From the IMG/VR virus record IMGVR_UViG_3300029945_000001, positions 1-64,000 of that record: DNA of 64,000 bases; one strand, written 5' to 3'. The translations under genes and the position numbers were made by a program. The notes beneath the pieces were generated by a model. The model was not told the DNA's origin and did not search any database. It saw only the letters and a program-made list of their open reading frames with translations. This document shows positions 1 through 64,000 of the stretch, in pieces; the stretch's first letter is position 1, and each line of letters starts with the position of its first letter. Origin of the DNA: a virus.

Positions 1-3000
1 AGTTCCACGAATATCATTAATAACAGGATCTACTGATAAATAAGATTTAATAGCAACCTTACCAGAATCAGGAGTACATTCAGATAATACACCAACGCCG
101 TCTTCTGGATATGTTCTATCATCGACCATAAATGATTGAGCAGTTCTACCACCCTGCCCGGCATAAGTAACCGTTAACTTATCTTGAATTTCATGAATAG
201 GATTAATTTCATCAAATAACTGAACAGACTGATCATTAAGAATTTCATAAAAAACAGCATCTGGATTAATAGAGAATGATTTTTTATTAACTCGTTGATT
301 TCTATAAGTAGCATAACTACGAGCCATATGGTTATAAAGAACAGTTACCAATCTCTCATATCCACGAGTTCTTAGATTTCTCATAGAAGATGTCTGAATA
401 GCATAATCGTAAGATAACATTTCAGTTGCTTTAACCAATAAATTAAAGAAGTCTGTAGGCATATTCATCTTCTTTAAAGTATCTCTTGTAATAGTATCAA
501 TAAAGAAATCAAAGTTATCAGTAATACCTTTTAGATAGTTAACCTTTTCTCCATTATCTAACAACATAACGTAATAGGCATCTTTCTCATTTAAGTCTTT
601 TAATTCAAAGTTAGAAGTATTGTATTTTAAGAGTCCTGAAACAATTAAAGACTTTTCAATAGGATATCGATCAAACACTAAATATCCATCACTAAAGGGA
701 ACAATAATAGATGATAACTTATCTTTAGGAATATCTCTCTTTTCAGTATAAAAAGTATAGTCTATTTTAAGTTGTTTAAGAACTTGTGTAAGTCCATACT
801 GAAAGCCCATAATAAAAATAATAGGAAAGTTCTTATCTAGGATCTTTAATTCAGTCCACTCATGTACTACTTTAGGTAATGGCATTTTTCCTTTAAATTC
901 TGATACTAATATGTCAAGTATACAAGAGGAGTTTACTTCTGTATTTGTCTTCAAATCTATTTCATGAATAACATTATCAAAACCAAAGAATAATAAATTC
1001 TTATTTTTCATGCCGCAACAAACACCATACTTTTTCTCTAATGGAATGACTTTGTCTTTCTCTAGAATCTTTTTAACAAAATCAAATCTTTCTGTAAGAT
1101 CAAAGAATAACTGATAATTTGTTGTGATGAGTTGACTAAACTTATCAGCAACACATGTATATTCATACGGAAGTTTAGTAGGTGATTTCAATGCACCATA
1201 AACAATAGTTAGTCCTATTTTACTCTTATAAATATTGGCAATATAATTCTGAATAAATATTCTAAAACTATGAACCTTATGTTTATTTCTTTCAACAATA
1301 GTTTTGTTATAGTTAGAAGCTAGTGAAACTCTATTAGGAGCCACTTTACATATAGGAACATTAACTTCTTGTTTAATCATTCTCGACTTAATACCATTTG
1401 CTAACATAATACCATCATCACTTACTATTGGAAGTTTAAAGACAACTTTGTGTTTCTTACCTTCCATATCTTCATATGTAAACTTAAATCTCTTTACTCT
1501 ATTGATTCTAGAGATTTCTTCACTCTCTTCGATATCAGTTAAGAACAACCCAACACTATGAAAATGTAATGCAACATTAGCAATATCTTTATATAAATTT
1601 TCATTTATGTAATGTTCATCTAATTTAATAGCAGATGAAGATAACATAGATTCATCAAGTACATGATCCTTTAAGAAATTTAATTTATTTTTACTTATAG
1701 CAACATCTGGAGTTGCATCAATATGTTCAGATAATGATTTATTATTTAGTTTAACACCTTTATAAATCTGAGCAACTCTTTTTAATCTCTTTTGCTGAGC
1801 TTCAGAAAGATTAGGATAATTATTAATATAATCAACTGCTTGATTGTCGATGATAGAAGAAGGAATATTATCACTTAATTCTTGAACTTCAATATCTTTA
1901 CCTTGTACTTTAATAGCATTACGAATAATAACAAGATAGTGATTATACTTAATAGTTTTTTCTTTGTCTTTTGAAACAGGTATAAGCCAGGTATACCAGC
2001 GTTCTAGCGCATGTAAGTTTAAATATCTAATTCCAGTTTCTGATGTTAGGACATCATCTTCGCTATTCAGAATAATCTTCTTTATAGTCTTTTCACCAAA
2101 GAAAATTTCAAACCGATTTGCTTTAATAAAAGTATCTTTAGAAAGTGAATTATTTGATCTCTTCTCTTTTAATAAATGTTCTATAAACTTAATAAATTTT
2201 TCACTTTCATCACTGGAATGAATATCAAGATCGTTTGTAGTATCGATAAGGTTATGCATAACCATAGCACCACTAGAGCATATTACTAGCTTCTCTAAAC
2301 TATCTTTATTAAATATTTTCATCTTCTTAATAATATCTACTCTTGTCATAGGTTTATTTGTTAATAAATCTAATTCATCATCGTCTTCAATATCAATTAT
2401 TTGTTGTTCGTCTTGATTTTCTTCTTTTAATGTTTCTAATTCAGTCAAGTTATCAATATCTATCAATTTAATAAGTTTGTTAGTATTTGCTTTTAAACTA
2501 CTAACATTTTGATCTTTAGGAATATCATTTTTATCTTCATCTGTTATTTCTGTATGTTCTGTAATATCATTATCTTCAGTATCGTCATCTTCTCTACCTT
2601 GAGTTTCAACAATCTTATCGTAGCCATGTTCGTCTAAGTTATCAGTATCTATATTCATATGTCCGGCTAATTGTAGATTTGTAATATGTTTCATAACACT
2701 TAGCATCATTGATGTATCTTTAACTTTATCAAACATATGTCTCATATCACCAAGATTATAAATAATGGCTTTATCACCAGCTGTTAAAATAATATTTGTT
2801 CTGTCTAATTCTGGTACTGTCAATTCATTAAATAAAGAAGTAGCATTAACAAATTCATCTTTTTCTTTTACTCTAGAAACAAAGTTAAATAAGTGGATTA
2901 AGAAGTAATAGGTAAAGTCTTTACAATTCTTGAATTTAAGATTTTGATAATTAATTTCTTTCATAGTTGTTGTAAATGAAGATCTCTTATAAATGATAGA

Positions 3001-3594
3001 AGAAATCGGAATATGAATATAGTGAAGTTTGTGATCAATCTTAACAGTTGTATCTAAGATAGTTTTTAAAATAGCTTCAAATGTTCTATATCCTTGTAGT
3101 TTTCCACCAATAGGTTGTGCTGTTGTAATAGCATTATAATTAACAATAGGAAGAACATTACTTTTATTGAGCATAGATGCTAACATACTTGATCTTTTAA
3201 CATTATGATGTTTCTTAAAGAAGTTTTGAATCTCTGATGTAAAAGATTGAGGTCTATACTTTAAGTTATCATCAATAAAGAATCTAGACTCTTTTTCTGG
3301 TAAAGCTAACTGATTCCATAAATAAAGAGTAAATTTCTCATTTTTAATAAATGTATCATTTAGATCTGGAGATATGGTTAAGTGTTTATTCTGTAAAAAT
3401 TGGTCAACGACATGATAAACTGAATTATTAGGAAGTTGTAAGTTTTCAACTCTAACTAATAAGTTAGGAATATTAGATCTTTTCCATGTTGTATATTTAG
3501 TTTTAAACTGTTGAAAAACAAATTTTTCAAGAGCAGCTTCTTCATTGAAAGTTACAATACCACCATCCTCTGTTTGAAATGTATATGGCTCCAT
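1..3594 (-). CDS. RNA polymerase beta subunit, N-terminal part (partial, C-terminus outside window)
   Basis: The frame is open from an ATG at 3594 to the left edge (1198 codons). Near the edge it reads DEINPIHEIQDK, then TYAGQGGRT, then RTYPEDGVGVLSECTPDSG. This aligns with the bacterial beta fork region (NPLSEITHKRR, ALGPGGLTR, HPTHYGRLCPIETPEGPN). Only the first half of a beta subunit is therefore visible, and it is about twice as long before the fork as in E. coli. An acidic low-complexity stretch (about residues 330-410, many D/E/N) looks like an insertion. An AGGAT precedes the ATG. The role is phage transcription. In phiKZ the beta N-half belongs to the virion RNA polymerase and lies near beta' N and the gp181 tail protein, as here. 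Whether this copy is packaged is inference. Confidence 0.85.
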   Translation of the reverse strand, partial: MEPYTFQTEDGGIVTFNEEAALEKFVFQQFKTKYTTWKRSNIPNLLVRVENLQLPNNSVYHVVDQFLQNKHLTISPDLNDTFIKNEKFTLYLWNQLALPEKESRFFIDDNLKYRPQSFTSEIQNFFKKHHNVKRSSMLASMLNKSNVLPIVNYNAITTAQPIGGKLQGYRTFEAILKTILDTTVKIDHKLHYIHIPISSIIYKRSSFTTTMKEINYQNLKFKNCKDFTYYFLIHLFNFVSRVKEKDEFVNATSLFNELTVPELDRTNIILTAGDKAIIYNLGDMRHMFDKVKDTSMMLSVMKHITNLQLAGHMNIDTDNLDEHGYDKIVETQGREDDDTEDNDITEHTEITDEDKNDIPKDQNVSSLKANTNKLIKLIDIDNLTELETLKEENQDEQQIIDIEDDDELDLLTNKPMTRVDIIKKMKIFNKDSLEKLVICSSGAMVMHNLIDTTNDLDIHSSDESEKFIKFIEHLLKEKRSNNSLSKDTFIKANRFEIFFGEKTIKKIILNSEDDVLTSETGIRYLNLHALERWYTWLIPVSKDKEKTIKYNHYLVIIRNAIKVQGKDIEVQELSDNIPSSIIDNQAVDYINNYPNLSEAQQKRLKRVAQIYKGVKLNNKSLSEHIDATPDVAISKNKLNFLKDHVLDESMLSSSAIKLDEHYINENLYKDIANVALHFHSVGLFLTDIEESEEISRINRVKRFKFTYEDMEGKKHKVVFKLPIVSDDGIMLANGIKSRMIKQEVNVPICKVAPNRVSLASNYNKTIVERNKHKVHSFRIFIQNYIANIYKSKIGLTIVYGALKSPTKLPYEYTCVADKFSQLITTNYQLFFDLTERFDFVKKILEKDKVIPLEKKYGVCCGMKNKNLLFFGFDNVIHEIDLKTNTEVNSSCILDILVSEFKGKMPLPKVVHEWTELKILDKNFPIIFIMGFQYGLTQVLKQLKIDYTFYTEKRDIPKDKLSSIIVPFSDGYLVFDRYPIEKSLIVSGLLKYNTSNFELKDLNEKDAYYVMLLDNGEKVNYLKGITDNFDFFIDTITRDTLKKMNMPTDFFNLLVKATEMLSYDYAIQTSSMRNLRTRGYERLVTVLYNHMARSYATYRNQRVNKKSFSINPDAVFYEILNDQSVQLFDEINPIHEIQDKLTVTYAGQGGRTAQSFMVDDRTYPEDGVGVLSECTPDSGKVAIKSYLSVDPVINDIRGT

Positions 3595-3730
3595 TACAAC
3601 ATCCTATTTTGTAGTTCTAAATTATGGTAAATTTTATTAAATCAAAATTTCTTTAATATAAGTTAAAAATCTTTAAAGATTATATATTTTATGGTTTACT
3701 TTAGGCCTTTTCTACTGAAAGGATCTAGAT

Positions 3731-3871
3731 ATGGATACTTTTGATATTCTATTTATAATTAGTTTTATTATATGTTTTATAATCTTTTTATCTTTTGTCT
3801 TTAAACTACCAAAAGAAAAATCATTGTCAACAAAATATACTCAAATTAAAAATGTTAAATACTTTTTCTGA
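3731..3871 (+). CDS. 46-aa single-span membrane microprotein
   Basis: ATG with a good ribosome site (GAAAGGA, 7 bases upstream). The product is one hydrophobic helix (about residues 5-25, rich in I and F) followed by a Lys-rich tail ending KNVKYFF. It ends 4 bases before a perfect terminator palindrome, which supports a real transcription unit. The function is unknown. It is AT-rich, unlike the GC-richer small genes that follow. Confidence 0.55.
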   Translation: MDTFDILFIISFIICFIIFLSFVFKLPKEKSLSTKYTQIKNVKYFF

Positions 3872-3875
3872 TCAT

Positions 3876-3907
3876 AACTACAGTAGGGCATATGCCCTAC
3901 TGTAGTT
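3876..3907 (+). terminator. Perfect palindrome hairpin terminator
   Basis: A 16 + 16 base perfect inverted repeat with core GGGCAT/ATGCCC, directly after the 46-aa gene. In RNA it would form a long stem closed by an ATAT-like loop. One of about nineteen such hairpins at unit ends in the window. Confidence 0.75.
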
Positions 3908-3918
3908 TAAATCTATTG

Positions 3919-3940
3919 AAATATATATTACTATATTGAC
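3919..3940 (+). promoter_or_regulatory. Putative early promoter (TATATTAC type)
   Basis: Reads AAATATATATTACTATATTG, 45 bases before the ATG of the next gene. It shares the extended motif with sites at 4700, 30819, 47576 and 53235. TATATTAC is the core of phiKZ early promoters; use by a virion RNAP here is inference. Confidence 0.55.
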
Positions 3941-3984
3941 TTAAGGATGCATTAAGTATCCATTCTCTTTTGCTGAGGTTTACC

Positions 3985-4350
3985 ATGACTTATTTTCCTC
4001 TTGTTGTTGCTAGATTCTTTACGATCACTCTTGACAAGGATGTTCTCGAACATACCAAGACTTACGAACATGAAAAAGAGACATACGAGTTCATCGTGAA
4101 GTGGACTGGCCTGACTCCGACCTGGAAAGTCGTCGCGCAGTTTAACTGCTTGATCAGAAATCTTGGAGGTTGGGCTCCCCTGACTTTCCTGTCGCTGATC
4201 GGCTTATCAGTCGAATATGGGTTTAACTCCAAGCTGTTCCTGGCGGCCCCCGTGGCGCTTAGTTTCGATCTGGTGGTGCTTCTTACCAGCATTATCCAGA
4301 AACTGAGCAATCCCATTTTTGGGCTTCTTTATAAGGAGGAACATATCTGA
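3985..4350 (+). CDS. 121-aa protein with two predicted membrane helices
   Basis: Starts MTYFPLVVARFF. A GAGG lies 8 bases upstream of the ATG, so I prefer it to the in-frame TTG at 3970. Two hydrophobic segments are visible: around residues 65-82 (APLTFLSLIGLSVEYG) and around 87-107 (LFLAAPVALSFDLVVLL). The gene is clearly GC-richer than the surrounding phage genes and uses host-like codons such as CTG, ATC and GGC. A TATATTAC-type promoter precedes it. A likely reading is an early inner-membrane protein acting on the host. I do not recognise the family. Confidence 0.7.
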   Translation: MTYFPLVVARFFTITLDKDVLEHTKTYEHEKETYEFIVKWTGLTPTWKVVAQFNCLIRNLGGWAPLTFLSLIGLSVEYGFNSKLFLAAPVALSFDLVVLLTSIIQKLSNPIFGLLYKEEHI

Positions 4351-4357
4351 AAGGGAT

Positions 4358-4639
4358 ATGAACATGGACGAAAGCAATCTTGTTCCAAAACTGAGGTTCG
4401 AGTTCAATCTACTGATCCTGATGAGAGATAAAGATATACATGAAAATCAGGAACGGATGATCGGACTTCAGAACATTCTCATGAAATCTACTGCTTTTCC
4501 GAATAGCAGTGATGGCATCGTCTTCAAGGAGAACATCATTTCGGAAAACGAGCGCGAGTTCATTCTTGATATCATCGTCAAGAACACGCAGTTCAAGCTA
4601 TATAGAAAGATGGGACTAGTTTCTGTTGTGTTTATATAA
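4358..4639 (+). CDS. Small acidic hypothetical protein (93 aa)
   Basis: Follows the two-helix protein by 7 bases. An AAGGG lies just before the ATG at 4358, and a second ATG at 4364 is equally possible. A strong AAGGAGG at 4333-4339 lies further upstream, inside the end of the previous gene. The product begins MNMDESNLVPKLRFEFN and has no recognisable domain. Codon use is GC-richer than in the structural genes. It is followed by a strong hairpin terminator, so this and the previous gene form one unit from the promoter at 3919. Confidence 0.6.
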   Translation: MNMDESNLVPKLRFEFNLLILMRDKDIHENQERMIGLQNILMKSTAFPNSSDGIVFKENIISENEREFILDIIVKNTQFKLYRKMGLVSVVFI

Positions 4640-4650
4640 GTGGAAACTAT

Positions 4651-4675
4651 GGGGGAGAGCATCATGCTCTCCCCC
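4651..4675 (+). terminator. Rho-independent terminator hairpin
   Basis: GGGGGAGAGC pairs with GCTCTCCCCC around an ATCAT loop, followed by a T-rich run (TTAATATCTTTTCTTTTTT). Ends the 3985-4639 unit. Confidence 0.85.
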
Positions 4676-4699
4676 TTAATATCTTTTCTTTTTTATTTG

Positions 4700-4720
4700 A
4701 GATATATATTACTTATTTGA
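4700..4720 (+). promoter_or_regulatory. Putative early promoter (TATATTAC type)
   Basis: AGATATATATTACTTATTTG, 39 bases before the ATG at 4760 and just downstream of a terminator. Matches the extended motif seen at 47576 most closely. Confidence 0.6.
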
Positions 4721-4759
4721 AAGTTTTAACCCTATCTAATGTATGATTAGGAGAGAGAA

Positions 4760-4861
4760 ATGAAGGCCGATAAAGCAAATCTCGAAGGTGTTGTTTATCT
4801 CGCCTTCGCTATGTTCGGAATGATAGTAATCATGGTGCTCGCATATACTCCGGCACAATGA
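4760..4861 (+). CDS. 33-aa membrane microprotein
   Basis: ATG preceded by AGGAGAGAG and by a clear promoter motif. The product starts MKADKANLEG and continues as a single hydrophobic helix (about residues 11-29) ending YTPAQ. GC-rich codons (CTC, GCC, ATC, GTG) support translation. A perfect palindrome follows 9 bases after the stop. Having its own promoter, ribosome site and terminator makes this a convincing very small gene. The function is unknown; a host-membrane effector is possible. Confidence 0.65.
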   Translation: MKADKANLEGVVYLAFAMFGMIVIMVLAYTPAQ

Positions 4862-4870
4862 TCATTAACT

Positions 4871-4900
4871 CTAGGGTGAGTTCATATGAACTCACCCTAG
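4871..4900 (+). terminator. Perfect palindrome hairpin terminator
   Basis: 15 + 15 base perfect inverted repeat, arms CTAGGGTGAGTTCAT and its complement. It also lies 18 bases before the GTG start of the next microgene, so it could act as an attenuator for that gene. Confidence 0.75.
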
Positions 4901-4918
4901 TATGTGGAGAATAATCAC

Positions 4919-5044
4919 GTGGCAAAAATATTTCTTTGTAAGAAACATGGATGTGGGCACGAACTAACCAGTATTAAAGATAACGAAGTCTGTGACTGGT
5001 GTGGCTCGCCCATGGAGAAAATTGCTGCAATATTCGGCGTGTGA
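4919..5044 (+). CDS. 41-aa zinc-ribbon microprotein (GTG start)
   Basis: A GTG start with a GGAG about 11 bases upstream gives a 41-residue protein beginning MAKIFLCKKHGCGHEL. It has two Cys pairs: C7-x4-C12 and C25-x2-C28 (CDWCGSPM). That spacing is typical of a treble-clef or zinc-ribbon knuckle. The gene lies between two perfect palindromes and ends 4 bases before the second. Zinc binding is inferred from the cysteines. Small phage zinc ribbons often bind host RNAP or nucleic acid, but nothing here shows that. Confidence 0.6.
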   Translation: MAKIFLCKKHGCGHELTSIKDNEVCDWCGSPMEKIAAIFGV

Positions 5045-5047
5045 ATA

Positions 5048-5079
5048 AGAGAGGGAGTGGCATATGCCACTCCCTCTCT
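5048..5079. terminator. Bidirectional palindrome terminator
   Basis: 16 + 16 base perfect inverted repeat centred on GGCAT/ATGCC, between convergent units (zinc ribbon on +, 91-aa gene on -). It can serve both. Confidence 0.75.
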
Positions 5080-5094
5080 CACCTTTTATTTTTT

Positions 5095-5370
5095 CTATAA
5101 ATCAAGATGTTCTGATAGAGTACAATATCCAATACTTTCATTAGTAACATTTCTTCTAATATTAACAAGTTCGCAACAATTATTATTTATAACAGTTTGT
5201 CCATCATACATAATAATTTCATCATTACAATATTTTTTAATATTTGTAATAATCACCATAGCATTAGGGACGTGATTTTTAAAAATAGGATCATTGATCT
5301 GACACATTGTAACGTCACCAATTTTCAAAGACTTTGAAAAAGTTTGTATTTGTGACATTTCAAATGACAT
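5095..5370 (-). CDS. Small hypothetical protein (91 aa), last gene of the maturase operon
   Basis: Begins MSFEMSQIQTFSKSLKIGDV, with an AGGAT just upstream, 6 bases after the stop of the radical SAM gene. The pattern KIGDVTMCQINDP...VPNAMVIITNI resembles a small beta-barrel or SH3-like fold, but I recognise no family. It has four cysteines (positions about 22, 48, 65-66 and 82). Operon position suggests a partner of the radical SAM enzyme or the Cys-rich protein; that is inference. A + strand frame at 5057-5275 overlaps it and lacks a ribosome site. Confidence 0.6.
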   Translation of the reverse strand: MSFEMSQIQTFSKSLKIGDVTMCQINDPIFKNHVPNAMVIITNIKKYCNDEIIMYDGQTVINNNCCELVNIRRNVTNESIGYCTLSEHLDL

Positions 5371-5376
5371 CCTATT

Positions 5377-6672
5377 TTAGACTGGGAGTTTAAATTTATC
5401 TACAGAAAGGCCAAAAATGTTTTTTCTACTTTCTGGCAAAGTATCAGAACATATATAAAGAGGTACATAACCAGTTTGTGATTCAAATGCAACAGCAAAT
5501 AAAGGAATAAGATTTGTATAAGACATTTCGCAGGATGAAGCAAATAACTCATCTTGAATAAAGAAACAACTTCCTCTACATGTAGATAACACAGGACAAT
5601 CTTTACAATTCTCTCGTCTAGACCAATGTGTACCAGTATTTAATTTTACTTCATCGAGTTTTGTAATATCACCGATTTTATGAGATTCACCATTCTGAGC
5701 TATGGTATTAGCAGATGTATTTTGACATGTCAATATATCCCCATTCATATTAACAACGAGAACATTTTCTGCATCTAAACCACAACCTTGTGGATCATTA
5801 ACATGACTTTCAACATTAAAATGGGAAGTCATAACATTTTTTTGATTTGGTAATCTATCAAATAAACCAGGATTTTGTTTAAACTCTAACCAGTTATATA
5901 GACGTAAACTTTGCATTTCTTCATGAGTGAAATTAATCGAATCTTTACTATCATCAGAATAAGCAACAACATATCCCATTTCCGAGAAATTGATGATATC
6001 TCTCTTAGGAAATTTATTCATAAAGAATTCAATAATTTTTGATCTAGAGTAATTTTGTTTATTAAGAACAGATCCGAAACAGAATCTACCTTTGAATTTT
6101 TCCAAAATATAGTCGATAACTTCATAGTTAGTATCTAATGGATCATCACCACGGACGTGTTGTCCAGGGCCATCGTGAGACATAGACATGGTAAATCCAT
6201 TATCAAATAGAAAGTCAGCAATTTCTTTTGTAAGAAGACTACCATTAGTAATAATACCAAAATTAGTTTTTGGCATAAGCGGTCTTAGTTTTTCAATAAG
6301 AGGTTTTAATTTTTTCCAATAAACTAATGGTTCTCCGCCCCAAAACTGTAATTTCCTAATACCACTTAAATCTACATTATCTATTAATTTATTAACAAAT
6401 TCATCAACATCGTACTTATCTTTTGTTTCAGAGTGCGCTAAGAATTTCTGAGAACAATAACTACAATTGAAATTACAAGAAATGCCGAGCTGAATTTTCA
6501 TGAAATAAGGAGTTCTTGATTTCTTACACGGAGTTTCTTTAGATACACTAAACGGAACTATAACTTCTGTAGATTCAATTTCCTTAGCTGAAATTCTATT
6601 CGTAAGACTATCAAAATAAAAATACTTTTGTTCTTCAGTTTCCCAATCTTCACAAAGAATTTTATAAATCAT
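5377..6672 (-). CDS. Radical SAM/SPASM peptide-modifying enzyme
   Basis: Radical SAM cluster motif C66-x3-C70-x2-C73 (SCNFNCSYC), then GGEP near residue 110, the usual S-adenosylmethionine motif. The C-terminal SPASM region has GDILTCQN, then CKDCPVLSTCRGSC (C-x2-C-x5-C-x3-C) and a last SSCEMSY, the layout of auxiliary [4Fe-4S] clusters. Enzymes of this type (sulfatase maturases, sactipeptide and ranthipeptide synthases, PqqE) modify side chains of peptide or protein substrates. I chose the ATG at 6672 because GAGGAGAAAAG precedes it; an upstream in-frame ATG at 6711 lies inside the preceding gene. Only 16 bases separate it from the Cys-rich protein gene, the obvious candidate substrate. 431 aa, no membrane segment. 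Confidence 0.9.
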   Translation of the reverse strand: MIYKILCEDWETEEQKYFYFDSLTNRISAKEIESTEVIVPFSVSKETPCKKSRTPYFMKIQLGISCNFNCSYCSQKFLAHSETKDKYDVDEFVNKLIDNVDLSGIRKLQFWGGEPLVYWKKLKPLIEKLRPLMPKTNFGIITNGSLLTKEIADFLFDNGFTMSMSHDGPGQHVRGDDPLDTNYEVIDYILEKFKGRFCFGSVLNKQNYSRSKIIEFFMNKFPKRDIINFSEMGYVVAYSDDSKDSINFTHEEMQSLRLYNWLEFKQNPGLFDRLPNQKNVMTSHFNVESHVNDPQGCGLDAENVLVVNMNGDILTCQNTSANTIAQNGESHKIGDITKLDEVKLNTGTHWSRRENCKDCPVLSTCRGSCFFIQDELFASSCEMSYTNLIPLFAVAFESQTGYVPLYICSDTLPESRKNIFGLSVDKFKLPV

Positions 6673-6688
6673 TGTACTTTTCTCCTCA

Positions 6689-7216
6689 TCAGTCACCGGA
6701 ACCGGCACCATTAGACAAGTCTACGATCGAACAATTACAGTTACAATTGTATTGACAATTACAATTACAATTACAATCGGCTTGTATACCAGTTGTATGA
6801 CTATAAGCACACTGGTTTGTACCCATTGGAGTACAAGCACAATTACATTGTACCATATCCTCATTATAAATCCAATTTAAACCATCATAACAAGCATCGT
6901 AAGTAATAACAATTCCGCATTGAGAACCATCAAGTTTATAATAATTAGGACTACTAAAATTACACACAGATTCTTGCACACACTGTCCAGTAGAAGCACA
7001 ATTTGTTGTAGTAGAAGTCGCTGTTCTTGTAATACTATTTTGAGAAGAAACAGGAGTAAAATAATTATATCCTCTTAAAGATTGTAACCCGTTTGCCATT
7101 CCATAAGGAGTATTTGCTTTAATAGTTGCCATACTCAATGTAGCATTAGAAGCGTTACCCATTAATACATCTATATCAGAAAAATTAATAGCACCAGATG
7201 TAGGAATATTTGTCAT
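6689..7216 (-). CDS. Cysteine-rich virion-like protein, candidate radical SAM substrate
   Basis: Residues 1-55 (IPTSGAINFSDIDVLMG, later TLSMATI and LRGYNYF) look like the short N-terminal module at the start of many phage tail appendage proteins, and contain no Cys. From about residue 73 there are 16 cysteines in about 90 residues. The tail alternates Cys with Asn: DCNCNCNC, then QYNCNCNC, ending in a Gly/Ser tail (NGAGSGD). Its ATG overlaps the stop of the 98-aa gene (ATGA), and the radical SAM gene follows 16 bases later, so the three are translationally linked. Thioether crosslinking of the Cys/Asn tail is inference. Metal binding or disulfides are alternatives. 175 aa. Confidence 0.75.
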   Translation of the reverse strand: MTNIPTSGAINFSDIDVLMGNASNATLSMATIKANTPYGMANGLQSLRGYNYFTPVSSQNSITRTATSTTTNCASTGQCVQESVCNFSSPNYYKLDGSQCGIVITYDACYDGLNWIYNEDMVQCNCACTPMGTNQCAYSHTTGIQADCNCNCNCQYNCNCNCSIVDLSNGAGSGD

Positions 7217-7509
7217 TGTTGATTACTCGTCAAATAAAGTAACAGATCATTTATGTCTGTACTGCCAGTTTCTATTCTTAATTTAATAAGATCTATGATT
7301 TCTCCTGTTGTATCAGATTTAATTTGTGTAGCAAGTTCTGTGGCATAAGTCGTTAACGTATCATTAAAAAATCCATAAATATCTTGTTCTGTTAATATAG
7401 TAGTTTCTATAGTACTTTTACCTGTTGTATCAGCAGCAACTAATTTAGTTTTATAGGCAGTAATAGCTGTTGTTATCTGATCATTTGTAAAACTGGACGC
7501 AATGGGCAT
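7213..7509 (-). CDS. Hypothetical helical protein (98 aa)
   Basis: ATG with a strong ribosome site (AGGAGAGAAAAGG). Thr-rich, predicted mostly helical (TNDQITTAITAYKTKL, later IIDLIKLRIETG). No Cys and no recognised domain. It sits between RNAP beta' N-half and the Cys-rich protein, overlapping the latter by 4 bases. A structural or chaperone role for the Cys-rich protein is possible. It is probably too helical to be a peptide-recognition (RRE) domain, which is a winged helix of about 80 residues. Confidence 0.65.
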   Translation of the reverse strand: MPIASSFTNDQITTAITAYKTKLVAADTTGKSTIETTILTEQDIYGFFNDTLTTYATELATQIKSDTTGEIIDLIKLRIETGSTDINDLLLYLTSNQQ

Positions 7510-7526
7510 TCCTTTTCTCTCCTATA

Positions 7527-9194
7527 TTAGAAAGGTCTTGAGACAGCTAATGCAAAATAATCAATACCATTTGTCTGTGCACCAATTAATAGTTGTTTCT
7601 GACTATTAATAACGGAAGCAATACTATTTAAATAATTTAAGTTTTCTATATTTGCTGTATCTGACATCATTATGTTTCCAGAAGTCATATCGCCATCATA
7701 ATCAGCATCAAGACCGGGTGCTCTTAATGCCGCAATAGTACAAGAATTATTAATAGGATTATCTAGGACAGGATATTGATTATATATCTTTCTTAAATTA
7801 CCAGAAATAGCTGATCTCAGTTTTATGATACGACCAGGTGTCGTTGAAACCAAATGTATTTTACTGGGATAACAGGATTCATTCTGAATAACAGGATATC
7901 TAGTATTAAACATTGTCTTTTCGATACCGTTATGAATAGCACTGAATGTTGACAAATAGAAAAGTTCTAACCAGGTTAAAGGTCTAATATATTCTTTTTT
8001 GATCTGTCTATTAAAAACATTTTTAAAGTCATTCATACCACGGAATAATGTAATTTCATCTCCTGTATCATATACCATAAACAGATAATATTCTTTATTA
8101 TTTTTATCTCTAATACTAACAGGACGTTTAGCAAAGTGAGGATTTTTAAATTTAGAAATAAGATCGCCAATAGCTTCATTTGTATTAAACTTAGCAAGTT
8201 CCTGATCAGTTACTTCCGTATATTCTAGATTTAATGTCGATTTATTTGTTAATAGAATTTTATTATTACCTCTTTGTCCAAATATAAAATCAAAGAATGC
8301 TACTCTAACCCAATGAACAACAGCCGGTTGTAAACCTTTAGCTGCTTGTAATACACCAATCTTCGTTTCATCTGGTTTTATAACTTGTAAATCATTTGGT
8401 GTCATACATTGATATGAAGCACCCGTAATAACATTACGAGTTCCCCATGTAATCTTACGTTGTGCCCAAACACCATTAATAAATCCTTTTTTACCATCAA
8501 CGATATTGTAAATATATTCATAAATTTCAACCATCTTCTTTTGTAAATTTAATCTTACTGTATCGAACACAGCAGATTGCGCATTTTCCAATGAAGATAA
8601 TGCTAATCCTAAGGATAAAGCGGATGAATAAATCTTATTAATATCATCTTGAGAAATACGCTGTTGATCTTCTTCGATATCTCGTAAACCGGCAGGAAGT
8701 ACTAATAAATATTTTGTAAATAAATTACCTTCTTTCTTATATTTTTCAATATCTTTAATGCGATCTTCTCTAGCTCTAGATTCAGTTAATTTAAATTCTA
8801 TTTTAGGAAGATACTTCATAAAGAAAGAGTAACCAGTACCGGCATCTATTGTTGTTTCAGGAGTTGGACACTTTTTAAAATCATTGATAGTATTATCAAA
8901 GATTGCATATTCTGTACCATTAATAATATTCTCATAAAGAGATCCTAATTTTATAATATTTTTATAAATGAGAGGTTGTAAAATATAAGTATGCATATCT
9001 ATATACCCAAAACTAACTAATCTTTTTGTATCACCGATCATTCCAAAAATCTGTTCTGAGAAAAAACCTTCTGAGTGAAATGATGTACTCGACGGTTCAT
9101 AAATGGCATGCGACGTTATTGGTAAACAACCATTTTCTTTAATATATTGCTCTGGATTAATAAGCCAAATATTTAATGCATTTTCGACTATCAT
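7527..9194 (-). CDS. RNA polymerase beta' subunit, N-terminal half
   Basis: Contains the catalytic magnesium motif as DADYDGD near residue 510 (NADFDGD in bacteria), preceded by RAPGLD. An upstream KITWGTRNVITGASY matches the beta' GKRVDYSGRSVI region. The protein ends shortly after (GIDYFALAVSRPF), so beta' is split after the active site and the rest is at 41128-42576. I prefer the ATG at 9194 because AAAGGAAAA precedes it; the upstream ATG at 9227 has no ribosome site. 555 aa. The three Asp that hold the catalytic Mg2+ are all present, so activity is plausible. By position next to the tail protein it resembles phiKZ gp180 (virion RNAP). Confidence 0.88.
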   Translation of the reverse strand: MIVENALNIWLINPEQYIKENGCLPITSHAIYEPSSTSFHSEGFFSEQIFGMIGDTKRLVSFGYIDMHTYILQPLIYKNIIKLGSLYENIINGTEYAIFDNTINDFKKCPTPETTIDAGTGYSFFMKYLPKIEFKLTESRAREDRIKDIEKYKKEGNLFTKYLLVLPAGLRDIEEDQQRISQDDINKIYSSALSLGLALSSLENAQSAVFDTVRLNLQKKMVEIYEYIYNIVDGKKGFINGVWAQRKITWGTRNVITGASYQCMTPNDLQVIKPDETKIGVLQAAKGLQPAVVHWVRVAFFDFIFGQRGNNKILLTNKSTLNLEYTEVTDQELAKFNTNEAIGDLISKFKNPHFAKRPVSIRDKNNKEYYLFMVYDTGDEITLFRGMNDFKNVFNRQIKKEYIRPLTWLELFYLSTFSAIHNGIEKTMFNTRYPVIQNESCYPSKIHLVSTTPGRIIKLRSAISGNLRKIYNQYPVLDNPINNSCTIAALRAPGLDADYDGDMTSGNIMMSDTANIENLNYLNSIASVINSQKQLLIGAQTNGIDYFALAVSRPF

Positions 9195-9309
9195 ATTTTT
9201 CCTTTCATTATATATATTAGGATTCATAATATCGTGTAATAAGTTAAATATTATTTATATTAAAAAATCATCTTATGATTAATTCATACTGGGTAGAAGG
9301 ACCTATCCG

Positions 9310-10185
9310 ATGGACCAGACAGTTAGGTATTCCGATGAATTGCGAGATAAGATTTTTAATAAATCATTTACTGATGAAGATATTGAAAAAATAAAAGCTA
9401 TTAAACAAGATAAAGATGCATTAGATAAATTTTCAGAGAAGATGATTACTGGCGGATTGATTACTCCAGATAATATCTATATCGATTTACAATATTTTAA
9501 AGATTTAAAATTAGGATCATTGATGTCTCTTTTGTATAAAGAGTCAAAGATAAACGACGTTTCTGAAAAGTTTAATAAAATTAAATTAAACATGCAAAAA
9601 TATACTGAAAGAAAAACGGACGATCTTTCTAAGTATTTTGATATTGGATATACTAATGATGATATTGATAATCACCTAAACGATCCTCAGTATTCTGATG
9701 AAATATTTATGTTATCTCCAGCTACAGCATTTATTCATGTATTATCATGTCAGACTCAAGTTAATGTTAATCATTCTGCTGTTATAGGAAAAAGAGATGT
9801 TATTACATTTACTGTTAATACTTATCCACTTAACTTGGGCAATACACCAAAACGTCTTCTTGGAGATTTTATCAATAGTGTCTATTATTGTAATTGTAAT
9901 GTAATTTATAAATCCCCTTCTGATATAGCTAAGACAATAAAAGATTATGATGAATTATACTTATTCAATCTTGATAAACTAAGTCAGATTGATTTATTTC
10001 AAAAACAATTTTCAGAATTAACTTTCTTAGGAAAACGTATTTTTGCTCCTGCATTATTTAAAGATGAACATTCTTATAAAATTGAAGAAAGTCAAGTAAA
10101 TGGATGGTTGAATTTAGGATGTGATTTTACATATGTTAGATCTGAACAGTTTTCTCCTGGTGTAGAAAAGGACAATAAGAAATGA
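9310..10185 (+). CDS. Hypothetical protein upstream of the giant tail protein (291 aa)
   Basis: ATG preceded by AAGGACC. N-terminal half helical and charged (FTDEDIEKIKAIKQDK...). C-terminal half mixed, with VITFTVNTYPLNLGN and SVYYCNCNVIYKSP. No recognised domain. It overlaps the giant protein gene by 4 bases (ATGA), so the two are translationally coupled and probably co-assembled. Divergent from the beta' gene, with only about 115 bases between starts. Confidence 0.65.
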   Translation: MDQTVRYSDELRDKIFNKSFTDEDIEKIKAIKQDKDALDKFSEKMITGGLITPDNIYIDLQYFKDLKLGSLMSLLYKESKINDVSEKFNKIKLNMQKYTERKTDDLSKYFDIGYTNDDIDNHLNDPQYSDEIFMLSPATAFIHVLSCQTQVNVNHSAVIGKRDVITFTVNTYPLNLGNTPKRLLGDFINSVYYCNCNVIYKSPSDIAKTIKDYDELYLFNLDKLSQIDLFQKQFSELTFLGKRIFAPALFKDEHSYKIEESQVNGWLNLGCDFTYVRSEQFSPGVEKDNKK

Positions 10186-13100
10186 CAGACAGTATTTTTA
10201 ATGGATTAGGATTATCAGATTTAAAATCTATAGACAATTCATCTCCTCCTAGTATTCAGAAAGAACAAATTAAAGATATAAATACTCCAGTCAAATCTCC
10301 TACAACAAATATCATTGATGGATTAGATTTAGAAAGCGATAAATTAGATAACGTTATGAGTAAGATCAATAATACTTTTAAAACAAAGAATAGAGTGAAA
10401 GAATTAAGTATAGATTTGCATTCTATAGATTCTAATGCTTCTTTACAAAATACATCAGATTTACATTCATATATTCTAGATCGTAAAAAGATCGCTACTA
10501 ATTTAAATACAGCATTTAAAGGTTCTGTTAGTAAAGCTGTTTCTGGAGATAATGAAAAAACTAAAAATACTGGAGCTACTGTTAAAGGTGAGTTTGATCT
10601 TGCTATTAATACAATCATAAATGAAAAGATTTTACTAAATGGATTTACAACATTAAACAGAATTAATATAAATCAATTACAAGTCTTGAAGAACATAAAT
10701 AAATTTAATACATCTATCTTTACAAACTATCTCTCACAGAGCTTATCATTACAATACAAACAGACCGCATTGACCAAAGATTTATTAAATGTTACAAGAG
10801 CAGTTGGGGCTATCATTGAAGGTAAGTTAGATGCCATCAAAATAAATACTTCATTGTCTATACCTAAAAAAGAATCGATGATTGATCATATCAAAGGAAG
10901 TATCAAGAAATCTTTTTATGATAAAATAGGAAGGACTGTTATAGATACTGGATATGACCTTGGAAAAAAGCATCTATTTGATCCTACACTAACAGCAGTT
11001 AAAGATATTAGTTCTGGTAGAAAATCTGTAAAACAAGTTAAAGATGAATTATCTGCACATATGAAAAAACAATATGATCATTATTCTAAAAAAACTATAG
11101 ATCTTAAAAGACACAGCTTTGATGTAGCTAGAAGAAATGGTGGAAAAAGAACAGAGAACGTCCTTGATTTCTTAGATGATTCTGGTTCATATGTTAAAAA
11201 TAAATCGATGGCAGCATACTCATTCACTTTAGATAAATTACATGAATTTAATGAAAGTGATTTTAAGAAAGATATCATAAATAAATATGATACGACATCT
11301 AGACGTATTGGTGTAAATGCTAGAAATTATAAACGCAAATTTGACCATCTTCATCTTAAAGATCATATTGAAGAATTCATGTCAGATATGACTCCAGATA
11401 TGATTAAGAGATTGGCGAATGATAAGAAATTAAGAGATAGATATTTTAGAGCTAAAAAGAAACATATTCAAGATTTTATTAATAAGAATAAAACTGATTT
11501 AGGTGCTCATTATAGAGAAGTTGAAAAATCTTTAAAAGACAAAGTTACATGTTTTGAACAGTATGTAGATTCAAATGAATTTGTACATAAAAATCAAGTT
11601 AGATATAAAGCTTTAAAGCGCAAGATAAAAAGAACTGATTTCAAGAAAGAAATTACAAATAGTAAAAAATCAATTGGAAATAGATTAACAAATATTAAAA
11701 ATAGTATTTTTGATGATAATGATATTCATGATGATATTACTGAAGATTATGTTAATTCTTCACATTCTAATAAATCTCATATCGCCAATGACGATATTGA
11801 AATTCTTAAGTTATATATTAATGAAATTAATAACTACAATAGAACAGGATCTGGTAAGATTCCGAGTGATGTTAAGAAACTAGCTAATGAATTAGGACTC
11901 ATAAAGAAACAGTCTGTTAAGAATAAGGTTAGAAATCTTTCAAGTAGATATATTCCAAAAGCAGCTTCTAAATCAGAGTTTACAAGAATTACTAAAAATG
12001 TTAGATCTACAACTACGAATAGTTATAACACAGCAAAAGATAAAGTACGAGATACATACAACTCTATTACTGAAGATGGTGTTTTAAATAAGATTAGTAA
12101 ATTAAAATCTGGAATAGGAAATAAGATTCCATTATCTGAAGAAACACGAGATAAGATTTTAAGTTATCTTCCTGAAATTAATGCGCTTGCTGCTGGTAAG
12201 AAAATAGCCGGTGTTCCATTAGATGTTTTAGAGATTTGTGGAGAAGCTGGTATTCTCCCAAGCAAAATTGTTTCGGTCGCTAGATTGGCTGATAAAGCAG
12301 TTGATAAAGGATACTTGCATCATAGTGCTAAAGGTGTCACAAAGAGAGTTCTCAAAGGACAACTTGCTTATGGTACTGGTGGTTTGGGTGGTAGTTCTGA
12401 AGGAAATGGAATATATGGTGGTGGAGTCAATATAGATTTAAATCCGCTTAAAGAATCTATTGATAGTTTTCACCAATCATTTAGAACATTCAGTGCCGCA
12501 TCGTTAAAAGTTTTTAAATCTATGCAGACTGGTAGTGGTGCCACAGGGAATGGTTCTGGTAGCATAAATACTGTTCAAGAAAAAACTCGTATGCAAAAAA
12601 TTATGGGTAAACTTAAATTCTGGAAAAAAGATAATACACCCAATAATAAACCTGAAGAGATTGGAGATATTCATAAATTATTTAAAGCTGCTACTACGGT
12701 TGTTGGCGGGTCTGCTTCTGTCTATGGAAAATATTTAAAGTTTATGGGACATATTCCTGCCTTTGGTACAAAGGTATTGTTTGGAAAACATGAAAATGAT
12801 CCATTTGTTGATGTTTATAGGAAAGATCAGAGAGATGCAGGACATCCTCTTGTTACCAAAAAACAATTAGAAAAAGGATGCTATTTTAAAGATGGTAATC
12901 CTGTTAGAAATGTCTCTTATATTAAAGAACCTATTTTTGATAAGAAAGGTAATATGCTTGTTAGTGAAGAAGATATTAAAGCTGGATTAGTGGATATTAG
13001 AGGAAAGAATATAGCGAATCGTAAATTTACAATATCTCGATTTGGTAAAATGGCGGATATTACTGGTATGCTAGGAAGTAAAGCATTAGGTATTACTGGA

Positions 13101-16100
13101 TCTTTAGCTAAAGTTTATGGTCATACTTTACTTGGTTTAGGAAAGGCTGGTTTTGGTGCTGCTAAATTCTTAGGTGGAAAAGCTGTTGATTTATTAAACG
13201 GAGATGCTGTCAAGACATTAACAAAAGGCGGTGTTGGTTTAGCTGGTGTTCTTGGTAAGATGTATGGTGGTATGTTTGGTATGGGTTTAAAAGGATTGGG
13301 TGGTGCCGGTAAATTTGGAACTGGGTTATTGGGAAATATGTTAGGATTTAATAAAGGTGGTGGAAATAAGAAGGATCTTGAAGAAATAGTTGGTAGAAGA
13401 CTAGATACTATTATTGGTATTCTACATGGTAGTCATATACCAGTTCCTCCAAATTCTGGAAGAAATAGATTTAATAGAGTTGTTGGTGGAATGCATAATG
13501 TTGCTAATTTAAATAAAACAGTTAGAAATAAACTCAATGCAGTTATGAGAACAACTAGTCAATTAAGACCTAGAGCAGAATCACATATAGAACAGAATGC
13601 TGATAGACATCCAGCTCTTATGAATATTGTTAGTGCTAATAGTCTTAATCACTATGCTAATATGCAACATACTCCCGCTAATAATGTTGATCATGATAAT
13701 AATGATGAGCATCACGATAGTACAGCAGAGACACTTATCGAATTGGCTATTGGAAATTATTTAAAAGATAAAGCTATAAAAGGTGGTAAATATGTATTTG
13801 GTAAAACTGCTACTGGTGCAAAGTTTATTGGAAAAGGAGTTGGTAAAGGCGTAAGCCTTGCTGCAAAAGGAGTTGGTGCTTCTGCTAAAGTTGCCGGTAA
13901 AGGAGCTATGATTGTTGGTAAAGGTGCTGCAAAAGGAACATCTGCTGTGGTAAAAGGTGTTATTAATGTATTAGGAAAAACTAAGTATGGTAGGATGGTA
14001 TCAGCTGCTGCATTAACGGCAGGTGCTGGCTATGCTGCTTATAAAGGTATGAATAGAGCTGATACGAGAGCCAAAGAAGATCAGCGTAGTCTTTATGGAT
14101 CTGCTGGCGGTGCAGCACGAAATGCTGTTGCTACAGATGCTGCGGTTTATGGTGCTGCTGCTGTTGGTAGTAAACTTATTTCTAAAGCTGCTGGCAAACT
14201 CGGTATTGACATTGGTGCAAAATTAGCTGCTAGAGCTGGTGCTAAGCTTATTCCTGGTGTTGGTCTTGTACTAGGGACGGCTTCTGCTGTCATGCGGGCA
14301 CGGCGAGGCGATTATCTTGGTTCTGTATTAGAATTTGCAAGCGGTCTTGTTTCAACTGTTCCTTTCGTTGGTACTGCTATATCGGTTGGTATTGATGGTT
14401 ATTTAGCATATAGAGATTATAATAATTCTTATAAAGTTGCTGATCATTCACAGAAGTTTATTACAAAAGATCGTGTTACTGCATATGGCTTTGATGTGAG
14501 ATATAAAGAGGATGTTTTACAACTAGAACACGATGTTCATGTTGCTATGTCTGAAAAAGGAGCTAAAGTAACTAAAAGTAGATTAAGTTCTTTTGCTAAA
14601 CTGTTTGGACTACCTGATCTATCGAAAGATCCTATTGCATATAAATATTTCTTACTGTGGTATAATAATAGATTTGTTAATATCTTTTCAAGATACTGTG
14701 CTATTCTAAAATCATTTGGTTTACAGTATTCAGTACAAGACGAAGTAGATAAAAACACTATGAATAAAGTTATACCTGAGTTTCAAAAACAAACTGCTAA
14801 TATTGTTAATCAACATAAATCACTTGTATTATCTAAATCTGCGTTTGATAAATATAAAGCCGACTATGAAAAAAGTGAAAAAGATAAACAACAAAAAGAT
14901 AAAGATAAATTACATCCTAAAACTGTACCAAATACTACAACAGATAATAAAGATAATAGTAATTTAAAAGTATTAACGGCTCTAGAAGTTAGTAAACTTA
15001 AAACAACACAAGTAAATAAGATATCACCAGAACATTTTCCTGATAAAAATAGTAATAGTAATAGTAATAGTAATAAGTCTACTAAAAAAGTCGTAGCTAG
15101 TCATGTCATGACACCAGCCGAAGTTATTGCAAATAGATCAAATAAACTTCATGAAGATTCTCCAAGAGGATTCGATAGAGCAACTAAAACTGTTAAAGAA
15201 AATAATCCTAGAGATATTGCTAAGTTTAATAAGAAAGTTGTTGAAACTTCTGTTGATCAATCTAGTACGGTTTCTAAATATGTAAAAGCTAAAGATGATG
15301 AATATGGTCCTCATATGCCTTCTGGTCCTGCAAATGACAATTCAAAAACTGTTGTTGGTAATGATAATACTGCATTAATAAGTAAAGCCAAAACAGCAGT
15401 TGCTGCTCCTTCTACTCCGTCAAGTCCGGACAGTCTTGGTTCATTAAGTGCTAAATTTGAATCTTCTGCAAAAGGGTCTTCTGCTGTTGGTTATGATAAA
15501 GTTGGTGGAACGTCATATGGTAAGTATCAGATAGCGTCTGCGGTTGGTACATTTAGTGCGTTTATTAAGTTCTTAAAATCTCAACCTGGTAATGGTCCTA
15601 TTGTTGCACAGCGATTAGAATCTGCTGGTCGTGCTAATACTGGATCTAAATCCGGTACTGTTCCTGACGAATGGAAAAAAATTGTTAGTGAAGGATTAAT
15701 GAGTGATTATGAGCATGCATTCATTAAGAAAACTATATATGATAAAGCTCTTGATAAAATAAAAGGAAAAGCTAGAGAATACGTCGATAAATTTAAAGCA
15801 GTACAACAAGTATTGTGGTCAACTGCTGTTGGTAGTGGTGCCGGTGGCGCAGCAAATATATTTAATTCTGTTGGTGAAAAAGCACAAAATGTTTCAGAAT
15901 TTATTAAAGCTGTTTATGAAAAACGTAGTACTAAATATGGTAGTTCTACTGCTGGTGTACAAGCAAGTATGGTAAATAGATTTAAGGATGAATCTAAACT
16001 AGCACTTGGTATGATTGGTGGAGAGGGTGATAGTACTATGCAAGTTGCTAGTGCATCGACTCCTTCTGCTCCTACGACAGATACAAAACAGGCACCCGCT

Positions 16101-16658
16101 AGTTCTGGTGGTACACAACCGGTACAGACGGCATCTGCTTCTAGCGATTCTTCTGGTATCGCAGGGTCTGGTCCTAGCGTTGGCGAAACACAAGCTAGTC
16201 AGTCTATTGCAAAACAATCAATGCCGAGTTCAAGTGGTGGTAATTCATTAGCTATGAATGCTTTTAATGGTATGGATAATACGGTATCAACATCAAATAC
16301 TGTTGCACAGAGAAGAGGTGCAGTTGCTTCAACTGCTGCTAGAAACAGTACGATGTCTGCTAATTCTACTGCCAGAGATATTACAACAACTGCTAATACT
16401 GTTGCTGATACTGCAAAAAGTATTGCTTCATTGACAAACGTTATGAAAACTGCATTTGGCGTTAAACAAGATGGTACAAGCATAATGCATGATATGCATA
16501 AAACATTAGCTACTAATACTAAACAACCTCCGATGGTCAATATGCCCATTTCTACACATCAGGATAATCGTACTCAGGTTAGTCATAATGAAGAAAGTGG
16601 TAATAAAGATGCTTATGATGGTTTTGGTATAAACATTCAAAAACAGATGGTGGGGTAA
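10182..16658 (+). CDS. Giant virion/tail protein with C-terminal peptidoglycan-hydrolase-like domain (phiKZ gp181-like)
   Basis: 2158 residues. The first ~700 are Lys-rich and helical. Residues ~960-1415 are Gly/Ala/Lys-rich with repeated GKG, AAKG and GAG units, suggesting amphipathic or membrane-active helices. Residues ~1520-1700 are polar and disordered, with an SNSNSNSNS run. Residues ~1750-1950 resemble a lysozyme/transglycosylase fold: KFESSAKGSSAVGYDKVGG, then SYGKYQIAS, a pattern common in phage tail hydrolases with a catalytic Glu early in the domain. The C-terminus is Ser/Thr/Ala-rich. Length, domain and position behind RNAP beta and beta' halves match phiKZ gp181, a 2237-aa structural peptidoglycan hydrolase. 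A tape-measure role is the main alternative. Confidence 0.75.
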   Translation: MTDSIFNGLGLSDLKSIDNSSPPSIQKEQIKDINTPVKSPTTNIIDGLDLESDKLDNVMSKINNTFKTKNRVKELSIDLHSIDSNASLQNTSDLHSYILDRKKIATNLNTAFKGSVSKAVSGDNEKTKNTGATVKGEFDLAINTIINEKILLNGFTTLNRININQLQVLKNINKFNTSIFTNYLSQSLSLQYKQTALTKDLLNVTRAVGAIIEGKLDAIKINTSLSIPKKESMIDHIKGSIKKSFYDKIGRTVIDTGYDLGKKHLFDPTLTAVKDISSGRKSVKQVKDELSAHMKKQYDHYSKKTIDLKRHSFDVARRNGGKRTENVLDFLDDSGSYVKNKSMAAYSFTLDKLHEFNESDFKKDIINKYDTTSRRIGVNARNYKRKFDHLHLKDHIEEFMSDMTPDMIKRLANDKKLRDRYFRAKKKHIQDFINKNKTDLGAHYREVEKSLKDKVTCFEQYVDSNEFVHKNQVRYKALKRKIKRTDFKKEITNSKKSIGNRLTNIKNSIFDDNDIHDDITEDYVNSSHSNKSHIANDDIEILKLYINEINNYNRTGSGKIPSDVKKLANELGLIKKQSVKNKVRNLSSRYIPKAASKSEFTRITKNVRSTTTNSYNTAKDKVRDTYNSITEDGVLNKISKLKSGIGNKIPLSEETRDKILSYLPEINALAAGKKIAGVPLDVLEICGEAGILPSKIVSVARLADKAVDKGYLHHSAKGVTKRVLKGQLAYGTGGLGGSSEGNGIYGGGVNIDLNPLKESIDSFHQSFRTFSAASLKVFKSMQTGSGATGNGSGSINTVQEKTRMQKIMGKLKFWKKDNTPNNKPEEIGDIHKLFKAATTVVGGSASVYGKYLKFMGHIPAFGTKVLFGKHENDPFVDVYRKDQRDAGHPLVTKKQLEKGCYFKDGNPVRNVSYIKEPIFDKKGNMLVSEEDIKAGLVDIRGKNIANRKFTISRFGKMADITGMLGSKALGITGSLAKVYGHTLLGLGKAGFGAAKFLGGKAVDLLNGDAVKTLTKGGVGLAGVLGKMYGGMFGMGLKGLGGAGKFGTGLLGNMLGFNKGGGNKKDLEEIVGRRLDTIIGILHGSHIPVPPNSGRNRFNRVVGGMHNVANLNKTVRNKLNAVMRTTSQLRPRAESHIEQNADRHPALMNIVSANSLNHYANMQHTPANNVDHDNNDEHHDSTAETLIELAIGNYLKDKAIKGGKYVFGKTATGAKFIGKGVGKGVSLAAKGVGASAKVAGKGAMIVGKGAAKGTSAVVKGVINVLGKTKYGRMVSAAALTAGAGYAAYKGMNRADTRAKEDQRSLYGSAGGAARNAVATDAAVYGAAAVGSKLISKAAGKLGIDIGAKLAARAGAKLIPGVGLVLGTASAVMRARRGDYLGSVLEFASGLVSTVPFVGTAISVGIDGYLAYRDYNNSYKVADHSQKFITKDRVTAYGFDVRYKEDVLQLEHDVHVAMSEKGAKVTKSRLSSFAKLFGLPDLSKDPIAYKYFLLWYNNRFVNIFSRYCAILKSFGLQYSVQDEVDKNTMNKVIPEFQKQTANIVNQHKSLVLSKSAFDKYKADYEKSEKDKQQKDKDKLHPKTVPNTTTDNKDNSNLKVLTALEVSKLKTTQVNKISPEHFPDKNSNSNSNSNKSTKKVVASHVMTPAEVIANRSNKLHEDSPRGFDRATKTVKENNPRDIAKFNKKVVETSVDQSSTVSKYVKAKDDEYGPHMPSGPANDNSKTVVGNDNTALISKAKTAVAAPSTPSSPDSLGSLSAKFESSAKGSSAVGYDKVGGTSYGKYQIASAVGTFSAFIKFLKSQPGNGPIVAQRLESAGRANTGSKSGTVPDEWKKIVSEGLMSDYEHAFIKKTIYDKALDKIKGKAREYVDKFKAVQQVLWSTAVGSGAGGAANIFNSVGEKAQNVSEFIKAVYEKRSTKYGSSTAGVQASMVNRFKDESKLALGMIGGEGDSTMQVASASTPSAPTTDTKQAPASSGGTQPVQTASASSDSSGIAGSGPSVGETQASQSIAKQSMPSSSGGNSLAMNAFNGMDNTVSTSNTVAQRRGAVASTAARNSTMSANSTARDITTTANTVADTAKSIASLTNVMKTAFGVKQDGTSIMHDMHKTLATNTKQPPMVNMPISTHQDNRTQVSHNEESGNKDAYDGFGINIQKQMVG

Positions 16659-16661
16659 TTC

Positions 16662-18671
16662 ATGACAAGCATAGCCGATAATAATGAAACACTTGTTAGA
16701 AATGCATTTATTGTATCATTTTCAGAAACTGGTGATTTTAATAACTACATAGAAGTTCTTGGTTATGAACTTCAGTCTGATTTAGGAACTGATGGTAGTG
16801 GTACGGTTGATAATCCATCAACACCTACTGCTGTACAGTCTATGTTAGATTCTCCAAGTGCTGATGGTGCTATTCCTGTATATTTTACAAAGAGAAAATG
16901 TAGAGATACTTCTATTGGTGGAAATGATGCTATTAACTGTTTACCACAATTTTGTAATAACGATGATATTCCATATGATTTAACATCGAGTAATGCAACT
17001 GGTGGTTATTTAGATGGAAATAATTCTAGTGGTATAGGTCAAATGGGCAGAGTTTATAGTCAGATGTATGATGATACAAAACGGATTGCATATTTTACAT
17101 TTGGTGTTCCTAAATTTAATAACGTTGCTGATTTCTATTCAAAAGCAGTTAGTGATAAATTACTTAATTTAATGAATAACGGCGAGTCTAGTGTTACTAT
17201 TGGTAATCTTGTTGGTACAGTTATTGGTACAATTATTAAACTTCCTGCTCTTCCGCTTATCTGGATTTATAATGCTGTCCAAGGCGCTACAAAAACACCT
17301 ATTACAAAGTACTATGATTTTAAATCAACTATGCCTCTGTATTACAGATGTGTCAATTCGTTTCTTATTTCATTAGCAATTAATATGGGTTTGTGTAATG
17401 ATGGATATTTTACACAAGGAAATGCTAAATTAAATTTAGATCAAAATGGTTCACAAACAGAACCGACAAGTACAGCACAAGAAGCTATTGCAGACTCTGT
17501 TGCAAGTAGTCTTTCTCCAGGTTCTGCTACTGATATGCCAGATCTATTTAGAGATTATGGATTTGATATTTTTCAGATCATGTTAAGAAAACATAAGTAT
17601 GAAGATGTTAATTTTAATATTGGTAGCATGTCTACAGATCAAGCGTTGCAGAACTTAATGAGTGGTTCGGTTACAACCGAAGATACTAGCGGAACTATCA
17701 CAGATGATACAAGTACTAGTACTACTTCTATTATTGAAGAATTTACAGACGATTTTATTACACAATTCGGATCACAGGTTGTTGGTACTCTTTATGATGC
17801 CGCATTATTTGTTGGGTTTAGAGTAGAAAAAGGCACTGATACATCTGAATCATTTGGTAATCAAACTGGTAAATCAGCTATGGAAGAAAGTGTTAACAGT
17901 AGAATAAGTCAAAATAGAGGAAATATTTTTAATACCATGGCTGGAAAATTATCTGGTACCGCTTTAGATGGTTTTGTTAAAGCTGGTATTGATGTTGCTA
18001 AAGGTGTTGTAGAAGGCGCTGGTCTTCAGGGTATTGAAAATGTTGTAGCCGGAACTGCTTATATAGACTTTCCTGAAGTTTGGATGAATAGTGATTTTAG
18101 CAGAAGTTATAGTTTAAATCTGTCATTAAGATCTCCTTATGGAGATCCTTACTCACTGATGCAGAATCTTTATATTCCATATGCTATGTTGTTTTGTGCT
18201 GCTGTTCCTAGGTCGGCTGGTCAGGCTGCATATACATCACCTTTCTTATGTCGTGTTTATTGTCGTGGTATGTTTTCTATTCCATTGGGTATTATATCTT
18301 CTATGCATGTAAAACGCGGTGCTGATCAATATGGATGGACATATGGTGGATTACCAACATGTCTTGATATTAGTATGGATTTAAAAGATCTATCTCCCGC
18401 TCTGTATGTTGCTATTGGTGGTGATGCAGATGGTATCCCTGATATCTTTGGTGCTAACTCATCATTCCAAGAATATATGGCTACGTTATCTGGTATTGGT
18501 TTGAAAGAACGCATGTCTTTCTTTATTAATATTAGAAAGAAAGCTGAATATATACTAAAGTTACAATCTGCTACTAAGTTATCTCCTTTCTATTGGGGTA
18601 TGGTCGCTGGTGATTCATTACCAGGAAGATTGATATCTCGTTTTATTCCATCTCGACTTAATACAAACTAA
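16662..18671 (+). CDS. Tail/baseplate-type virion protein (669 aa)
   Basis: Starts 3 bases after the giant gene. The middle is low-complexity Ser/Thr (TSGTITDDTSTSTTS, ~residues 340-360). The C-terminal third is a well-conserved-looking domain with PEVWMNSDFSRSYSLN, SPYGDPYSLMQNLYIPY, then YTSPFLCRVYCRGMFSIPLG and CLDISMDLKDLSPAL. This pattern (a site of entry from SPYGDP, followed by a short beta-rich fold) is one I associate with jumbo-phage tail structural proteins. The assignment to tail rather than head rests on linkage with the gp181-like gene. It ends in a hairpin terminator. Confidence 0.6.
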   Translation: MTSIADNNETLVRNAFIVSFSETGDFNNYIEVLGYELQSDLGTDGSGTVDNPSTPTAVQSMLDSPSADGAIPVYFTKRKCRDTSIGGNDAINCLPQFCNNDDIPYDLTSSNATGGYLDGNNSSGIGQMGRVYSQMYDDTKRIAYFTFGVPKFNNVADFYSKAVSDKLLNLMNNGESSVTIGNLVGTVIGTIIKLPALPLIWIYNAVQGATKTPITKYYDFKSTMPLYYRCVNSFLISLAINMGLCNDGYFTQGNAKLNLDQNGSQTEPTSTAQEAIADSVASSLSPGSATDMPDLFRDYGFDIFQIMLRKHKYEDVNFNIGSMSTDQALQNLMSGSVTTEDTSGTITDDTSTSTTSIIEEFTDDFITQFGSQVVGTLYDAALFVGFRVEKGTDTSESFGNQTGKSAMEESVNSRISQNRGNIFNTMAGKLSGTALDGFVKAGIDVAKGVVEGAGLQGIENVVAGTAYIDFPEVWMNSDFSRSYSLNLSLRSPYGDPYSLMQNLYIPYAMLFCAAVPRSAGQAAYTSPFLCRVYCRGMFSIPLGIISSMHVKRGADQYGWTYGGLPTCLDISMDLKDLSPALYVAIGGDADGIPDIFGANSSFQEYMATLSGIGLKERMSFFINIRKKAEYILKLQSATKLSPFYWGMVAGDSLPGRLISRFIPSRLNTN

Positions 18672-18680
18672 GTTTAAATG

Positions 18681-18710
18681 ACATAGAGGGACCACGAGGT
18701 CCCTCTATGT
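18681..18710 (+). terminator. Hairpin terminator
   Basis: 13-bp perfect stem (ACATAGAGGGACC) with an ACGA loop, 9 bases after the stop of the 669-aa gene. Confidence 0.8.
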
Positions 18711-18768
18711 TGTTAATCATGTTTTAAAATTATAGTATAGATTTGGCCCATTTTAAGGGATATCCATC

Positions 18769-20154
18769 ATGGATTTCAAAGAGGCAACAGATTCAGTTTT
18801 GTCATATCTATTAGACGTTTGTTTTAGTAAATTATCAAGTCTTCCTACTTTGGGAAAAGAAGATATTAAAAAGATCATCGATACTCTAATTATTGAAAAG
18901 AAAGCTACTATTGCTGTAAATACAGATCTTGGTATTTGTGTTACTAGACTTGTTGATTTCGGCAATTGGGATGATTATTGCTATGGTATCGTTGATACGG
19001 TTGCTAAAGATATTGCTAAATATATTAGTACTAATTTACATTTCATCAGAAATGATGCTGTTGATATTGCTACTCATATTTCCAATAAAATTGAAAGCAA
19101 TTTACCAAATGTTGAAGACCCGATTATATATGAAAAGAATATTATTGATTGGGGTCGCTTAAATGATGAAAATTTGATGTCTAATGTTTCATTGATTTTA
19201 AATAATAGATTCAATATGGAATCTATTGCCTCCACTGTCGGTTCTTCTGTAATTGCTATTAATAGAATTAAAAATTCTAAGATCAAAACAATCCATACTG
19301 ATTATATTACTAAAGTTCTTAAATCGACAGAGTGTAATGAATTTACCAGTATTCTTACTGATAATATTTCTTTTGCTAGATTTGTCATTGACTTAGCAGA
19401 TAAGTTAGCACACGCCTTTTATAGAACTAATCTAAAATCAATTATTGAAAAAATTGATTACTATGAAGATAAAATTATTCATCTTGGTGCCGACAATGAA
19501 TTTGGGGAATCTGCTCCCGCTCTCGATGAAAATATTGAAGTCTTAAAAGTTGTTATTATGTTAACTCGTTATGTTCTCAATTACTATCGTAATATCAATA
19601 AAGATGTTTTATTCTTTGATAAGACCACGATCAATTCTGATGCTTTACATGATGTTGACCACGATGCTGTTGATTTATATTCTATCTTTATCAATAGTAG
19701 TAAGTATAATGGACGAGATGTTCGTTTTGGTGTCACGAAAGATTATGTTAATTCTTCTAAAGAGAATCTTAAAGATATTGTTGAAGCTACACAGAATGAG
19801 CGCAATAATAATTTTAAAATCATCTATGAGAATAAACAACGTGAATTGTTAATTTATGAGATGAATATGTATTATAAAGACTTGATTGAAAAAGATCCTA
19901 GAGCTAATATTCTTATTGATAAATTGAATGATTCTATTGGTTTATCGATCAGTCTTTTGAATACAAATTCTCTGGTTGATATTTTGGTCAAATTTGTTAT
20001 TGAAATGGAAGATAATAAACTTATGAAATTGTTATATACTGCCATTAATTATTATATCAACAAATTAGTTGATGTTAAAGAAATCTCTTCTGAAGACATC
20101 GCAACAACTTTATATTTGGGAACTGGTGATACTATCTTGACTGTTATCGAATAA
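18769..20154 (+). CDS. Helical hypothetical protein (461 aa)
   Basis: ATG with AAGGGA upstream and a TTATAGTATAGATT element about 38 bases before it. The product is Asp/Asn/Ile-rich and predicted almost entirely helical, with no membrane segment and no motif I recognise. Single-gene unit between two hairpins. The same style (long, acidic, helical) is seen in the genes at 25800, 26776 and 39995. A virion internal or scaffold protein is plausible. Confidence 0.6.
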   Translation: MDFKEATDSVLSYLLDVCFSKLSSLPTLGKEDIKKIIDTLIIEKKATIAVNTDLGICVTRLVDFGNWDDYCYGIVDTVAKDIAKYISTNLHFIRNDAVDIATHISNKIESNLPNVEDPIIYEKNIIDWGRLNDENLMSNVSLILNNRFNMESIASTVGSSVIAINRIKNSKIKTIHTDYITKVLKSTECNEFTSILTDNISFARFVIDLADKLAHAFYRTNLKSIIEKIDYYEDKIIHLGADNEFGESAPALDENIEVLKVVIMLTRYVLNYYRNINKDVLFFDKTTINSDALHDVDHDAVDLYSIFINSSKYNGRDVRFGVTKDYVNSSKENLKDIVEATQNERNNNFKIIYENKQRELLIYEMNMYYKDLIEKDPRANILIDKLNDSIGLSISLLNTNSLVDILVKFVIEMEDNKLMKLLYTAINYYINKLVDVKEISSEDIATTLYLGTGDTILTVIE

Positions 20155-20169
20155 TCTATTTATGACTTG

Positions 20170-20201
20170 ATCACGGGAAGGGCGTAGGCCCTTCCCGTGA
20201 T
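20170..20201. terminator. Bidirectional hairpin terminator
   Basis: 14-bp stem around CACGGGAAGGGC with a GTAG loop, between convergent genes ending at 20154 (+) and 20211 (-). Confidence 0.8.
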
Positions 20202-20210
20202 AAGTACATC

Positions 20211-23120
20211 TCAATTTGATAATTTAAATGTAATATTAATATTAGGCTCTAACGACAATGTATTTGCAATAGGATCACAAACAAGTTGTAATGGGATAAC
20301 TGGAATCATATTTGTATTCTGATTAAACAAAGTTTGTAGTGAAGTATCGCCGTTGATACCATTAACATCAGCAGATGTAATCTGATCGGGGAATGCATTT
20401 TCAATTAATGATTCAATATATGTCATTGATATAGTTTCTTCTGTAAGAACAACATTTATAATATCGATAACTTTATTCTTAATAACATTCTGACTGGATT
20501 CACTATCTATAACAGACATTGTCACATAGAGAGTCATATCAAATATCAAGCCAATATCAACAGTTGTTGTTTTACCATTTCCAATATATAAAGTAATATT
20601 TCCAATTGAGTTATTAGGAACAAAGTACAACTCTGTTCTTTCTAACAAACTATTTTGCATAGTTGTAATAGTAGTAAGGTACGAATTGACAACAGAAGAT
20701 AAATTCGATACAAAGGATATATCTGTTGTATTATCACTATAAAACAGTCTAATATCAAATAACATTGAAGTGATGTAATATACTAATGTTCTATCGGCCA
20801 TAACAATAGGATTGCCAAACTCATCTAATACTAAATCATTGATATTGTGTTCAATTATTTTATTTCCTGTAGCATCTAGAACAAAGTCTCCACTATTATG
20901 AATAATTGTTAATTCAGGAACTCCATTATTAATTGTATATGTAGGAACCCCAGTACTATCAGTTGCATATACATCATTCTGATAGGTATGATAAACAGTA
21001 CTGATATATTTTTTATATGTTTGTGAACTATAAGAAGCATCTGTAATATTAAAGATTGTATTTGATAAATTAGTACCAAAAATAATATCAATAGATTGTT
21101 TACTAATACCAATATATTTAGTATAAGGACTTATTAATGATCCAGTAATCGTAGAGTCAATAGCTGCTCCAGTGATAACACCAGGAGCTACTAAAAAATA
21201 AACTTCAAATGTAGTTTCTAAATCTATATAACAATCTGTAGTATCTGTTTGTGTTTGATACAATGTTGTTTCAAAAGTATCGTCATTTTTAATAAGGTAT
21301 GTTGTTGGAATAGACACTTCATAAACATACATGGAAGAACCATTTGTAGCAGTCTGTATTCCGCCATATGTTGCATAAGCATACATGCTACTACTATCAG
21401 AAGCAACTGTTTTTAAAAGAACAACAACATTAGATTGATCAATAGCTGTCATATCTGATGTAGGAATACACCCTAATGTAATATTAAAACCACCAGTACC
21501 ATTATCTAAATGATTAACGATCACATCGACAATAGAGATCTGTGCACTCACATTTGAATTTTCAGCAATGAAATTGATATTATTACATTTAGGAGAAGTA
21601 AGATCATAAGAAACTGAAACGGGATAATCTTCTGATAAATATGTTACAATATGGAAAGGACATTTTAAAATAGTTTCGTTGTTTAATAATGTTGCCAGGT
21701 CAGTTTTTGATAATTTATCTAAACCAGAAACATATGTATCTGTTAGTGGGGTTGCGACCATACTTATTTTAGAATATGTATAATACATTGTTGGTAGTAT
21801 AGTTATTGTATTACTATTAAAGTTAAGAATAGATTTAATGTCTGAAGTATTTGTTGTATCTATTTGAATATTACCATTAACTAAAGGAACATATGAATTG
21901 GCACCACCAGAAATAGTAGCACTACCATTAAGAATACGAGATGTGATATTATCAACATATCGTGTTAATGTAAATCCATTCTTAGCAAAGAATGTTTCTA
22001 ATTCTTCTTCTGTCACAGGGACTGAATCATCCAGAGCATCTGCATTAATAGCTGCTTTTAACTGATCAAATGTTAATGCACTAGAACCTCCTGTAATAAC
22101 AGTATCTAATGGAGTTAAACTCAATGTTGATAAATTCTTTAAAATAGAAGAATATGAAGTCACATCATAGAAATCTAAGTTAAGATCGATATTACCAGTA
22201 GAAGACTCTACTGATGTAATAACATAGTCTAATGATCCTTGTGTTGTATATGTTTCAATTAATATCTTGTTTCCCATAAGTCCACTAGAAAAATAAACTG
22301 ATGGAATAGTTACAACATAAGACGATATGTCTGAATAAATATCAAGCTTAGCTGTAGGAACAGTAACATCATAAACATCTTTTGTTAATGTATATTCAAT
22401 TTCTTCCCATGCATTATTTGTTCCAGTATTTGTATAAATCCTAGCAGCATAAAACTGATCAGTATAAGGAATAGACATATTAAAACCTTCAGTATCCGTA
22501 ATCGTTTTTTGACTGACGGATACATCAAATTGAAAAACAGGGATGTCTATACTAATTAGACTTAATAATGAAAATGAATATGGTCCAATTGTTGTCAAAA
22601 CATTAGATGATAATGTATAAAGAGGATTTATAACTGAAGTATCCCAATAAATATTAAATGTGTTTGTAACACTATTGATATCTATATTGATAGGATAATA
22701 AATACCAAATGTTAAATTTCCAATTGTAAAAATAGTTCCTCTCGGTATAACAACTCTATTGTACTGAGAATTATATTTAATAGCATTACTAATGAGGTAA
22801 TTTGCATCTAGAGTAACACGTACTGTTGTATTAGCAGGTCCTGCTGTAATTTTTACGAAATCGAAGTTACTAACATGATAGAGCAGTTCTTTCATAGTTG
22901 TAGCTCTTTGAGCATAATAAACATTATTAGCACTTTTGAATAGATTAACTGATTGTGAACACATAGAAGACCCAGCTTCTAATAAATTACAAAAAGCATT
23001 ATTAGGATCAGCGATATCATATATTCCATTTTGTCTATTGGAAATTTCATCTAGAATTTTATAAACCATAGTTCCCGGATTTGCTAATATTTCACTTCCT
23101 AATGTAATATCATCAAACAT
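20211..23120 (-). CDS. Large baseplate-wedge-like virion protein (969 aa)
   Basis: AAAGGAGAC precedes the ATG. The N-terminal ~110 residues are helical (ANPGTMVYKILDEISNRQN, then YYAQRATTMKELLYHVS). A long chain of beta-rich, Thr/Ser/Ile/Val-rich segments follows, with the pattern ARIYTNTGTNNAWEEIEYT. This layout (helical N-arm plus repeated beta domains, J/gp6-like) is typical of myovirus baseplate wedge proteins. No enzymatic motif. First gene after the 23135-24319 gene on the same strand, 14 bases apart, so both form a baseplate operon. Family placement is by overall character, not a specific motif. Confidence 0.5.
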   Translation of the reverse strand: MFDDITLGSEILANPGTMVYKILDEISNRQNGIYDIADPNNAFCNLLEAGSSMCSQSVNLFKSANNVYYAQRATTMKELLYHVSNFDFVKITAGPANTTVRVTLDANYLISNAIKYNSQYNRVVIPRGTIFTIGNLTFGIYYPINIDINSVTNTFNIYWDTSVINPLYTLSSNVLTTIGPYSFSLLSLISIDIPVFQFDVSVSQKTITDTEGFNMSIPYTDQFYAARIYTNTGTNNAWEEIEYTLTKDVYDVTVPTAKLDIYSDISSYVVTIPSVYFSSGLMGNKILIETYTTQGSLDYVITSVESSTGNIDLNLDFYDVTSYSSILKNLSTLSLTPLDTVITGGSSALTFDQLKAAINADALDDSVPVTEEELETFFAKNGFTLTRYVDNITSRILNGSATISGGANSYVPLVNGNIQIDTTNTSDIKSILNFNSNTITILPTMYYTYSKISMVATPLTDTYVSGLDKLSKTDLATLLNNETILKCPFHIVTYLSEDYPVSVSYDLTSPKCNNINFIAENSNVSAQISIVDVIVNHLDNGTGGFNITLGCIPTSDMTAIDQSNVVVLLKTVASDSSSMYAYATYGGIQTATNGSSMYVYEVSIPTTYLIKNDDTFETTLYQTQTDTTDCYIDLETTFEVYFLVAPGVITGAAIDSTITGSLISPYTKYIGISKQSIDIIFGTNLSNTIFNITDASYSSQTYKKYISTVYHTYQNDVYATDSTGVPTYTINNGVPELTIIHNSGDFVLDATGNKIIEHNINDLVLDEFGNPIVMADRTLVYYITSMLFDIRLFYSDNTTDISFVSNLSSVVNSYLTTITTMQNSLLERTELYFVPNNSIGNITLYIGNGKTTTVDIGLIFDMTLYVTMSVIDSESSQNVIKNKVIDIINVVLTEETISMTYIESLIENAFPDQITSADVNGINGDTSLQTLFNQNTNMIPVIPLQLVCDPIANTLSLEPNINITFKLSN

Positions 23121-23134
23121 CGATCTTGTCTCCT

Positions 23135-24319
23135 TTAGACACCCATAGTCTCTTTCATAGCTTCAACAGATTTTGATGGTAACGTTGAATTTACTGTAAT
23201 GTCTTCAAACATTGATTCTATTTTACTTTTATATGGGTTGTCTAATGATTTATCTGTTAAGAACACCATTTCATTCATACCCACTTTCTTACTATTAAAT
23301 AAACCATAAGTATCAACATATGGAAATCCGATATAGTTATAATTTGAAGAGACTGGAACTTTTGTATAACTTTGTATATCAGAAATAGTTTTATCTCCGC
23401 TGAACTTCATAGTAACTCTATTAAAATCTTGAAATATCATAGGATTCATATATTCTATTTTATTACAGAAGAAGTTTACGCTTAAATTAATATTCTCATG
23501 TAAGAATGCTTGTTTTTCACTATGATTAAATGACTGACCAATAGGGTGTGATTTGAACATACATCCAGTTGCTTTAGCCCATTTTGTAATATACTGTCTT
23601 GAAGGATCTAAAATAAATCTATAAATAGAACATGTATAATTCATTCTTCTTAAGAAGATATCGTCCTGATAAGCAACAGTTAAACCAGTTGGTAATAGTT
23701 CAACATAATGCAACCAGTAATATAACAAAGCACTGATAAAACTACCTTGAATATCTCTGAATGTTAAATTTAAATCATATGTTCTATTCAACATATCTGA
23801 ACCACGAACAAATGTAAAATCTTCACAGAAGAATCCTTCTGCAATTGTTTCAGTATCGAGTGTAGGATCTGGCCAACCAGTCTGACTCATTAATGTATTA
23901 GATAATGGGATAAGAAAAGGAGAATTATTATCAATAAATGGACACTGGTCCGCTAATGGTTTAAATACTCCAGAATCTGCTAAATATGTATCCAGCATCA
24001 TTCTGACTGCAAAATTAATACTTGTAGTATCAATGGTATCTAACATAGCCATTACGTTATCTCGTCTTAAAGAAGGCATAGATAAATTAAGTCTAGGTCT
24101 TGTTATAAAAGTAAGACCTGGTGTATCAGTAACAGGCAACATAACATTTCTATTAAATCGATCATACGATGCCAAAATGTTTTCATATTGATACTCAGAA
24201 CTGCCGAAACCCGAATACATAAAAGATTGTTTTGTAAGAAGATCCATTATTTCTTGGTGTTCGCCATCATAAAGACTTATATTTCCAGTACTAGCTTTTT
24301 GTATTTCATAGTCGCCCAT
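23135..24319 (-). CDS. Tail/baseplate-type virion protein (394 aa)
   Basis: The ATG at 24319 is preceded by GGAGG about 10 bases upstream; the longer frame from 24352 has no ribosome site. The C-terminal two thirds has the character of a tail structural domain: FVRGSDMLNRTYDLNLTF, then LLYYWLHYVELLPTG, and NINLSVNFFCNKIEYMNP. It has partial resemblance in layout to the end of the 669-aa protein (DFSRSYSLNLSLR against LNRTYDLNLTFR), suggesting related tail folds. Upstream of and probably co-transcribed with the 969-aa gene. Confidence 0.55.
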   Translation of the reverse strand: MGDYEIQKASTGNISLYDGEHQEIMDLLTKQSFMYSGFGSSEYQYENILASYDRFNRNVMLPVTDTPGLTFITRPRLNLSMPSLRRDNVMAMLDTIDTTSINFAVRMMLDTYLADSGVFKPLADQCPFIDNNSPFLIPLSNTLMSQTGWPDPTLDTETIAEGFFCEDFTFVRGSDMLNRTYDLNLTFRDIQGSFISALLYYWLHYVELLPTGLTVAYQDDIFLRRMNYTCSIYRFILDPSRQYITKWAKATGCMFKSHPIGQSFNHSEKQAFLHENINLSVNFFCNKIEYMNPMIFQDFNRVTMKFSGDKTISDIQSYTKVPVSSNYNYIGFPYVDTYGLFNSKKVGMNEMVFLTDKSLDNPYKSKIESMFEDITVNSTLPSKSVEAMKETMGV

Positions 24320-24405
24320 ATGGAATTCGCCTCCATAAAGTGTACAAATCATAGTATATTTTAAAAAGATATTTTATAGATTGTGGAATTATAAGGATTT
24401 CCAAA

Positions 24406-25785
24406 ATGGCTATTCCTGCCGTGCTTACTGCCGTCTCTGGCGTTTCGTCTATGCTTAATGCTGTAAAGTCATTAGGTGTTAAAACTCCAGAAGGTGAGGT
24501 TACTGTTGGTGATGTTATTAATGCCACTAAAGATATTAAAGATAGTGCTAATGTAAGTCTTTTTTCATTTGCTAAAAAGAGCATGATCATAAGCCGTATT
24601 TACATCGACGAAACTGTTGCTTCTGAACCTATCATGACAGATGTCGTTAAAACAACACACAACTTATTTGCTGCTCTTGTCCTTAATGCTCTCCAGATGA
24701 ACAATTATGTTACCGGTGGTAAGACTATTGAAAGCATGATTAAGGTTGTCGCTACTGAATCTCTGACAAAAGAACATGTTTCTTCTATTGCCGCTTTCGA
24801 AGCTATGAATACAACATATAAAACAAAAATTAAATTAAACAGAAATGTCTTTAGTTTAGAAGATTTAAAGGAAGATGAATTTAAATATAAGCAGCAAAAA
24901 GATGCTGTTGATTACATCATCGACCATAGTAAAGATGCTTATAAAAGAAATAAAGATGAACAAGATCGTACTCATCAGGACAATCGTGATAAGACACAAG
25001 ATGAGAAAGATCGTTTGGCTCAGAAGAGCAGACAACAAGATACAATGCTTAAAATTATGGATCTTGAAAATAAGAATAAGCAGACTCCTTATGGTACAAA
25101 AGGCCAGGTTGTCTCATTAGCTGGTGACAATCATATTCCTGCTGGTAAAGTTATTGAAGTTACTCTACAGAACCCTGATAATCATCACGCCAATGTCACT
25201 ATTAATTTATTAGTTCAGATGTCTCCCTACATCATGCCGATCCGTGTTGCTATTGAAGCTATTAAACTGAATGTTGTTCATACATTTATGCAGCGCTACT
25301 TACAGTGGAAGACTGGTGAGATTTCTTTCTGGGGCGATCTTGTGTTTAATATGGATGTTATTCGTGATCGTAATAAAGCTATGCGTCAGGATAGCACTGG
25401 TATTCTATCTGAGATGGCTAAACAGCAGACTAAAAATCGTGGTAAAGCATATGCTAATATTGCTTATAAGCAAGCAGACCGTTCTCGCAATTTAGCAAAT
25501 GCTGTCATGGTATTTAGCGGCGATGCTGCTAAATTGGCTCAGGCAGAATCTGGTTTTACATTTGAAAATAAAGAAATGCGCGATGACTTCTTTGCTAAGT
25601 CTTTTACCATGATGATTATCATTGTTGATACGATGTACAATACTGTCACTATGTATTACAATGGTTTAGATACTGTTTCTACATTTACATTTGATCAAAT
25701 GAAAACATCTGCTAAGGGTGGTGGGAACTTAGATATTGTCTCTGTTCTTAATGCTTTAAACCAGGGCAAGGCTCCTAAGTTCTAA
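24406..25785 (+). CDS. Virion-type hypothetical protein (459 aa)
   Basis: AAGGA upstream of the ATG and a TTTTATAGATTGTGG element 20-34 bases before it. The N-terminus is hydrophobic and small-residue-rich (IPAVLTAVSGVSSMLNAV). A very charged stretch with many Asp, Lys, Arg and Gln (~residues 180-220) is probably coiled coil. The C-terminal part includes FYWGDL-like and MYNTVTMYYNGLDT segments. Codon use is more polished (CTC, CGT, GCC) than in neighbours, suggesting high expression. First of a four-gene operon. I do not recognise the family; an abundant internal head protein is one possibility. Confidence 0.6.
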   Translation: MAIPAVLTAVSGVSSMLNAVKSLGVKTPEGEVTVGDVINATKDIKDSANVSLFSFAKKSMIISRIYIDETVASEPIMTDVVKTTHNLFAALVLNALQMNNYVTGGKTIESMIKVVATESLTKEHVSSIAAFEAMNTTYKTKIKLNRNVFSLEDLKEDEFKYKQQKDAVDYIIDHSKDAYKRNKDEQDRTHQDNRDKTQDEKDRLAQKSRQQDTMLKIMDLENKNKQTPYGTKGQVVSLAGDNHIPAGKVIEVTLQNPDNHHANVTINLLVQMSPYIMPIRVAIEAIKLNVVHTFMQRYLQWKTGEISFWGDLVFNMDVIRDRNKAMRQDSTGILSEMAKQQTKNRGKAYANIAYKQADRSRNLANAVMVFSGDAAKLAQAESGFTFENKEMRDDFFAKSFTMMIIIVDTMYNTVTMYYNGLDTVSTFTFDQMKTSAKGGGNLDIVSVLNALNQGKAPKF

Positions 25786-25799
25786 GAAAGGTTCTTTCC

Positions 25800-26783
25800 A
25801 TGAAATTTATGTTAGGTGGGTTCTTCTCCCGCATCTTCAAGTCTAAGAAGAATTCTATTCGTAAGTCTGATTTATTAGATATTATTGATATCAATCTTGA
25901 AAATGTTGACGATATGATCGATATCACTTCTAAGAGTATTGATGTCTTAAAATCTTTAACGGTTATTATTAGAAATAAGAAACAGAACCATAACATTTCT
26001 GATTTTTATAATCATTATAGTAATTTCTTGAAGTTGACAAATACTACAGTTGCTGGTTTAGAATCTAAAGCTATGTTGAGTTCTTTTATTACTCTATTTA
26101 AGATCATGGAAAACGATTTGACAATTATTAGAAATGAATTTAATACTGTTTTTAGTGCGGGAACAGACCCTACTGAGATTACTATTGAACAGATGAAGAT
26201 GTCTCATGCTTCTTGTATCGGTTATATTCAGTTCATTCCTAAAGTTATCAACTTTTATACTTACATGTTTGATTACATGATGGCAGATGCTACAAATACA
26301 GTCGATACTGTTCCTCGGTATCGTATTGAAGAAATTATTGCAAATACGAATGCTGTTGCTTCATTCTTTGATATTCTATTCAATCGTAGATCTGGTCAGA
26401 CTATTTTAACTGAAATTGAAATGATGCGTAAGAATAATAATGACTTCTTTATTCAGACGGATAAAGTCGTTATTGATGATACTGTTAATTTCAATGATTA
26501 TAGCATTGCTATTAAAGGGTTATTGAATACTGGATTTGCTGTATTCTCTCCTATTTTGTTTGTTATGGATTCTATTGAAAGTGTCAAGCGTCGTATTAAT
26601 GAAGAACGTAAATATAGAAAAGATTGGTTATTGGCTAAGATTTCATTATATCGCCAGATGATGCAGAAGTTGGATACTGAATCTGCCGATTATAGAAAAC
26701 TCGAAGAATTGGTTAATAAATTGAATGACGAAGTTACAAAATGCGATAAGGCTATCCATGATTTCGAGGTAGGCCATGGCTAA
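25800..26783 (+). CDS. Helical hypothetical protein (327 aa)
   Basis: AAAGG ribosome site. Basic N-terminus (GGFFSRIFKSKKNSIRK), then long helical segments. The last ~60 residues are a likely coiled coil (ESVKRRINEERKYRKDW, later YRKLEELVNKLNDEV). 14 bases after the previous gene and overlapping the next by 8 bases. Probably one of four co-assembled virion or scaffold-like proteins; function unknown. Confidence 0.6.
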   Translation: MKFMLGGFFSRIFKSKKNSIRKSDLLDIIDINLENVDDMIDITSKSIDVLKSLTVIIRNKKQNHNISDFYNHYSNFLKLTNTTVAGLESKAMLSSFITLFKIMENDLTIIRNEFNTVFSAGTDPTEITIEQMKMSHASCIGYIQFIPKVINFYTYMFDYMMADATNTVDTVPRYRIEEIIANTNAVASFFDILFNRRSGQTILTEIEMMRKNNNDFFIQTDKVVIDDTVNFNDYSIAIKGLLNTGFAVFSPILFVMDSIESVKRRINEERKYRKDWLLAKISLYRQMMQKLDTESADYRKLEELVNKLNDEVTKCDKAIHDFEVGHG

Positions 26784-27732
26784 TTCAAGACTCGATAGAC
26801 AGGCTGATATTAAGAAATTCAAGTTACTGAGTAGTGATTCTGATATTGCTTATTTTATGATTATGGTTCTTAAGTATACCAATCTACTAAGACGGTTTAA
26901 TGATAAAAATTATGTATTTGAAAAAGGTATTCATTATCTACATGAATTCAAACAGTTCTCATTGACACCAATGCCAACTGAATTAGATTATGATGAGCAG
27001 TTTGGTGTCTATGGTAATAAAACTAAAAATATTCAGAATACGGTTTTACAGAAATTTATTTCATCTTCCATTAATACAAATATTATGACAATGTATGCTG
27101 GTCTATTTAAATGTATTGATAGAATGACAACTGGTAGATCATTATCAGTAAATATTGATACATTAGATCCCATTTCTTTAGAATATGTTAAATCTATATT
27201 GAAGCTAACTAATTTCAATAATACGAAAACTATAAGTGGCGATAACAATATTCTTTATAATTTGGAAACAACACTTTATAGTACAATGATTGGCTCTTTA
27301 AATGGTGTTGCAAAATCCATTTCTTATATCAGCCCTTTTATTGACAAGATAAGAACTATCACAACATCTGAAGTATTAGAGTTTAAAGATCATGTAAGTA
27401 TTTTAAGAATTTTTATCTATATCATTTGCAGAATGACAAATACAAGTATAAATGAAATTGAATGTAATTTTAAACATGTTCATCATAGAAGATTAGATTT
27501 TAAAATATCTAATAGCACACTATTGTGTGCTCCTATTTCTCTTCCTGTTATCAAATCTATTCCAGAAGAAAATTATCAAATTTCGAATGATGGTAGTGAA
27601 TACCTTATTGCTATGGAAGATTATTTCTCTAGATTAGCAGGCTTGTATACACGATTCAATGAAGACAATGTTTCAGTCATTAATAAGAAGTTAAAATCTC
27701 CGTTATATACTACGAATGCTATTTGGGGCTAG
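26776..27732 (+). CDS. Helical hypothetical protein (318 aa)
   Basis: Starts MANSRLDRQADIKKFKL, overlapping the previous gene by 8 bases, with GAGG just upstream. Predicted helical with scattered Asn, Ile and Tyr and no membrane segment. No domain recognised. Third gene of the operon beginning at 24406. Confidence 0.6.
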   Translation: MANSRLDRQADIKKFKLLSSDSDIAYFMIMVLKYTNLLRRFNDKNYVFEKGIHYLHEFKQFSLTPMPTELDYDEQFGVYGNKTKNIQNTVLQKFISSSINTNIMTMYAGLFKCIDRMTTGRSLSVNIDTLDPISLEYVKSILKLTNFNNTKTISGDNNILYNLETTLYSTMIGSLNGVAKSISYISPFIDKIRTITTSEVLEFKDHVSILRIFIYIICRMTNTSINEIECNFKHVHHRRLDFKISNSTLLCAPISLPVIKSIPEENYQISNDGSEYLIAMEDYFSRLAGLYTRFNEDNVSVINKKLKSPLYTTNAIWG

Positions 27733-27766
27733 TATTTTTCACAGACACAAGAACGAGTCAAAAATC

Positions 27767-29209
27767 ATGGCAAATACAAAAAAGCGTATTTCACTATCGA
27801 ATGTCATTTCGATTGTGTCTCAGTTCAAGGATGCGATCAATGGTGTTCGTAGTGGCCTTGAGAATATGCAGCATATTAGCTGCGAATTGAAAGAATCTCG
27901 TCATATCGCTAATGTTCTCAGACACGGTGGTATGAACAAATCTATTATCTCTATTATTAATCCTGGTAATATTCACACTGGTTCTATTAAATCTATGCCT
28001 GCTCAAGAATCCCTTGATGATGTTGATGTCGATCCTACAGATCGCCGTGTTGAAAGTTTAACTTCTGAAATAGATGATATTAATGATTCCAATAATACTC
28101 GTATAAAGGATTGGTTGGGTAATGTCAGAGATAACCTTGGTGAAGTCTTCTCGAAACTCGAAGACAATGTTGCTCTGCTTGATGCGCAATTGGATAAAAC
28201 TTCTGCTCGCCTTTCCACGAATAGTGTTGAAAATACTGAAGTCAATAATACTGCTCTTGTTGCGATCAATTCTTCGGCCTTGTTAGAAAAATTAAATGTA
28301 CTTAAAAATCTGATTAAAGATATCGATATTAAACACATTGATCCTCTGGATAATGATAGTATTAATGCTGTTGCTGAACATCTGAAATCTTTTGTTGAAG
28401 CTCTCAATCCTATTACTGGTGCTCAATATGATCAGTCTTCAAATACAATTATTCATTTAAAAGATAATATCAAAGAAAATTATATTGAATCGAAGGGTAC
28501 TGTCAATAATCTCGGTTACAGTTACCAGAATGTTCTGGAAATCATTACCGCTGCTGATGAACTCTGTGATGAACTTGAAGTGCTCATCGGTCGCGCTGAA
28601 GGCATTTTGACCAATGTCTCTGACATGGTCAACTATGCTCATGGTGTCGACAATGATGTTCCGCCTCAGGTTGAAAATGCTATTGGTAATGAGGATGATA
28701 TCGAGACACCGTCAAACGTGTCACAAATCGACATCATTCATGATAATATAGCTCATCACGTATCGCTGTTTATCGAAACTATTGATGCTGCGTTATCGTG
28801 CATTTCTTGTGTTCTGCATGTTGCAGATCCGTTTACAAAGAAAGAGGACATCATGCCTGATATAGATGAAAACTTGGACATCGTCACCGACGCCGAAGAC
28901 ATTCTGGATGCCGATCCTGCCAATCTGGTGGTCGAAGACGAGGAAGTCGAAGTTCCCGCCGACCTCGAATTCGGTGCTGTCGAAGATGCTGAGCTGGCTG
29001 GCGAAGGCAATGGCGCCGAGAACACCTTCGAAGATCCTATCGATCTGCCGGAAAAGACCGAGGACAAGCTGGAAGGTGAAGGGTTCGAGGACCCCGAGAA
29101 CGACGGCCAGCATCATGAGATCAACAACGACGATCCCGAAAATGCCGGCAATGGCGAACGCCATGAAGAAGACTCGGCCGGCGCCGAAGTCGATCCTGAA
29201 AACCTGTAA
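27767..29209 (+). CDS. Acidic protein with GC-rich, Asp/Glu-rich tail (480 aa)
   Basis: I choose the ATG at 27767 (MANTKKRISLSN); an upstream in-frame TTG at 27716 lies inside the previous gene. Residues 1-360 are helical with several possible coiled coils (for example VFSKLEDNVALLDAQLD). From about residue 365 the DNA becomes sharply GC-richer and encodes an almost pure acidic tail (many Glu and Asp, with Pro, Gly and Asn), net charge strongly negative. Such tails are seen in DNA-mimic or assembly proteins. The internal base-composition step suggests a fused or recently acquired 3' end. It is followed by a hairpin terminator closing the operon. Confidence 0.6.
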   Translation: MANTKKRISLSNVISIVSQFKDAINGVRSGLENMQHISCELKESRHIANVLRHGGMNKSIISIINPGNIHTGSIKSMPAQESLDDVDVDPTDRRVESLTSEIDDINDSNNTRIKDWLGNVRDNLGEVFSKLEDNVALLDAQLDKTSARLSTNSVENTEVNNTALVAINSSALLEKLNVLKNLIKDIDIKHIDPLDNDSINAVAEHLKSFVEALNPITGAQYDQSSNTIIHLKDNIKENYIESKGTVNNLGYSYQNVLEIITAADELCDELEVLIGRAEGILTNVSDMVNYAHGVDNDVPPQVENAIGNEDDIETPSNVSQIDIIHDNIAHHVSLFIETIDAALSCISCVLHVADPFTKKEDIMPDIDENLDIVTDAEDILDADPANLVVEDEEVEVPADLEFGAVEDAELAGEGNGAENTFEDPIDLPEKTEDKLEGEGFEDPENDGQHHEINNDDPENAGNGERHEEDSAGAEVDPENL

Positions 29210-29225
29210 TTTTTCAGGCTGATCA

Positions 29226-29258
29226 TATACCAGGTGGAGCATTGCTCCACCTGGTATA
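29226..29258 (+). terminator. Hairpin terminator
   Basis: 15-bp perfect stem (TATACCAGGTGGAGC) with an ATT loop, then TTTTCTTATTATTTT. Ends the 24406-29209 operon. Confidence 0.85.
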
Positions 29259-29319
29259 GATTTTCTTATTATTTTAGACCACTTTATAGATCATTTCTTT
29301 TTTATACGAAAGGACAAAA

Positions 29320-30744
29320 ATGTTAACATATGGCTTTGAACGCATTTCTTTTCAAAATAATAGTAAATTAGCTAAACGTATTTTTACTTGTGTTAATGAT
29401 ACAATGATTAAGTTAGAGGATAAATATAATGAAGTTAAAACATTTACGATAGGAACTGTACATCCATATACTGAAATAACTGATAAGTTTAAGAAAGAGT
29501 TAGAGACTATTGTTTTTGAAGAAACCGGAGTAAACAATCAAGTTTTTGTAGATCCTTCTTTAACTTATTTTAATGGGGCTATGTTAACACTATTTGATCC
29601 TATCATTGAAAAAGATGATTTAAATTCTCATATTTATATTACTGATGCTATGCAAGGAACACATAACGATATAGAACATAATAAATCTAATTATAATTCA
29701 TATAAACAAACATTAGAAATAATTTCAAATAATTTAGATCTAAATACTTCAAGATTAAAGTCTAATGTTTCAAAGATAAGATCAAAGTTATTTTTATATT
29801 TATCAGTATTAATGAGTAAGTGCTTATATCCTGTTCATATTACACCAGAAGAAGTGACTGCAATGATCTTACATGAAATTGGTCACACTATGACATATAT
29901 TGAATTATGTACAGCTATGTATCATAGATGTGATATTATTTCAAATTCTGTAAAACTATTACAATTAGAAAAAGATGATGAAATTTTAAATAAATACGGA
30001 ACTGATCTTATTGAAATCATTAAGAATAATAAAGACCTAACAACTATAGAAAAAGAAAACTTAATTAAATTGATAACTGACGATAATAAGAATAAAGCAT
30101 ATAATTTAGGAATAGCAACCATCATTACTGCTATATCCGATAAGAAACTTATTTCAGATAAAAACTTTCAGAATGCTAAAGTAAGTGATATCGTATTAAC
30201 TAAATTAAACTTTGCTTATATAGAAAGAATAGCTGACGAATTTTGTGTTAGGCATGGATATGGTCATCATCTCATCTCTGGGCTTGAAAAATCTAGAAAA
30301 TATCAGTTAGGAGATTTCGATACTAAGTATGTACCGTATGTAAGAACTGTCTCTACTTTAACATTATTAATGAAATATTTCTTTGGTCCTATTACAAACG
30401 GATTCATAAGTGGATACGATGATGATATCTTAAGATGCGAAGAAGTTTATTTTAATACATTAGTTCGATTTAAAGATAGTAATTTACCAAAGGATGTTTC
30501 ACTAGATTTTATTAATTCTATTAAATCATTGAAGAATACTATCAATGAGATTAAGGAAAGAGATATTCATAAGTTTAGAAATTTGATATTCAGTACTATC
30601 CTACGTATATCAAATTCTGGATCATTATCAGATATGTTAGCATCTGCAAATATGATTAGAGATTATGAGATTTTACAGAAGATGACAAACAATCTTATTC
30701 GTAATCCTTTTTACTATCAATCAGAACGACTAAAACATTTTTAA
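29320..30744 (+). CDS. Zincin-type metallopeptidase-like protein (474 aa)
   Basis: ATG with AAAGGAC upstream. Motif H185-E-I-G-H189 (ILHEIGHTMTYIE) is a canonical HExxH zinc site. About 115 residues later ERIADEFCVRHGYG offers a Glu or Asp as third ligand, similar to the M48 layout, though no membrane helices are evident. Its substrate is unknown. It could mature virion proteins, act on the cell envelope, or degrade host proteins. Own transcription unit: hairpins on both sides and a CTTTATAGATC element 30 bases before the start. Family level uncertain; zinc-peptidase nature fairly likely. Confidence 0.65.
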   Translation: MLTYGFERISFQNNSKLAKRIFTCVNDTMIKLEDKYNEVKTFTIGTVHPYTEITDKFKKELETIVFEETGVNNQVFVDPSLTYFNGAMLTLFDPIIEKDDLNSHIYITDAMQGTHNDIEHNKSNYNSYKQTLEIISNNLDLNTSRLKSNVSKIRSKLFLYLSVLMSKCLYPVHITPEEVTAMILHEIGHTMTYIELCTAMYHRCDIISNSVKLLQLEKDDEILNKYGTDLIEIIKNNKDLTTIEKENLIKLITDDNKNKAYNLGIATIITAISDKKLISDKNFQNAKVSDIVLTKLNFAYIERIADEFCVRHGYGHHLISGLEKSRKYQLGDFDTKYVPYVRTVSTLTLLMKYFFGPITNGFISGYDDDILRCEEVYFNTLVRFKDSNLPKDVSLDFINSIKSLKNTINEIKERDIHKFRNLIFSTILRISNSGSLSDMLASANMIRDYEILQKMTNNLIRNPFYYQSERLKHF

Positions 30745-30749
30745 TACAG

Positions 30750-30783
30750 TAGTCTGAGAAGGCCTCTCGGCCTTCTCAGACTA
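30750..30783 (+). terminator. Hairpin terminator
   Basis: 15-bp perfect stem (TAGTCTGAGAAGGCC) with a TCTC loop, 6 bases after the metallopeptidase stop. Confidence 0.85.
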
Positions 30784-30818
30784 GGATATCTATATAAATT
30801 GTAATTCGTTTTATTTCA

Positions 30819-30838
30819 GATATATATTACTATTTTGC
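30819..30838 (+). promoter_or_regulatory. Putative early promoter (TATATTAC type)
   Basis: AGATATATATTACTATTTTG, nearly identical to the site at 53235, 73 bases before the ATG at 30911 and just after a terminator. Confidence 0.6.
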
Positions 30839-30910
30839 ATAGATAGATATAGAAGTCTCGTTTGTGCTAGATACGGCAAGGTATCTATAAGTAACTTGAG
30901 GAGAGCCATC

Positions 30911-31588
30911 ATGTCACTTAATCCCGAAGATGAACAGTTCGGCGATGATGGCGAGCAAGGAACTCCTAAGTTCGCCCTTCCTCCGAGAGAGCTTAAAGCT
31001 GTCCCGTTGGAGGCGACACCCGAACGAGTTGCGGAGCTTAATCGTCGAGGAACGGTTGTTGCCAATATCCTCAACGAACTTGTTCGGCAGGATGAGCTCG
31101 CAGGCTTTACGCCGGAACAAATCAAGATCCGACATAAAGCTCAGTACTACCAAGCTTTAGCATTACAGACGCTCAATCCGAACGCCTGCATCACAATTAT
31201 CGATCCTTTGGAGAATCTCGAAATGCCCAAGAACAACGAAACCCTCGTCGACATCGCCAATTCCCAGGCCGTCAACCTCGAAACCATCGAAGTGAAGCCC
31301 GAGATCATTCGACTCGAATCAGGCGAACTTGTGCAGGTCCTGCGTCTGTCGAACGGCCAGATCATTCCGCTCAATCAGCGTGGCGGCATCAACCAGACCA
31401 CCGGCAATCCCCAGATCATTTCCGTTCCGGCGGAAAAGGAAGAAGAAGAAGGTTATTCCTGGAAGAAGATCGCGCTCGGCGTGGTCGGCCTCGCCATCGT
31501 CGGCGGCGCCCTCTATTACGGCTACAAACAAATCAGCGGCAATTCCGAAGCTGTCGGCGATGTGGCCATGGCTCTGGCTGAAGTCTGA
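30911..31588 (+). CDS. GC-rich tail-anchored membrane protein (225 aa)
   Basis: GAGGAG 8 bases before the ATG; an in-frame TTG at 30896 is the start of the same reading frame but lacks a site. Strongly GC-rich, especially after codon ~95, with codon choice (CTC, GCC, ATC, GAA/AAG) very unlike most of the window. The sequence is acidic at the start (MSLNPEDEQFGDDGEQG), helical in the middle, then has one hydrophobic segment near the end (IALGVVGLAIVGGALYYGY, ~residues 184-203) after a Lys/Glu patch. It reads as a membrane-anchored cytoplasmic protein expressed from an early promoter. Function unknown. Confidence 0.7.
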   Translation: MSLNPEDEQFGDDGEQGTPKFALPPRELKAVPLEATPERVAELNRRGTVVANILNELVRQDELAGFTPEQIKIRHKAQYYQALALQTLNPNACITIIDPLENLEMPKNNETLVDIANSQAVNLETIEVKPEIIRLESGELVQVLRLSNGQIIPLNQRGGINQTTGNPQIISVPAEKEEEEGYSWKKIALGVVGLAIVGGALYYGYKQISGNSEAVGDVAMALAEV

Positions 31589-31593
31589 TCGGC

Positions 31594-31630
31594 ATGGATG
31601 GGGGAGAGTAACATCTCCCCCTCCGTCCAT
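31594..31630 (+). terminator. Hairpin terminator
   Basis: GGGGGAGA pairs with TCTCCCCC around GTAACA, extended by ATGGA/TCCAT, then ACAATTTTATTTTTC. Just after the stop of the 225-aa gene. Confidence 0.8.
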
Positions 31631-31663
31631 ACAATTTTATTTTTCTTTATGTGGAGAAAAACT

Positions 31664-32086
31664 ATGGATGACCTCATTGAATGTTATTTGATAATCGATA
31701 GCATTCAATTTTATTATACTTCAAAACATGATGGAGTTTGTGTTATTCAGGTTGATAATTACTTTAAAGGAAATAGCTACAAGCCAGTAAAGAAAGTTTA
31801 TGGAATTGGTAAACCCATTAATAGATTAGAAACTAAAATTTCTAATTTAGAAATGCCAATAAAGAATGGGTACTTATTTGAAAAAGTAGATAGTATCATA
31901 TATTTTGTTGCTATTGAAGAACGAACAGATATTAAAATAATTTGGGATACCAGAAATACAATTTCATTAGTTGATTTTATCGAGAAGCGAGTACATGCTA
32001 TTGATGCTATTGACAAGACTTTAAAAAGTAGAATTATTTGGAAACTGGAGAATGATCATGGGTACTGGCGAAACGCTGTAAATTGA
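31664..32086 (+). CDS. Hypothetical protein (140 aa)
   Basis: The ATG at 31664 has GGAG 8 bases upstream; earlier in-frame starts lie in the terminator region. Mixed alpha/beta, starting MDDLIECYLIIDSIQFYYTS, with no recognised domain or membrane segment. AT-rich codon use, unlike the gene before it. Its stop codon overlaps the base of a bidirectional hairpin. Confidence 0.55.
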   Translation: MDDLIECYLIIDSIQFYYTSKHDGVCVIQVDNYFKGNSYKPVKKVYGIGKPINRLETKISNLEMPIKNGYLFEKVDSIIYFVAIEERTDIKIIWDTRNTISLVDFIEKRVHAIDAIDKTLKSRIIWKLENDHGYWRNAVN

Positions 32087-32116
32087 TGAAGGACGAGGCT
32101 ATGCCTCGTCCTTCAT
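32086..32116. terminator. Bidirectional hairpin terminator overlapping a stop codon
   Basis: 14-bp perfect stem (ATGAAGGACGAGGC) with a TAT loop, between the convergent 140-aa (+) and 137-aa (-) genes; it starts within the former's stop. Confidence 0.8.
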
Positions 32117-32125
32117 TGATATTTT

Positions 32126-32539
32126 TTAAGAAGATGTGTTTGTCACAGTACATTTATATCCAGCATTGCTTAAAATAGTAATGATACTATCTTGTCCATT
32201 ATTAGGAATATCATAAACATCTATAGTGTAAATGGTCGTATCTTGAATAATACTAAAACTACCATTCTGAATCCATTCATTGGCAAATACAACCAATGTA
32301 CCATCATCGAGTCTAATTAAGAAATATGTTAATGTCTGATAAGCTGGGATAGCACTATTATTTTTTTGTGCATCTGTATTATACTGAACAATATCACGAT
32401 ACTGTTGAGCAATGTCATACTCAACAATACCACGGATAGTACCAGAATAGCTGACACTATCTTTGTTATTAACTGATGTAAAAACTACTTTATCTCCACG
32501 AATACTATCTGTAACATATTGAGTCATTGTAGATGTCAT
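32126..32539 (-). CDS. Small beta-rich virion-type protein (137 aa)
   Basis: Starts MTSTMTQYVTDSIRGDKVVF right at the end of the chaperonin gene (the two frames abut). Sequence is beta-rich, with YFLIRLDDGTLVVFANEWI and a Tyr/Thr-rich end. This resembles small phage neck or baseplate proteins of SH3-like fold, but without a defining motif. Last gene of the 37512-to-32126 operon. Confidence 0.5.
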   Translation of the reverse strand: MTSTMTQYVTDSIRGDKVVFTSVNNKDSVSYSGTIRGIVEYDIAQQYRDIVQYNTDAQKNNSAIPAYQTLTYFLIRLDDGTLVVFANEWIQNGSFSIIQDTTIYTIDVYDIPNNGQDSIITILSNAGYKCTVTNTSS

Positions 32540-34408
32540 TTATTTAATCTCCGTATTAACCGTATCTGGTATGATGATCTTGGAGGAATTAATGATCTTG
32601 GGAAGAACTTCCTTAAATCGTTTGATCATCTCAGAATACGTTTCAATTGGCTGTACCAATACAATATACTCAAGGTCTTCAACAGTAGGAGGAGTATCAC
32701 TATAAGAAAATATAAGTGTTTTTAAAATAGTAGATTCGGAAAGATAATAAGTTTCTTTGTTATTATGAAGTCTATAGCTGAAAATTTCTTCATCAAAATT
32801 AACATCTATGAGATCTTTTCTATCAATATCTGTATGGATAATTTCGAGAAGTTCTCTAAAGATGTGTGCGTATTGAGTAAATTTAGTACTGTATACACAG
32901 TTTAAATACATATTAGAAACACCATCAAGAATAAATCCAGATTCAATACTAGAGAGAACAGCACCAAATGAATCTTTAATGATCTGAAAATCTGTTAAGC
33001 ACTCATAACGAGCACCAGATATCGTAATAATTTTTGGTTTAACACAAACTAGCTTTCTATAGAAATTAATATATTCCCTTGCTAAGATATCATCATTGCC
33101 AGAATTAACTTGTTTATTACCAGAAGTGAGTTCTTCAATACGAGCTTTGAGTTCATCGACAAGTTCTGTATAGGGTCTAAACTTATTTCTGTTGAGATAA
33201 AATGGATGGAATCTATTGTTTGTCTTTTTATAAATATTATTGATTGTAATAAACTTGTCTTTATAATGAAACGAAGCATTCCGAATAATTGAATTCTCTA
33301 AAGGTTTATCATTCATATAGTTTTCAGCAACAGAATATTTACCAGAACAAGCAAGAATAGCTTTGAATAATAAAGCACCCTTTCCGGCCATAACATTACC
33401 CATAGCTGTAATAGGAATGATTTTGTTCTTATGTTTACGATTATAATTACGAGTAATATCATAAACTTGAGAATCAAAGTTGGGGCACATAAGAAGTAAT
33501 GTATTTTTAAGTTCTTCTTCATTTGTAATTCTTGTCAAATATTCCATAACCAGTGTATAATCCATAGAACCTGGAATAAGAGCGTCTTCAATAACAAGAA
33601 TATCGCATTTCTTATATATGCACTGAGTATCTAGTTTATAGTTCATATAGTCTTGGTTAAGTGTACCGTTAAACATAAAATCATAATTTTGTTCTTCAAC
33701 TGTAAATCTCTCAGAGGTTTCAAATGGAATCTGATTAACTGTGAACATACCATTAAATTCTTCAGGTAGGGATTCGACAACATCACAGATAGCTCTAGCA
33801 ATCTGATGATCGAACTTAGAAGAAATCATAGCTTGGTTATATGCAACAAAACGAATAGCTTCTTCTTTAGTAATATTAAAATGTTTAACAAGTGAAAATT
33901 CAGAATTGTCTATGGTAATGGCACCATCTTCAATACACGATTCGATAAAATCAATAAAGGCATTTAATTCATTAATGATTTCTTTGGATGATTTAATATC
34001 ATTAGAAATAATATTTAGAAATTTAAAATTCTCACGTTTAATTCTAAAGAAATGTTCAATGATACTTAGGAAAATATACATAGTCGATGTAGTACCATCT
34101 TTAGCTTTATCATCAATTCTATTTCCAATATACTTCAACAGATCAGAGATGTGATGCTGAACTCCATTAGCATATTCAATAGAACTAATAATCGTAATAC
34201 CATCATTCGTAAATAAATTATTATATTTTTCTCGATAGTTATTTCCATTAAATAAAACAATCATAGCATCAGATGCATCGGGGCCACAATGTTCTGACAA
34301 AAGATCTTTCATTTTAACACATGTATCAATAACAAAATCAACAAACTTCTTACCACTGATAATATTTAAACTATTCTTATCTCTATTCAGATTTGTTTTT
34401 TCTGACAT
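32540..34408 (-). CDS. Phage GroEL/TCP-1-type chaperonin
   Basis: 622 aa, somewhat longer than GroEL (548). Equatorial motifs: NDGITIISSIE (GroEL TKDGVSVAREIE, catalytic Asp at residue 69), KDGTTSTMY (GroEL GDGTTTAT, Asp at 104) and, late in the protein, DFQIIKDSFGAVLSSIESG (GroEL DALHATRAAVEEG). The three Asp that matter for ATP hydrolysis therefore appear kept, although GDGTT has lost its first Gly and the GGG near the end is DGV. The middle (PFETSERFTVEE) matches the apical domain start. Phage chaperonins are known from EL, OBP and AR9. Nearby tail genes suggest folding of tail or virion proteins. No GroES-like gene is visible. Confidence 0.82.
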   Translation of the reverse strand: MSEKTNLNRDKNSLNIISGKKFVDFVIDTCVKMKDLLSEHCGPDASDAMIVLFNGNNYREKYNNLFTNDGITIISSIEYANGVQHHISDLLKYIGNRIDDKAKDGTTSTMYIFLSIIEHFFRIKRENFKFLNIISNDIKSSKEIINELNAFIDFIESCIEDGAITIDNSEFSLVKHFNITKEEAIRFVAYNQAMISSKFDHQIARAICDVVESLPEEFNGMFTVNQIPFETSERFTVEEQNYDFMFNGTLNQDYMNYKLDTQCIYKKCDILVIEDALIPGSMDYTLVMEYLTRITNEEELKNTLLLMCPNFDSQVYDITRNYNRKHKNKIIPITAMGNVMAGKGALLFKAILACSGKYSVAENYMNDKPLENSIIRNASFHYKDKFITINNIYKKTNNRFHPFYLNRNKFRPYTELVDELKARIEELTSGNKQVNSGNDDILAREYINFYRKLVCVKPKIITISGARYECLTDFQIIKDSFGAVLSSIESGFILDGVSNMYLNCVYSTKFTQYAHIFRELLEIIHTDIDRKDLIDVNFDEEIFSYRLHNNKETYYLSESTILKTLIFSYSDTPPTVEDLEYIVLVQPIETYSEMIKRFKEVLPKIINSSKIIIPDTVNTEIK

Positions 34409-34835
34409 ACTTAATACCTTCCTTGTCTAATTTTTGTTTTCTTTGTTCTTCTTCATATTCTTTAATACGACGTTCATTATCTTCTATGATTATTTTTTCT
34501 AATACAGTAAATCTATGATACGTTAATTTCATAGTTTCTTTTAAGTTTAATCCAAACTTAGTATGCCATTCTGTATTGAATAAAATATTAGCTACCTTCT
34601 TATAAAGTTTATTAAACTCCCAATGCTTAGATCTATTATGAAAACCAACATCTGACATATATGGTAATAGTGAATCAATATGAAGAGTTTCTTCATTAAT
34701 AGCTTGTAATAGCGAAGTTCTTACAATACCGTAAATACCTCTTAAATTTAATTCTCGAATAAGATTCTCTTTTTTATTAATACTTGCTTCTACTTCTTCT
34801 TGTGTAACATCATCAATCGAGTCTGCGACTGAATA
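34383..34835 (-). CDS. Frameshifted C-terminal extension of the 553-aa protein (150 codons, no own start)
   Basis: Read in the -1 frame, this region is open from 34872 down to a stop at 34383 and looks like real protein: YSVADSIDDVTQEEVEA, then NLIRELNLRGIYGIVRT, and a Lys-rich helical end. No ATG, GTG or TTG with a ribosome site lies upstream in frame. The first internal ATG (34658) would drop ~60 conserved-looking residues. It enters frame exactly at the slippery T TTT TTT at 34841-34835 within the 553-aa gene. A -1 slip would give a 689-aa product (539 residues plus 150). The last 26 bases overlap the chaperonin start. Confidence 0.6.
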   Translation of the reverse strand, partial: YSVADSIDDVTQEEVEASINKKENLIRELNLRGIYGIVRTSLLQAINEETLHIDSLLPYMSDVGFHNRSKHWEFNKLYKKVANILFNTEWHTKFGLNLKETMKLTYHRFTVLEKIIIEDNERRIKEYEEEQRKQKLDKEGIKYVRKNKSE

Positions 34836-36451
34836 AAAAAAGTGGTTTCGGGGTCCACCGTATAAAACCCTTCAGAATAGGTTTCAGGAGTATGACCACA
34901 ATGAGGGCAAGATTTAACCGGATAGCAAATATGAGAAATCTCAGACTTACCAATAAACTTTTCAACATCTTGAGGAAGATTACATCCAGGATTACGCTTA
35001 AACAGAATAGATAAACCTTCATTAATAACAGATTCTTCAGTACTTTCTTTATTCACCTTACCATTCTTAACAATACGGATTTTACTAATATAGGGAACGT
35101 ATGATTTAAATAAGGAATACTTCAAAGCAATATCAATTGAATCTCTACGCTCTTTATCATTATTACCATGTTCTTGTGCAATGATTTCAGAAACAAAACG
35201 ACGGCCATATTCAAGATATTGTTTAATAGACGGAATACTGAATTCAAATTCAAACTGAACATTATCAGAAACAGTATAACGACCAGTGTCTTTGAACCCT
35301 AAGAGTTCTTGATACTTGGTATACATATCAGGAGTAACAGTTTTCATGCTCTTAAGATTAAAGATATTATCAACCTTCATTTTACTAAAATCATTACGAC
35401 GAAGTTTAATGATATTAATCAGTTCAGTGACAGAATTATTGCATGACGTACAAACATAAGTATAATTATAACCTTCGGGATGCATAAGCGCCGCAAGTGT
35501 CAACATAATAACAGGATAATCAGTAATCTTAATATTTGAAATAAGAGTGTCTTCGAGACGCCAATTACTCAGATTAGTCCCAACTGTAGAATCTAAGAAC
35601 AGACGAGTACCTTCTTCTTTAATAAAGAAATCATTAAACAAATAGAAAACAACACCAAGTTCACGACCATAAACATTAATAGATTCATAGGCATTATTAA
35701 AATATGCATTTAATTTATCCATATCAGGATGTGCCAATTCAATATTAAAACCACTATTCATAAGAGGAATACGCATACAGTCACTAACTTCGAACCTGAC
35801 TTCATTAAGACCGTCAATAGAATCAATAATACGAATATCATTATGATCAGTAGGTTTAACAGTATAGCGATTACCAAGAATACCTTTACCCTTATCATCG
35901 ATATATGTAGGAGCAAACATACTCTTATTTTCAATATCTTTAATAGCTAATTGTCGGCGAATAGCTTCTGTTTCAAAAGGAGTATTATTCTGAGTACCAC
36001 GTACTGTATTAATAAATGCCTGAGCGACAGGATCGGTATCGATCTTATCTTCGGGAATATCACTGAAATAAGCATTCATTGCCTTAATAACATCTTCACT
36101 TTTCTGACCAATAAAATACCCTGTATTCTCAGCCATTAATTCAAAATTAGCTTTATCGACAATATCGTTTTCAGTTTCCACTGAACCATCTTCGGCGATT
36201 TCGTCGTAGAAAGGCTCAGCTTCAACATCGTCGATATCATCAGAAACAACAATAACTTTATTTTCTAAAGGAGTTTTATCAGAAGAATTATTAGTTTCAT
36301 TATTTGATTCGAGTTCAGTAGTTAAAGATTCTTCATTACCACTAACGCTATTAACCACACCACCACTTCCACCATCCATGGTAAATGTTGGAGTTATTTT
36401 TAAAATATCTTTATCTAACAGATTATCAGTTTTGTTAGGATCGTCGGACAT
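34790..36451 (-). CDS. Tail-assembly/baseplate-hub-like protein with two Cys pairs (553 aa)
   Basis: AAAGGGAC precedes the ATG. The first ~100 residues are acidic and disordered. Later two CxxC pairs occur: YVCTSCNN (~residue 365) and SCPHCGH (~residue 523), likely a zinc-bound ribbon. The layout is reminiscent of T4 gp26-type (PF12322) baseplate or tail-assembly proteins, which also carry a CPxCG; this is a weak family call. Near the 3' end a heptamer T TTT TTT in frame (34835-34841) sets up a -1 slip into the next frame. In tail genes of many phages such a slip makes a second chaperone form. It is followed by the chaperonin gene. Confidence 0.6.
   Translation of the reverse strand: MSDDPNKTDNLLDKDILKITPTFTMDGGSGGVVNSVSGNEESLTTELESNNETNNSSDKTPLENKVIVVSDDIDDVEAEPFYDEIAEDGSVETENDIVDKANFELMAENTGYFIGQKSEDVIKAMNAYFSDIPEDKIDTDPVAQAFINTVRGTQNNTPFETEAIRRQLAIKDIENKSMFAPTYIDDKGKGILGNRYTVKPTDHNDIRIIDSIDGLNEVRFEVSDCMRIPLMNSGFNIELAHPDMDKLNAYFNNAYESINVYGRELGVVFYLFNDFFIKEEGTRLFLDSTVGTNLSNWRLEDTLISNIKITDYPVIMLTLAALMHPEGYNYTYVCTSCNNSVTELINIIKLRRNDFSKMKVDNIFNLKSMKTVTPDMYTKYQELLGFKDTGRYTVSDNVQFEFEFSIPSIKQYLEYGRRFVSEIIAQEHGNNDKERRDSIDIALKYSLFKSYVPYISKIRIVKNGKVNKESTEESVINEGLSILFKRNPGCNLPQDVEKFIGKSEISHICYPVKSCPHCGHTPETYSEGFYTVDPETTFFIQSQTRLMMLHKKK
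34835..34841 (-). promoter_or_regulatory. Slippery heptamer for -1 programmed frameshifting
   Basis: On the coding (minus) strand the seven T are read as ac|T TTT TTT|A, the X XXY YYZ pattern in the zero frame of the 553-aa gene. The -1 frame is then open for 150 codons. No base run this perfect in phase is needed by the encoded residues (T-F-F). Confidence 0.6.
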
Positions 36452-36452
36452 T

Positions 36453-37235
36453 TTACACAGTCCCTTTCTTTTTTGGGATGACGAATGATAGACACCTTAC
36501 ATCATACATTTCTACATAATTTTCTTCTCTTACATATGCACCATATCGAATACCAGATTCGTCTTTAACTTTATAATAAACTATATATATTTCAGTAGTG
36601 TCATTTAGTGGTTTTAAGATATTATTACCAGCTACAAAAAGAAATGATAGCTGATTATATTCATTATTAAGATTGAGAATACTAAGCTCTTCTGGCTCTT
36701 GTTTATGAACAAAACTATTAGTATTTTTTGGTATTGTTATTTTTACTTTAGGATTTAATGTGTTATCGAAGAATTCATTAATACTTTTTTCATATTCAGT
36801 TATAATGCTTGATATAATAAAGAATTCGTCACATATACCACAGATACGTTTCTTAACATCATCTTTGTTAATATAAATGTTATTATCAATATGTTCAATA
36901 ACAACGCCATCAAAATTCCACTTTAATTTATTCATAAAAGCTGTAAATTCATTAATATAAAAGACATAACATTTATTCTTTTTAAAATCGAATAATTTAA
37001 GGAATTCTGTGAAAATTGCTTTTTCTTCTTCATTTAATAAATTAACAACACCTATAGAAAATCGAATATCACCAAATTCAAACCTAGACGGTTTTGCATT
37101 AGATAAAAGAATATGATCATCCTTAACAAGATTAATATACATATATTGTAATTTTCTATTAAAAGGTCTTTGTAGATACTCTTGAAAAATATCTTGAAGT
37201 TTATATTTTTTTCGTTCTTTAGGTTTTTTCGTCAT
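36453..37235 (-). CDS. Hypothetical protein (260 aa)
   Basis: Basic N-terminus (MTKKPKERKKYKLQDIFQ), then mixed alpha/beta with IEHIDNNIYINKDDVKKR and VYYKVKDESGIRYGAYVREE. No domain recognised. It overlaps the preceding 97-aa gene by 17 bases and ends 2 bases before the 553-aa start, so translation is probably coupled. A tail or capsid assembly role would fit the operon but is unproven. Confidence 0.55.
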   Translation of the reverse strand: MTKKPKERKKYKLQDIFQEYLQRPFNRKLQYMYINLVKDDHILLSNAKPSRFEFGDIRFSIGVVNLLNEEEKAIFTEFLKLFDFKKNKCYVFYINEFTAFMNKLKWNFDGVVIEHIDNNIYINKDDVKKRICGICDEFFIISSIITEYEKSINEFFDNTLNPKVKITIPKNTNSFVHKQEPEELSILNLNNEYNQLSFLFVAGNNILKPLNDTTEIYIVYYKVKDESGIRYGAYVREENYVEMYDVRCLSFVIPKKKGTV

Positions 37236-37512
37236 TTTTTGTAAGATTGAGTTCAGAAATTGTTTCTCTTAATTTAGCATCTACTGCATTAATACCATCA
37301 TTAAGTTTAATAAGACTATCGGCAGATGTATGACTAGGTTCGGTAATCAGATTTTTCATACCATCAGAAGCAAGAGATAAAATAGTTAATGTGTCAGAGG
37401 TGGAATCAGTAACACCGAGCTTTGAAATACCATCGATAGTGTTATCGATAGTCTTCAGACGATCGGACTGATGATTGAGCTCTTTTGTGATATTTGGGCA
37501 AGTATCGACCAT
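37219..37512 (-). CDS. Small hypothetical protein (97 aa)
   Basis: Preceded by AGAGGACAC. Predicted helical with Ser, Thr, Leu and Asp (LKTIDNTIDGISKLG, later LRETISELNLTKND), probably a coiled coil. First gene of the minus-strand operon running to 32126. No family recognised. Confidence 0.55.
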   Translation of the reverse strand: MVDTCPNITKELNHQSDRLKTIDNTIDGISKLGVTDSTSDTLTILSLASDGMKNLITEPSHTSADSLIKLNDGINAVDAKLRETISELNLTKNDEKT

Positions 37513-37676
37513 AGTGTCCTCTAATTTTCAAGATGTTATTCCTCATTGGGTTCTTACGGAATCATTACCTTGGAGATTTCAGTCTTATAATGTAATATGA
37601 AAATTTATTAATATACTAATAATTAACGAATTTATCTTATAAGAATTCTAGAATATATGCATAGGAGTTTGTGTTC

Positions 37677-39947
37677 ATGCTAGAATATTTTAAACAACAC
37701 GAATACAAAAAAAAGCGTACTACACTAGCAATTTCATATGTTCAAAATATTGTTTCGTATATTAAAACCATGAACCCTAATATGTCAGAAGACCTTATTA
37801 AAACATTTGTAACAAATTATATTAAAGAAAATATGCAAAGACCTACTATAGAAATTATTGATCATCCTTCATACGGAAATGCAGAATTAAAAACAGTTGA
37901 TCTATACGACCATGTTAGAAAACATCAATATAAGCTTATTACTCCTTGTGGTACTATTTATCAGACTCCAGACATTAAAGAAAGTTTTCTAAAAGTAAAG
38001 ATCAATAAGAATCTAGCCAAACGTAAAAAACTAAAAAACGAAATGTTAAGAGCAGGTGAAATTGGTGATGAGATTACAGCATCGAAAGCTAATTATGGAC
38101 AATCACAAGTAAAGATTAATACAAATGCTATCCCAGGAGCTCATGGTTCTGAATTTAATTGTCTATCTGATGTTGCTAACTATAATGGTGTGACCTCTAC
38201 TGCCAGACATGGTGTCATGTGTGGTTATGCACATACTGAGAAATTTATTAGTGGTAATTTCTATTTTCCTGATATAGAACACATTATTAATTATTGCATC
38301 TGTCTTAAAAGAATATTTAACAGAGAACAAGTAGAAAATGTTGTCAATAAATTTAATTTATATATTCCTACTGTTAAAGATATAGTTGATCATTTCTTAC
38401 AAAGTACCCAATTCTATATCAGAAAAGAATTTATTGAAAGTGATATTTATGATCTTATCTCTAAGTTCGATAATATGGAAAGATGTTTTATCTTCTATGC
38501 ATCGTGTTTAAAGAATATAGTTATGTTTAATACAGAATTCTTTTTACCTTATTTAGACAAGTTCTTCGATAGGGATAATTTGATTATAGATAATGATGTT
38601 AATATTAAAAAGATTAATGACTTCAAAGGAGATCTTAAAAATGTTATTACTTCATTAAATTCTGATCTTATTGACAATTTACCATTAGAAGATGCTATCA
38701 AGGATAATCACCCTAATGTAAGAAATCTTATTACTATTGGTGATAGAATGCTTAACCATACAGATGAAATTCAAGATATTATTTCTACATTTATAACAAT
38801 TGATATGGATGTTGCTGATGCTATGGGTCATCCAAATATGATCAGGCGATGTGTCATTGCATCAGATACTGATAGTGTTATCTTTACAGTACAAGATTGG
38901 GTAAAGTGGTATACCGGACATTATTTACAATTTAGTAAGAAAGCATTTAATATTAATGCATTTGTGGTCTTTATGTTAAGTATGTCTATTGAACATTTAT
39001 TTGCAAGGTTGAGTACAAGTTTTGGTATCGTCGGAAAAGATGCTGAAAGAATTATTATGAAGAATGAATTTCTATATCCTATTATGCTCAATACCCCGTT
39101 ACCAAAACATTATATCGGATTGATTACAATTCAGGAAGGTAAGATTCTTGCTAAAATTAAACTTGATATTAAAGGTCTTACTTTAAGATCTAGTGCACAT
39201 TGTTTAGAAACAAGAACCTCTACAAATAAATTTATTGATTATGTATTAGATGGTGCAACTAAAACTGGTAGTTTGAGTGCCGAAGAAACATTTATGTTTG
39301 TTTATGAACACGAACAGACTGTTTATAAATCATTATTAAATGGTGATAAGACATTCCTAACAGTTACTCCTATTAATGAAAAAGAACAATATACAGATCC
39401 ATTAGTTTCAAAATACTTTTATTATTTATTTTGGTCTGAAGTATTTGCAGAAGAATATGGTGAGTTCTTATTACCTTCTAAAGGACACGTTGTTCATTTA
39501 TTAAATAAAGGAAAGTCTATTAAATCGGAAGCTTATTTAAATTATCTTAAAGAAAAGAATGAGAAGTTATACATCAAGCTTGTCAACTTCTTTGATAAAT
39601 ATCCAAACAAAAATATTAGTTTTATTATTTTTCCATCATCTATTAAAAAGATTCCAGAAATATTTATACCATTAATTAATTATAGACGAATTGTATTTGA
39701 TAATTCTACTCCTCATTATTTAATTATTAGAAGTTTAGGTATTCCTTTTGGCGATAGTAAAGTTGGTACCATCATTAGTGATATTTATGGACAGGATCTT
39801 ATTGCCGGTACGGTATCTGGAAAAAAGACTGAAGATGATAGCATGTTAGAAGATGAAGATATTACCAAATTATTAGAAGATGTTGAAGCAGAAGATAATG
39901 TTAATGATACAGAGAGTGGTGGTACTGAAGATGATGACGAAGAGTAG
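37677..39947 (+). CDS. Family-B DNA polymerase palm/C-terminal fragment
   Basis: The ATG at 37677 has GGAG 9 bases upstream; an in-frame GTG at 37671 is too close to the site. Motif C appears as IASDTDSV (Asp residues at ~397-399, family-B YGDTDS). A motif-B-like segment is SKANYGQSQVKINTNAIPGA (~residues 135-155; family-B KxxxNSxYG), followed by VTSTARHG. There is no recognisable exonuclease or motif A (DxxSLYPS) in this protein, so the polymerase appears split and its N-terminal part must lie elsewhere. The C-terminus is acidic. 756 aa. The hairpin terminator starts within the stop codon. Confidence 0.65.
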   Translation: MLEYFKQHEYKKKRTTLAISYVQNIVSYIKTMNPNMSEDLIKTFVTNYIKENMQRPTIEIIDHPSYGNAELKTVDLYDHVRKHQYKLITPCGTIYQTPDIKESFLKVKINKNLAKRKKLKNEMLRAGEIGDEITASKANYGQSQVKINTNAIPGAHGSEFNCLSDVANYNGVTSTARHGVMCGYAHTEKFISGNFYFPDIEHIINYCICLKRIFNREQVENVVNKFNLYIPTVKDIVDHFLQSTQFYIRKEFIESDIYDLISKFDNMERCFIFYASCLKNIVMFNTEFFLPYLDKFFDRDNLIIDNDVNIKKINDFKGDLKNVITSLNSDLIDNLPLEDAIKDNHPNVRNLITIGDRMLNHTDEIQDIISTFITIDMDVADAMGHPNMIRRCVIASDTDSVIFTVQDWVKWYTGHYLQFSKKAFNINAFVVFMLSMSIEHLFARLSTSFGIVGKDAERIIMKNEFLYPIMLNTPLPKHYIGLITIQEGKILAKIKLDIKGLTLRSSAHCLETRTSTNKFIDYVLDGATKTGSLSAEETFMFVYEHEQTVYKSLLNGDKTFLTVTPINEKEQYTDPLVSKYFYYLFWSEVFAEEYGEFLLPSKGHVVHLLNKGKSIKSEAYLNYLKEKNEKLYIKLVNFFDKYPNKNISFIIFPSSIKKIPEIFIPLINYRRIVFDNSTPHYLIIRSLGIPFGDSKVGTIISDIYGQDLIAGTVSGKKTEDDSMLEDEDITKLLEDVEAEDNVNDTESGGTEDDDEE

Positions 39948-39965
39948 GGCTTTTAGCCCTACTCT
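39941..39965 (+). terminator. Hairpin terminator overlapping the stop codon
   Basis: AGAGTAGGGC pairs with GCCCTACTCT around TTTTA; the stop TAG is inside the stem. Only 30 bases before the next gene, so read-through or an internal start is needed for it. Confidence 0.7.
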
Positions 39966-39994
39966 CTTATTTCAATAATAGAAAAAAATATACT

Positions 39995-41131
39995 ATGACA
40001 TCCTCAAACATAAGAGGTATACCTTCTATGATTCAGACTGAGACATATGAAAACTTTATATCTAGATTATGTACAGTTTCAAAAAATGTAAGAGATGCTA
40101 TTGAAAGTCAGTCTTATTTATTATCCCACGATCCAGATAGTGTTACCGATGATGATATTTTGTATTATGCATTAGATATTATTCTAGATGATTTTAATCA
40201 ATTAGGTATTGAATTCAATTGTAATAGAAATGATATGTTTTCTAACGCTTTACATATTGAATTATTTATTACATTAGCTGAAATTACAAATGCTACCACT
40301 TTATATTTATCTATGAAAGATATGGATTTTAAAACAATTATACGATCCATTCTTACAGATGGTGGCCCCGAAACATCAACAGTTGGCGATCTATTACATT
40401 TTGTTGGTGTCGTAAATGAAAAGACAAGAGAGACTTTATATAGTTGTTATGAATACCTTATTGATAAAGTATCATCATCTCAGATCTTTGATATGTATTT
40501 AGATGGTTTGTTAAAGATAGATGATAGTTCGATTGAATTTGAAATCGATAATGAATATGTTACTAGATTTATGAGAAGGACATATTCTGTCTCTAGACTT
40601 TATAATAGTTTGATTTCTGCTTTTAATATTCAATTTAGAAATAAATTCGACATTGATATTCTCTATGTACTGGTCGAGATGCATATTAATTTTATAACAT
40701 CAAAAGATAATGTTAATCAGTTTGCTTGGCTTGATGCGGTTACTATAGATAAAGTCGGTGGTAATACTATTCTTATCAACGCCCTTATTACCAAATATCA
40801 ATATACGTTGAATACACTATCTCCTTTATGTATTGGGTATTATAAGGATAAACCTACATTTAATAAACAAACTATATGTCTCATTATTCTATTATCTTCT
40901 ATTGTAAATACAATCTATGAATTTTCACATATAAATAAAGAAACTTCTAAAGATGTATATATTAAAAATATTTTAGACAACTATAAAGAAAGAATTACAG
41001 AAGCTACTGAAAATAACATATTTACAAATGTATTAGAAATGTTGGATATGAAATATGTAAATCAGATCATGGATATTGTTAGATTATTTGACTTTAGTAC
41101 ATTCTTTAGTGCACAGGAAAACATTAAATGA
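39995..41131 (+). CDS. Hypothetical helical protein upstream of beta' C-half (378 aa)
   Basis: The annotated ATG at 39995 has only a weak site; an in-frame ATG at 40028 with AGAGG upstream is an alternative start. Helical and acidic throughout, with Tyr-rich stretches. No domain recognised. Overlaps the beta' gene by 4 bases (ATGA), suggesting stoichiometric production. A phage RNAP accessory subunit (phiKZ non-virion RNAP has one) is worth testing; nothing in the sequence proves it. Confidence 0.6.
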   Translation: MTSSNIRGIPSMIQTETYENFISRLCTVSKNVRDAIESQSYLLSHDPDSVTDDDILYYALDIILDDFNQLGIEFNCNRNDMFSNALHIELFITLAEITNATTLYLSMKDMDFKTIIRSILTDGGPETSTVGDLLHFVGVVNEKTRETLYSCYEYLIDKVSSSQIFDMYLDGLLKIDDSSIEFEIDNEYVTRFMRRTYSVSRLYNSLISAFNIQFRNKFDIDILYVLVEMHINFITSKDNVNQFAWLDAVTIDKVGGNTILINALITKYQYTLNTLSPLCIGYYKDKPTFNKQTICLIILLSSIVNTIYEFSHINKETSKDVYIKNILDNYKERITEATENNIFTNVLEMLDMKYVNQIMDIVRLFDFSTFFSAQENIK

Positions 41132-42576
41132 TTAATACAGCCAAACATAATTTTATTTTAAACTATGTCAGAAACTTTCTTATATTAGATTTTCTTATTG
41201 ATGTGTTTACGGAAAGTCAAAAGACTAAAGCAATAGTTATAGAAAATGTTGGTTCTGATGGTAGTGTTAAAGTACAAGTAGAGGGAGACGATACATATCT
41301 GTATAAAGGAAAATTATTAAATGTATTAGGTCAACTTTATTATATATTTTCATTTACAGAAAATAATGATTTTGAATCATTAATCGACAATAATGAAACT
41401 GATATAACATACGATCCTTATTACAATATGGGTATTTATAAGAATAAGAACATTAATAATATTATTTGCTATCCATTAAACATGACAGCGTCCGGTTTAT
41501 TTTTTGGTTATGGTGATCATATTCTTATTACAAAAAATGATATTGTAAATGTACCAGATGGAGAACAAATAGAAACATCTATTGGTAGATTGCTTCTTAA
41601 TTATGTATGGTTAGCAGATCCATTTGGTGATATTATTCCTTACATGAATAACACTATTCGCCCTAAAAAAGATATCGATCCCCTTATTGTTACATTACTG
41701 ATTGAAGGTAAAATTAAAGTTGATCAGGCGTATGCTTACTCAAGAAATCTTTATTATTTACAAAGAACCGAATTAGCAGTTCCTGCTTTTACTAAAAAAT
41801 CTATTTGTATTAATCCTGCTATTATCAAGAGACGAGACGAACTCTTAATAGAATATGCCGAAGAGATTAAAAATGGTAATGCTATTGTTATGAATAAAAT
41901 AGAAGAAGAACTTGTTAGAATGGACAAAGAAGATATTAGTACTGACGTAAGTGCTGTCTTTTATGATCATGATAGTAAGTCATACGAAAATCACAGAAAA
42001 AATATGTTTATTACTGTTGGTGCTGTTAATAAGTTTGGTGATGAATCTAACTATAACTTTATTGATAATAATATCGATGAAGGTTGGGACTTTAAGAATT
42101 TTGCTACTATCTGTAATGAAATTAGACGCGGTTCTTTTGGCCGAGCAAAAGAAACAGCTAAGGGTGGTGAAGAATCTAAATTTCTTATTCGTATTTTTCA
42201 GAATACAAGAATTATTGAAGATACCTGTGATTCTACTAGACACTTGACTCTTGAATTAACTAAGGATAATATTAAAGATTATTATTATAGAAATGTATTA
42301 TCTCAAGATAATAAAACATACGAAACCATATATCCTGAAAATGTATCAAAGTTTGTTAATAGAACTATTAAGATGAGATCTCCCCAGACATGCTCTACTA
42401 AAAATGGTTATTGTTATTCTTGCTGTGGTGAAGACTTTAGACAGATGAATCAAGAAATTATGACTATGAATGCTATTACTGTCGGTACTGAATTCCTTAA
42501 TCTATCAATGAAGGCTATGCATCAAGCATCGCTTGGATTATTTGAAGTAACATCTGTTAATAAATACCTATATTAG
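41128..42576 (+). CDS. RNA polymerase beta' subunit, C-terminal half
   Basis: Contains the trigger-loop region: GSFGRAKETAKGGEESKFLI then NTRIIEDTCDSTRH (bacterial ARKGLADTALKTANSG...VTEDDCGT). The end matches the Zn2 site: RSPQTCSTKNGYCYSCCG (bacterial SVVSCDTDFGVCAHCYG). All four Zn2 cysteines (C814, C888, C895 and C898 of E. coli) have counterparts. It ends with VGTEFLNLSMKAMHQASLG, where the bacterial chain has VIAAQSIGEPGTQL, so the far C-terminal beta' region is absent or encoded elsewhere. 482 aa. Completes, with 7527-9194, most of a split beta'. Gene placed far from the N-half, as in phiKZ-type phages. Confidence 0.82.
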   Translation: MINTAKHNFILNYVRNFLILDFLIDVFTESQKTKAIVIENVGSDGSVKVQVEGDDTYLYKGKLLNVLGQLYYIFSFTENNDFESLIDNNETDITYDPYYNMGIYKNKNINNIICYPLNMTASGLFFGYGDHILITKNDIVNVPDGEQIETSIGRLLLNYVWLADPFGDIIPYMNNTIRPKKDIDPLIVTLLIEGKIKVDQAYAYSRNLYYLQRTELAVPAFTKKSICINPAIIKRRDELLIEYAEEIKNGNAIVMNKIEEELVRMDKEDISTDVSAVFYDHDSKSYENHRKNMFITVGAVNKFGDESNYNFIDNNIDEGWDFKNFATICNEIRRGSFGRAKETAKGGEESKFLIRIFQNTRIIEDTCDSTRHLTLELTKDNIKDYYYRNVLSQDNKTYETIYPENVSKFVNRTIKMRSPQTCSTKNGYCYSCCGEDFRQMNQEIMTMNAITVGTEFLNLSMKAMHQASLGLFEVTSVNKYLY

Positions 42577-42626
42577 AAAAATAATCTTATAGTAACACGA
42601 AACCAACAAAGAGAAAGATCAGAAAT

Positions 42627-43451
42627 ATGTCTAAATTTGCTACATATGACAAAAACTCCAACTCGTCATCTGCTGCTGCTGGTTTGACTACAACACAGGT
42701 CAGCACACTGACAACGACTCAACTCGATTCTTTATCGACATCGCAGATAAATAATCTGACTACCACACAAGTTGTTGCTTTGGAATCTACACAGATTTCT
42801 GAGCTTATTTCAACAGATATTCAGTTATTAACTTCTACTGATATAAGCACTTTAACAACAACTCAGATTGATACTCTTGATACTACGCAGATCAATACAT
42901 TGACTACAACACAGGTTGGTGAATTAATAACAACCAACATTCAGCAGTTACAGACTTCTCAAATTGCTGCCATTGTTGATAATCAGGTTACTGCTATCAT
43001 TGATGAAGTTCTTGACAATACCAGTACTATTAATACTATTGTTACTGATCCCAATGATACATCAGTTGCTATTATCAATCATTATCTTGAACTCTATGTT
43101 CCTATTGCTAAAGACGCTTTTGATCCTACTGGCTCCAAAATGAGAAATGCTGTTACTAATTTATTGTATGCTATGAACGAAGCTCTTCGTGTCAATAATG
43201 ATATTGTTTATAATGCTATTTTCAATTTCGTCAATGAACACAAAGATGGTATTATGGCACATGGTAGTTCAATGCGTGGTGTTCAGGGTCTTGGACGAAC
43301 TGATATCGATCGTATTACTATTTTCTATGGTTTAATACATCGCATTGCTACTGATGGTAAGAATACTCCTAAGTTTAACGAACAGAATATTAAAAACATT
43401 CTTAAGACGGATTATTTTATTCGGTGGGCTAAGAAGAAAATTAATAAGTAA
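42627..43451 (+). CDS. Octapeptide-repeat protein (274 aa)
   Basis: Residues 20-115 are twelve tandem 8-residue units of pattern L-x-[ST]-[ST]-[QDN]-[IVL]-x-x (for example LTTTQVST, LTTTQIDT). The regular Leu and Ile/Val every eight residues suggest a solenoid or fibrous stalk. The rest (residues 116-274) is helical and lacks repeats: LELYVPIAKDAFDPTG, later IDRITIFYGLIHRI. The gene has its own TTATAGT element and a strong terminator behind. Similar Thr-Gln repeats occur in bacterial surface proteins. A virion fibre or head-surface protein is plausible; the function is not known. Confidence 0.6.
   Translation: MSKFATYDKNSNSSSAAAGLTTTQVSTLTTTQLDSLSTSQINNLTTTQVVALESTQISELISTDIQLLTSTDISTLTTTQIDTLDTTQINTLTTTQVGELITTNIQQLQTSQIAAIVDNQVTAIIDEVLDNTSTINTIVTDPNDTSVAIINHYLELYVPIAKDAFDPTGSKMRNAVTNLLYAMNEALRVNNDIVYNAIFNFVNEHKDGIMAHGSSMRGVQGLGRTDIDRITIFYGLIHRIATDGKNTPKFNEQNIKNILKTDYFIRWAKKKINK
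42684..42971 (+). repeat. Twelve tandem 24-base coding units (octapeptide repeats)
   Basis: Encodes residues 20-115 of the protein at 42627. Units differ in DNA more than in protein (codons vary between ACA, ACT and ACC), so the repeat is held by protein selection rather than by recent duplication. Confidence 0.85.
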
Positions 43452-43459
43452 TCATAAGG

Positions 43460-43493
43460 TCTACACGGTAGGGCATAAGCCCTACCGTGTAGA
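43460..43493. terminator. Bidirectional hairpin terminator
   Basis: 15-bp stem (TCTACACGGTAGGGC) with an ATAA loop between convergent genes ending at 43451 (+) and 43502 (-). Confidence 0.85.
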
Positions 43494-43501
43494 TATTAAA
43501 A

Positions 43502-43975
43502 TTATGACATATCTTTTGAATCAGTTCTTTTTTCAAAATCTTTAATAGTACTTGCCATTTCTGCATTGTTATTTTTTAATTGATCCATAGATGCTGTTAA
43601 CTCAGAGTCTTTACTAGCATTATCAACACCGACACCATCGTGTAATGTAAAGTTTCCAAGTTGCATTTTATTGAGGACCTCCACAACAGCTGCACTGGCA
43701 CTAGAAGTTGATTCTGAATCCTTCTGTTTAATTTTGGTACCAACTTTATCTTTAATAGCTTTTTCTTGAGATTCAACAACACCGACATATGTATTAACGA
43801 GAGAAATTTGAGCAGTTAATAACTCCGAATTTCCATTAGGATTAATTTCTATTTTATCCATAGCTTTGTCTAAAATTTCTAATGCTTTACTTTTCTTTTT
43901 TTCACCACTATCATAAATTATATCTAACTTAATAAGGTCTTCATCTACTGATCTAGACTTAATTTCTTCGGTCAT
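43502..43975 (-). CDS. Small helical protein (157 aa)
   Basis: GGGGATAG precedes the ATG. N-terminal part MTEEIKSRSVDEDLIKLDI, then KALEILDKAMDKIEINP and ISLVNTYVGVVESQEKA, all helical; C-terminus a probable coiled coil (LKNNNAEMASTIKDFEKR). Size and helix pattern would suit a terminase small subunit or a scaffold component, but no motif decides it. Divergent from the topoisomerase gene. Confidence 0.5.
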   Translation of the reverse strand: MTEEIKSRSVDEDLIKLDIIYDSGEKKKSKALEILDKAMDKIEINPNGNSELLTAQISLVNTYVGVVESQEKAIKDKVGTKIKQKDSESTSSASAAVVEVLNKMQLGNFTLHDGVGVDNASKDSELTASMDQLKNNNAEMASTIKDFEKRTDSKDMS

Positions 43976-44112
43976 GTACTATCCCCAGTGTAAATTGTTT
44001 AAAGTTAAAATTATACTTAATAGTATAAACTATCAAGGGTGGAACTATATAATATTTTTATATGGATTTTATCTATATATTATTAAAGAGAAGCACAAGG
44101 AAGATTAAGAGC

Positions 44113-46632
44113 ATGAGCGACAACAAACCGGTACGTTCATATACTGCTAAAAATATTATTACAGCTGGCGGACTTCTCCCTGTTAGGTTAACACCGACTC
44201 AGTTTATTACACATCTTAATACAAAAGGACAATTGCATCTTATTGGTGAACTAACATCTAATGCATTCGATGAGCATTTCTTGAAGTTTATCGATCATGG
44301 CGAACGCCCGCCTCTTACTATTGTTCTTATTAAAGATATTAAGAATGAAACATATCAGATGATTATTAAAGACAATGGTCGTGGTATTCCTATCGAATCT
44401 TTGTTTGATAGTATTTGTGTTCTTCATACGTCTGGCAAATTCGATATCGAAGGTAATGCTACAACATATGCTTCTACTGGTGGTCAGTTCGGTATTGGTG
44501 CTAAAGCTGCTACTGGCGCTAGTAAAGATTTTAAAGGTATTACCATGACAGAAGATGGATATGCTTCTGTCTATGCACATCAAGGTAATCCTGATCAAAT
44601 CATTATAGATAAATCTGTAAAGCCAAAAGAAAGTGGTTATTGTACTATCTTTGAATTTGATAAATTAATTTTAAGTGAAATTAATACTTTTAGTTCTACT
44701 GGTTATTTAGAACTGTTATTTAAGTTGAGAGCACTGGGATACTTTAAAACAAATAACATTATCTTTAAGAGTATTATTAATTCCGTCCCTAATAATTTCT
44801 GGAAAAAAGGTCCTGTCGAATCTATGGCATATATTGATTCTATTATTAATAAAGCCACTACTGAATATTCATCACTCGATGACACAGATACCATTAGTTA
44901 TTTAAGATCATATTTAAATATTAATCGTCCTTTTGTTTGGGAACTAAAGTTAGATGCTAAGGATGGCGATTCTTATATGTTTAATATTGAAATGTATTAT
45001 ACTAAAATGAATGATAAAAGTAAGTTCTTATCATTTGTAAATAATATTCAAATCGATGATAATGAAAGCACACACAATTCTACTATAGAAAAAGTATTAA
45101 AGAAAATTATGGGACCGATGATACTGGATGAAGCTATTAAGAAATTCTTTATGTCTAATATGTATACCATACCACTTTATTATGCTATCAATATGTTTGT
45201 TAAGTATGCTAAACTTGCCGGTAGTACTAAGCATGGTTACTATGATGATAACTTTGAAAAAGTATATACCAAAGTACTTCATGAACTATTTCAACAAAAT
45301 ATAGAAAAGGTTAATACATTATTCTCACTTATTAAAGACGATGTTGAACGCCTGTACAATATTAGTATTCTTGGTAAAACAGAACGTCCTAGAACATCTG
45401 CTCGATTTTATGAGAATCTAAATTTTCCTAATAAGTTTGTGAACTGTATGGAACCAGGTCATCCTGATTCTGAATTAATTTTGGTTGAGGGCGATTCTGC
45501 TAAAAATGTCGAAGGTCGTAATAGTAAATACCAAGCTATTTATGCATTACGTGGCGTTCCTATGAATGCTTTAAAATTAATGCGAAATCAACCTGGCGAT
45601 CCTAGTGCTTTTAGAAGTCCTGAGATTCTTAAGAAACTAAAAGCAAATGATATCTTTTATGACATTATGACTATTTTAAATATTGATCTTCATAACTTCG
45701 ATGTTACAAAACTTAATTTTCGTAAAATTATTATTGCAACAGATGCTGATGAACATGGCTACCATATCGCTTCTTTGTTAATTGGTAACCTATATGCAAT
45801 GTGTCCTAAACTCATTGAGACTGGTATGGTTCATGTGGCTATGCCTCCTCTTTATGGTTTGAAATATAAAGGTGATAAGTCTACTAAAGATAAAATTATT
45901 TATTTGCGAGACAGTGATGCTGTTACAGAATGGATGGCTAATGTTATTTATAGAGAAGCTCTTTCAATTTCATATGATTTCAAGGGAAAACGATATACAT
46001 TTACTGATGTTGATTATATTGGATCTATTAAGAAGATTATGGATATTGGAAACATGATGCAGAATATTTCTAATGAACTCAATATTGATCTACAGATCCT
46101 TGAAATGTTAACGCATGTTACAAAATATTTAGAATATGGTTGTGTCGATGTGAATAAAATTAAAGAAATATTATCAATCGATAATACGATGGAATCTATC
46201 AATATTCATTATCATGAAAAGACACATAATCTTATTTTTGAAATTGGTAGAGAAGATATCTCTATTCCTCTTTATAATGTCAGAGAACGTTTATATGAAT
46301 CTATTCTTCCTGTTTTGAATGAAATTGGTTGGAAAGAAGGTTTACAGTTTTATGTGACGACAAATCACAATCCTAATTATATCGATTATCCTGTTTCTAT
46401 TATGCAACTTTATACTATTCTTAAATCATTTGATAAATATGTTGAATTAGAGAGATATAAAGGTCTTGGTAGTATGAATCCTTCTGACCTTGGTCGTATC
46501 TATAGTAATCCGAACAGTCGTCGTATTTTCCAAATAACATCTGTTGGAAGTATAAATGATATTTACAATATGTTAGGAGGTCAGAGTGATACACGTAAGG
46601 ACATTTTTAACAAGCCTGAAGCTCAGTACTGA
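44113..46632 (+). CDS. Type II DNA topoisomerase, GyrB/ParE-like subunit
   Basis: I choose the ATG at 44113 (MSDNKPVRSY) with AAGGAAG upstream; an in-frame ATG at 44062 has a weak site. GHKL ATPase motifs: ELTSNAFDE, DNGRGIP and TGGQFGIGAK. Toprim: LVEGDSAKN and ATDADEHGYH. The C-terminal ERYKGLGSMNPSDLGR is the GyrB hallmark. Odd point: the metal motif, DADVDG in bacteria, is DADEHG, so the third Asp is replaced by His while the first two remain. 839 aa. Works with the GyrA-like subunit at 48192. T4 also encodes its own type II enzyme. The last 47 bases overlap the next gene. Confidence 0.92.
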   Translation: MSDNKPVRSYTAKNIITAGGLLPVRLTPTQFITHLNTKGQLHLIGELTSNAFDEHFLKFIDHGERPPLTIVLIKDIKNETYQMIIKDNGRGIPIESLFDSICVLHTSGKFDIEGNATTYASTGGQFGIGAKAATGASKDFKGITMTEDGYASVYAHQGNPDQIIIDKSVKPKESGYCTIFEFDKLILSEINTFSSTGYLELLFKLRALGYFKTNNIIFKSIINSVPNNFWKKGPVESMAYIDSIINKATTEYSSLDDTDTISYLRSYLNINRPFVWELKLDAKDGDSYMFNIEMYYTKMNDKSKFLSFVNNIQIDDNESTHNSTIEKVLKKIMGPMILDEAIKKFFMSNMYTIPLYYAINMFVKYAKLAGSTKHGYYDDNFEKVYTKVLHELFQQNIEKVNTLFSLIKDDVERLYNISILGKTERPRTSARFYENLNFPNKFVNCMEPGHPDSELILVEGDSAKNVEGRNSKYQAIYALRGVPMNALKLMRNQPGDPSAFRSPEILKKLKANDIFYDIMTILNIDLHNFDVTKLNFRKIIIATDADEHGYHIASLLIGNLYAMCPKLIETGMVHVAMPPLYGLKYKGDKSTKDKIIYLRDSDAVTEWMANVIYREALSISYDFKGKRYTFTDVDYIGSIKKIMDIGNMMQNISNELNIDLQILEMLTHVTKYLEYGCVDVNKIKEILSIDNTMESINIHYHEKTHNLIFEIGREDISIPLYNVRERLYESILPVLNEIGWKEGLQFYVTTNHNPNYIDYPVSIMQLYTILKSFDKYVELERYKGLGSMNPSDLGRIYSNPNSRRIFQITSVGSINDIYNMLGGQSDTRKDIFNKPEAQY

Positions 46633-47596
46633 TAATAATTGTAATATTAATGAACAGGAATGTACAGAAATAATAGATAATGACATTACTGGTATTCTTA
46701 ATAAACTGAATAATGGAAATTATTTAAACATGGAAGCCAATGATAAAGAGATGTTGGATTGTATTCAACATCTCTTTAAAGATGATAAGTTCTTTAAAAA
46801 ATATGATCTTAAATATGAAGAATCACATTTAGAAAATTATGAATTTAATAAGAGTTTAAGATACAATTTACGATTAGAGAAACTTATAACTGAATTATAT
46901 GTTGGAGAAACGCAACGAACTTCTTTAAGCCATATTGTTAGAGCTCTAGAGAAAAATAATAGTACTCGTACATCATTAATTAATATGATCTATGTTCTAC
47001 GAGAAGCTAGTACTGTACTTCATCAATATCCCGATATTGTTAATATTCCTAAGATAAGCGAAATCACTAGATTAGATAATGAGAATATTTTAATACGGAA
47101 TAATTTTAGAAAAAGTAGACCAACTGGAAAGATTAATGAAATCATTCATATTAAAAGATCTGATAGGCAATCAACTATTAAAGAAATATTAAATTGTTTG
47201 ATTTTATTGTTCTATACATCTTCTAGATTTACTATTGAAGATTTTAGTTTAAATGTGAAAATACGAGCACTTATACTAGAATACATTTCTGTTATAAGAG
47301 CAAACAATTATAATAATGTCAATATACATGCACATCGATATATCGTAAGATTGTTAAATCTCATTAATGTTGAATATAAAGATAATGTAGAACAAGATAA
47401 AATGAGTTATGAAGATTTTGAAAAATATATATTTAATACTATTTTAATATCTACAAATATTATATATAAAACATTCTTAGTTTTCATATTTGGACAGTTT
47501 TATTTACATACGGATGAAGAAACATTTAGAAAAGATTGGTGTTTGTTAGATCAGTCACTAGTTGATTATAGTACTAGATATATATTACTTAAGTGA
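46586..47596 (+). CDS. Hypothetical protein, GTG start nested in the topoisomerase gene (336 aa)
   Basis: GTG at 46586 with a very strong site AGGAGG 5 bases upstream; the reading frame overlaps the GyrB-like gene by 47 bases, so translation is tightly coupled. Helical and basic/acidic alternating, with IRALILEYISVIRANNYN and YIFNTILISTNIIYKTF. No domain recognised. Tail end carries an early-promoter-like motif within its codons. A topoisomerase partner is suggested only by coupling. Confidence 0.65.
   Translation: MIHVRTFLTSLKLSTDNNCNINEQECTEIIDNDITGILNKLNNGNYLNMEANDKEMLDCIQHLFKDDKFFKKYDLKYEESHLENYEFNKSLRYNLRLEKLITELYVGETQRTSLSHIVRALEKNNSTRTSLINMIYVLREASTVLHQYPDIVNIPKISEITRLDNENILIRNNFRKSRPTGKINEIIHIKRSDRQSTIKEILNCLILLFYTSSRFTIEDFSLNVKIRALILEYISVIRANNYNNVNIHAHRYIVRLLNLINVEYKDNVEQDKMSYEDFEKYIFNTILISTNIIYKTFLVFIFGQFYLHTDEETFRKDWCLLDQSLVDYSTRYILLK
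47576..47595 (+). promoter_or_regulatory. Putative early promoter (TATATTAC type) in a gene end
   Basis: AGATATATATTACTTAAGTG overlaps the last codons of the gene at 46586. It lies 65 bases before the ATG at 47660 and matches the site at 4700 over 16 bases. Confidence 0.5.
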
Positions 47597-47659
47597 AACA
47601 AGTTTACTTCTTAAGTAAACAAACTTAAACTGACAGCAGATTCCGAAGGACCACACCGG

Positions 47660-48085
47660 ATGCGCCTTTTTATCCTGAAAAGAGAAGTGGTTGGTACTAG
47701 CCATTATCTCGGTCGCATAGTGCGACTACTCTTCTACTGCCTCCGTGTTTCTAATGAAGATTATGTCAAGTCTTATTTTAATTATGGTGAATCTCTTGGT
47801 TGGCAGAATGATGCTATTATTCAACAGAAGAACAATCATGGAAAATGTCTAAAAAACCCGAATGGTCAAATTACCTTTCCGAAGGCTATTTTCACTATTG
47901 TTAGCATTTTAAATCTTCGTATCAAGGACATTACATTTACTCTTGAGAAATCGGATGGTACTGAATTTGTTGTTTCTTATAATGACAAAATAGAGGATCT
48001 GGAAAAGAGACTCAATGCGCCTCCGGCTCCTGAAGATCCCGCAGAAGAACAAAATCCAACCTATGGCAATAATCGACTTTTATAA
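47660..48085 (+). CDS. Hypothetical protein (141 aa)
   Basis: GAAGGA 9 bases before the ATG. The first 30 residues (MRLFILKREVVGTSHYLGRI) are moderately hydrophobic and basic. A middle section is Asn/Lys-rich. The end is Pro/Glu-rich (APPAPEDPAEEQNP). Codon use in the first part is GC-richer than in flanking genes, like the other small genes behind TATATTAC promoters. No domain recognised. Confidence 0.55.
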   Translation: MRLFILKREVVGTSHYLGRIVRLLFYCLRVSNEDYVKSYFNYGESLGWQNDAIIQQKNNHGKCLKNPNGQITFPKAIFTIVSILNLRIKDITFTLEKSDGTEFVVSYNDKIEDLEKRLNAPPAPEDPAEEQNPTYGNNRLL

Positions 48086-48100
48086 GACATAATGACATAT

Positions 48101-48130
48101 ATGGAAGAGCACCTATAGGTGCTCTTCCAT
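48101..48130 (+). terminator. Perfect palindrome hairpin terminator
   Basis: 15 + 15 base perfect inverted repeat (ATGGAAGAGCACCTA), then TATGTTTTTACTACTTTTG. Confidence 0.8.
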
Positions 48131-48191
48131 TATGTTTTTACTACTTTTGAGTATTATATAATCCAACATACATTAGGGAAAAGTAGATCGA

Positions 48192-50354
48192 ATGGAAGAC
48201 ATTTCCGCATCTGATACTATTCTCGATTTTACTAAAAAGTTTGGAACTGGATTAATTGATAAAACATTTCCTAATAAATTTGATGGACTCAAAGACGGCC
48301 AGCGTCGTATCTTTTGGTCGTTGAGAAATGATATGAATGATATTATTCCGAGTAGTCAATTAATTGCAAGTACTATTAAATATCATCCACACGGTGATGC
48401 TACTATTTATGAAACTGCTGTTAGACTAGCACAGAATTTTAATTGTAATCCTCCACTTATTGCATTTGAATCTTCCGTGGGTACTTATTCAAATCCTATA
48501 CCTGCCAAAGGTCGATATACAAAATCAAGAATACCCGATTATACAAAAGATCTTTTTTACAAATCAATTGATATTAATACTTTACCGAAAAGATTATCCG
48601 ATACCCATAGTGGTTATGAAGTTGAGTATTATATTCCTACTATTCCTTTGGCTTTGTATTTTGGAAGTGACTCTATTGGATTTGGTTATAATAGCGAAAT
48701 CATGTCTAGGAACTTAGGTGATATTTGTGATATCGTTATTGCATATGCAAACCATAGAAAGAATAGTCCTATATCACCATTTGATTATACTAAGATTGTA
48801 GAATTGTTCTTACCGGATACTCCTATTGACAATATACTTATTAATAGAGAAGAACTTATTGAAAAATACAAACATGGTATGTTTAATGCACAATCTATTA
48901 TTAGTGGTACTGTAAAACTGTGCAGTAATAAAATCATTATTTATACCCTTCCATATGGAACTCCTTATGGTTCTATTATGGAAACTATGTTAGCATTAAT
49001 GAAAGTTAAAAATGGTTGGTATGATCGTAATATTGAAAGAATCACAGATAATTCATCAGAAAGAAATATTGGTAATCTTGTCATTGAGTTAAAGCCAAAT
49101 AGAAATGTATTTGAAGCATGGTCAATGATCTCTAAGAAAATATCATTTACAGGATCATTAAATCCAAATAATCATTTCTCTGAATATGGTTCTATTTTGA
49201 AAATAAGCCCCATTGCATTATTACGATATTGGTATGAAGCACGGTGTAACATTCTTATTTCTTCTAAGAAATATAAAATCTCTAAATTAACGACAGAATT
49301 GCGACAGCTTAATGCATTATTACTTATTTGTGACCATACCGATGAAGTTATCAAAATCATTAAAAATAACAATACCATAGAAGCTATTAAACTCTTTAGA
49401 AGTAAATTTCAGTTAACGACGTATCAGGCTTATTATATCCATAAAGCTCCTCTTAATACATTAGGAAAAGATTCAAAAGAAGAACTTCTTAATGCATTAA
49501 GAATCACAGAAAACAATATCGAAAAGATACTAACATCATTTAAAAATATTGATAATGAAATAGCTGAAGAAGCGCAATATATGAAAGATAAATATACTGT
49601 AAAAAGAAAATGTATTAGTCATAAATTTATTGGATATGTGAAAGTTGATGGTGGAAATATTCAGTTTGAGAATACAAAAGAAATTTATGATATTCTAAAT
49701 GACTTTCCTAAATCTCGTATTGAAATTTATACGTATAACGGATCTCATATGTTTCATGTCAATGCTCAAGAAAAGATAAATGAAAATATAACAATTAAAT
49801 ATACTGATGGTGATCATTATTCATTACCGACAAATTCTATTTACACTATAAATATTGCAGATGGTGCAGCATGTTGTGTTAAGGGATTTCAGCCAGGATT
49901 CAGAAGTAGTGGATATTTTTACACTTCTCATACTGCAAAGATGATCTGTAAAGATGGTACTATCTTAACTGGAAAGATCGATGATCATATTTCTTTAAAG
50001 AAGACTATTTGTAGAGGTGCAAATACTGATATCATATATGTTTATCCAGAAAATAAGAATGATCATTTTATTATTTCGATGAATGATGATCTAGAATTAA
50101 CAAATACTGTTACTATTCAAAGGATCAGACCTACAACTACTAAAATACAGATGAGAATGAAAGGTAAAAATTATATTACTCATTCTAACATAAGTAAAGA
50201 TGTTTTCTTTAATTTGTTCTCTCAGTGTATCAATAGAACCTCTGCACGAATCATTGTGTTCAAAGATCTCAACAAACTCATGGAAGATAAAGATGTTTTT
50301 AGGATAGATATAAACACTATGAAGAAATATAATAAACTTATCGAAGTTATCTAG
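48192..50354 (+). CDS. Type II DNA topoisomerase, GyrA/ParC-like subunit
   Basis: AGGGAAAAG upstream of the ATG. N-terminal winged-helix and tower region: DGLKDGQRRIFWSL, TIKYHPHGDA, and the catalytic Tyr at 109 in PAKGRYTKSR (GyrA ARYTE-R). A later AYHIH-like TYQAYYIHKAPL and a degenerate C-terminal region follow. I find no GyrA-box (QRRGGKG), so DNA wrapping and negative supercoiling are doubtful. Decatenation or relaxation, as for T4 topoisomerase or topo IV, is more likely. 720 aa, a little short of GyrA. Pairs with the GyrB-like gene at 44113, separated by two unknown genes. Confidence 0.9.
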   Translation: MEDISASDTILDFTKKFGTGLIDKTFPNKFDGLKDGQRRIFWSLRNDMNDIIPSSQLIASTIKYHPHGDATIYETAVRLAQNFNCNPPLIAFESSVGTYSNPIPAKGRYTKSRIPDYTKDLFYKSIDINTLPKRLSDTHSGYEVEYYIPTIPLALYFGSDSIGFGYNSEIMSRNLGDICDIVIAYANHRKNSPISPFDYTKIVELFLPDTPIDNILINREELIEKYKHGMFNAQSIISGTVKLCSNKIIIYTLPYGTPYGSIMETMLALMKVKNGWYDRNIERITDNSSERNIGNLVIELKPNRNVFEAWSMISKKISFTGSLNPNNHFSEYGSILKISPIALLRYWYEARCNILISSKKYKISKLTTELRQLNALLLICDHTDEVIKIIKNNNTIEAIKLFRSKFQLTTYQAYYIHKAPLNTLGKDSKEELLNALRITENNIEKILTSFKNIDNEIAEEAQYMKDKYTVKRKCISHKFIGYVKVDGGNIQFENTKEIYDILNDFPKSRIEIYTYNGSHMFHVNAQEKINENITIKYTDGDHYSLPTNSIYTINIADGAACCVKGFQPGFRSSGYFYTSHTAKMICKDGTILTGKIDDHISLKKTICRGANTDIIYVYPENKNDHFIISMNDDLELTNTVTIQRIRPTTTKIQMRMKGKNYITHSNISKDVFFNLFSQCINRTSARIIVFKDLNKLMEDKDVFRIDINTMKKYNKLIEVI

Positions 50355-50361
50355 ATGACAT

Positions 50362-50401
50362 GTGAAGGAGACAGTCACATATATGTGACTGTCTCCTTCA
50401 C
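50362..50401 (+). terminator. Long perfect hairpin terminator
   Basis: 19-bp stem (GTGAAGGAGACAGTCACAT) with a 2-base centre, 7 bases after the topoisomerase stop and about 20 bases before the start of the protease gene. The protease ribosome site lies just past it. Confidence 0.8.
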
Positions 50402-50422
50402 GAACACGAAAGGGAAAAACAA

Positions 50423-51019
50423 TTGACAACGATCGGAGTATTCGTTTCTAGAGATGGTAATACTATTGCAGTTGATAAAAAAATATCAGTAGGAAGCTAT
50501 ACTACATTTGAACTATCTAAATATACTGAAATATATGATCAAAAGATGAACAAGTTAGTTCTTATCTGTATTGGTACTATGGTTGTATCTGAAATAATTA
50601 TTAATGAAATAAAAGAAATCATAAATAATAATGAAATACTTATTGAAGATATAAATATTTTAAAGTTAAATATTCTAAATGATATTTTGAAATCAATAAA
50701 TAAAATAATAAATGATATAGATAGTATAACTTATTCAGATAATGGATTGGTATTATTAGTATCTAGGGATTCTGTACTTTTAATATGTAAAAATAAAGAT
50801 AAAAAAGCATTTGTTATAGAACCATCGAGTTCGTTATTTCAAAATAACTATATTGCAACATTTGGTTCAGGTTGTACATTATTAAAAATGGCATCAGACT
50901 TTCTCGATGAGTATGACACGGTTAAAAAAGGAAGTAAAGAATATTTTACTAAAGCTTTTGTAAAAGTAGCTATATATGATAAAGCAACCTCTTCTAATAT
51001 TGATTATATTACATTCTGA
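50423..51019 (+). CDS. HslV/20S-proteasome-beta-like threonine protease (TTG start)
   Basis: TTG start with AAAGGGA 8 bases upstream. After Met removal the chain begins TTIGVFVSRDGNTIAVD, parallel to HslV (TTIVSVRRNGHVVIAGD). Thr1, Gly11 and Asp17 are kept, and Lys32 (LSKYTEIYD) corresponds to HslV Lys33. Later YIATFGSGCTLLKMASDFL matches HslV IAIGSGGPYAQAAARAL, the other hallmark. All elements of the Thr1 active site seem present, so catalysis is plausible. 198 aa against HslV 176. No HslU-like ATPase is visible in the window; it may use the host's or an unseen partner. Lies between topoisomerase and an RNAP fragment. Confidence 0.75.
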   Translation: MTTIGVFVSRDGNTIAVDKKISVGSYTTFELSKYTEIYDQKMNKLVLICIGTMVVSEIIINEIKEIINNNEILIEDINILKLNILNDILKSINKIINDIDSITYSDNGLVLLVSRDSVLLICKNKDKKAFVIEPSSSLFQNNYIATFGSGCTLLKMASDFLDEYDTVKKGSKEYFTKAFVKVAIYDKATSSNIDYITF

Positions 51020-51026
51020 CACGACT

Positions 51027-51052
51027 CGGTGAGTGGATAATTCCACTCACCG
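51027..51052 (+). terminator. Hairpin terminator
   Basis: 11-bp stem (CGGTGAGTGGA) with a TAAT loop, 7 bases after the protease stop; then a T-rich run. Confidence 0.8.
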
Positions 51053-51110
51053 CAGTTATATTTTTTATCAAAAAACTATTTTATGATTTACGCATAATTA
51101 AGAGGGCATA

Positions 51111-51770
51111 ATGACAAATAGAAAAGCAGCACAAGACTGGTTTTTTAATTTATTGAAAAGTGTCGATGATACTGATGTGAATGTTAAATTTTATGAAAAG
51201 AAGTTTGGTAACATGGATGATAAAATGTTTGATAAATATATGAAAGATTTACAAGACGGAAAAACAAAACTATATTTCTATACCCCACCTAAAGTCGTTA
51301 ATATAAATACTGCCAAAGTTATTGCTGCCGCCGAAAAAATAGGTCTCAAATTATTTGAAAGATTGTTATTGTGGGATCATGTCACTAAAAGATATATCCT
51401 TACTCCTCAAGAATATCTTGTTGTTGATTTACCAGTTAGACCACAGAAACAATATCTCGATGATAAGATCTCATTACCGGAAGGTGATACTAAAATATCA
51501 ACAACATCTGGACAGGTTATGAAGCCTGATAAAGGATCTTCTATCGCAATCGTTGAATTACAAACTATATTGTCAAAAGGTTTAAAGAGTTCTGCATACG
51601 AATTGATGAGAGTTCGTGGTGGTGATATCTATGCTTATGCTAATCTTAAAAGTCAATTAGAAGAAACTGGTAGTGCTACATTGGATTCTATTCCTGATGA
51701 TTCTAGAGCTAGAAGTAATGAAATTCTAAAAGCATACTTTACTGGTATGCACCTTGGGACCAATCTATAA
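51111..51770 (+). CDS. Probable RNA polymerase beta subunit C-terminal end (219 aa)
   Basis: GAGGG 5 bases before the ATG, and a TTTTATGATTTACGC element upstream. Alignment with the end of bacterial beta: MDDKMFDKYMKDLQDGKTK...YTPP (E. coli [24 protein letters not shown]), EYLVVDLPVRPQKQYLDDKIS (MYMLKLNHLVDDKMH), then GQVMKPDKGSSIAIVELQTI and ELMRVRGGDIY ([34 protein letters not shown]). The catalytic-centre part of beta (DbD, GDKMAGRHG loop) is not here. It would be a very small C-terminal piece, so beta may be in three or more parts. The assignment rests on pattern alone. Confidence 0.55.
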   Translation: MTNRKAAQDWFFNLLKSVDDTDVNVKFYEKKFGNMDDKMFDKYMKDLQDGKTKLYFYTPPKVVNINTAKVIAAAEKIGLKLFERLLLWDHVTKRYILTPQEYLVVDLPVRPQKQYLDDKISLPEGDTKISTTSGQVMKPDKGSSIAIVELQTILSKGLKSSAYELMRVRGGDIYAYANLKSQLEETGSATLDSIPDDSRARSNEILKAYFTGMHLGTNL

Positions 51771-53152
51771 TGGCTAGTACATCAGCTGATCTGAGTGTTA
51801 TAAGTAATGCTTTGGCTGCTACTGCAAAAGCAGAAAGTGCTGTTGCTCAACTAACAGGATCTACAGCATTAAGTGCTTCTGCATCCGATTTAATGTCTAT
51901 TGCTAAAACAACAAAAGCTATTGCAAATACGACGAATACAGTATTGGCTACCCTGAAGACGACAACGAGCGATCCTTTATCTGGCGGTTATACACAATCA
52001 AAAGCTTATTCTGGTTCATTTGTTACTAAGAAAACTTCATCAAATACTGGACTAGTTGATTTTGCTATTGGGGCTGCTGCTGTAGCCCAAATAACATCGA
52101 GATTGACAAGTTCTCAAATAGGTAGTGTTTCTAGTATATCATCTTCTATGTCAAGTATGCTTTCTACTCAATCTGGATATTTGAGTTCATTGGCCTCAAC
52201 TATTACTACAGATGCTAAACTTGCTACTTCTTTAGCTAACATAGCTAGTGGAGTTGCATCACAATTAAAGATGTTTAAACAATCTGGATTAGTAGCTCTT
52301 GGTGCTACCGCTGCCGTATTAGGGACTGGATATATTGCGAGTTCATTATCTTTATCTACAGCATCTATATCGTCTAGTAGTTTTACTTCATTTTTAAAAC
52401 AGGCAACGGCAGTATTTTCTTCCGTTGCTAATGCAACTGTTGCTATAGAAAAATGCTATCAAACATTAACATCATCTTGTACAGATAGTTCTGGTAAATG
52501 CATAAGCGGTGTACCAAGAACAGCATCTTCATCAACATACTCTTCGTTAACAACTATAACTCAAAAAGTATCAGTCTCTGCTAGTACGGCAACTATACCA
52601 ACAACAACCGATTATAGTACGACACAAAATACCTTTAATACTACATTAACATTAAATATAGAAAATGGATTTACAACATTGGTAGAACCTATGTTAACTG
52701 ATAGTTCGTTTAATAGTACATCTATTAACGTCGTAAAATCATTATTGATGTCGGTATGTAAAAGAGGCGATGTCTATATGGCATATATTCTTATAAATGC
52801 AATAGGTGGTAAAAATGTCACTAATCCGGTTGCCATGATAAATTATATTCTTAAAAATGAACATATTACATCATCTGAAGATCCTACATCAAGCTCAACT
52901 TCTACAGATAGTAATATTAATACATATACAGCAGATGAATATACTACATATATAAATGAAATAATGACATTAACAAACGTATCACAATCACAATTATATA
53001 ATTCAAAATCAAATTCTAGTTTATATAACTATAAAACGGTTGAAGCATCATCATCTTCGACAGTAACGAATTCTTTATTGACATCAGAGGTTGTTAAATT
53101 GGTATCTGCTGCAAGTTCAACAAACTCGTCTTCTAATGCAATAACAGCATGA
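51770..53152 (+). CDS. Ser/Thr/Ala-rich low-complexity protein (460 aa)
   Basis: ATG overlaps the stop of the RNAP-end gene by one base (TAATG), so the two are coupled. Up to residue ~280 it is nearly all Ser, Thr, Ala, Leu and Gly (for example SSISSSMSSMLSTQSGYLSS), probably helical and amphipathic. A hydrophobic GLVALGATAAVLGTGYIASS is at ~residues 174-193. The C-terminal third is Ser/Thr/Asn-rich. No domain recognised. A virion surface or internal protein is plausible. Confidence 0.55.
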   Translation: MASTSADLSVISNALAATAKAESAVAQLTGSTALSASASDLMSIAKTTKAIANTTNTVLATLKTTTSDPLSGGYTQSKAYSGSFVTKKTSSNTGLVDFAIGAAAVAQITSRLTSSQIGSVSSISSSMSSMLSTQSGYLSSLASTITTDAKLATSLANIASGVASQLKMFKQSGLVALGATAAVLGTGYIASSLSLSTASISSSSFTSFLKQATAVFSSVANATVAIEKCYQTLTSSCTDSSGKCISGVPRTASSSTYSSLTTITQKVSVSASTATIPTTTDYSTTQNTFNTTLTLNIENGFTTLVEPMLTDSSFNSTSINVVKSLLMSVCKRGDVYMAYILINAIGGKNVTNPVAMINYILKNEHITSSEDPTSSSTSTDSNINTYTADEYTTYINEIMTLTNVSQSQLYNSKSNSSLYNYKTVEASSSSTVTNSLLTSEVVKLVSAASSTNSSSNAITA

Positions 53153-53164
53153 GACAGTATATCT

Positions 53165-53198
53165 TACTAGAGTGATGGCATATGCCATCACTCTAGTA
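53165..53198 (+). terminator. Perfect palindrome hairpin terminator
   Basis: 17 + 17 base perfect inverted repeat centred on GGCAT/ATGCC, 13 bases after the 460-aa gene. Confidence 0.8.
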
Positions 53199-53234
53199 GT
53201 ATACATTATACATAAAGTGTATTTCGATATGGTT

Positions 53235-53256
53235 TAGATATATATTACTATTTTGA
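53235..53256 (+). promoter_or_regulatory. Putative early promoter (TATATTAC type)
   Basis: AGATATATATTACTATTTTG, 48 bases before the ATG at 53304. The 20 bases from 53237 are identical to a copy inside a gene at 55495. Confidence 0.6.
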
Positions 53257-53303
53257 GAAGACAATATATTTATTGTTGTCTTGTATGTAATTCGGAGGCT
53301 ATC

Positions 53304-53474
53304 ATGTCTGACTTGACTATCTCCAGAACGGTCGGTTGGGTTGCGACCATTACGCTCATTTGCATTGGAGCCCATACCATCTGGTCTCGGTATTCCGAAC
53401 TTGTCGAAAAAGAGAATCGACTCAAAAGCCTCGACGAAGATGTCGTCGAACAGATGTTCAAAAATCGCACGTAA
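53304..53474 (+). CDS. 56-aa single-span membrane protein, GC-rich
   Basis: CGGAGG 5 bases before the ATG. One hydrophobic helix near the start (TVGWVATITLICIGAHTIW, ~residues 9-27), then an acidic helical tail (SELVEKENRLKSLDEDVVEQ). Clearly GC-rich codons. Own promoter and terminator. This is the same design as other small genes behind TATATTAC promoters: short, GC-rich, membrane-linked. Function unknown. Several other frames over this GC-rich piece are open by chance. Confidence 0.7.
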   Translation: MSDLTISRTVGWVATITLICIGAHTIWSRYSELVEKENRLKSLDEDVVEQMFKNRT

Positions 53475-53500
53475 GTGGGGGGAGCAATCTCCCCACCTAC
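53471..53500 (+). terminator. Imperfect hairpin terminator
   Basis: GGGGAG pairs with CTCCCC around CAAT, extended by GTA/TAC with a bulge, then TTTTATTTTTTGTTTT. It overlaps the stop of the 56-aa gene. Confidence 0.75.
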
Positions 53501-53531
53501 TTTTATTTTTTGTTTTATCCATCGATTGTAT

Positions 53532-53552
53532 AAATATATATTATTAAAATGA
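53532..53552 (+). promoter_or_regulatory. Weak TATATTA-type promoter candidate
   Basis: AAATATATATTATTAAAATG, 39 bases before the ATG at 53591. Matches the early motif except that TATATTAC is TATATTAT. Confidence 0.3.
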
Positions 53553-53590
53553 CAAGGGAAGTTTTTCTTTTCGGATAGGGGCTGTCTATA

Positions 53591-54784
53591 ATGGGGTCTG
53601 ATAGAGATTCTATTATTGAAGATATGAATGTTATTGAACTATTATCTGCACATGGATATTTTGATGAGAATAGTCCTGAAGTAATACGCGAAACTAGAAA
53701 TGGATATTTTTCTCTTGACAGTTATACGAACGGTCATACAAGAGGAATTTGTAAGGAGCAATATATTACAAATAATACTAATGAACCACTATATGTTATT
53801 GATCATAATAATAACAAGTATGAGATCCTTCCATCGAAATCTTCTGGTGTAGATTATCGTGGATCACTAGATGGTAGATTATCTATATTCTTTTGTCAAA
53901 AAGATTCTGATGAATCAAATAGAGAGACTAATAATAAGTTCGATTTTGAACAGATAGCTATTGAGAAACTACGAATTAAACCATACTACTGCAATAGATT
54001 AAATCTATTATTTACAACTGGTGATTTTGTAGAACATGTCAAACATCCTTTTTCAAAAGATGCATATCAAGATACAATAAAAAGACACCATGCAATGATA
54101 TTATCAAATATTGTAGATGAAAGTTCTATCAGGATATTTGCATATGATCCAAAGTGTCGTATAAAGAATTTATATATTGAAATGGGATCTAATATTGTAA
54201 CTGTTCCAGTTTTGCATACGCAAAGTGGAACCGATGCATATGTTGTTATTCAATATCTACAAGAAAATAAAACATATGACACACATACATGTTCATTAGA
54301 AAAAGCATTTGAAAAAGCAGATTCTCTTATTTCAATTAATGGATTGACATTCAGTGTTTGTAAGAGTATATTATCTCATCACTTAGAATTTAAACGTAAA
54401 AGAATGACTCCTAACATAGATGAAAAAGTCATCAATGATGGAGATTTTATTCAGACAAAATACATCGATAGATATGTTAATAAAATTATTGATGAAAAAG
54501 ATACAGAAATAAATATTCTAAGGAAAGAACTAGAAGATGCAAAAATAAATTATAAGAAATTAACTGATGGTTCTTATATAGAAAAGAAATCAGAGGTTGT
54601 ATTATCTCAAATTGAAATAGAGAAAATGAAAGTAACAGAATCTATTGCTAAACACGGTAGTCAACTACATACTGATAGATTAAGTTTTGGTAAAGATATT
54701 GTCGGGTTTATAGGATCTTTATTCAAAGCAATCGCAGTAATCATTCCTGCGGTTTATGGTATTTATAAATTCTTTAAAACATAA
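53591..54784 (+). CDS. Hypothetical protein with C-terminal membrane helix and coiled coil (397 aa)
   Basis: AGGGG 9 bases before the ATG. The N-terminal ~280 residues are mixed alpha/beta with no motif found. Residues ~300-345 are a probable coiled coil (NILRKELEDAKINYKKL). The end is a hydrophobic helix (GSLFKAIAVIIPAVYGIYKF, ~residues 374-393). This suggests a membrane-anchored protein with a large cytoplasmic head. AT-rich, ordinary phage codon use. Confidence 0.6.
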   Translation: MGSDRDSIIEDMNVIELLSAHGYFDENSPEVIRETRNGYFSLDSYTNGHTRGICKEQYITNNTNEPLYVIDHNNNKYEILPSKSSGVDYRGSLDGRLSIFFCQKDSDESNRETNNKFDFEQIAIEKLRIKPYYCNRLNLLFTTGDFVEHVKHPFSKDAYQDTIKRHHAMILSNIVDESSIRIFAYDPKCRIKNLYIEMGSNIVTVPVLHTQSGTDAYVVIQYLQENKTYDTHTCSLEKAFEKADSLISINGLTFSVCKSILSHHLEFKRKRMTPNIDEKVINDGDFIQTKYIDRYVNKIIDEKDTEINILRKELEDAKINYKKLTDGSYIEKKSEVVLSQIEIEKMKVTESIAKHGSQLHTDRLSFGKDIVGFIGSLFKAIAVIIPAVYGIYKFFKT

Positions 54785-54822
54785 TATTAATAACCAAACG
54801 ATCACAATAGGGGACGTGAGTT

Positions 54823-56370
54823 ATGGTTGATACGAATGTACTAAGAAGTATTCACGAAAATACCCCTAAGTATAATAGACATACTCTTATTGATTATATG
54901 AAAAATGAATTAGATCGCGCTCCTGAGTTTGTTGGTGCTATTTTAAATGAAGGCGTTAAAATGTTTAATGGTGTTATTACATATGTCGGTCATAGAGTTC
55001 TTCCCCCTGAAGATAGAGCTAATTTTGAATTAGCTGTTTATAAAGGATGTTCTGTTCATACATCAGAACTCATTTTAACTGAATATATTTTCGAATATGA
55101 TGGTAAGAAATTTCAGTCCCACTTCTATCTTCCTTATCTTAGAAATAATGTTATCACGATTATGGATACTATGCATGTTGTTCAAAAACCTATTACAGAA
55201 CAAGTGTTTAGTAAAACCGCTACTGGTGTTACTGTAAAGACTATTCGTCAACCTATTCCATTTCATCGAAACAGCACCTTTGATGTACGATCAATATGTG
55301 GTCGTTATGCTTCAGTCGACTATATCACAACACTGAAGATACATCAAAATCCTACAAGAAGTAAAGAAAAGAAAAAAACTTATGCGACTTGTTTACACTA
55401 TCTTTTATGTAAATATGGTATCGTTGAAACATTGAATAGATTTGGTCTTACTTCTGAAGATATTAGTATTGTCGAAAGAGTCAATAATGATGAAGATATA
55501 TATTACTATTTTGAAGCAAAGCAGCATATTAAGAAAATTCCTATGAATTTATATTTAAAGGTTAAACAACATGTTCTCTTATCTAATAAAACAAATCTAA
55601 AGATCGTTGCTAATCTTTTATATATTTTAACCCCATTTACTAAATACAAAGTTGAAGATATTTATGATCCTGAAAAAACTGCATTTAGAATCATGTTAGG
55701 TAAGATTATTCATGGTGATACTATTACCGAAGCGTCTAGTAAAAATAGGATTGATAATCATATTCGTAGTGTTGATAATGCATTAGATCTTATTACTATG
55801 TATCGATTGAATGCATATGGCTATAATGTTAAAGATATCTATGATTTTCTACAAGCAGTATTTTCAAATATAGATACAATTATTTTAGAATCTAGTTATA
55901 CTGATCTTTTCAAGATGAGAATCAATATCGTTGAAACAATATTAGTAGATACTATTTGTAAGAGTGTTTTTGGTCGTTGGTATTATGAAGAAACAAATCC
56001 TAGTCGGTTGAATGAACAAGAAGTTAAACGTATTTTAAAGTTCGATCCTATGCTTATTCGTAATCTTAGTTCGAATCGTATTGTTCAAAAGAGTCCTCAG
56101 ATTTATGGCGACAACCAGCTTATTCCCTGTTTATGTCAAAAGACGAGACAATCGAGTATTTCACAATCTGGTAAAGTTTTGAAATCTGCTGATCATAGAT
56201 TTAACCCATCTGCTGCCGCTGTTGAAACAATTTATGTATTTAATAAAAGTAATCCTGGTGCTGGTGGTATCATAAATCCATACTTAGAAATAGATAATAA
56301 TGGTACTATCATTAAACCTGCATATTCTGCTGAACTTGACAGTATGAAGAAATTTATTCCTAATAACTAA
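54823..56370 (+). CDS. Hypothetical protein (515 aa)
   Basis: AGGGGAC 8 bases before the ATG. Begins MVDTNVLRSIHENTPKYNRH. Long mixed alpha/beta protein with CGRYASVDYITTLKIHQ, LNRFGLTSEDISIVERV, RIMLGKIIHGDTITEAS and a C-terminal YGDNQLIPCLCQKTRQ. I compared it with RNAP beta segments and with tail proteins and found no convincing match. Codon use suggests good expression. A 20-base exact copy of the early promoter motif lies inside it at 55495. Confidence 0.6.
   Translation: MVDTNVLRSIHENTPKYNRHTLIDYMKNELDRAPEFVGAILNEGVKMFNGVITYVGHRVLPPEDRANFELAVYKGCSVHTSELILTEYIFEYDGKKFQSHFYLPYLRNNVITIMDTMHVVQKPITEQVFSKTATGVTVKTIRQPIPFHRNSTFDVRSICGRYASVDYITTLKIHQNPTRSKEKKKTYATCLHYLLCKYGIVETLNRFGLTSEDISIVERVNNDEDIYYYFEAKQHIKKIPMNLYLKVKQHVLLSNKTNLKIVANLLYILTPFTKYKVEDIYDPEKTAFRIMLGKIIHGDTITEASSKNRIDNHIRSVDNALDLITMYRLNAYGYNVKDIYDFLQAVFSNIDTIILESSYTDLFKMRINIVETILVDTICKSVFGRWYYEETNPSRLNEQEVKRILKFDPMLIRNLSSNRIVQKSPQIYGDNQLIPCLCQKTRQSSISQSGKVLKSADHRFNPSAAAVETIYVFNKSNPGAGGIINPYLEIDNNGTIIKPAYSAELDSMKKFIPNN
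55495..55514 (+). promoter_or_regulatory. Early-promoter-like 20-mer inside a gene
   Basis: GATATATATTACTATTTTGA, identical to 53237-53256, read in the gene as D-I-Y-Y-Y-F-E. No start codon with a ribosome site follows closely, so it may be coincidence or an internal promoter. Confidence 0.3.
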
Positions 56371-56403
56371 AATAACAATCAGTCAAAACAAGGGGACATT
56401 CTG

Positions 56404-58038
56404 ATGGTTAGTTTCGGTAATGGCGGTGGCTTTGGTCAAAATAATAATAATAATAATAATAACAATATGAATAATGTGATCAATGCTTCTATTAATCTTT
56501 GTCAAGATATATTAGAAAATAAAATGAATTATGAAAATAACGAAGAACGTATTGTTGCTAAAACTATCTATAATAGCATTTCTGCCAATACTATTGAGCG
56601 TACTAAGATCGGTAATGTATTTAAGAATTTTATTATCAATTGTGCTAATAATAATACTAGCGGTGTAACCAAGGATGATGTTATCAATTGGTGTAAGAAA
56701 TTCATCACTGATAACTGGACTGCAATCGGCCGTGCTGTTATGGAAAAATCCAATAGTAATAATAGTTTTGGTGGTGGTGGTAATTCCTTTGGTAATAGCG
56801 GCGGTAGTAGTTGGGGCGGAGGAAGCAATAACAGCTCTTCTTCCAATTTCGGCGAACGCGCTTCGATGAACGATCTCATCGACGGTGTTCATTCTAGTGG
56901 CTCAAAAGATACTAATAATTCTTTTAATAGCATATTCAATGACGATGACAAAGCTATTAAGAAACAGATTATTATCGAGAATGTTAATAAGGGCGACTTT
57001 TACTCGCAGAGGGTTGTTATGACTCAAACGGAACCGAAGATCGATATATTCTCTGGTTGTAATTTCTTCAAAGTAGAACAATATTCCAAAAACAATGATA
57101 TGTTTAATGATGGTAAGACCGTACATACTTTTGTTGTTGATTATGTTCGTTCTGAGATGAGCGATCTTCAGATCTACAATGATATTCGCAAACATATCAA
57201 TCCTGAAGTTGTTGATGAGCATTATGCCGTTATTGTTCGTTATAATCAGTTGATGCATCTTGGTATCGGTACGAATAGGTTCAAGACTGTTCGTGGTGTT
57301 ATTCGTGATACTATTGACAATAAAGATAATTCTGTTATTGAGGTCCTTAGTGTTATTGAAAATCTTATTCACAAAGAACATCGTATTTTTGAACGATTGA
57401 TCATTGATCATGTTAACTTCTTACTGAAGAATAATCTTATTTCTTATCGTAAGAATACTTCTATTGTCCTGAAGACTATTGATGATATTAAAGAATATTT
57501 GGAAAATCCTCCTAAGGTTCTTGCTGATAACATTAGAAGCTTCCCCACAGCATTTAAGAATATTGTTAACCGTGCTATTCAATATGTATTTATCGAAAGC
57601 TGTGTTGTTGATATCGATGATAATAATTTCGGTGATGTTATCAAATCTCAGGCTGTTAAGTTTGTTGATGAACATGGTCGCACCGAATATGATTATGGTA
57701 CGTATATCAACGATCCTGATCGTATCAAATCGATTATGAATTCTATGGTTGAAAACGATACTGTTCTTCGTTTACCGAAAACTATTATTTATACCAATAT
57801 CATTACCGAAGATGCTCTTACTGAAATTGGAAATGATGTTCGTGTTTATGTTCAAGAGTGGAATAATCCTAAGATGAATTTTGTTAGATATACTTGCGAC
57901 CTCACCATCAATGATGGTGGTCTTGATAATGTTATTTATTTTGTCAGCCCTCAGGATAGTGACAAGGTTGGTAAAGCCAATATCGGGACTACTTATAAAA
58001 CTAGTAGCGAAGACAATATCTATATCGTTCTTTATTAA
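56404..58038 (+). CDS. Protein with Gly/Asn/Ser-rich disordered N-terminal regions (544 aa)
   Basis: AAGGGGAC upstream of the ATG. Starts with FGNGGGFGQ, then a run of nine Asn plus NMNN; residues ~120-150 are Gly/Ser/Asn/Phe-rich (NNSFGGGGNSFGNSGG). The body (~185-544) is a mixed alpha/beta domain with KIDIFSGCNFFKVEQYS, YAVIVRYNQLMHLGIG and INDGGLDNVIYFVSPQ. Gly/Asn/Phe-rich segments of this type are often phase-separating or linkers in nucleic-acid-binding proteins. Codon use is more polished than in neighbours (CGC, CTC, GGC), suggesting abundance. Family unknown. Confidence 0.6.
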   Translation: MVSFGNGGGFGQNNNNNNNNNMNNVINASINLCQDILENKMNYENNEERIVAKTIYNSISANTIERTKIGNVFKNFIINCANNNTSGVTKDDVINWCKKFITDNWTAIGRAVMEKSNSNNSFGGGGNSFGNSGGSSWGGGSNNSSSSNFGERASMNDLIDGVHSSGSKDTNNSFNSIFNDDDKAIKKQIIIENVNKGDFYSQRVVMTQTEPKIDIFSGCNFFKVEQYSKNNDMFNDGKTVHTFVVDYVRSEMSDLQIYNDIRKHINPEVVDEHYAVIVRYNQLMHLGIGTNRFKTVRGVIRDTIDNKDNSVIEVLSVIENLIHKEHRIFERLIIDHVNFLLKNNLISYRKNTSIVLKTIDDIKEYLENPPKVLADNIRSFPTAFKNIVNRAIQYVFIESCVVDIDDNNFGDVIKSQAVKFVDEHGRTEYDYGTYINDPDRIKSIMNSMVENDTVLRLPKTIIYTNIITEDALTEIGNDVRVYVQEWNNPKMNFVRYTCDLTINDGGLDNVIYFVSPQDSDKVGKANIGTTYKTSSEDNIYIVLY

Positions 58039-58052
58039 TTTGCGATATGTCA

Positions 58053-58084
58053 CATAACAGGATGGCCAAGGCCATCCTGTTATG
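58053..58084. terminator. Bidirectional hairpin terminator
   Basis: 15-bp stem (CATAACAGGATGGCC) with an AA centre between convergent genes ending at 58038 (+) and 58099 (-). Confidence 0.8.
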
Positions 58085-58098
58085 GACTTTATATTTTT

Positions 58099-58929
58099 TT
58101 AAACCAATAAGACTCTACCTGAAACAAGATTAAATGATTTAATAATATTTTTTGTTGAAGATGACATATCATCACCACACCAAGTAATTGTATTATTTAA
58201 CTGAGTATACATTGACTCTGTATAAGTAAGAGAAGCATTACCGTATGTAGTTACACTAACACTCTGGTCAACACCGGAGAATAAACCAAGCTCTGAAACA
58301 GACGCAGCATAAGCCAAATCACCATAAATAGCAGTAATATATTCCAATAACTCATTATCATTAATCGTCAATGTCATAGTCGTCTGTGCATTAACTTCTG
58401 TTGTTGTAGAAGCATTACCAGATGAAGTAGGAACAGTTCTCGTAGGTGTAAGATTACTATAATCAATAACATAAGGATTCTGAAGACCAGTGGTAGCATC
58501 TGTTTCAACAAGAGAAATACCCCCAGACATAGTTGCTGTCTTTAACCAGTATGCATAGTAATTAGAAGAACCAACTTGAACTAAAGATCTAATTCTATAA
58601 TTAGACATTTCCGCAGCGGTAAGATCAGACTCAGTAGGAACAAATCTAAAAGGAATTGGAATAGAAAGACCCATATCTGATGGAAGAGGCTGATACGGTC
58701 TACGAATATTTGTAGAATCTGCATTATAACATCCATTAATACCAACACCAAAATACTGAAGACCAGGAATAGTAGCAGGAATAGCAGCAGGGAAAATATT
58801 ATAAAGGTTATTTAATGTTGTACCAGTATCATAATCGAGTCCTGATCCCGTAGTACAGGCCAATTCTCGTTTAGCACCAAGAACAGTTGTAACACTATAA
58901 CGAACAGCATTGGGAGTCGTTGATGTCAT
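58099..58929 (-). CDS. Tail/baseplate-type virion protein (276 aa)
   Basis: Beta-rich, Thr/Ser/Asn-rich, with NAVRYSVTTVLGAKRELACT, FRFVPTESDLTAAEMSNYRI, EYITAIYGDLAYAASVSEL and GLFSGVDQ. The ITAIYGDLAYAASVSELGLF segment is of a kind seen in phage baseplate or tail-tip proteins. It starts 3 bases after the stop of the 728-aa gene, so coupled with it. No enzymatic motif. Confidence 0.5.
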   Translation of the reverse strand: MTSTTPNAVRYSVTTVLGAKRELACTTGSGLDYDTGTTLNNLYNIFPAAIPATIPGLQYFGVGINGCYNADSTNIRRPYQPLPSDMGLSIPIPFRFVPTESDLTAAEMSNYRIRSLVQVGSSNYYAYWLKTATMSGGISLVETDATTGLQNPYVIDYSNLTPTRTVPTSSGNASTTTEVNAQTTMTLTINDNELLEYITAIYGDLAYAASVSELGLFSGVDQSVSVTTYGNASLTYTESMYTQLNNTITWCGDDMSSSTKNIIKSFNLVSGRVLLV

Positions 58930-58932
58930 TTT

Positions 58933-61119
58933 CTAAAATGTTCCTTCTTTGTCAATGAAAACAATACGCATCCCCATTGATACATATTGTGTTGTTTCTG
59001 TTGTTTGAGTACTTTCCAAAACATTTACTGTACAAATAGTATTTAAAGAAGAGTTTGTAGAATGTTCTTCGGTTAGTTTCATTGTTGATATGTTTTTTAA
59101 TGTTATAGAATCCTCATAAGATGGAAACTCTATGATATTAACGTTACATTCACTTAAAGAATCACTATCTTTATGAATTTCTTCAGTTTGTATAATATCA
59201 TAAATATTGTTATTTAATTCATAGGATGCTGTAGATTTTGTAGATTCGTCTGTATTTACAATAGACATAAATAGCCAATCTATTTCTTCATCATTATTAT
59301 CTAAGAACTGAACATTATAGCTACAGAATTTGATAAATATATTTTTTAATGCAGCATATAAATCTGTATCATAAATCAAAGGATTTGCGTTAGATCCTAA
59401 GAGTGAAGATTCGGATATTGGTAATGCTGCTGATAGTAAGGAATTTATAAATCTGGCATACGAATCTTGTAGTGTAGTTGTGTTTAATTCTATCGAATTA
59501 ATGATATCATCTAAATTAGCGATAGATGCTAGATATGAACTATAATTCTCATATGTCGTAAGATCGAGTGACAAAATCTCATTAACCAAAACATTAGAAT
59601 ATATATATTTCTGTATTTTATCTGTAACATAATCACTATTATTTCTAGAAGTTCTAATATCATCTAACATTGTAGAAAATATAGTATTCATTGAATTTGC
59701 AAATGTTGCCGGATCTTGTGTTGTTGTATACTTTATATTTTCACAATTAGAAACATCATAAAAGTTTTTAATGATATATGTTATTCCATTTAAATCATAC
59801 GTAGTTGGTAATGTACCAATATCTGATGTATATGCTGTATCGCATGAATAATATTTTGGAATATCTATTGGTGTTAATCCTATTAATCTAGACATACAGT
59901 AATGTATAAGAAGAATGATATCGTTTTGATTACATTCTATTGTTATTCCAGTCGTTGTTTCTGTAATAGCAACGCTAGCAAATTTATATATACCGTTTGA
60001 GATAGCATATATTAAAGTATCCATTGTAAATCTAGCAACCAAATATTGATACTTAGTATCCTGATTAACTTTTTCTAAAATAAGAAGTTTTGTAGGATAT
60101 TCATTTACTGTAGTCAATGCTAATTCTTTTGTTATCTTGGTGTTATTATCTGAACTATCATCTATTTCAGTTTTTGCAGTATACAAAATATCTGTCATCT
60201 CAGTAATAGTCTTTGGTTCAATTTGTGTTATATTTGCAGAAAAATTAGTTGGAATAATAGTAGATGTAACCATAGGTGTCCACAATAAGCTATCGGATAC
60301 TTGTTGATTGATATTAAAACCAACACAACCTATATTCAAAGCAGCCAATAAGTTATCAATAAGTAGAATAAGATTAGATTGTTTTCCTGCATTTCTATTT
60401 AAATAATCCATATTTAAATATAAGAATAGTTCCTGTTTTCTCGATAACAAATTACTATAATCAGGAATATTATTCGATAATAATTCTGACCAAATATGAT
60501 AACTATGAGCTCTTTCAGTATTTAAATTCTGATATCGCACTGCGTGTATTCTTGTAAACAAATTCTGCCACAATAAACCCCAAAAAGAAATGTCATAATA
60601 CGGTTCATATCTAAAGAATTTAAAATACCATTTATTAACTGCATAATCTATCAGAGATTTCAAACTAATTATAATACTATCTAATTCTGTTGTTTCTAAA
60701 AAGTTTAATGCATCATAATTTAAAATAGTAAAATCTGGAGCAGTTATTGCAGTAGAGATATCTACAGGATAAACGATACCTTGAATAACATCTAATTGTT
60801 CTGGATATGTTTCGCATAAATTTATAAAATATGTTGTTCCTGGTATATATCTTTCTTTTGTTACTGGATGATTTTTAAGGTTGTTTACTGTAAAATCTAT
60901 AGTTTCTTGTGTGTCTAGAGAAATTATTTCCATAATAGTATCAGTAGAATGATATTGACCGGATAAATTTAAATAATATTTCCAGGTAGATTCATCTGCA
61001 CTTATGGTAGAAGATAACTCTATTTCTGAATTCTGTAAAGTTGCAATTGGAGTAAATTTAATGACTAGACTCTTTAAGAAATTTATAACTTGTTCATCAT
61101 ATTCCTGAAGCGTTATCAT
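58933..61119 (-). CDS. Large baseplate-type virion protein (728 aa)
   Basis: AAGGAGAA precedes the ATG. Long mixed protein rich in Ile, Asn, Thr and Tyr, with YNLNSGQYHSTD-like, WGLLWQNLFTRIHAVRYQN and FLYLNMDYLNRNAGKQS segments. The last third is beta-rich (VNIIEFPSYEDSITLKN, then QYVSMGMRIVFI). I do not see a decisive motif; general composition and linkage with the 276-aa gene suggest a baseplate or tail assembly. Confidence 0.5.
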   Translation of the reverse strand: MITLQEYDEQVINFLKSLVIKFTPIATLQNSEIELSSTISADESTWKYYLNLSGQYHSTDTIMEIISLDTQETIDFTVNNLKNHPVTKERYIPGTTYFINLCETYPEQLDVIQGIVYPVDISTAITAPDFTILNYDALNFLETTELDSIIISLKSLIDYAVNKWYFKFFRYEPYYDISFWGLLWQNLFTRIHAVRYQNLNTERAHSYHIWSELLSNNIPDYSNLLSRKQELFLYLNMDYLNRNAGKQSNLILLIDNLLAALNIGCVGFNINQQVSDSLLWTPMVTSTIIPTNFSANITQIEPKTITEMTDILYTAKTEIDDSSDNNTKITKELALTTVNEYPTKLLILEKVNQDTKYQYLVARFTMDTLIYAISNGIYKFASVAITETTTGITIECNQNDIILLIHYCMSRLIGLTPIDIPKYYSCDTAYTSDIGTLPTTYDLNGITYIIKNFYDVSNCENIKYTTTQDPATFANSMNTIFSTMLDDIRTSRNNSDYVTDKIQKYIYSNVLVNEILSLDLTTYENYSSYLASIANLDDIINSIELNTTTLQDSYARFINSLLSAALPISESSLLGSNANPLIYDTDLYAALKNIFIKFCSYNVQFLDNNDEEIDWLFMSIVNTDESTKSTASYELNNNIYDIIQTEEIHKDSDSLSECNVNIIEFPSYEDSITLKNISTMKLTEEHSTNSSLNTICTVNVLESTQTTETTQYVSMGMRIVFIDKEGTF

Positions 61120-61191
61120 TTATGGTTCTTCTCCTTTTTACATAGAGAGATCATATCATAAGTAGTCATTTTTACAAAAGGAAATATTCTG

Positions 61192-63639
61192 ATGACACTT
61201 AAAGACAGACTTATGAGTACTCTTAGTATTTTTATAAAAGATAAACAATATACTGAACCATCTCTAGATATTAATTTTAACCCTTCTACAAGTATTTCTA
61301 ATGATCAGAGAAAAGAATTATTAAATAAGATTCAAAGATCCTCTCTGGACAATAGAGGAATAGATCCTACATCATTCTTAAGTAATTATCTAAAACCTAT
61401 TGCTTCTGAGACAGCAAACTTATCAGTTGACAACTTAGAGATTATTAGACTTGTTCCAGAAATTGGTAGAGCAATAAATGTTATTATTCCTCATATTTAT
61501 GCACCCAATGATTTACAAGATAATACAATCCCTATCGTCGTTAATCATGCTAGTCTTTCCGAACCACAGAAGAAAGCTATTGGAAAGACATTAGAAAAGT
61601 ATTTTAATGAAACATTAGAATTACCAACTAAAGCAAAACATTGGACAAAACAAAGTCTTTATATTGCTGGGTCTTCTCCCATTTGTATCATACCACTGAA
61701 TGAAATTGATACTCTCATAAACGATAGTAACAATATCGTTCCTGGTACAGAATCATATAATGAACACTTTAAAAAATTAAATAATAGTATTTTTAAAGAT
61801 GCCAATATGTTTTATGAAAACAGGACTGAAGAATCTGTAGCTACAGAAACATTAGCTATGGAAAATCTTTATACTGGAATTTCATCTTTAGAATATGGTT
61901 ATGATGAAAATATAAATAAAAAAATACAATTTTCTCAGAATAAAAACAAAGAATTTGCCACATTTGCTATGGAAGCATTAGGAGAAAATGCATTCGGATT
62001 AACTGATAATATTGATATTCTAAAAATGCCAGAAGCCACAACGAAAGCTGGTAATAATAAAGTTAAACAACATGTTGCATTGCGATATAAAACAACAGCT
62101 ACTACATTCTTGGGGAATGGTGAAAAGGGTAAAAAGAATAAAGGTCATCCTGTTTATATAGAACTTCCTCCAGAAAGTGTTGTTCCTATTTATGTTCCAG
62201 GTTCACCTAAAAACCACATTGGATATCTTGTTCTTTTGGGAGATTATGGTTCTCCTATTAACCTAACTGAATCTGTTAAAGATGTTACTTATTCAACATC
62301 TAAACGAGTTAATTATGATACACTCTATAAAACATTCGGTTATAATGGAATTAAAGATCCTACCCAACAGTATTTAATGATGCAGACTCTATATGGACAA
62401 CTTATTAATGCTCATGTTTCTGGAAAGTTAGAAAAGGTTGGATATAAAGATGTAGAATTTGGAAATATAGAAAATATTTACAAACACATGTTTACTAGAT
62501 TCTTAGCATCAAGAAGATCAAACATATTATTTGTACCGAAAGAATTTATGATTTATCATCATTATGATCTAAATGCAGATGGTACTGGTAGATCTAAATT
62601 AGAAGATATTAAATTTATATTGTCTTTAAAAATGACTATTATGATTGCCTCTGCACATTCTGCTATTCGCTCTGCTATTGACAAACGAACAGTTGAGGTT
62701 ACATTAAATAATAAGATTACGAATGTTGAAGGACATCTTAAGAAGTTAGAAAAAGCGTTTGTTCAGAAAAACATGGTTAAATTTTCAACAGATCCGTCTC
62801 AGGCTGTTAGAACTATATCGGAAAAATCATTATCTTTTAAGGCTAAAGGTATTCCTGGTCTGGGTGATTATGAAGTTACAAGTGAAGCTACACCCGATAA
62901 TAGTAGTTCTGAATTTAGAGATATTTTAGAGTATTTTGATAATATTATTCAATATCACTTTGATGTTCCCCCATCTGCTTATAATTCAATGAACGAAAAC
63001 GAATTCTCTAGATCGATTGTTATGTCGAATATTTATTTTAGTAGAATTATTCAAGCTTTACAACAACTTACAATAAAACATTTAAATAATTTTATCAGAA
63101 CATATATTAGTTTTTCACAACCTCTTATTGAAGAAATTAATAAAATTATTAATATCAAAGTAGATGGCGAAGATAAACTATCAGATGGTTCTGGCGTAGA
63201 AGATGAAAATAAAACTGAAAGTACCAAAGAAAGACTTGAAGAGATTATTAATAGTATTAGTGTTCATCTACAGGTTCCGAATGTTGGTCCTAACAAAACA
63301 CAATTTGACGATCTTGATACATTCTCTGAGTCTCTTGATAAAGTACTTGATAAACTTTATAGTGTTCCTAAAGAACTTGAAGACGATCCTCTTACATTTG
63401 TTAAGTTTGTTGTTAAAGAAAAGATACTTAGAAAATATCTATCAGAACAAAATGTCATGGACTCTGATGAATTCCCAACAATCGGTGAGATCGATAAAGT
63501 TGCACTTGACGAAACTATTCATGAATGTATTAATCTTATTAATGCAATTAAAACATCAAAGCGTTTATATAAACAGAAAGCTAATAATAATAATCAAGAT
63601 GATGATAATTCTGGTTTCGAAGATAGTGATAAATACTAA
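61192..63639 (+). CDS. Portal-like head protein (815 aa)
   Basis: AAAAGGAAA upstream of the ATG. Segments typical of large portal proteins occur in order: ELPPESVVPIYVPGSP then HIGYLVLLGDYG (wing/stem beta part), FLASRRSNILFVPKEFMIYH, a long helical stretch KFILSLKMTIMIASAHSAIR, and HFDVPPSAYNSMNENEFSRS, the portal FDVPxxxL-type motif before the last helices. The acidic C-terminal tail (DDDNSGFEDSDKY) also fits. T4 gp20-like in organisation but longer. It implies that head genes follow. No signal peptide or membrane segment. Confidence 0.7.
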   Translation: MTLKDRLMSTLSIFIKDKQYTEPSLDINFNPSTSISNDQRKELLNKIQRSSLDNRGIDPTSFLSNYLKPIASETANLSVDNLEIIRLVPEIGRAINVIIPHIYAPNDLQDNTIPIVVNHASLSEPQKKAIGKTLEKYFNETLELPTKAKHWTKQSLYIAGSSPICIIPLNEIDTLINDSNNIVPGTESYNEHFKKLNNSIFKDANMFYENRTEESVATETLAMENLYTGISSLEYGYDENINKKIQFSQNKNKEFATFAMEALGENAFGLTDNIDILKMPEATTKAGNNKVKQHVALRYKTTATTFLGNGEKGKKNKGHPVYIELPPESVVPIYVPGSPKNHIGYLVLLGDYGSPINLTESVKDVTYSTSKRVNYDTLYKTFGYNGIKDPTQQYLMMQTLYGQLINAHVSGKLEKVGYKDVEFGNIENIYKHMFTRFLASRRSNILFVPKEFMIYHHYDLNADGTGRSKLEDIKFILSLKMTIMIASAHSAIRSAIDKRTVEVTLNNKITNVEGHLKKLEKAFVQKNMVKFSTDPSQAVRTISEKSLSFKAKGIPGLGDYEVTSEATPDNSSSEFRDILEYFDNIIQYHFDVPPSAYNSMNENEFSRSIVMSNIYFSRIIQALQQLTIKHLNNFIRTYISFSQPLIEEINKIINIKVDGEDKLSDGSGVEDENKTESTKERLEEIINSISVHLQVPNVGPNKTQFDDLDTFSESLDKVLDKLYSVPKELEDDPLTFVKFVVKEKILRKYLSEQNVMDSDEFPTIGEIDKVALDETIHECINLINAIKTSKRLYKQKANNNNQDDDNSGFEDSDKY

Positions 63640-63648
63640 GTATAAAAC

Positions 63649-63680
63649 TGATAGGAATGGGCAAGTGCCCATTCCTATCA
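63649..63680. terminator. Bidirectional hairpin terminator
   Basis: 14-bp stem (TGATAGGAATGGGC) with an AAGT loop between convergent genes ending at 63639 (+) and 63696 (-). Confidence 0.85.
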
Positions 63681-63695
63681 TATCCGACAATTGTC

Positions 63696-64000
63696 TTAAC
63701 CCATAGCGTAATAATTAGCTTCAGCATCTTCCTGCTGAGCCTGAATACCCATATCAGCAAGTTCATCAGGAATATCGCTAGCAACCGGAGTAGCAAGATT
63801 GTAATTAACACGATGCAAACCAAGACGATCGGCGATGATCTGACCAGCAACTTTTGTATTATAATTATGTTGAATAAGACCAGTATAAGCAATAGATCTT
63901 TCAGGAACTTCACCATGAGAAATAGTACGTTTCCAACCAAAATTACTTGTTTCGGTCGGGAACATACAAGTGGAATAATAGGCATCAATAATGTTCTGAG
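63696..64000 (-). CDS. C-terminal end of an unknown protein (partial, N-terminus outside window)
   Basis: Open from the right edge to a stop at 63696 (about 101 residues): QNIIDAYYSTCMFPTETSNF, WKRTISHGEVPERSIAY, and an acidic end (QQEDAEANYYAMG). A Met at 63965 is internal because the frame continues past it to the edge. Codon use (GAC, CGA, GCA mixed) suggests good expression. It lies next to the portal gene, so a virion protein is likely, but no family is recognisable from this piece. Confidence 0.55.
   Translation of the reverse strand, partial: QNIIDAYYSTCMFPTETSNFGWKRTISHGEVPERSIAYTGLIQHNYNTKVAGQIIADRLGLHRVNYNLATPVASDIPDELADMGIQAQQEDAEANYYAMG

Follow-up and report, generated by a model that had tools for sequence, protein, structure and literature searches.

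A phage radical SAM/SPASM enzyme paired with Cys-Asn tails of virion-type proteins: a candidate maturase of phage fibre ends

Described maturases and the phage enzyme

The radical SAM/SPASM maturases described so far act on small peptides and on a few enzymes, and those paired with Cys-rich partners can make thioethers. The closest parallels, the ranthipeptide and SCIFF maturases (PapB/PapA, CteB), share with the locus described here a radical SAM core, a SPASM region with two auxiliary clusters and a paired gene for a Cys-rich substrate. In phages, a radical SAM gene sits within the host-recognition cluster of pelagimyophages (PMC7029224) and another was noted in Campylobacter phage IBB_35 (PMC3322345); the passages on these genes describe no Cys-Asn substrate and no virion modification. 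The family of our enzyme is already catalogued as PHROG 1802, ‘radical SAM domain-containing protein’ (E=4e-53 for the window enzyme), which includes Achromobacter phages JWF and 2-1 and is classed as ‘other’, with no assigned substrate or role.

The pair studied here lies in a 64,000-nucleotide stretch (the window; table 1) of a 208-kb virus record. The original prediction, made from the DNA letters, was of a full radical SAM/SPASM enzyme encoded 16 bases behind the gene for a Cys-Asn protein, and on both points we agree. The longest ORF of the enzyme opens at 6711 and so overlaps the Cys-Asn gene. An ATG at 6672 (431 aa), however, is preceded by a Shine-Dalgarno-like GAGGAG, falls exactly 16 bases past the Cys-Asn stop codon and agrees with the starts of aligned family members; it is probably the true start. 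The Cys of the SPASM region are spaced C310-x13-G324-x4-C329, C369-x2-C372-x5-C378-x3-C382 and C394, which matches the consensus CX(9-15)GX4C...CX2CX5CX3C...C. Pfam Radical_SAM (PF04055) places the protein in the superfamily (E=1.8e-13, 51 bits against a cut-off of 29.5), and the SPASM model TIGR04085 matches all 26 of the 26 family members.

Table 1. Features of the window discussed in the text, in window coordinates.
Feature	Position	Strand	Details
91-aa ORF	5095..5370	-	directly downstream of the enzyme; no confident family match
Radical SAM/SPASM enzyme	5377..6711	-	444-aa ORF; Pfam Radical_SAM, PHROG 1802
SPASM region, two auxiliary clusters	5530..5784	-	seven Cys, invariant in 26 aligned members
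CxxxCxxC for the SAM-binding [4Fe-4S] cluster	6454..6477	-	C79, C83, C86, invariant in 26 aligned members
Cys/Asn-rich protein, proposed substrate	6689..7216	-	175-aa ORF; 16 Cys
Terminal Cys-Asn run, proposed modification site	6731..6778	-	DCNCNCNCQYNCNCNC, residues 147-162
98-aa ORF	7213..7509	-	directly upstream, 4-base overlap with the Cys-Asn gene; no confident family match
Phage RNA polymerase beta subunit	7527..9227	-	heads the same-strand gene row; phrog_2986, E=6e-127

Assignment to a characterized family proved less direct. The PapB model is the best family match and is matched by all 26 members, but the window enzyme scores only 76.9 bits against the curated cut-off of 340 for the PapB ranthipeptide maturase (NF047865), which leaves it outside the curated PapB family. 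The same holds for the SCIFF maturase (TIGR03974, 49.5 bits against 425) and the anaerobic sulfatase maturase (TIGR03942, 54.8 bits against 349), and the curated cut-off is reached for none of its listed NCBIfam models. When the partner was checked as a SCIFF precursor, the Cys-Asn protein gave no NCBIfam match of any kind, and no sulfatase family match was found among the neighbour genes scanned. An AlphaFold2 model of the enzyme (mean pLDDT 85.8) has no obvious three-helix leader-recognition domain; Foldseek placed it nearest to the solved folds of anSMEcpe (top), CteB, TigE and ChlB. Thioether-forming peptide maturases are thus its closest kin, yet it belongs to no curated family. In the family tree it lies on a long branch, grouping loosely with the enzyme of locus L134 and with a clade in which some members come from phages that encode short Cys-Asn proteins.

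The Cys-Asn protein and its genomic setting

The partner consists of an N-terminal module (about residues 1-55) followed by a Cys-rich low-complexity region. As originally predicted, its 16 Cys fall within some 90 residues (73-162), with DCNCNCNCQYNCNCNC near the end and 13 residues after it, and the run pattern has no second occurrence in the 208-kb record. Fold prediction was unusable (pLDDT 40). The protein has no confident database family match (the best PHROG tail-fibre match is weak, E=0.13), and a homology search with it alone gave no phage match, IMG/VR returning near-identical contigs only. The description of its N-terminus as tail-appendage-like therefore finds no database match to lean on, but the module is 35% identical over 65 aa to the Cys-Asn protein of locus L155, itself encoded directly before a family enzyme. 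The protein could be aligned with nine Cys-Asn proteins of this kind, and short proteins of other phages that immediately precede the enzyme share its N-terminal module.

The two small ORFs on either side probably form one operon with the pair; neither has a relative among the other fetched loci. The RNA polymerase gene is about 30% identical to the polymerase genes of phiKZ-like jumbo phages and, on this sequence evidence, points to such a phage. Virion structural genes lie close to the pair in the virus record. The record also holds a second, decayed and frameshifted copy of the enzyme (G000:C1:171546-171958, equivalent to L130:11546-11958), corresponding to residues about 301-434, the C-terminal third. 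This copy sits between genes of a tail-fibre cluster, and its surroundings contain no Cys-Asn run. We infer that in this phage lineage, too, the enzyme was formerly part of a fibre cassette.

Recurrence of the pair and the carriers of the run

To assess recurrence from the side of the run, IMG/VR was scanned with a DNA pattern for CNCNCNC, which gave at least 120 loci. Runs were taken as C-terminal when they ended no more than 12 residues before the stop of an ORF that was 60 aa or longer, while loci where the same DNA pattern lay out of frame, or in a shorter ORF, served as controls; genes in the fetched loci were called simply as ORFs. Among the matches listed, and without de-replication of loci, a radical SAM gene accompanied 43 of the 55 viral C-terminal runs (39 from this enzyme family and 4 more distant) and none of the 53 controls (Fisher p=1.7e-19). 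The other 12 C-terminal-run loci, among the matches listed, have less than 2.5 kb of contig left downstream. Thus the concern raised with the original prediction, that Cys-rich homologues might routinely lack the enzyme, is not borne out: among the matches listed, every C-terminal-run ORF with more than 2.5 kb downstream has a radical SAM gene. Internal runs had the enzyme in 2 of the 12 listed matches, one of them a copy of the window locus and the other a locus whose run is followed by an extra domain. Together with the copies from JWF, 2-1 and the window, the family enzymes at run loci form 26 groups at 80% identity.

Profile searches from the side of the enzyme returned at least 80 viral and at least 80 bacterial loci, 109 of them non-redundant at 80% identity. 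Among the matches listed, a Cys-Asn-type run was present on the sense strand at 42 of the 46 non-redundant viral loci that have 5 kb or more of upstream sequence, and on the antisense strand at 5 of the same 46. For bacterial loci of the same minimum flank, mostly prophage-like, the listed matches gave 16 of 19 above 450 bits and 22 of 36 with no score limit. Widening the pattern to cover a CSYCSYC variant, as well as the shortened form of the run that precedes the SKIIC domain (see below), brought the count to 83 of the 97 listed loci with enough flank, the window included, leaving 14 without a run, while a further 12 were too short to judge. The runless loci are clustered on the enzyme tree (7 changes versus 13.3 in shuffles). 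The second concern, that the nearest homologues might act on an unrelated fixed substrate, is not borne out either: among the matches listed the relatives have Cys-Asn partners, save these 14 loci grouped in a few lineages. The original prediction described one case and asked whether the pair co-occurs in other phages; it recurs across a large enzyme family. We conclude that the enzyme-and-tail pair is a widespread system: many phages that are unrelated to one another have it, and the tail usually belongs to a fibre protein.

Several observations mark the edges of this distribution. Bacteriovorax-type relatives of the enzyme (L276, L281 and L286) have no visible Cys-Asn partner, and neither have those of Variovorax; in these bacteria the enzyme may therefore act on a different substrate. 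At L022 and L100, a Cys-Asn protein of 71-82 aa is followed by a string of four to five genes resembling radical SAM enzymes. No relative of the enzyme was found on plasmids. Radical SAM genes of faecal phages (24-29% identity) and of a 735-kb phage were considered and set aside, as they lack Cys-Asn tails and apparently belong to other families, which indicates that the association is specific to this enzyme family.

In 142 distinct proteins the residue preceding Cys in the run is Asn in 69% of cases, Ala in 11% and Asp in 10%. The run ends no more than 12 residues from the stop codon in 115 of these 142, and in 21 another 100-240 aa follow. Exact DNA repeats account for 11 of 117 runs, the other 106 using mixed synonymous codons. 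Counted over 65 pairs, which are related rather than independent, non-synonymous and synonymous substitutions number 50 and 112 in the run (0.45) versus 972 and 748 in the preceding 40 codons (1.30). Mixed codons and fewer amino-acid changes than in the flank show that the run is held at the protein level. A CxxC variant is seen in Parasutterella (L284:2743-4136), where three fibre-like genes in tandem carry repeats of the CSYCSYCTYC type and stand beside enzyme relatives.

Most long carriers examined match tail-fibre families (among them L136, L189, L194, L204, L210, L211 and JWF gp028), and two carriers are collagen-like. Measured against RiPP precursors, most are tail proteins far exceeding precursor length, with the run at the C-terminus. 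In JWF and 2-1, whose enzymes are 38% identical to ours, the enzyme gene lies two genes behind a tail-fibre-like protein and the pair just downstream of the tail-tip gene. The virion part of the original proposal is supported in relatives (tail-fibre and collagen families, the JWF tail operon), while for the short protein in the window a place in the virion would be expected by extension.

In the JWF tail-fibre-like protein the run, KPRQNCNCDCNCNCSCFPAGT, passes straight into a Hint domain (Hom_end_hint, E=3e-12). In nine carriers the run is followed at once by Hint-like sequence that begins with CFPAGT or a close variant, and the self-cleaving domain stands immediately past the run in the fibre proteins at L001:7796-9247 and L234:3631-5157. 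In another set of loci (among them L145:7528-8424 and L174:7500-8390) the run is followed directly by a domain of about 170 aa that starts CSKIICAKLY (SKIIC) and has no Pfam match. Genes resembling 2OG-Fe(II) oxygenases often lie between carrier and enzyme (for example L238:5225-5869, L222:5042-5623 and L191:5095-5874) and include an Asp/Asn beta-hydroxylase match; one such cluster occurs at 74 of 160 loci among the matches listed. Possibly these oxygenases add a further modification to the same fibre.

Proposed maturation, alternatives and comparison with known systems

We favour the view that this enzyme is a phage-encoded maturase that modifies a virion-type Cys-Asn tail, with a probability of about 0.78 and with most weight on thioether chemistry. 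The substrate would be the Cys-Asn run in the product of the gene immediately upstream, a run whose Cys, and probably neighbouring Asn or Asp too, would be modified via SAM-derived radicals. By homology with ranthipeptides (PapB) and SCIFF peptides (CteB), the likely products would be C-S thioether cross-links. Most relatives have a tail-fibre protein that terminates in the run, and modification there would tie the fibre tip into a covalent knot; since a phage fibre is normally a trimer, cross-links could also join chains. Where a Hint domain follows, self-cleavage right after the run would expose it. The benefit may be stability or receptor binding, with links stiffening the fibre end or tying the trimer chains together. 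Thioether chemistry and the ‘hardening’ of a particle protein suggested originally are plausible proposals. PapB joins Cys to Asp with 0-6 residues between them (CXnD, n=0-6; PMC9413430), and this tolerance of spacing makes a dense Cys-Asn/Asp run chemically feasible. Several points count against the proposal: the enzyme falls under every curated maturase cut-off, its model shows no obvious leader-recognition domain, radical SAM enzymes are oxygen-sensitive while some likely hosts are aerobes, the Cys-Asn protein in the window matches no database family with confidence and gave a poor fold prediction, and some relatives of the enzyme have no visible Cys-Asn partner.

The main competing view accepts the run as substrate and questions the product, which might be formylglycine (as made by anaerobic sulfatase maturases), a sactionine (S-to-alpha-carbon) or carbon-carbon link, or the result of alternate-residue epimerisation, as by D-amino-acid-forming maturases. 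The formylglycine-forming anSMEcpe does top the Foldseek list, cyclophane, sactipeptide and nif11 maturase models score in the enzyme family as well, and an alternating modification would fit the strict every-second-residue pattern. However, the family's best sequence match is to the thioether-forming PapB model, a CxPxR-type sulfatase motif is absent from the runs, and the mixture of Asn, Ala and Asp between Cys points to Cys as the constant reactant, so we regard these chemistries as unlikely. It is distinctly improbable that the short protein of the jumbo phage is a secreted or intracellular modified peptide, akin to a RiPP effector, and that only siphophage-type versions are carried on fibres. 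Its length of just 175 aa, the lack of a recognised fibre domain and the small ORFs either side would suit such a peptide; against this, it aligns with the short Cys-Asn proteins of other phages, some of which (L145) have a domain after the run, virion structural genes are close by, and its gene has no recognisable neighbour for export or peptide cleavage.

We give very little credence to the idea that enzyme and tail are unrelated neighbours in an exchangeable tail-fibre cassette, the tail binding metal or forming disulfides and the enzyme acting elsewhere. Persistence of the association over several unrelated carrier scaffolds and gene orders speaks against it, as do the complete lack of counter-examples among C-terminal runs with enough flank (among the matches listed) and the family-specific pattern implied by the distant faecal phage genes, even if fibre cassettes swap as blocks, 2OG oxygenase genes also travel in them and CXC motifs are typical metal ligands. 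Finally, a short-period repeat of low complexity could be a functionless DNA microsatellite or a reading artefact. This has a negligible probability and we reject it: mixed codons in 106 of 117 runs, the low substitution ratio relative to the flank, and the in-frame position, mostly at the stop codon in relatives, indicate constraint on the protein.

Returning to the maturase, we put at slightly better than even the broader proposition that many tailed-phage lineages have a dedicated radical-SAM system that builds non-disulfide covalent knots in their own fibre ends, applying a post-translational, RiPP-like chemistry to structural proteins of the virion, to which Hint self-cleavage and 2OG oxygenases would add optional steps. 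The fibre tip usually decides host binding. If the proposal is correct, phages would gain a route to covalently locked or chemically unusual fibre tips, many unassigned ‘radical SAM’ genes in phage tail operons would acquire a role, and the pair would offer a self-contained enzyme and tag for protein cross-linking.

The literature searched contains no description of the enzyme with a Cys-Asn tail, or of a maturase acting on a virus particle, which is weak evidence as most subscription journals lie outside its coverage. The anaerobic sulfatase maturases resemble our enzyme in fold, anSMEcpe being the closest solved structure, and JWF gp030 was originally deposited as one; they differ in that the partner here is a Cys-Asn tail, with no sulfatase or CxPxR substrate recognised nearby. 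PapB and CteB are also similar, the former giving the best family score in all 26 members and the latter being among the top fold matches. In contrast to them, the window enzyme is phage-encoded and reaches 77 of the 340 bits required for PapB, and whereas their substrates are leader-core peptides with CX3D motifs, the substrate proposed here is the (NC)n end of a larger protein with a structural role. Neither the type of enzyme nor a Cys-rich partner for it is a new idea; its action on structural components of virus particles would, as far as the literature searched shows, be new.
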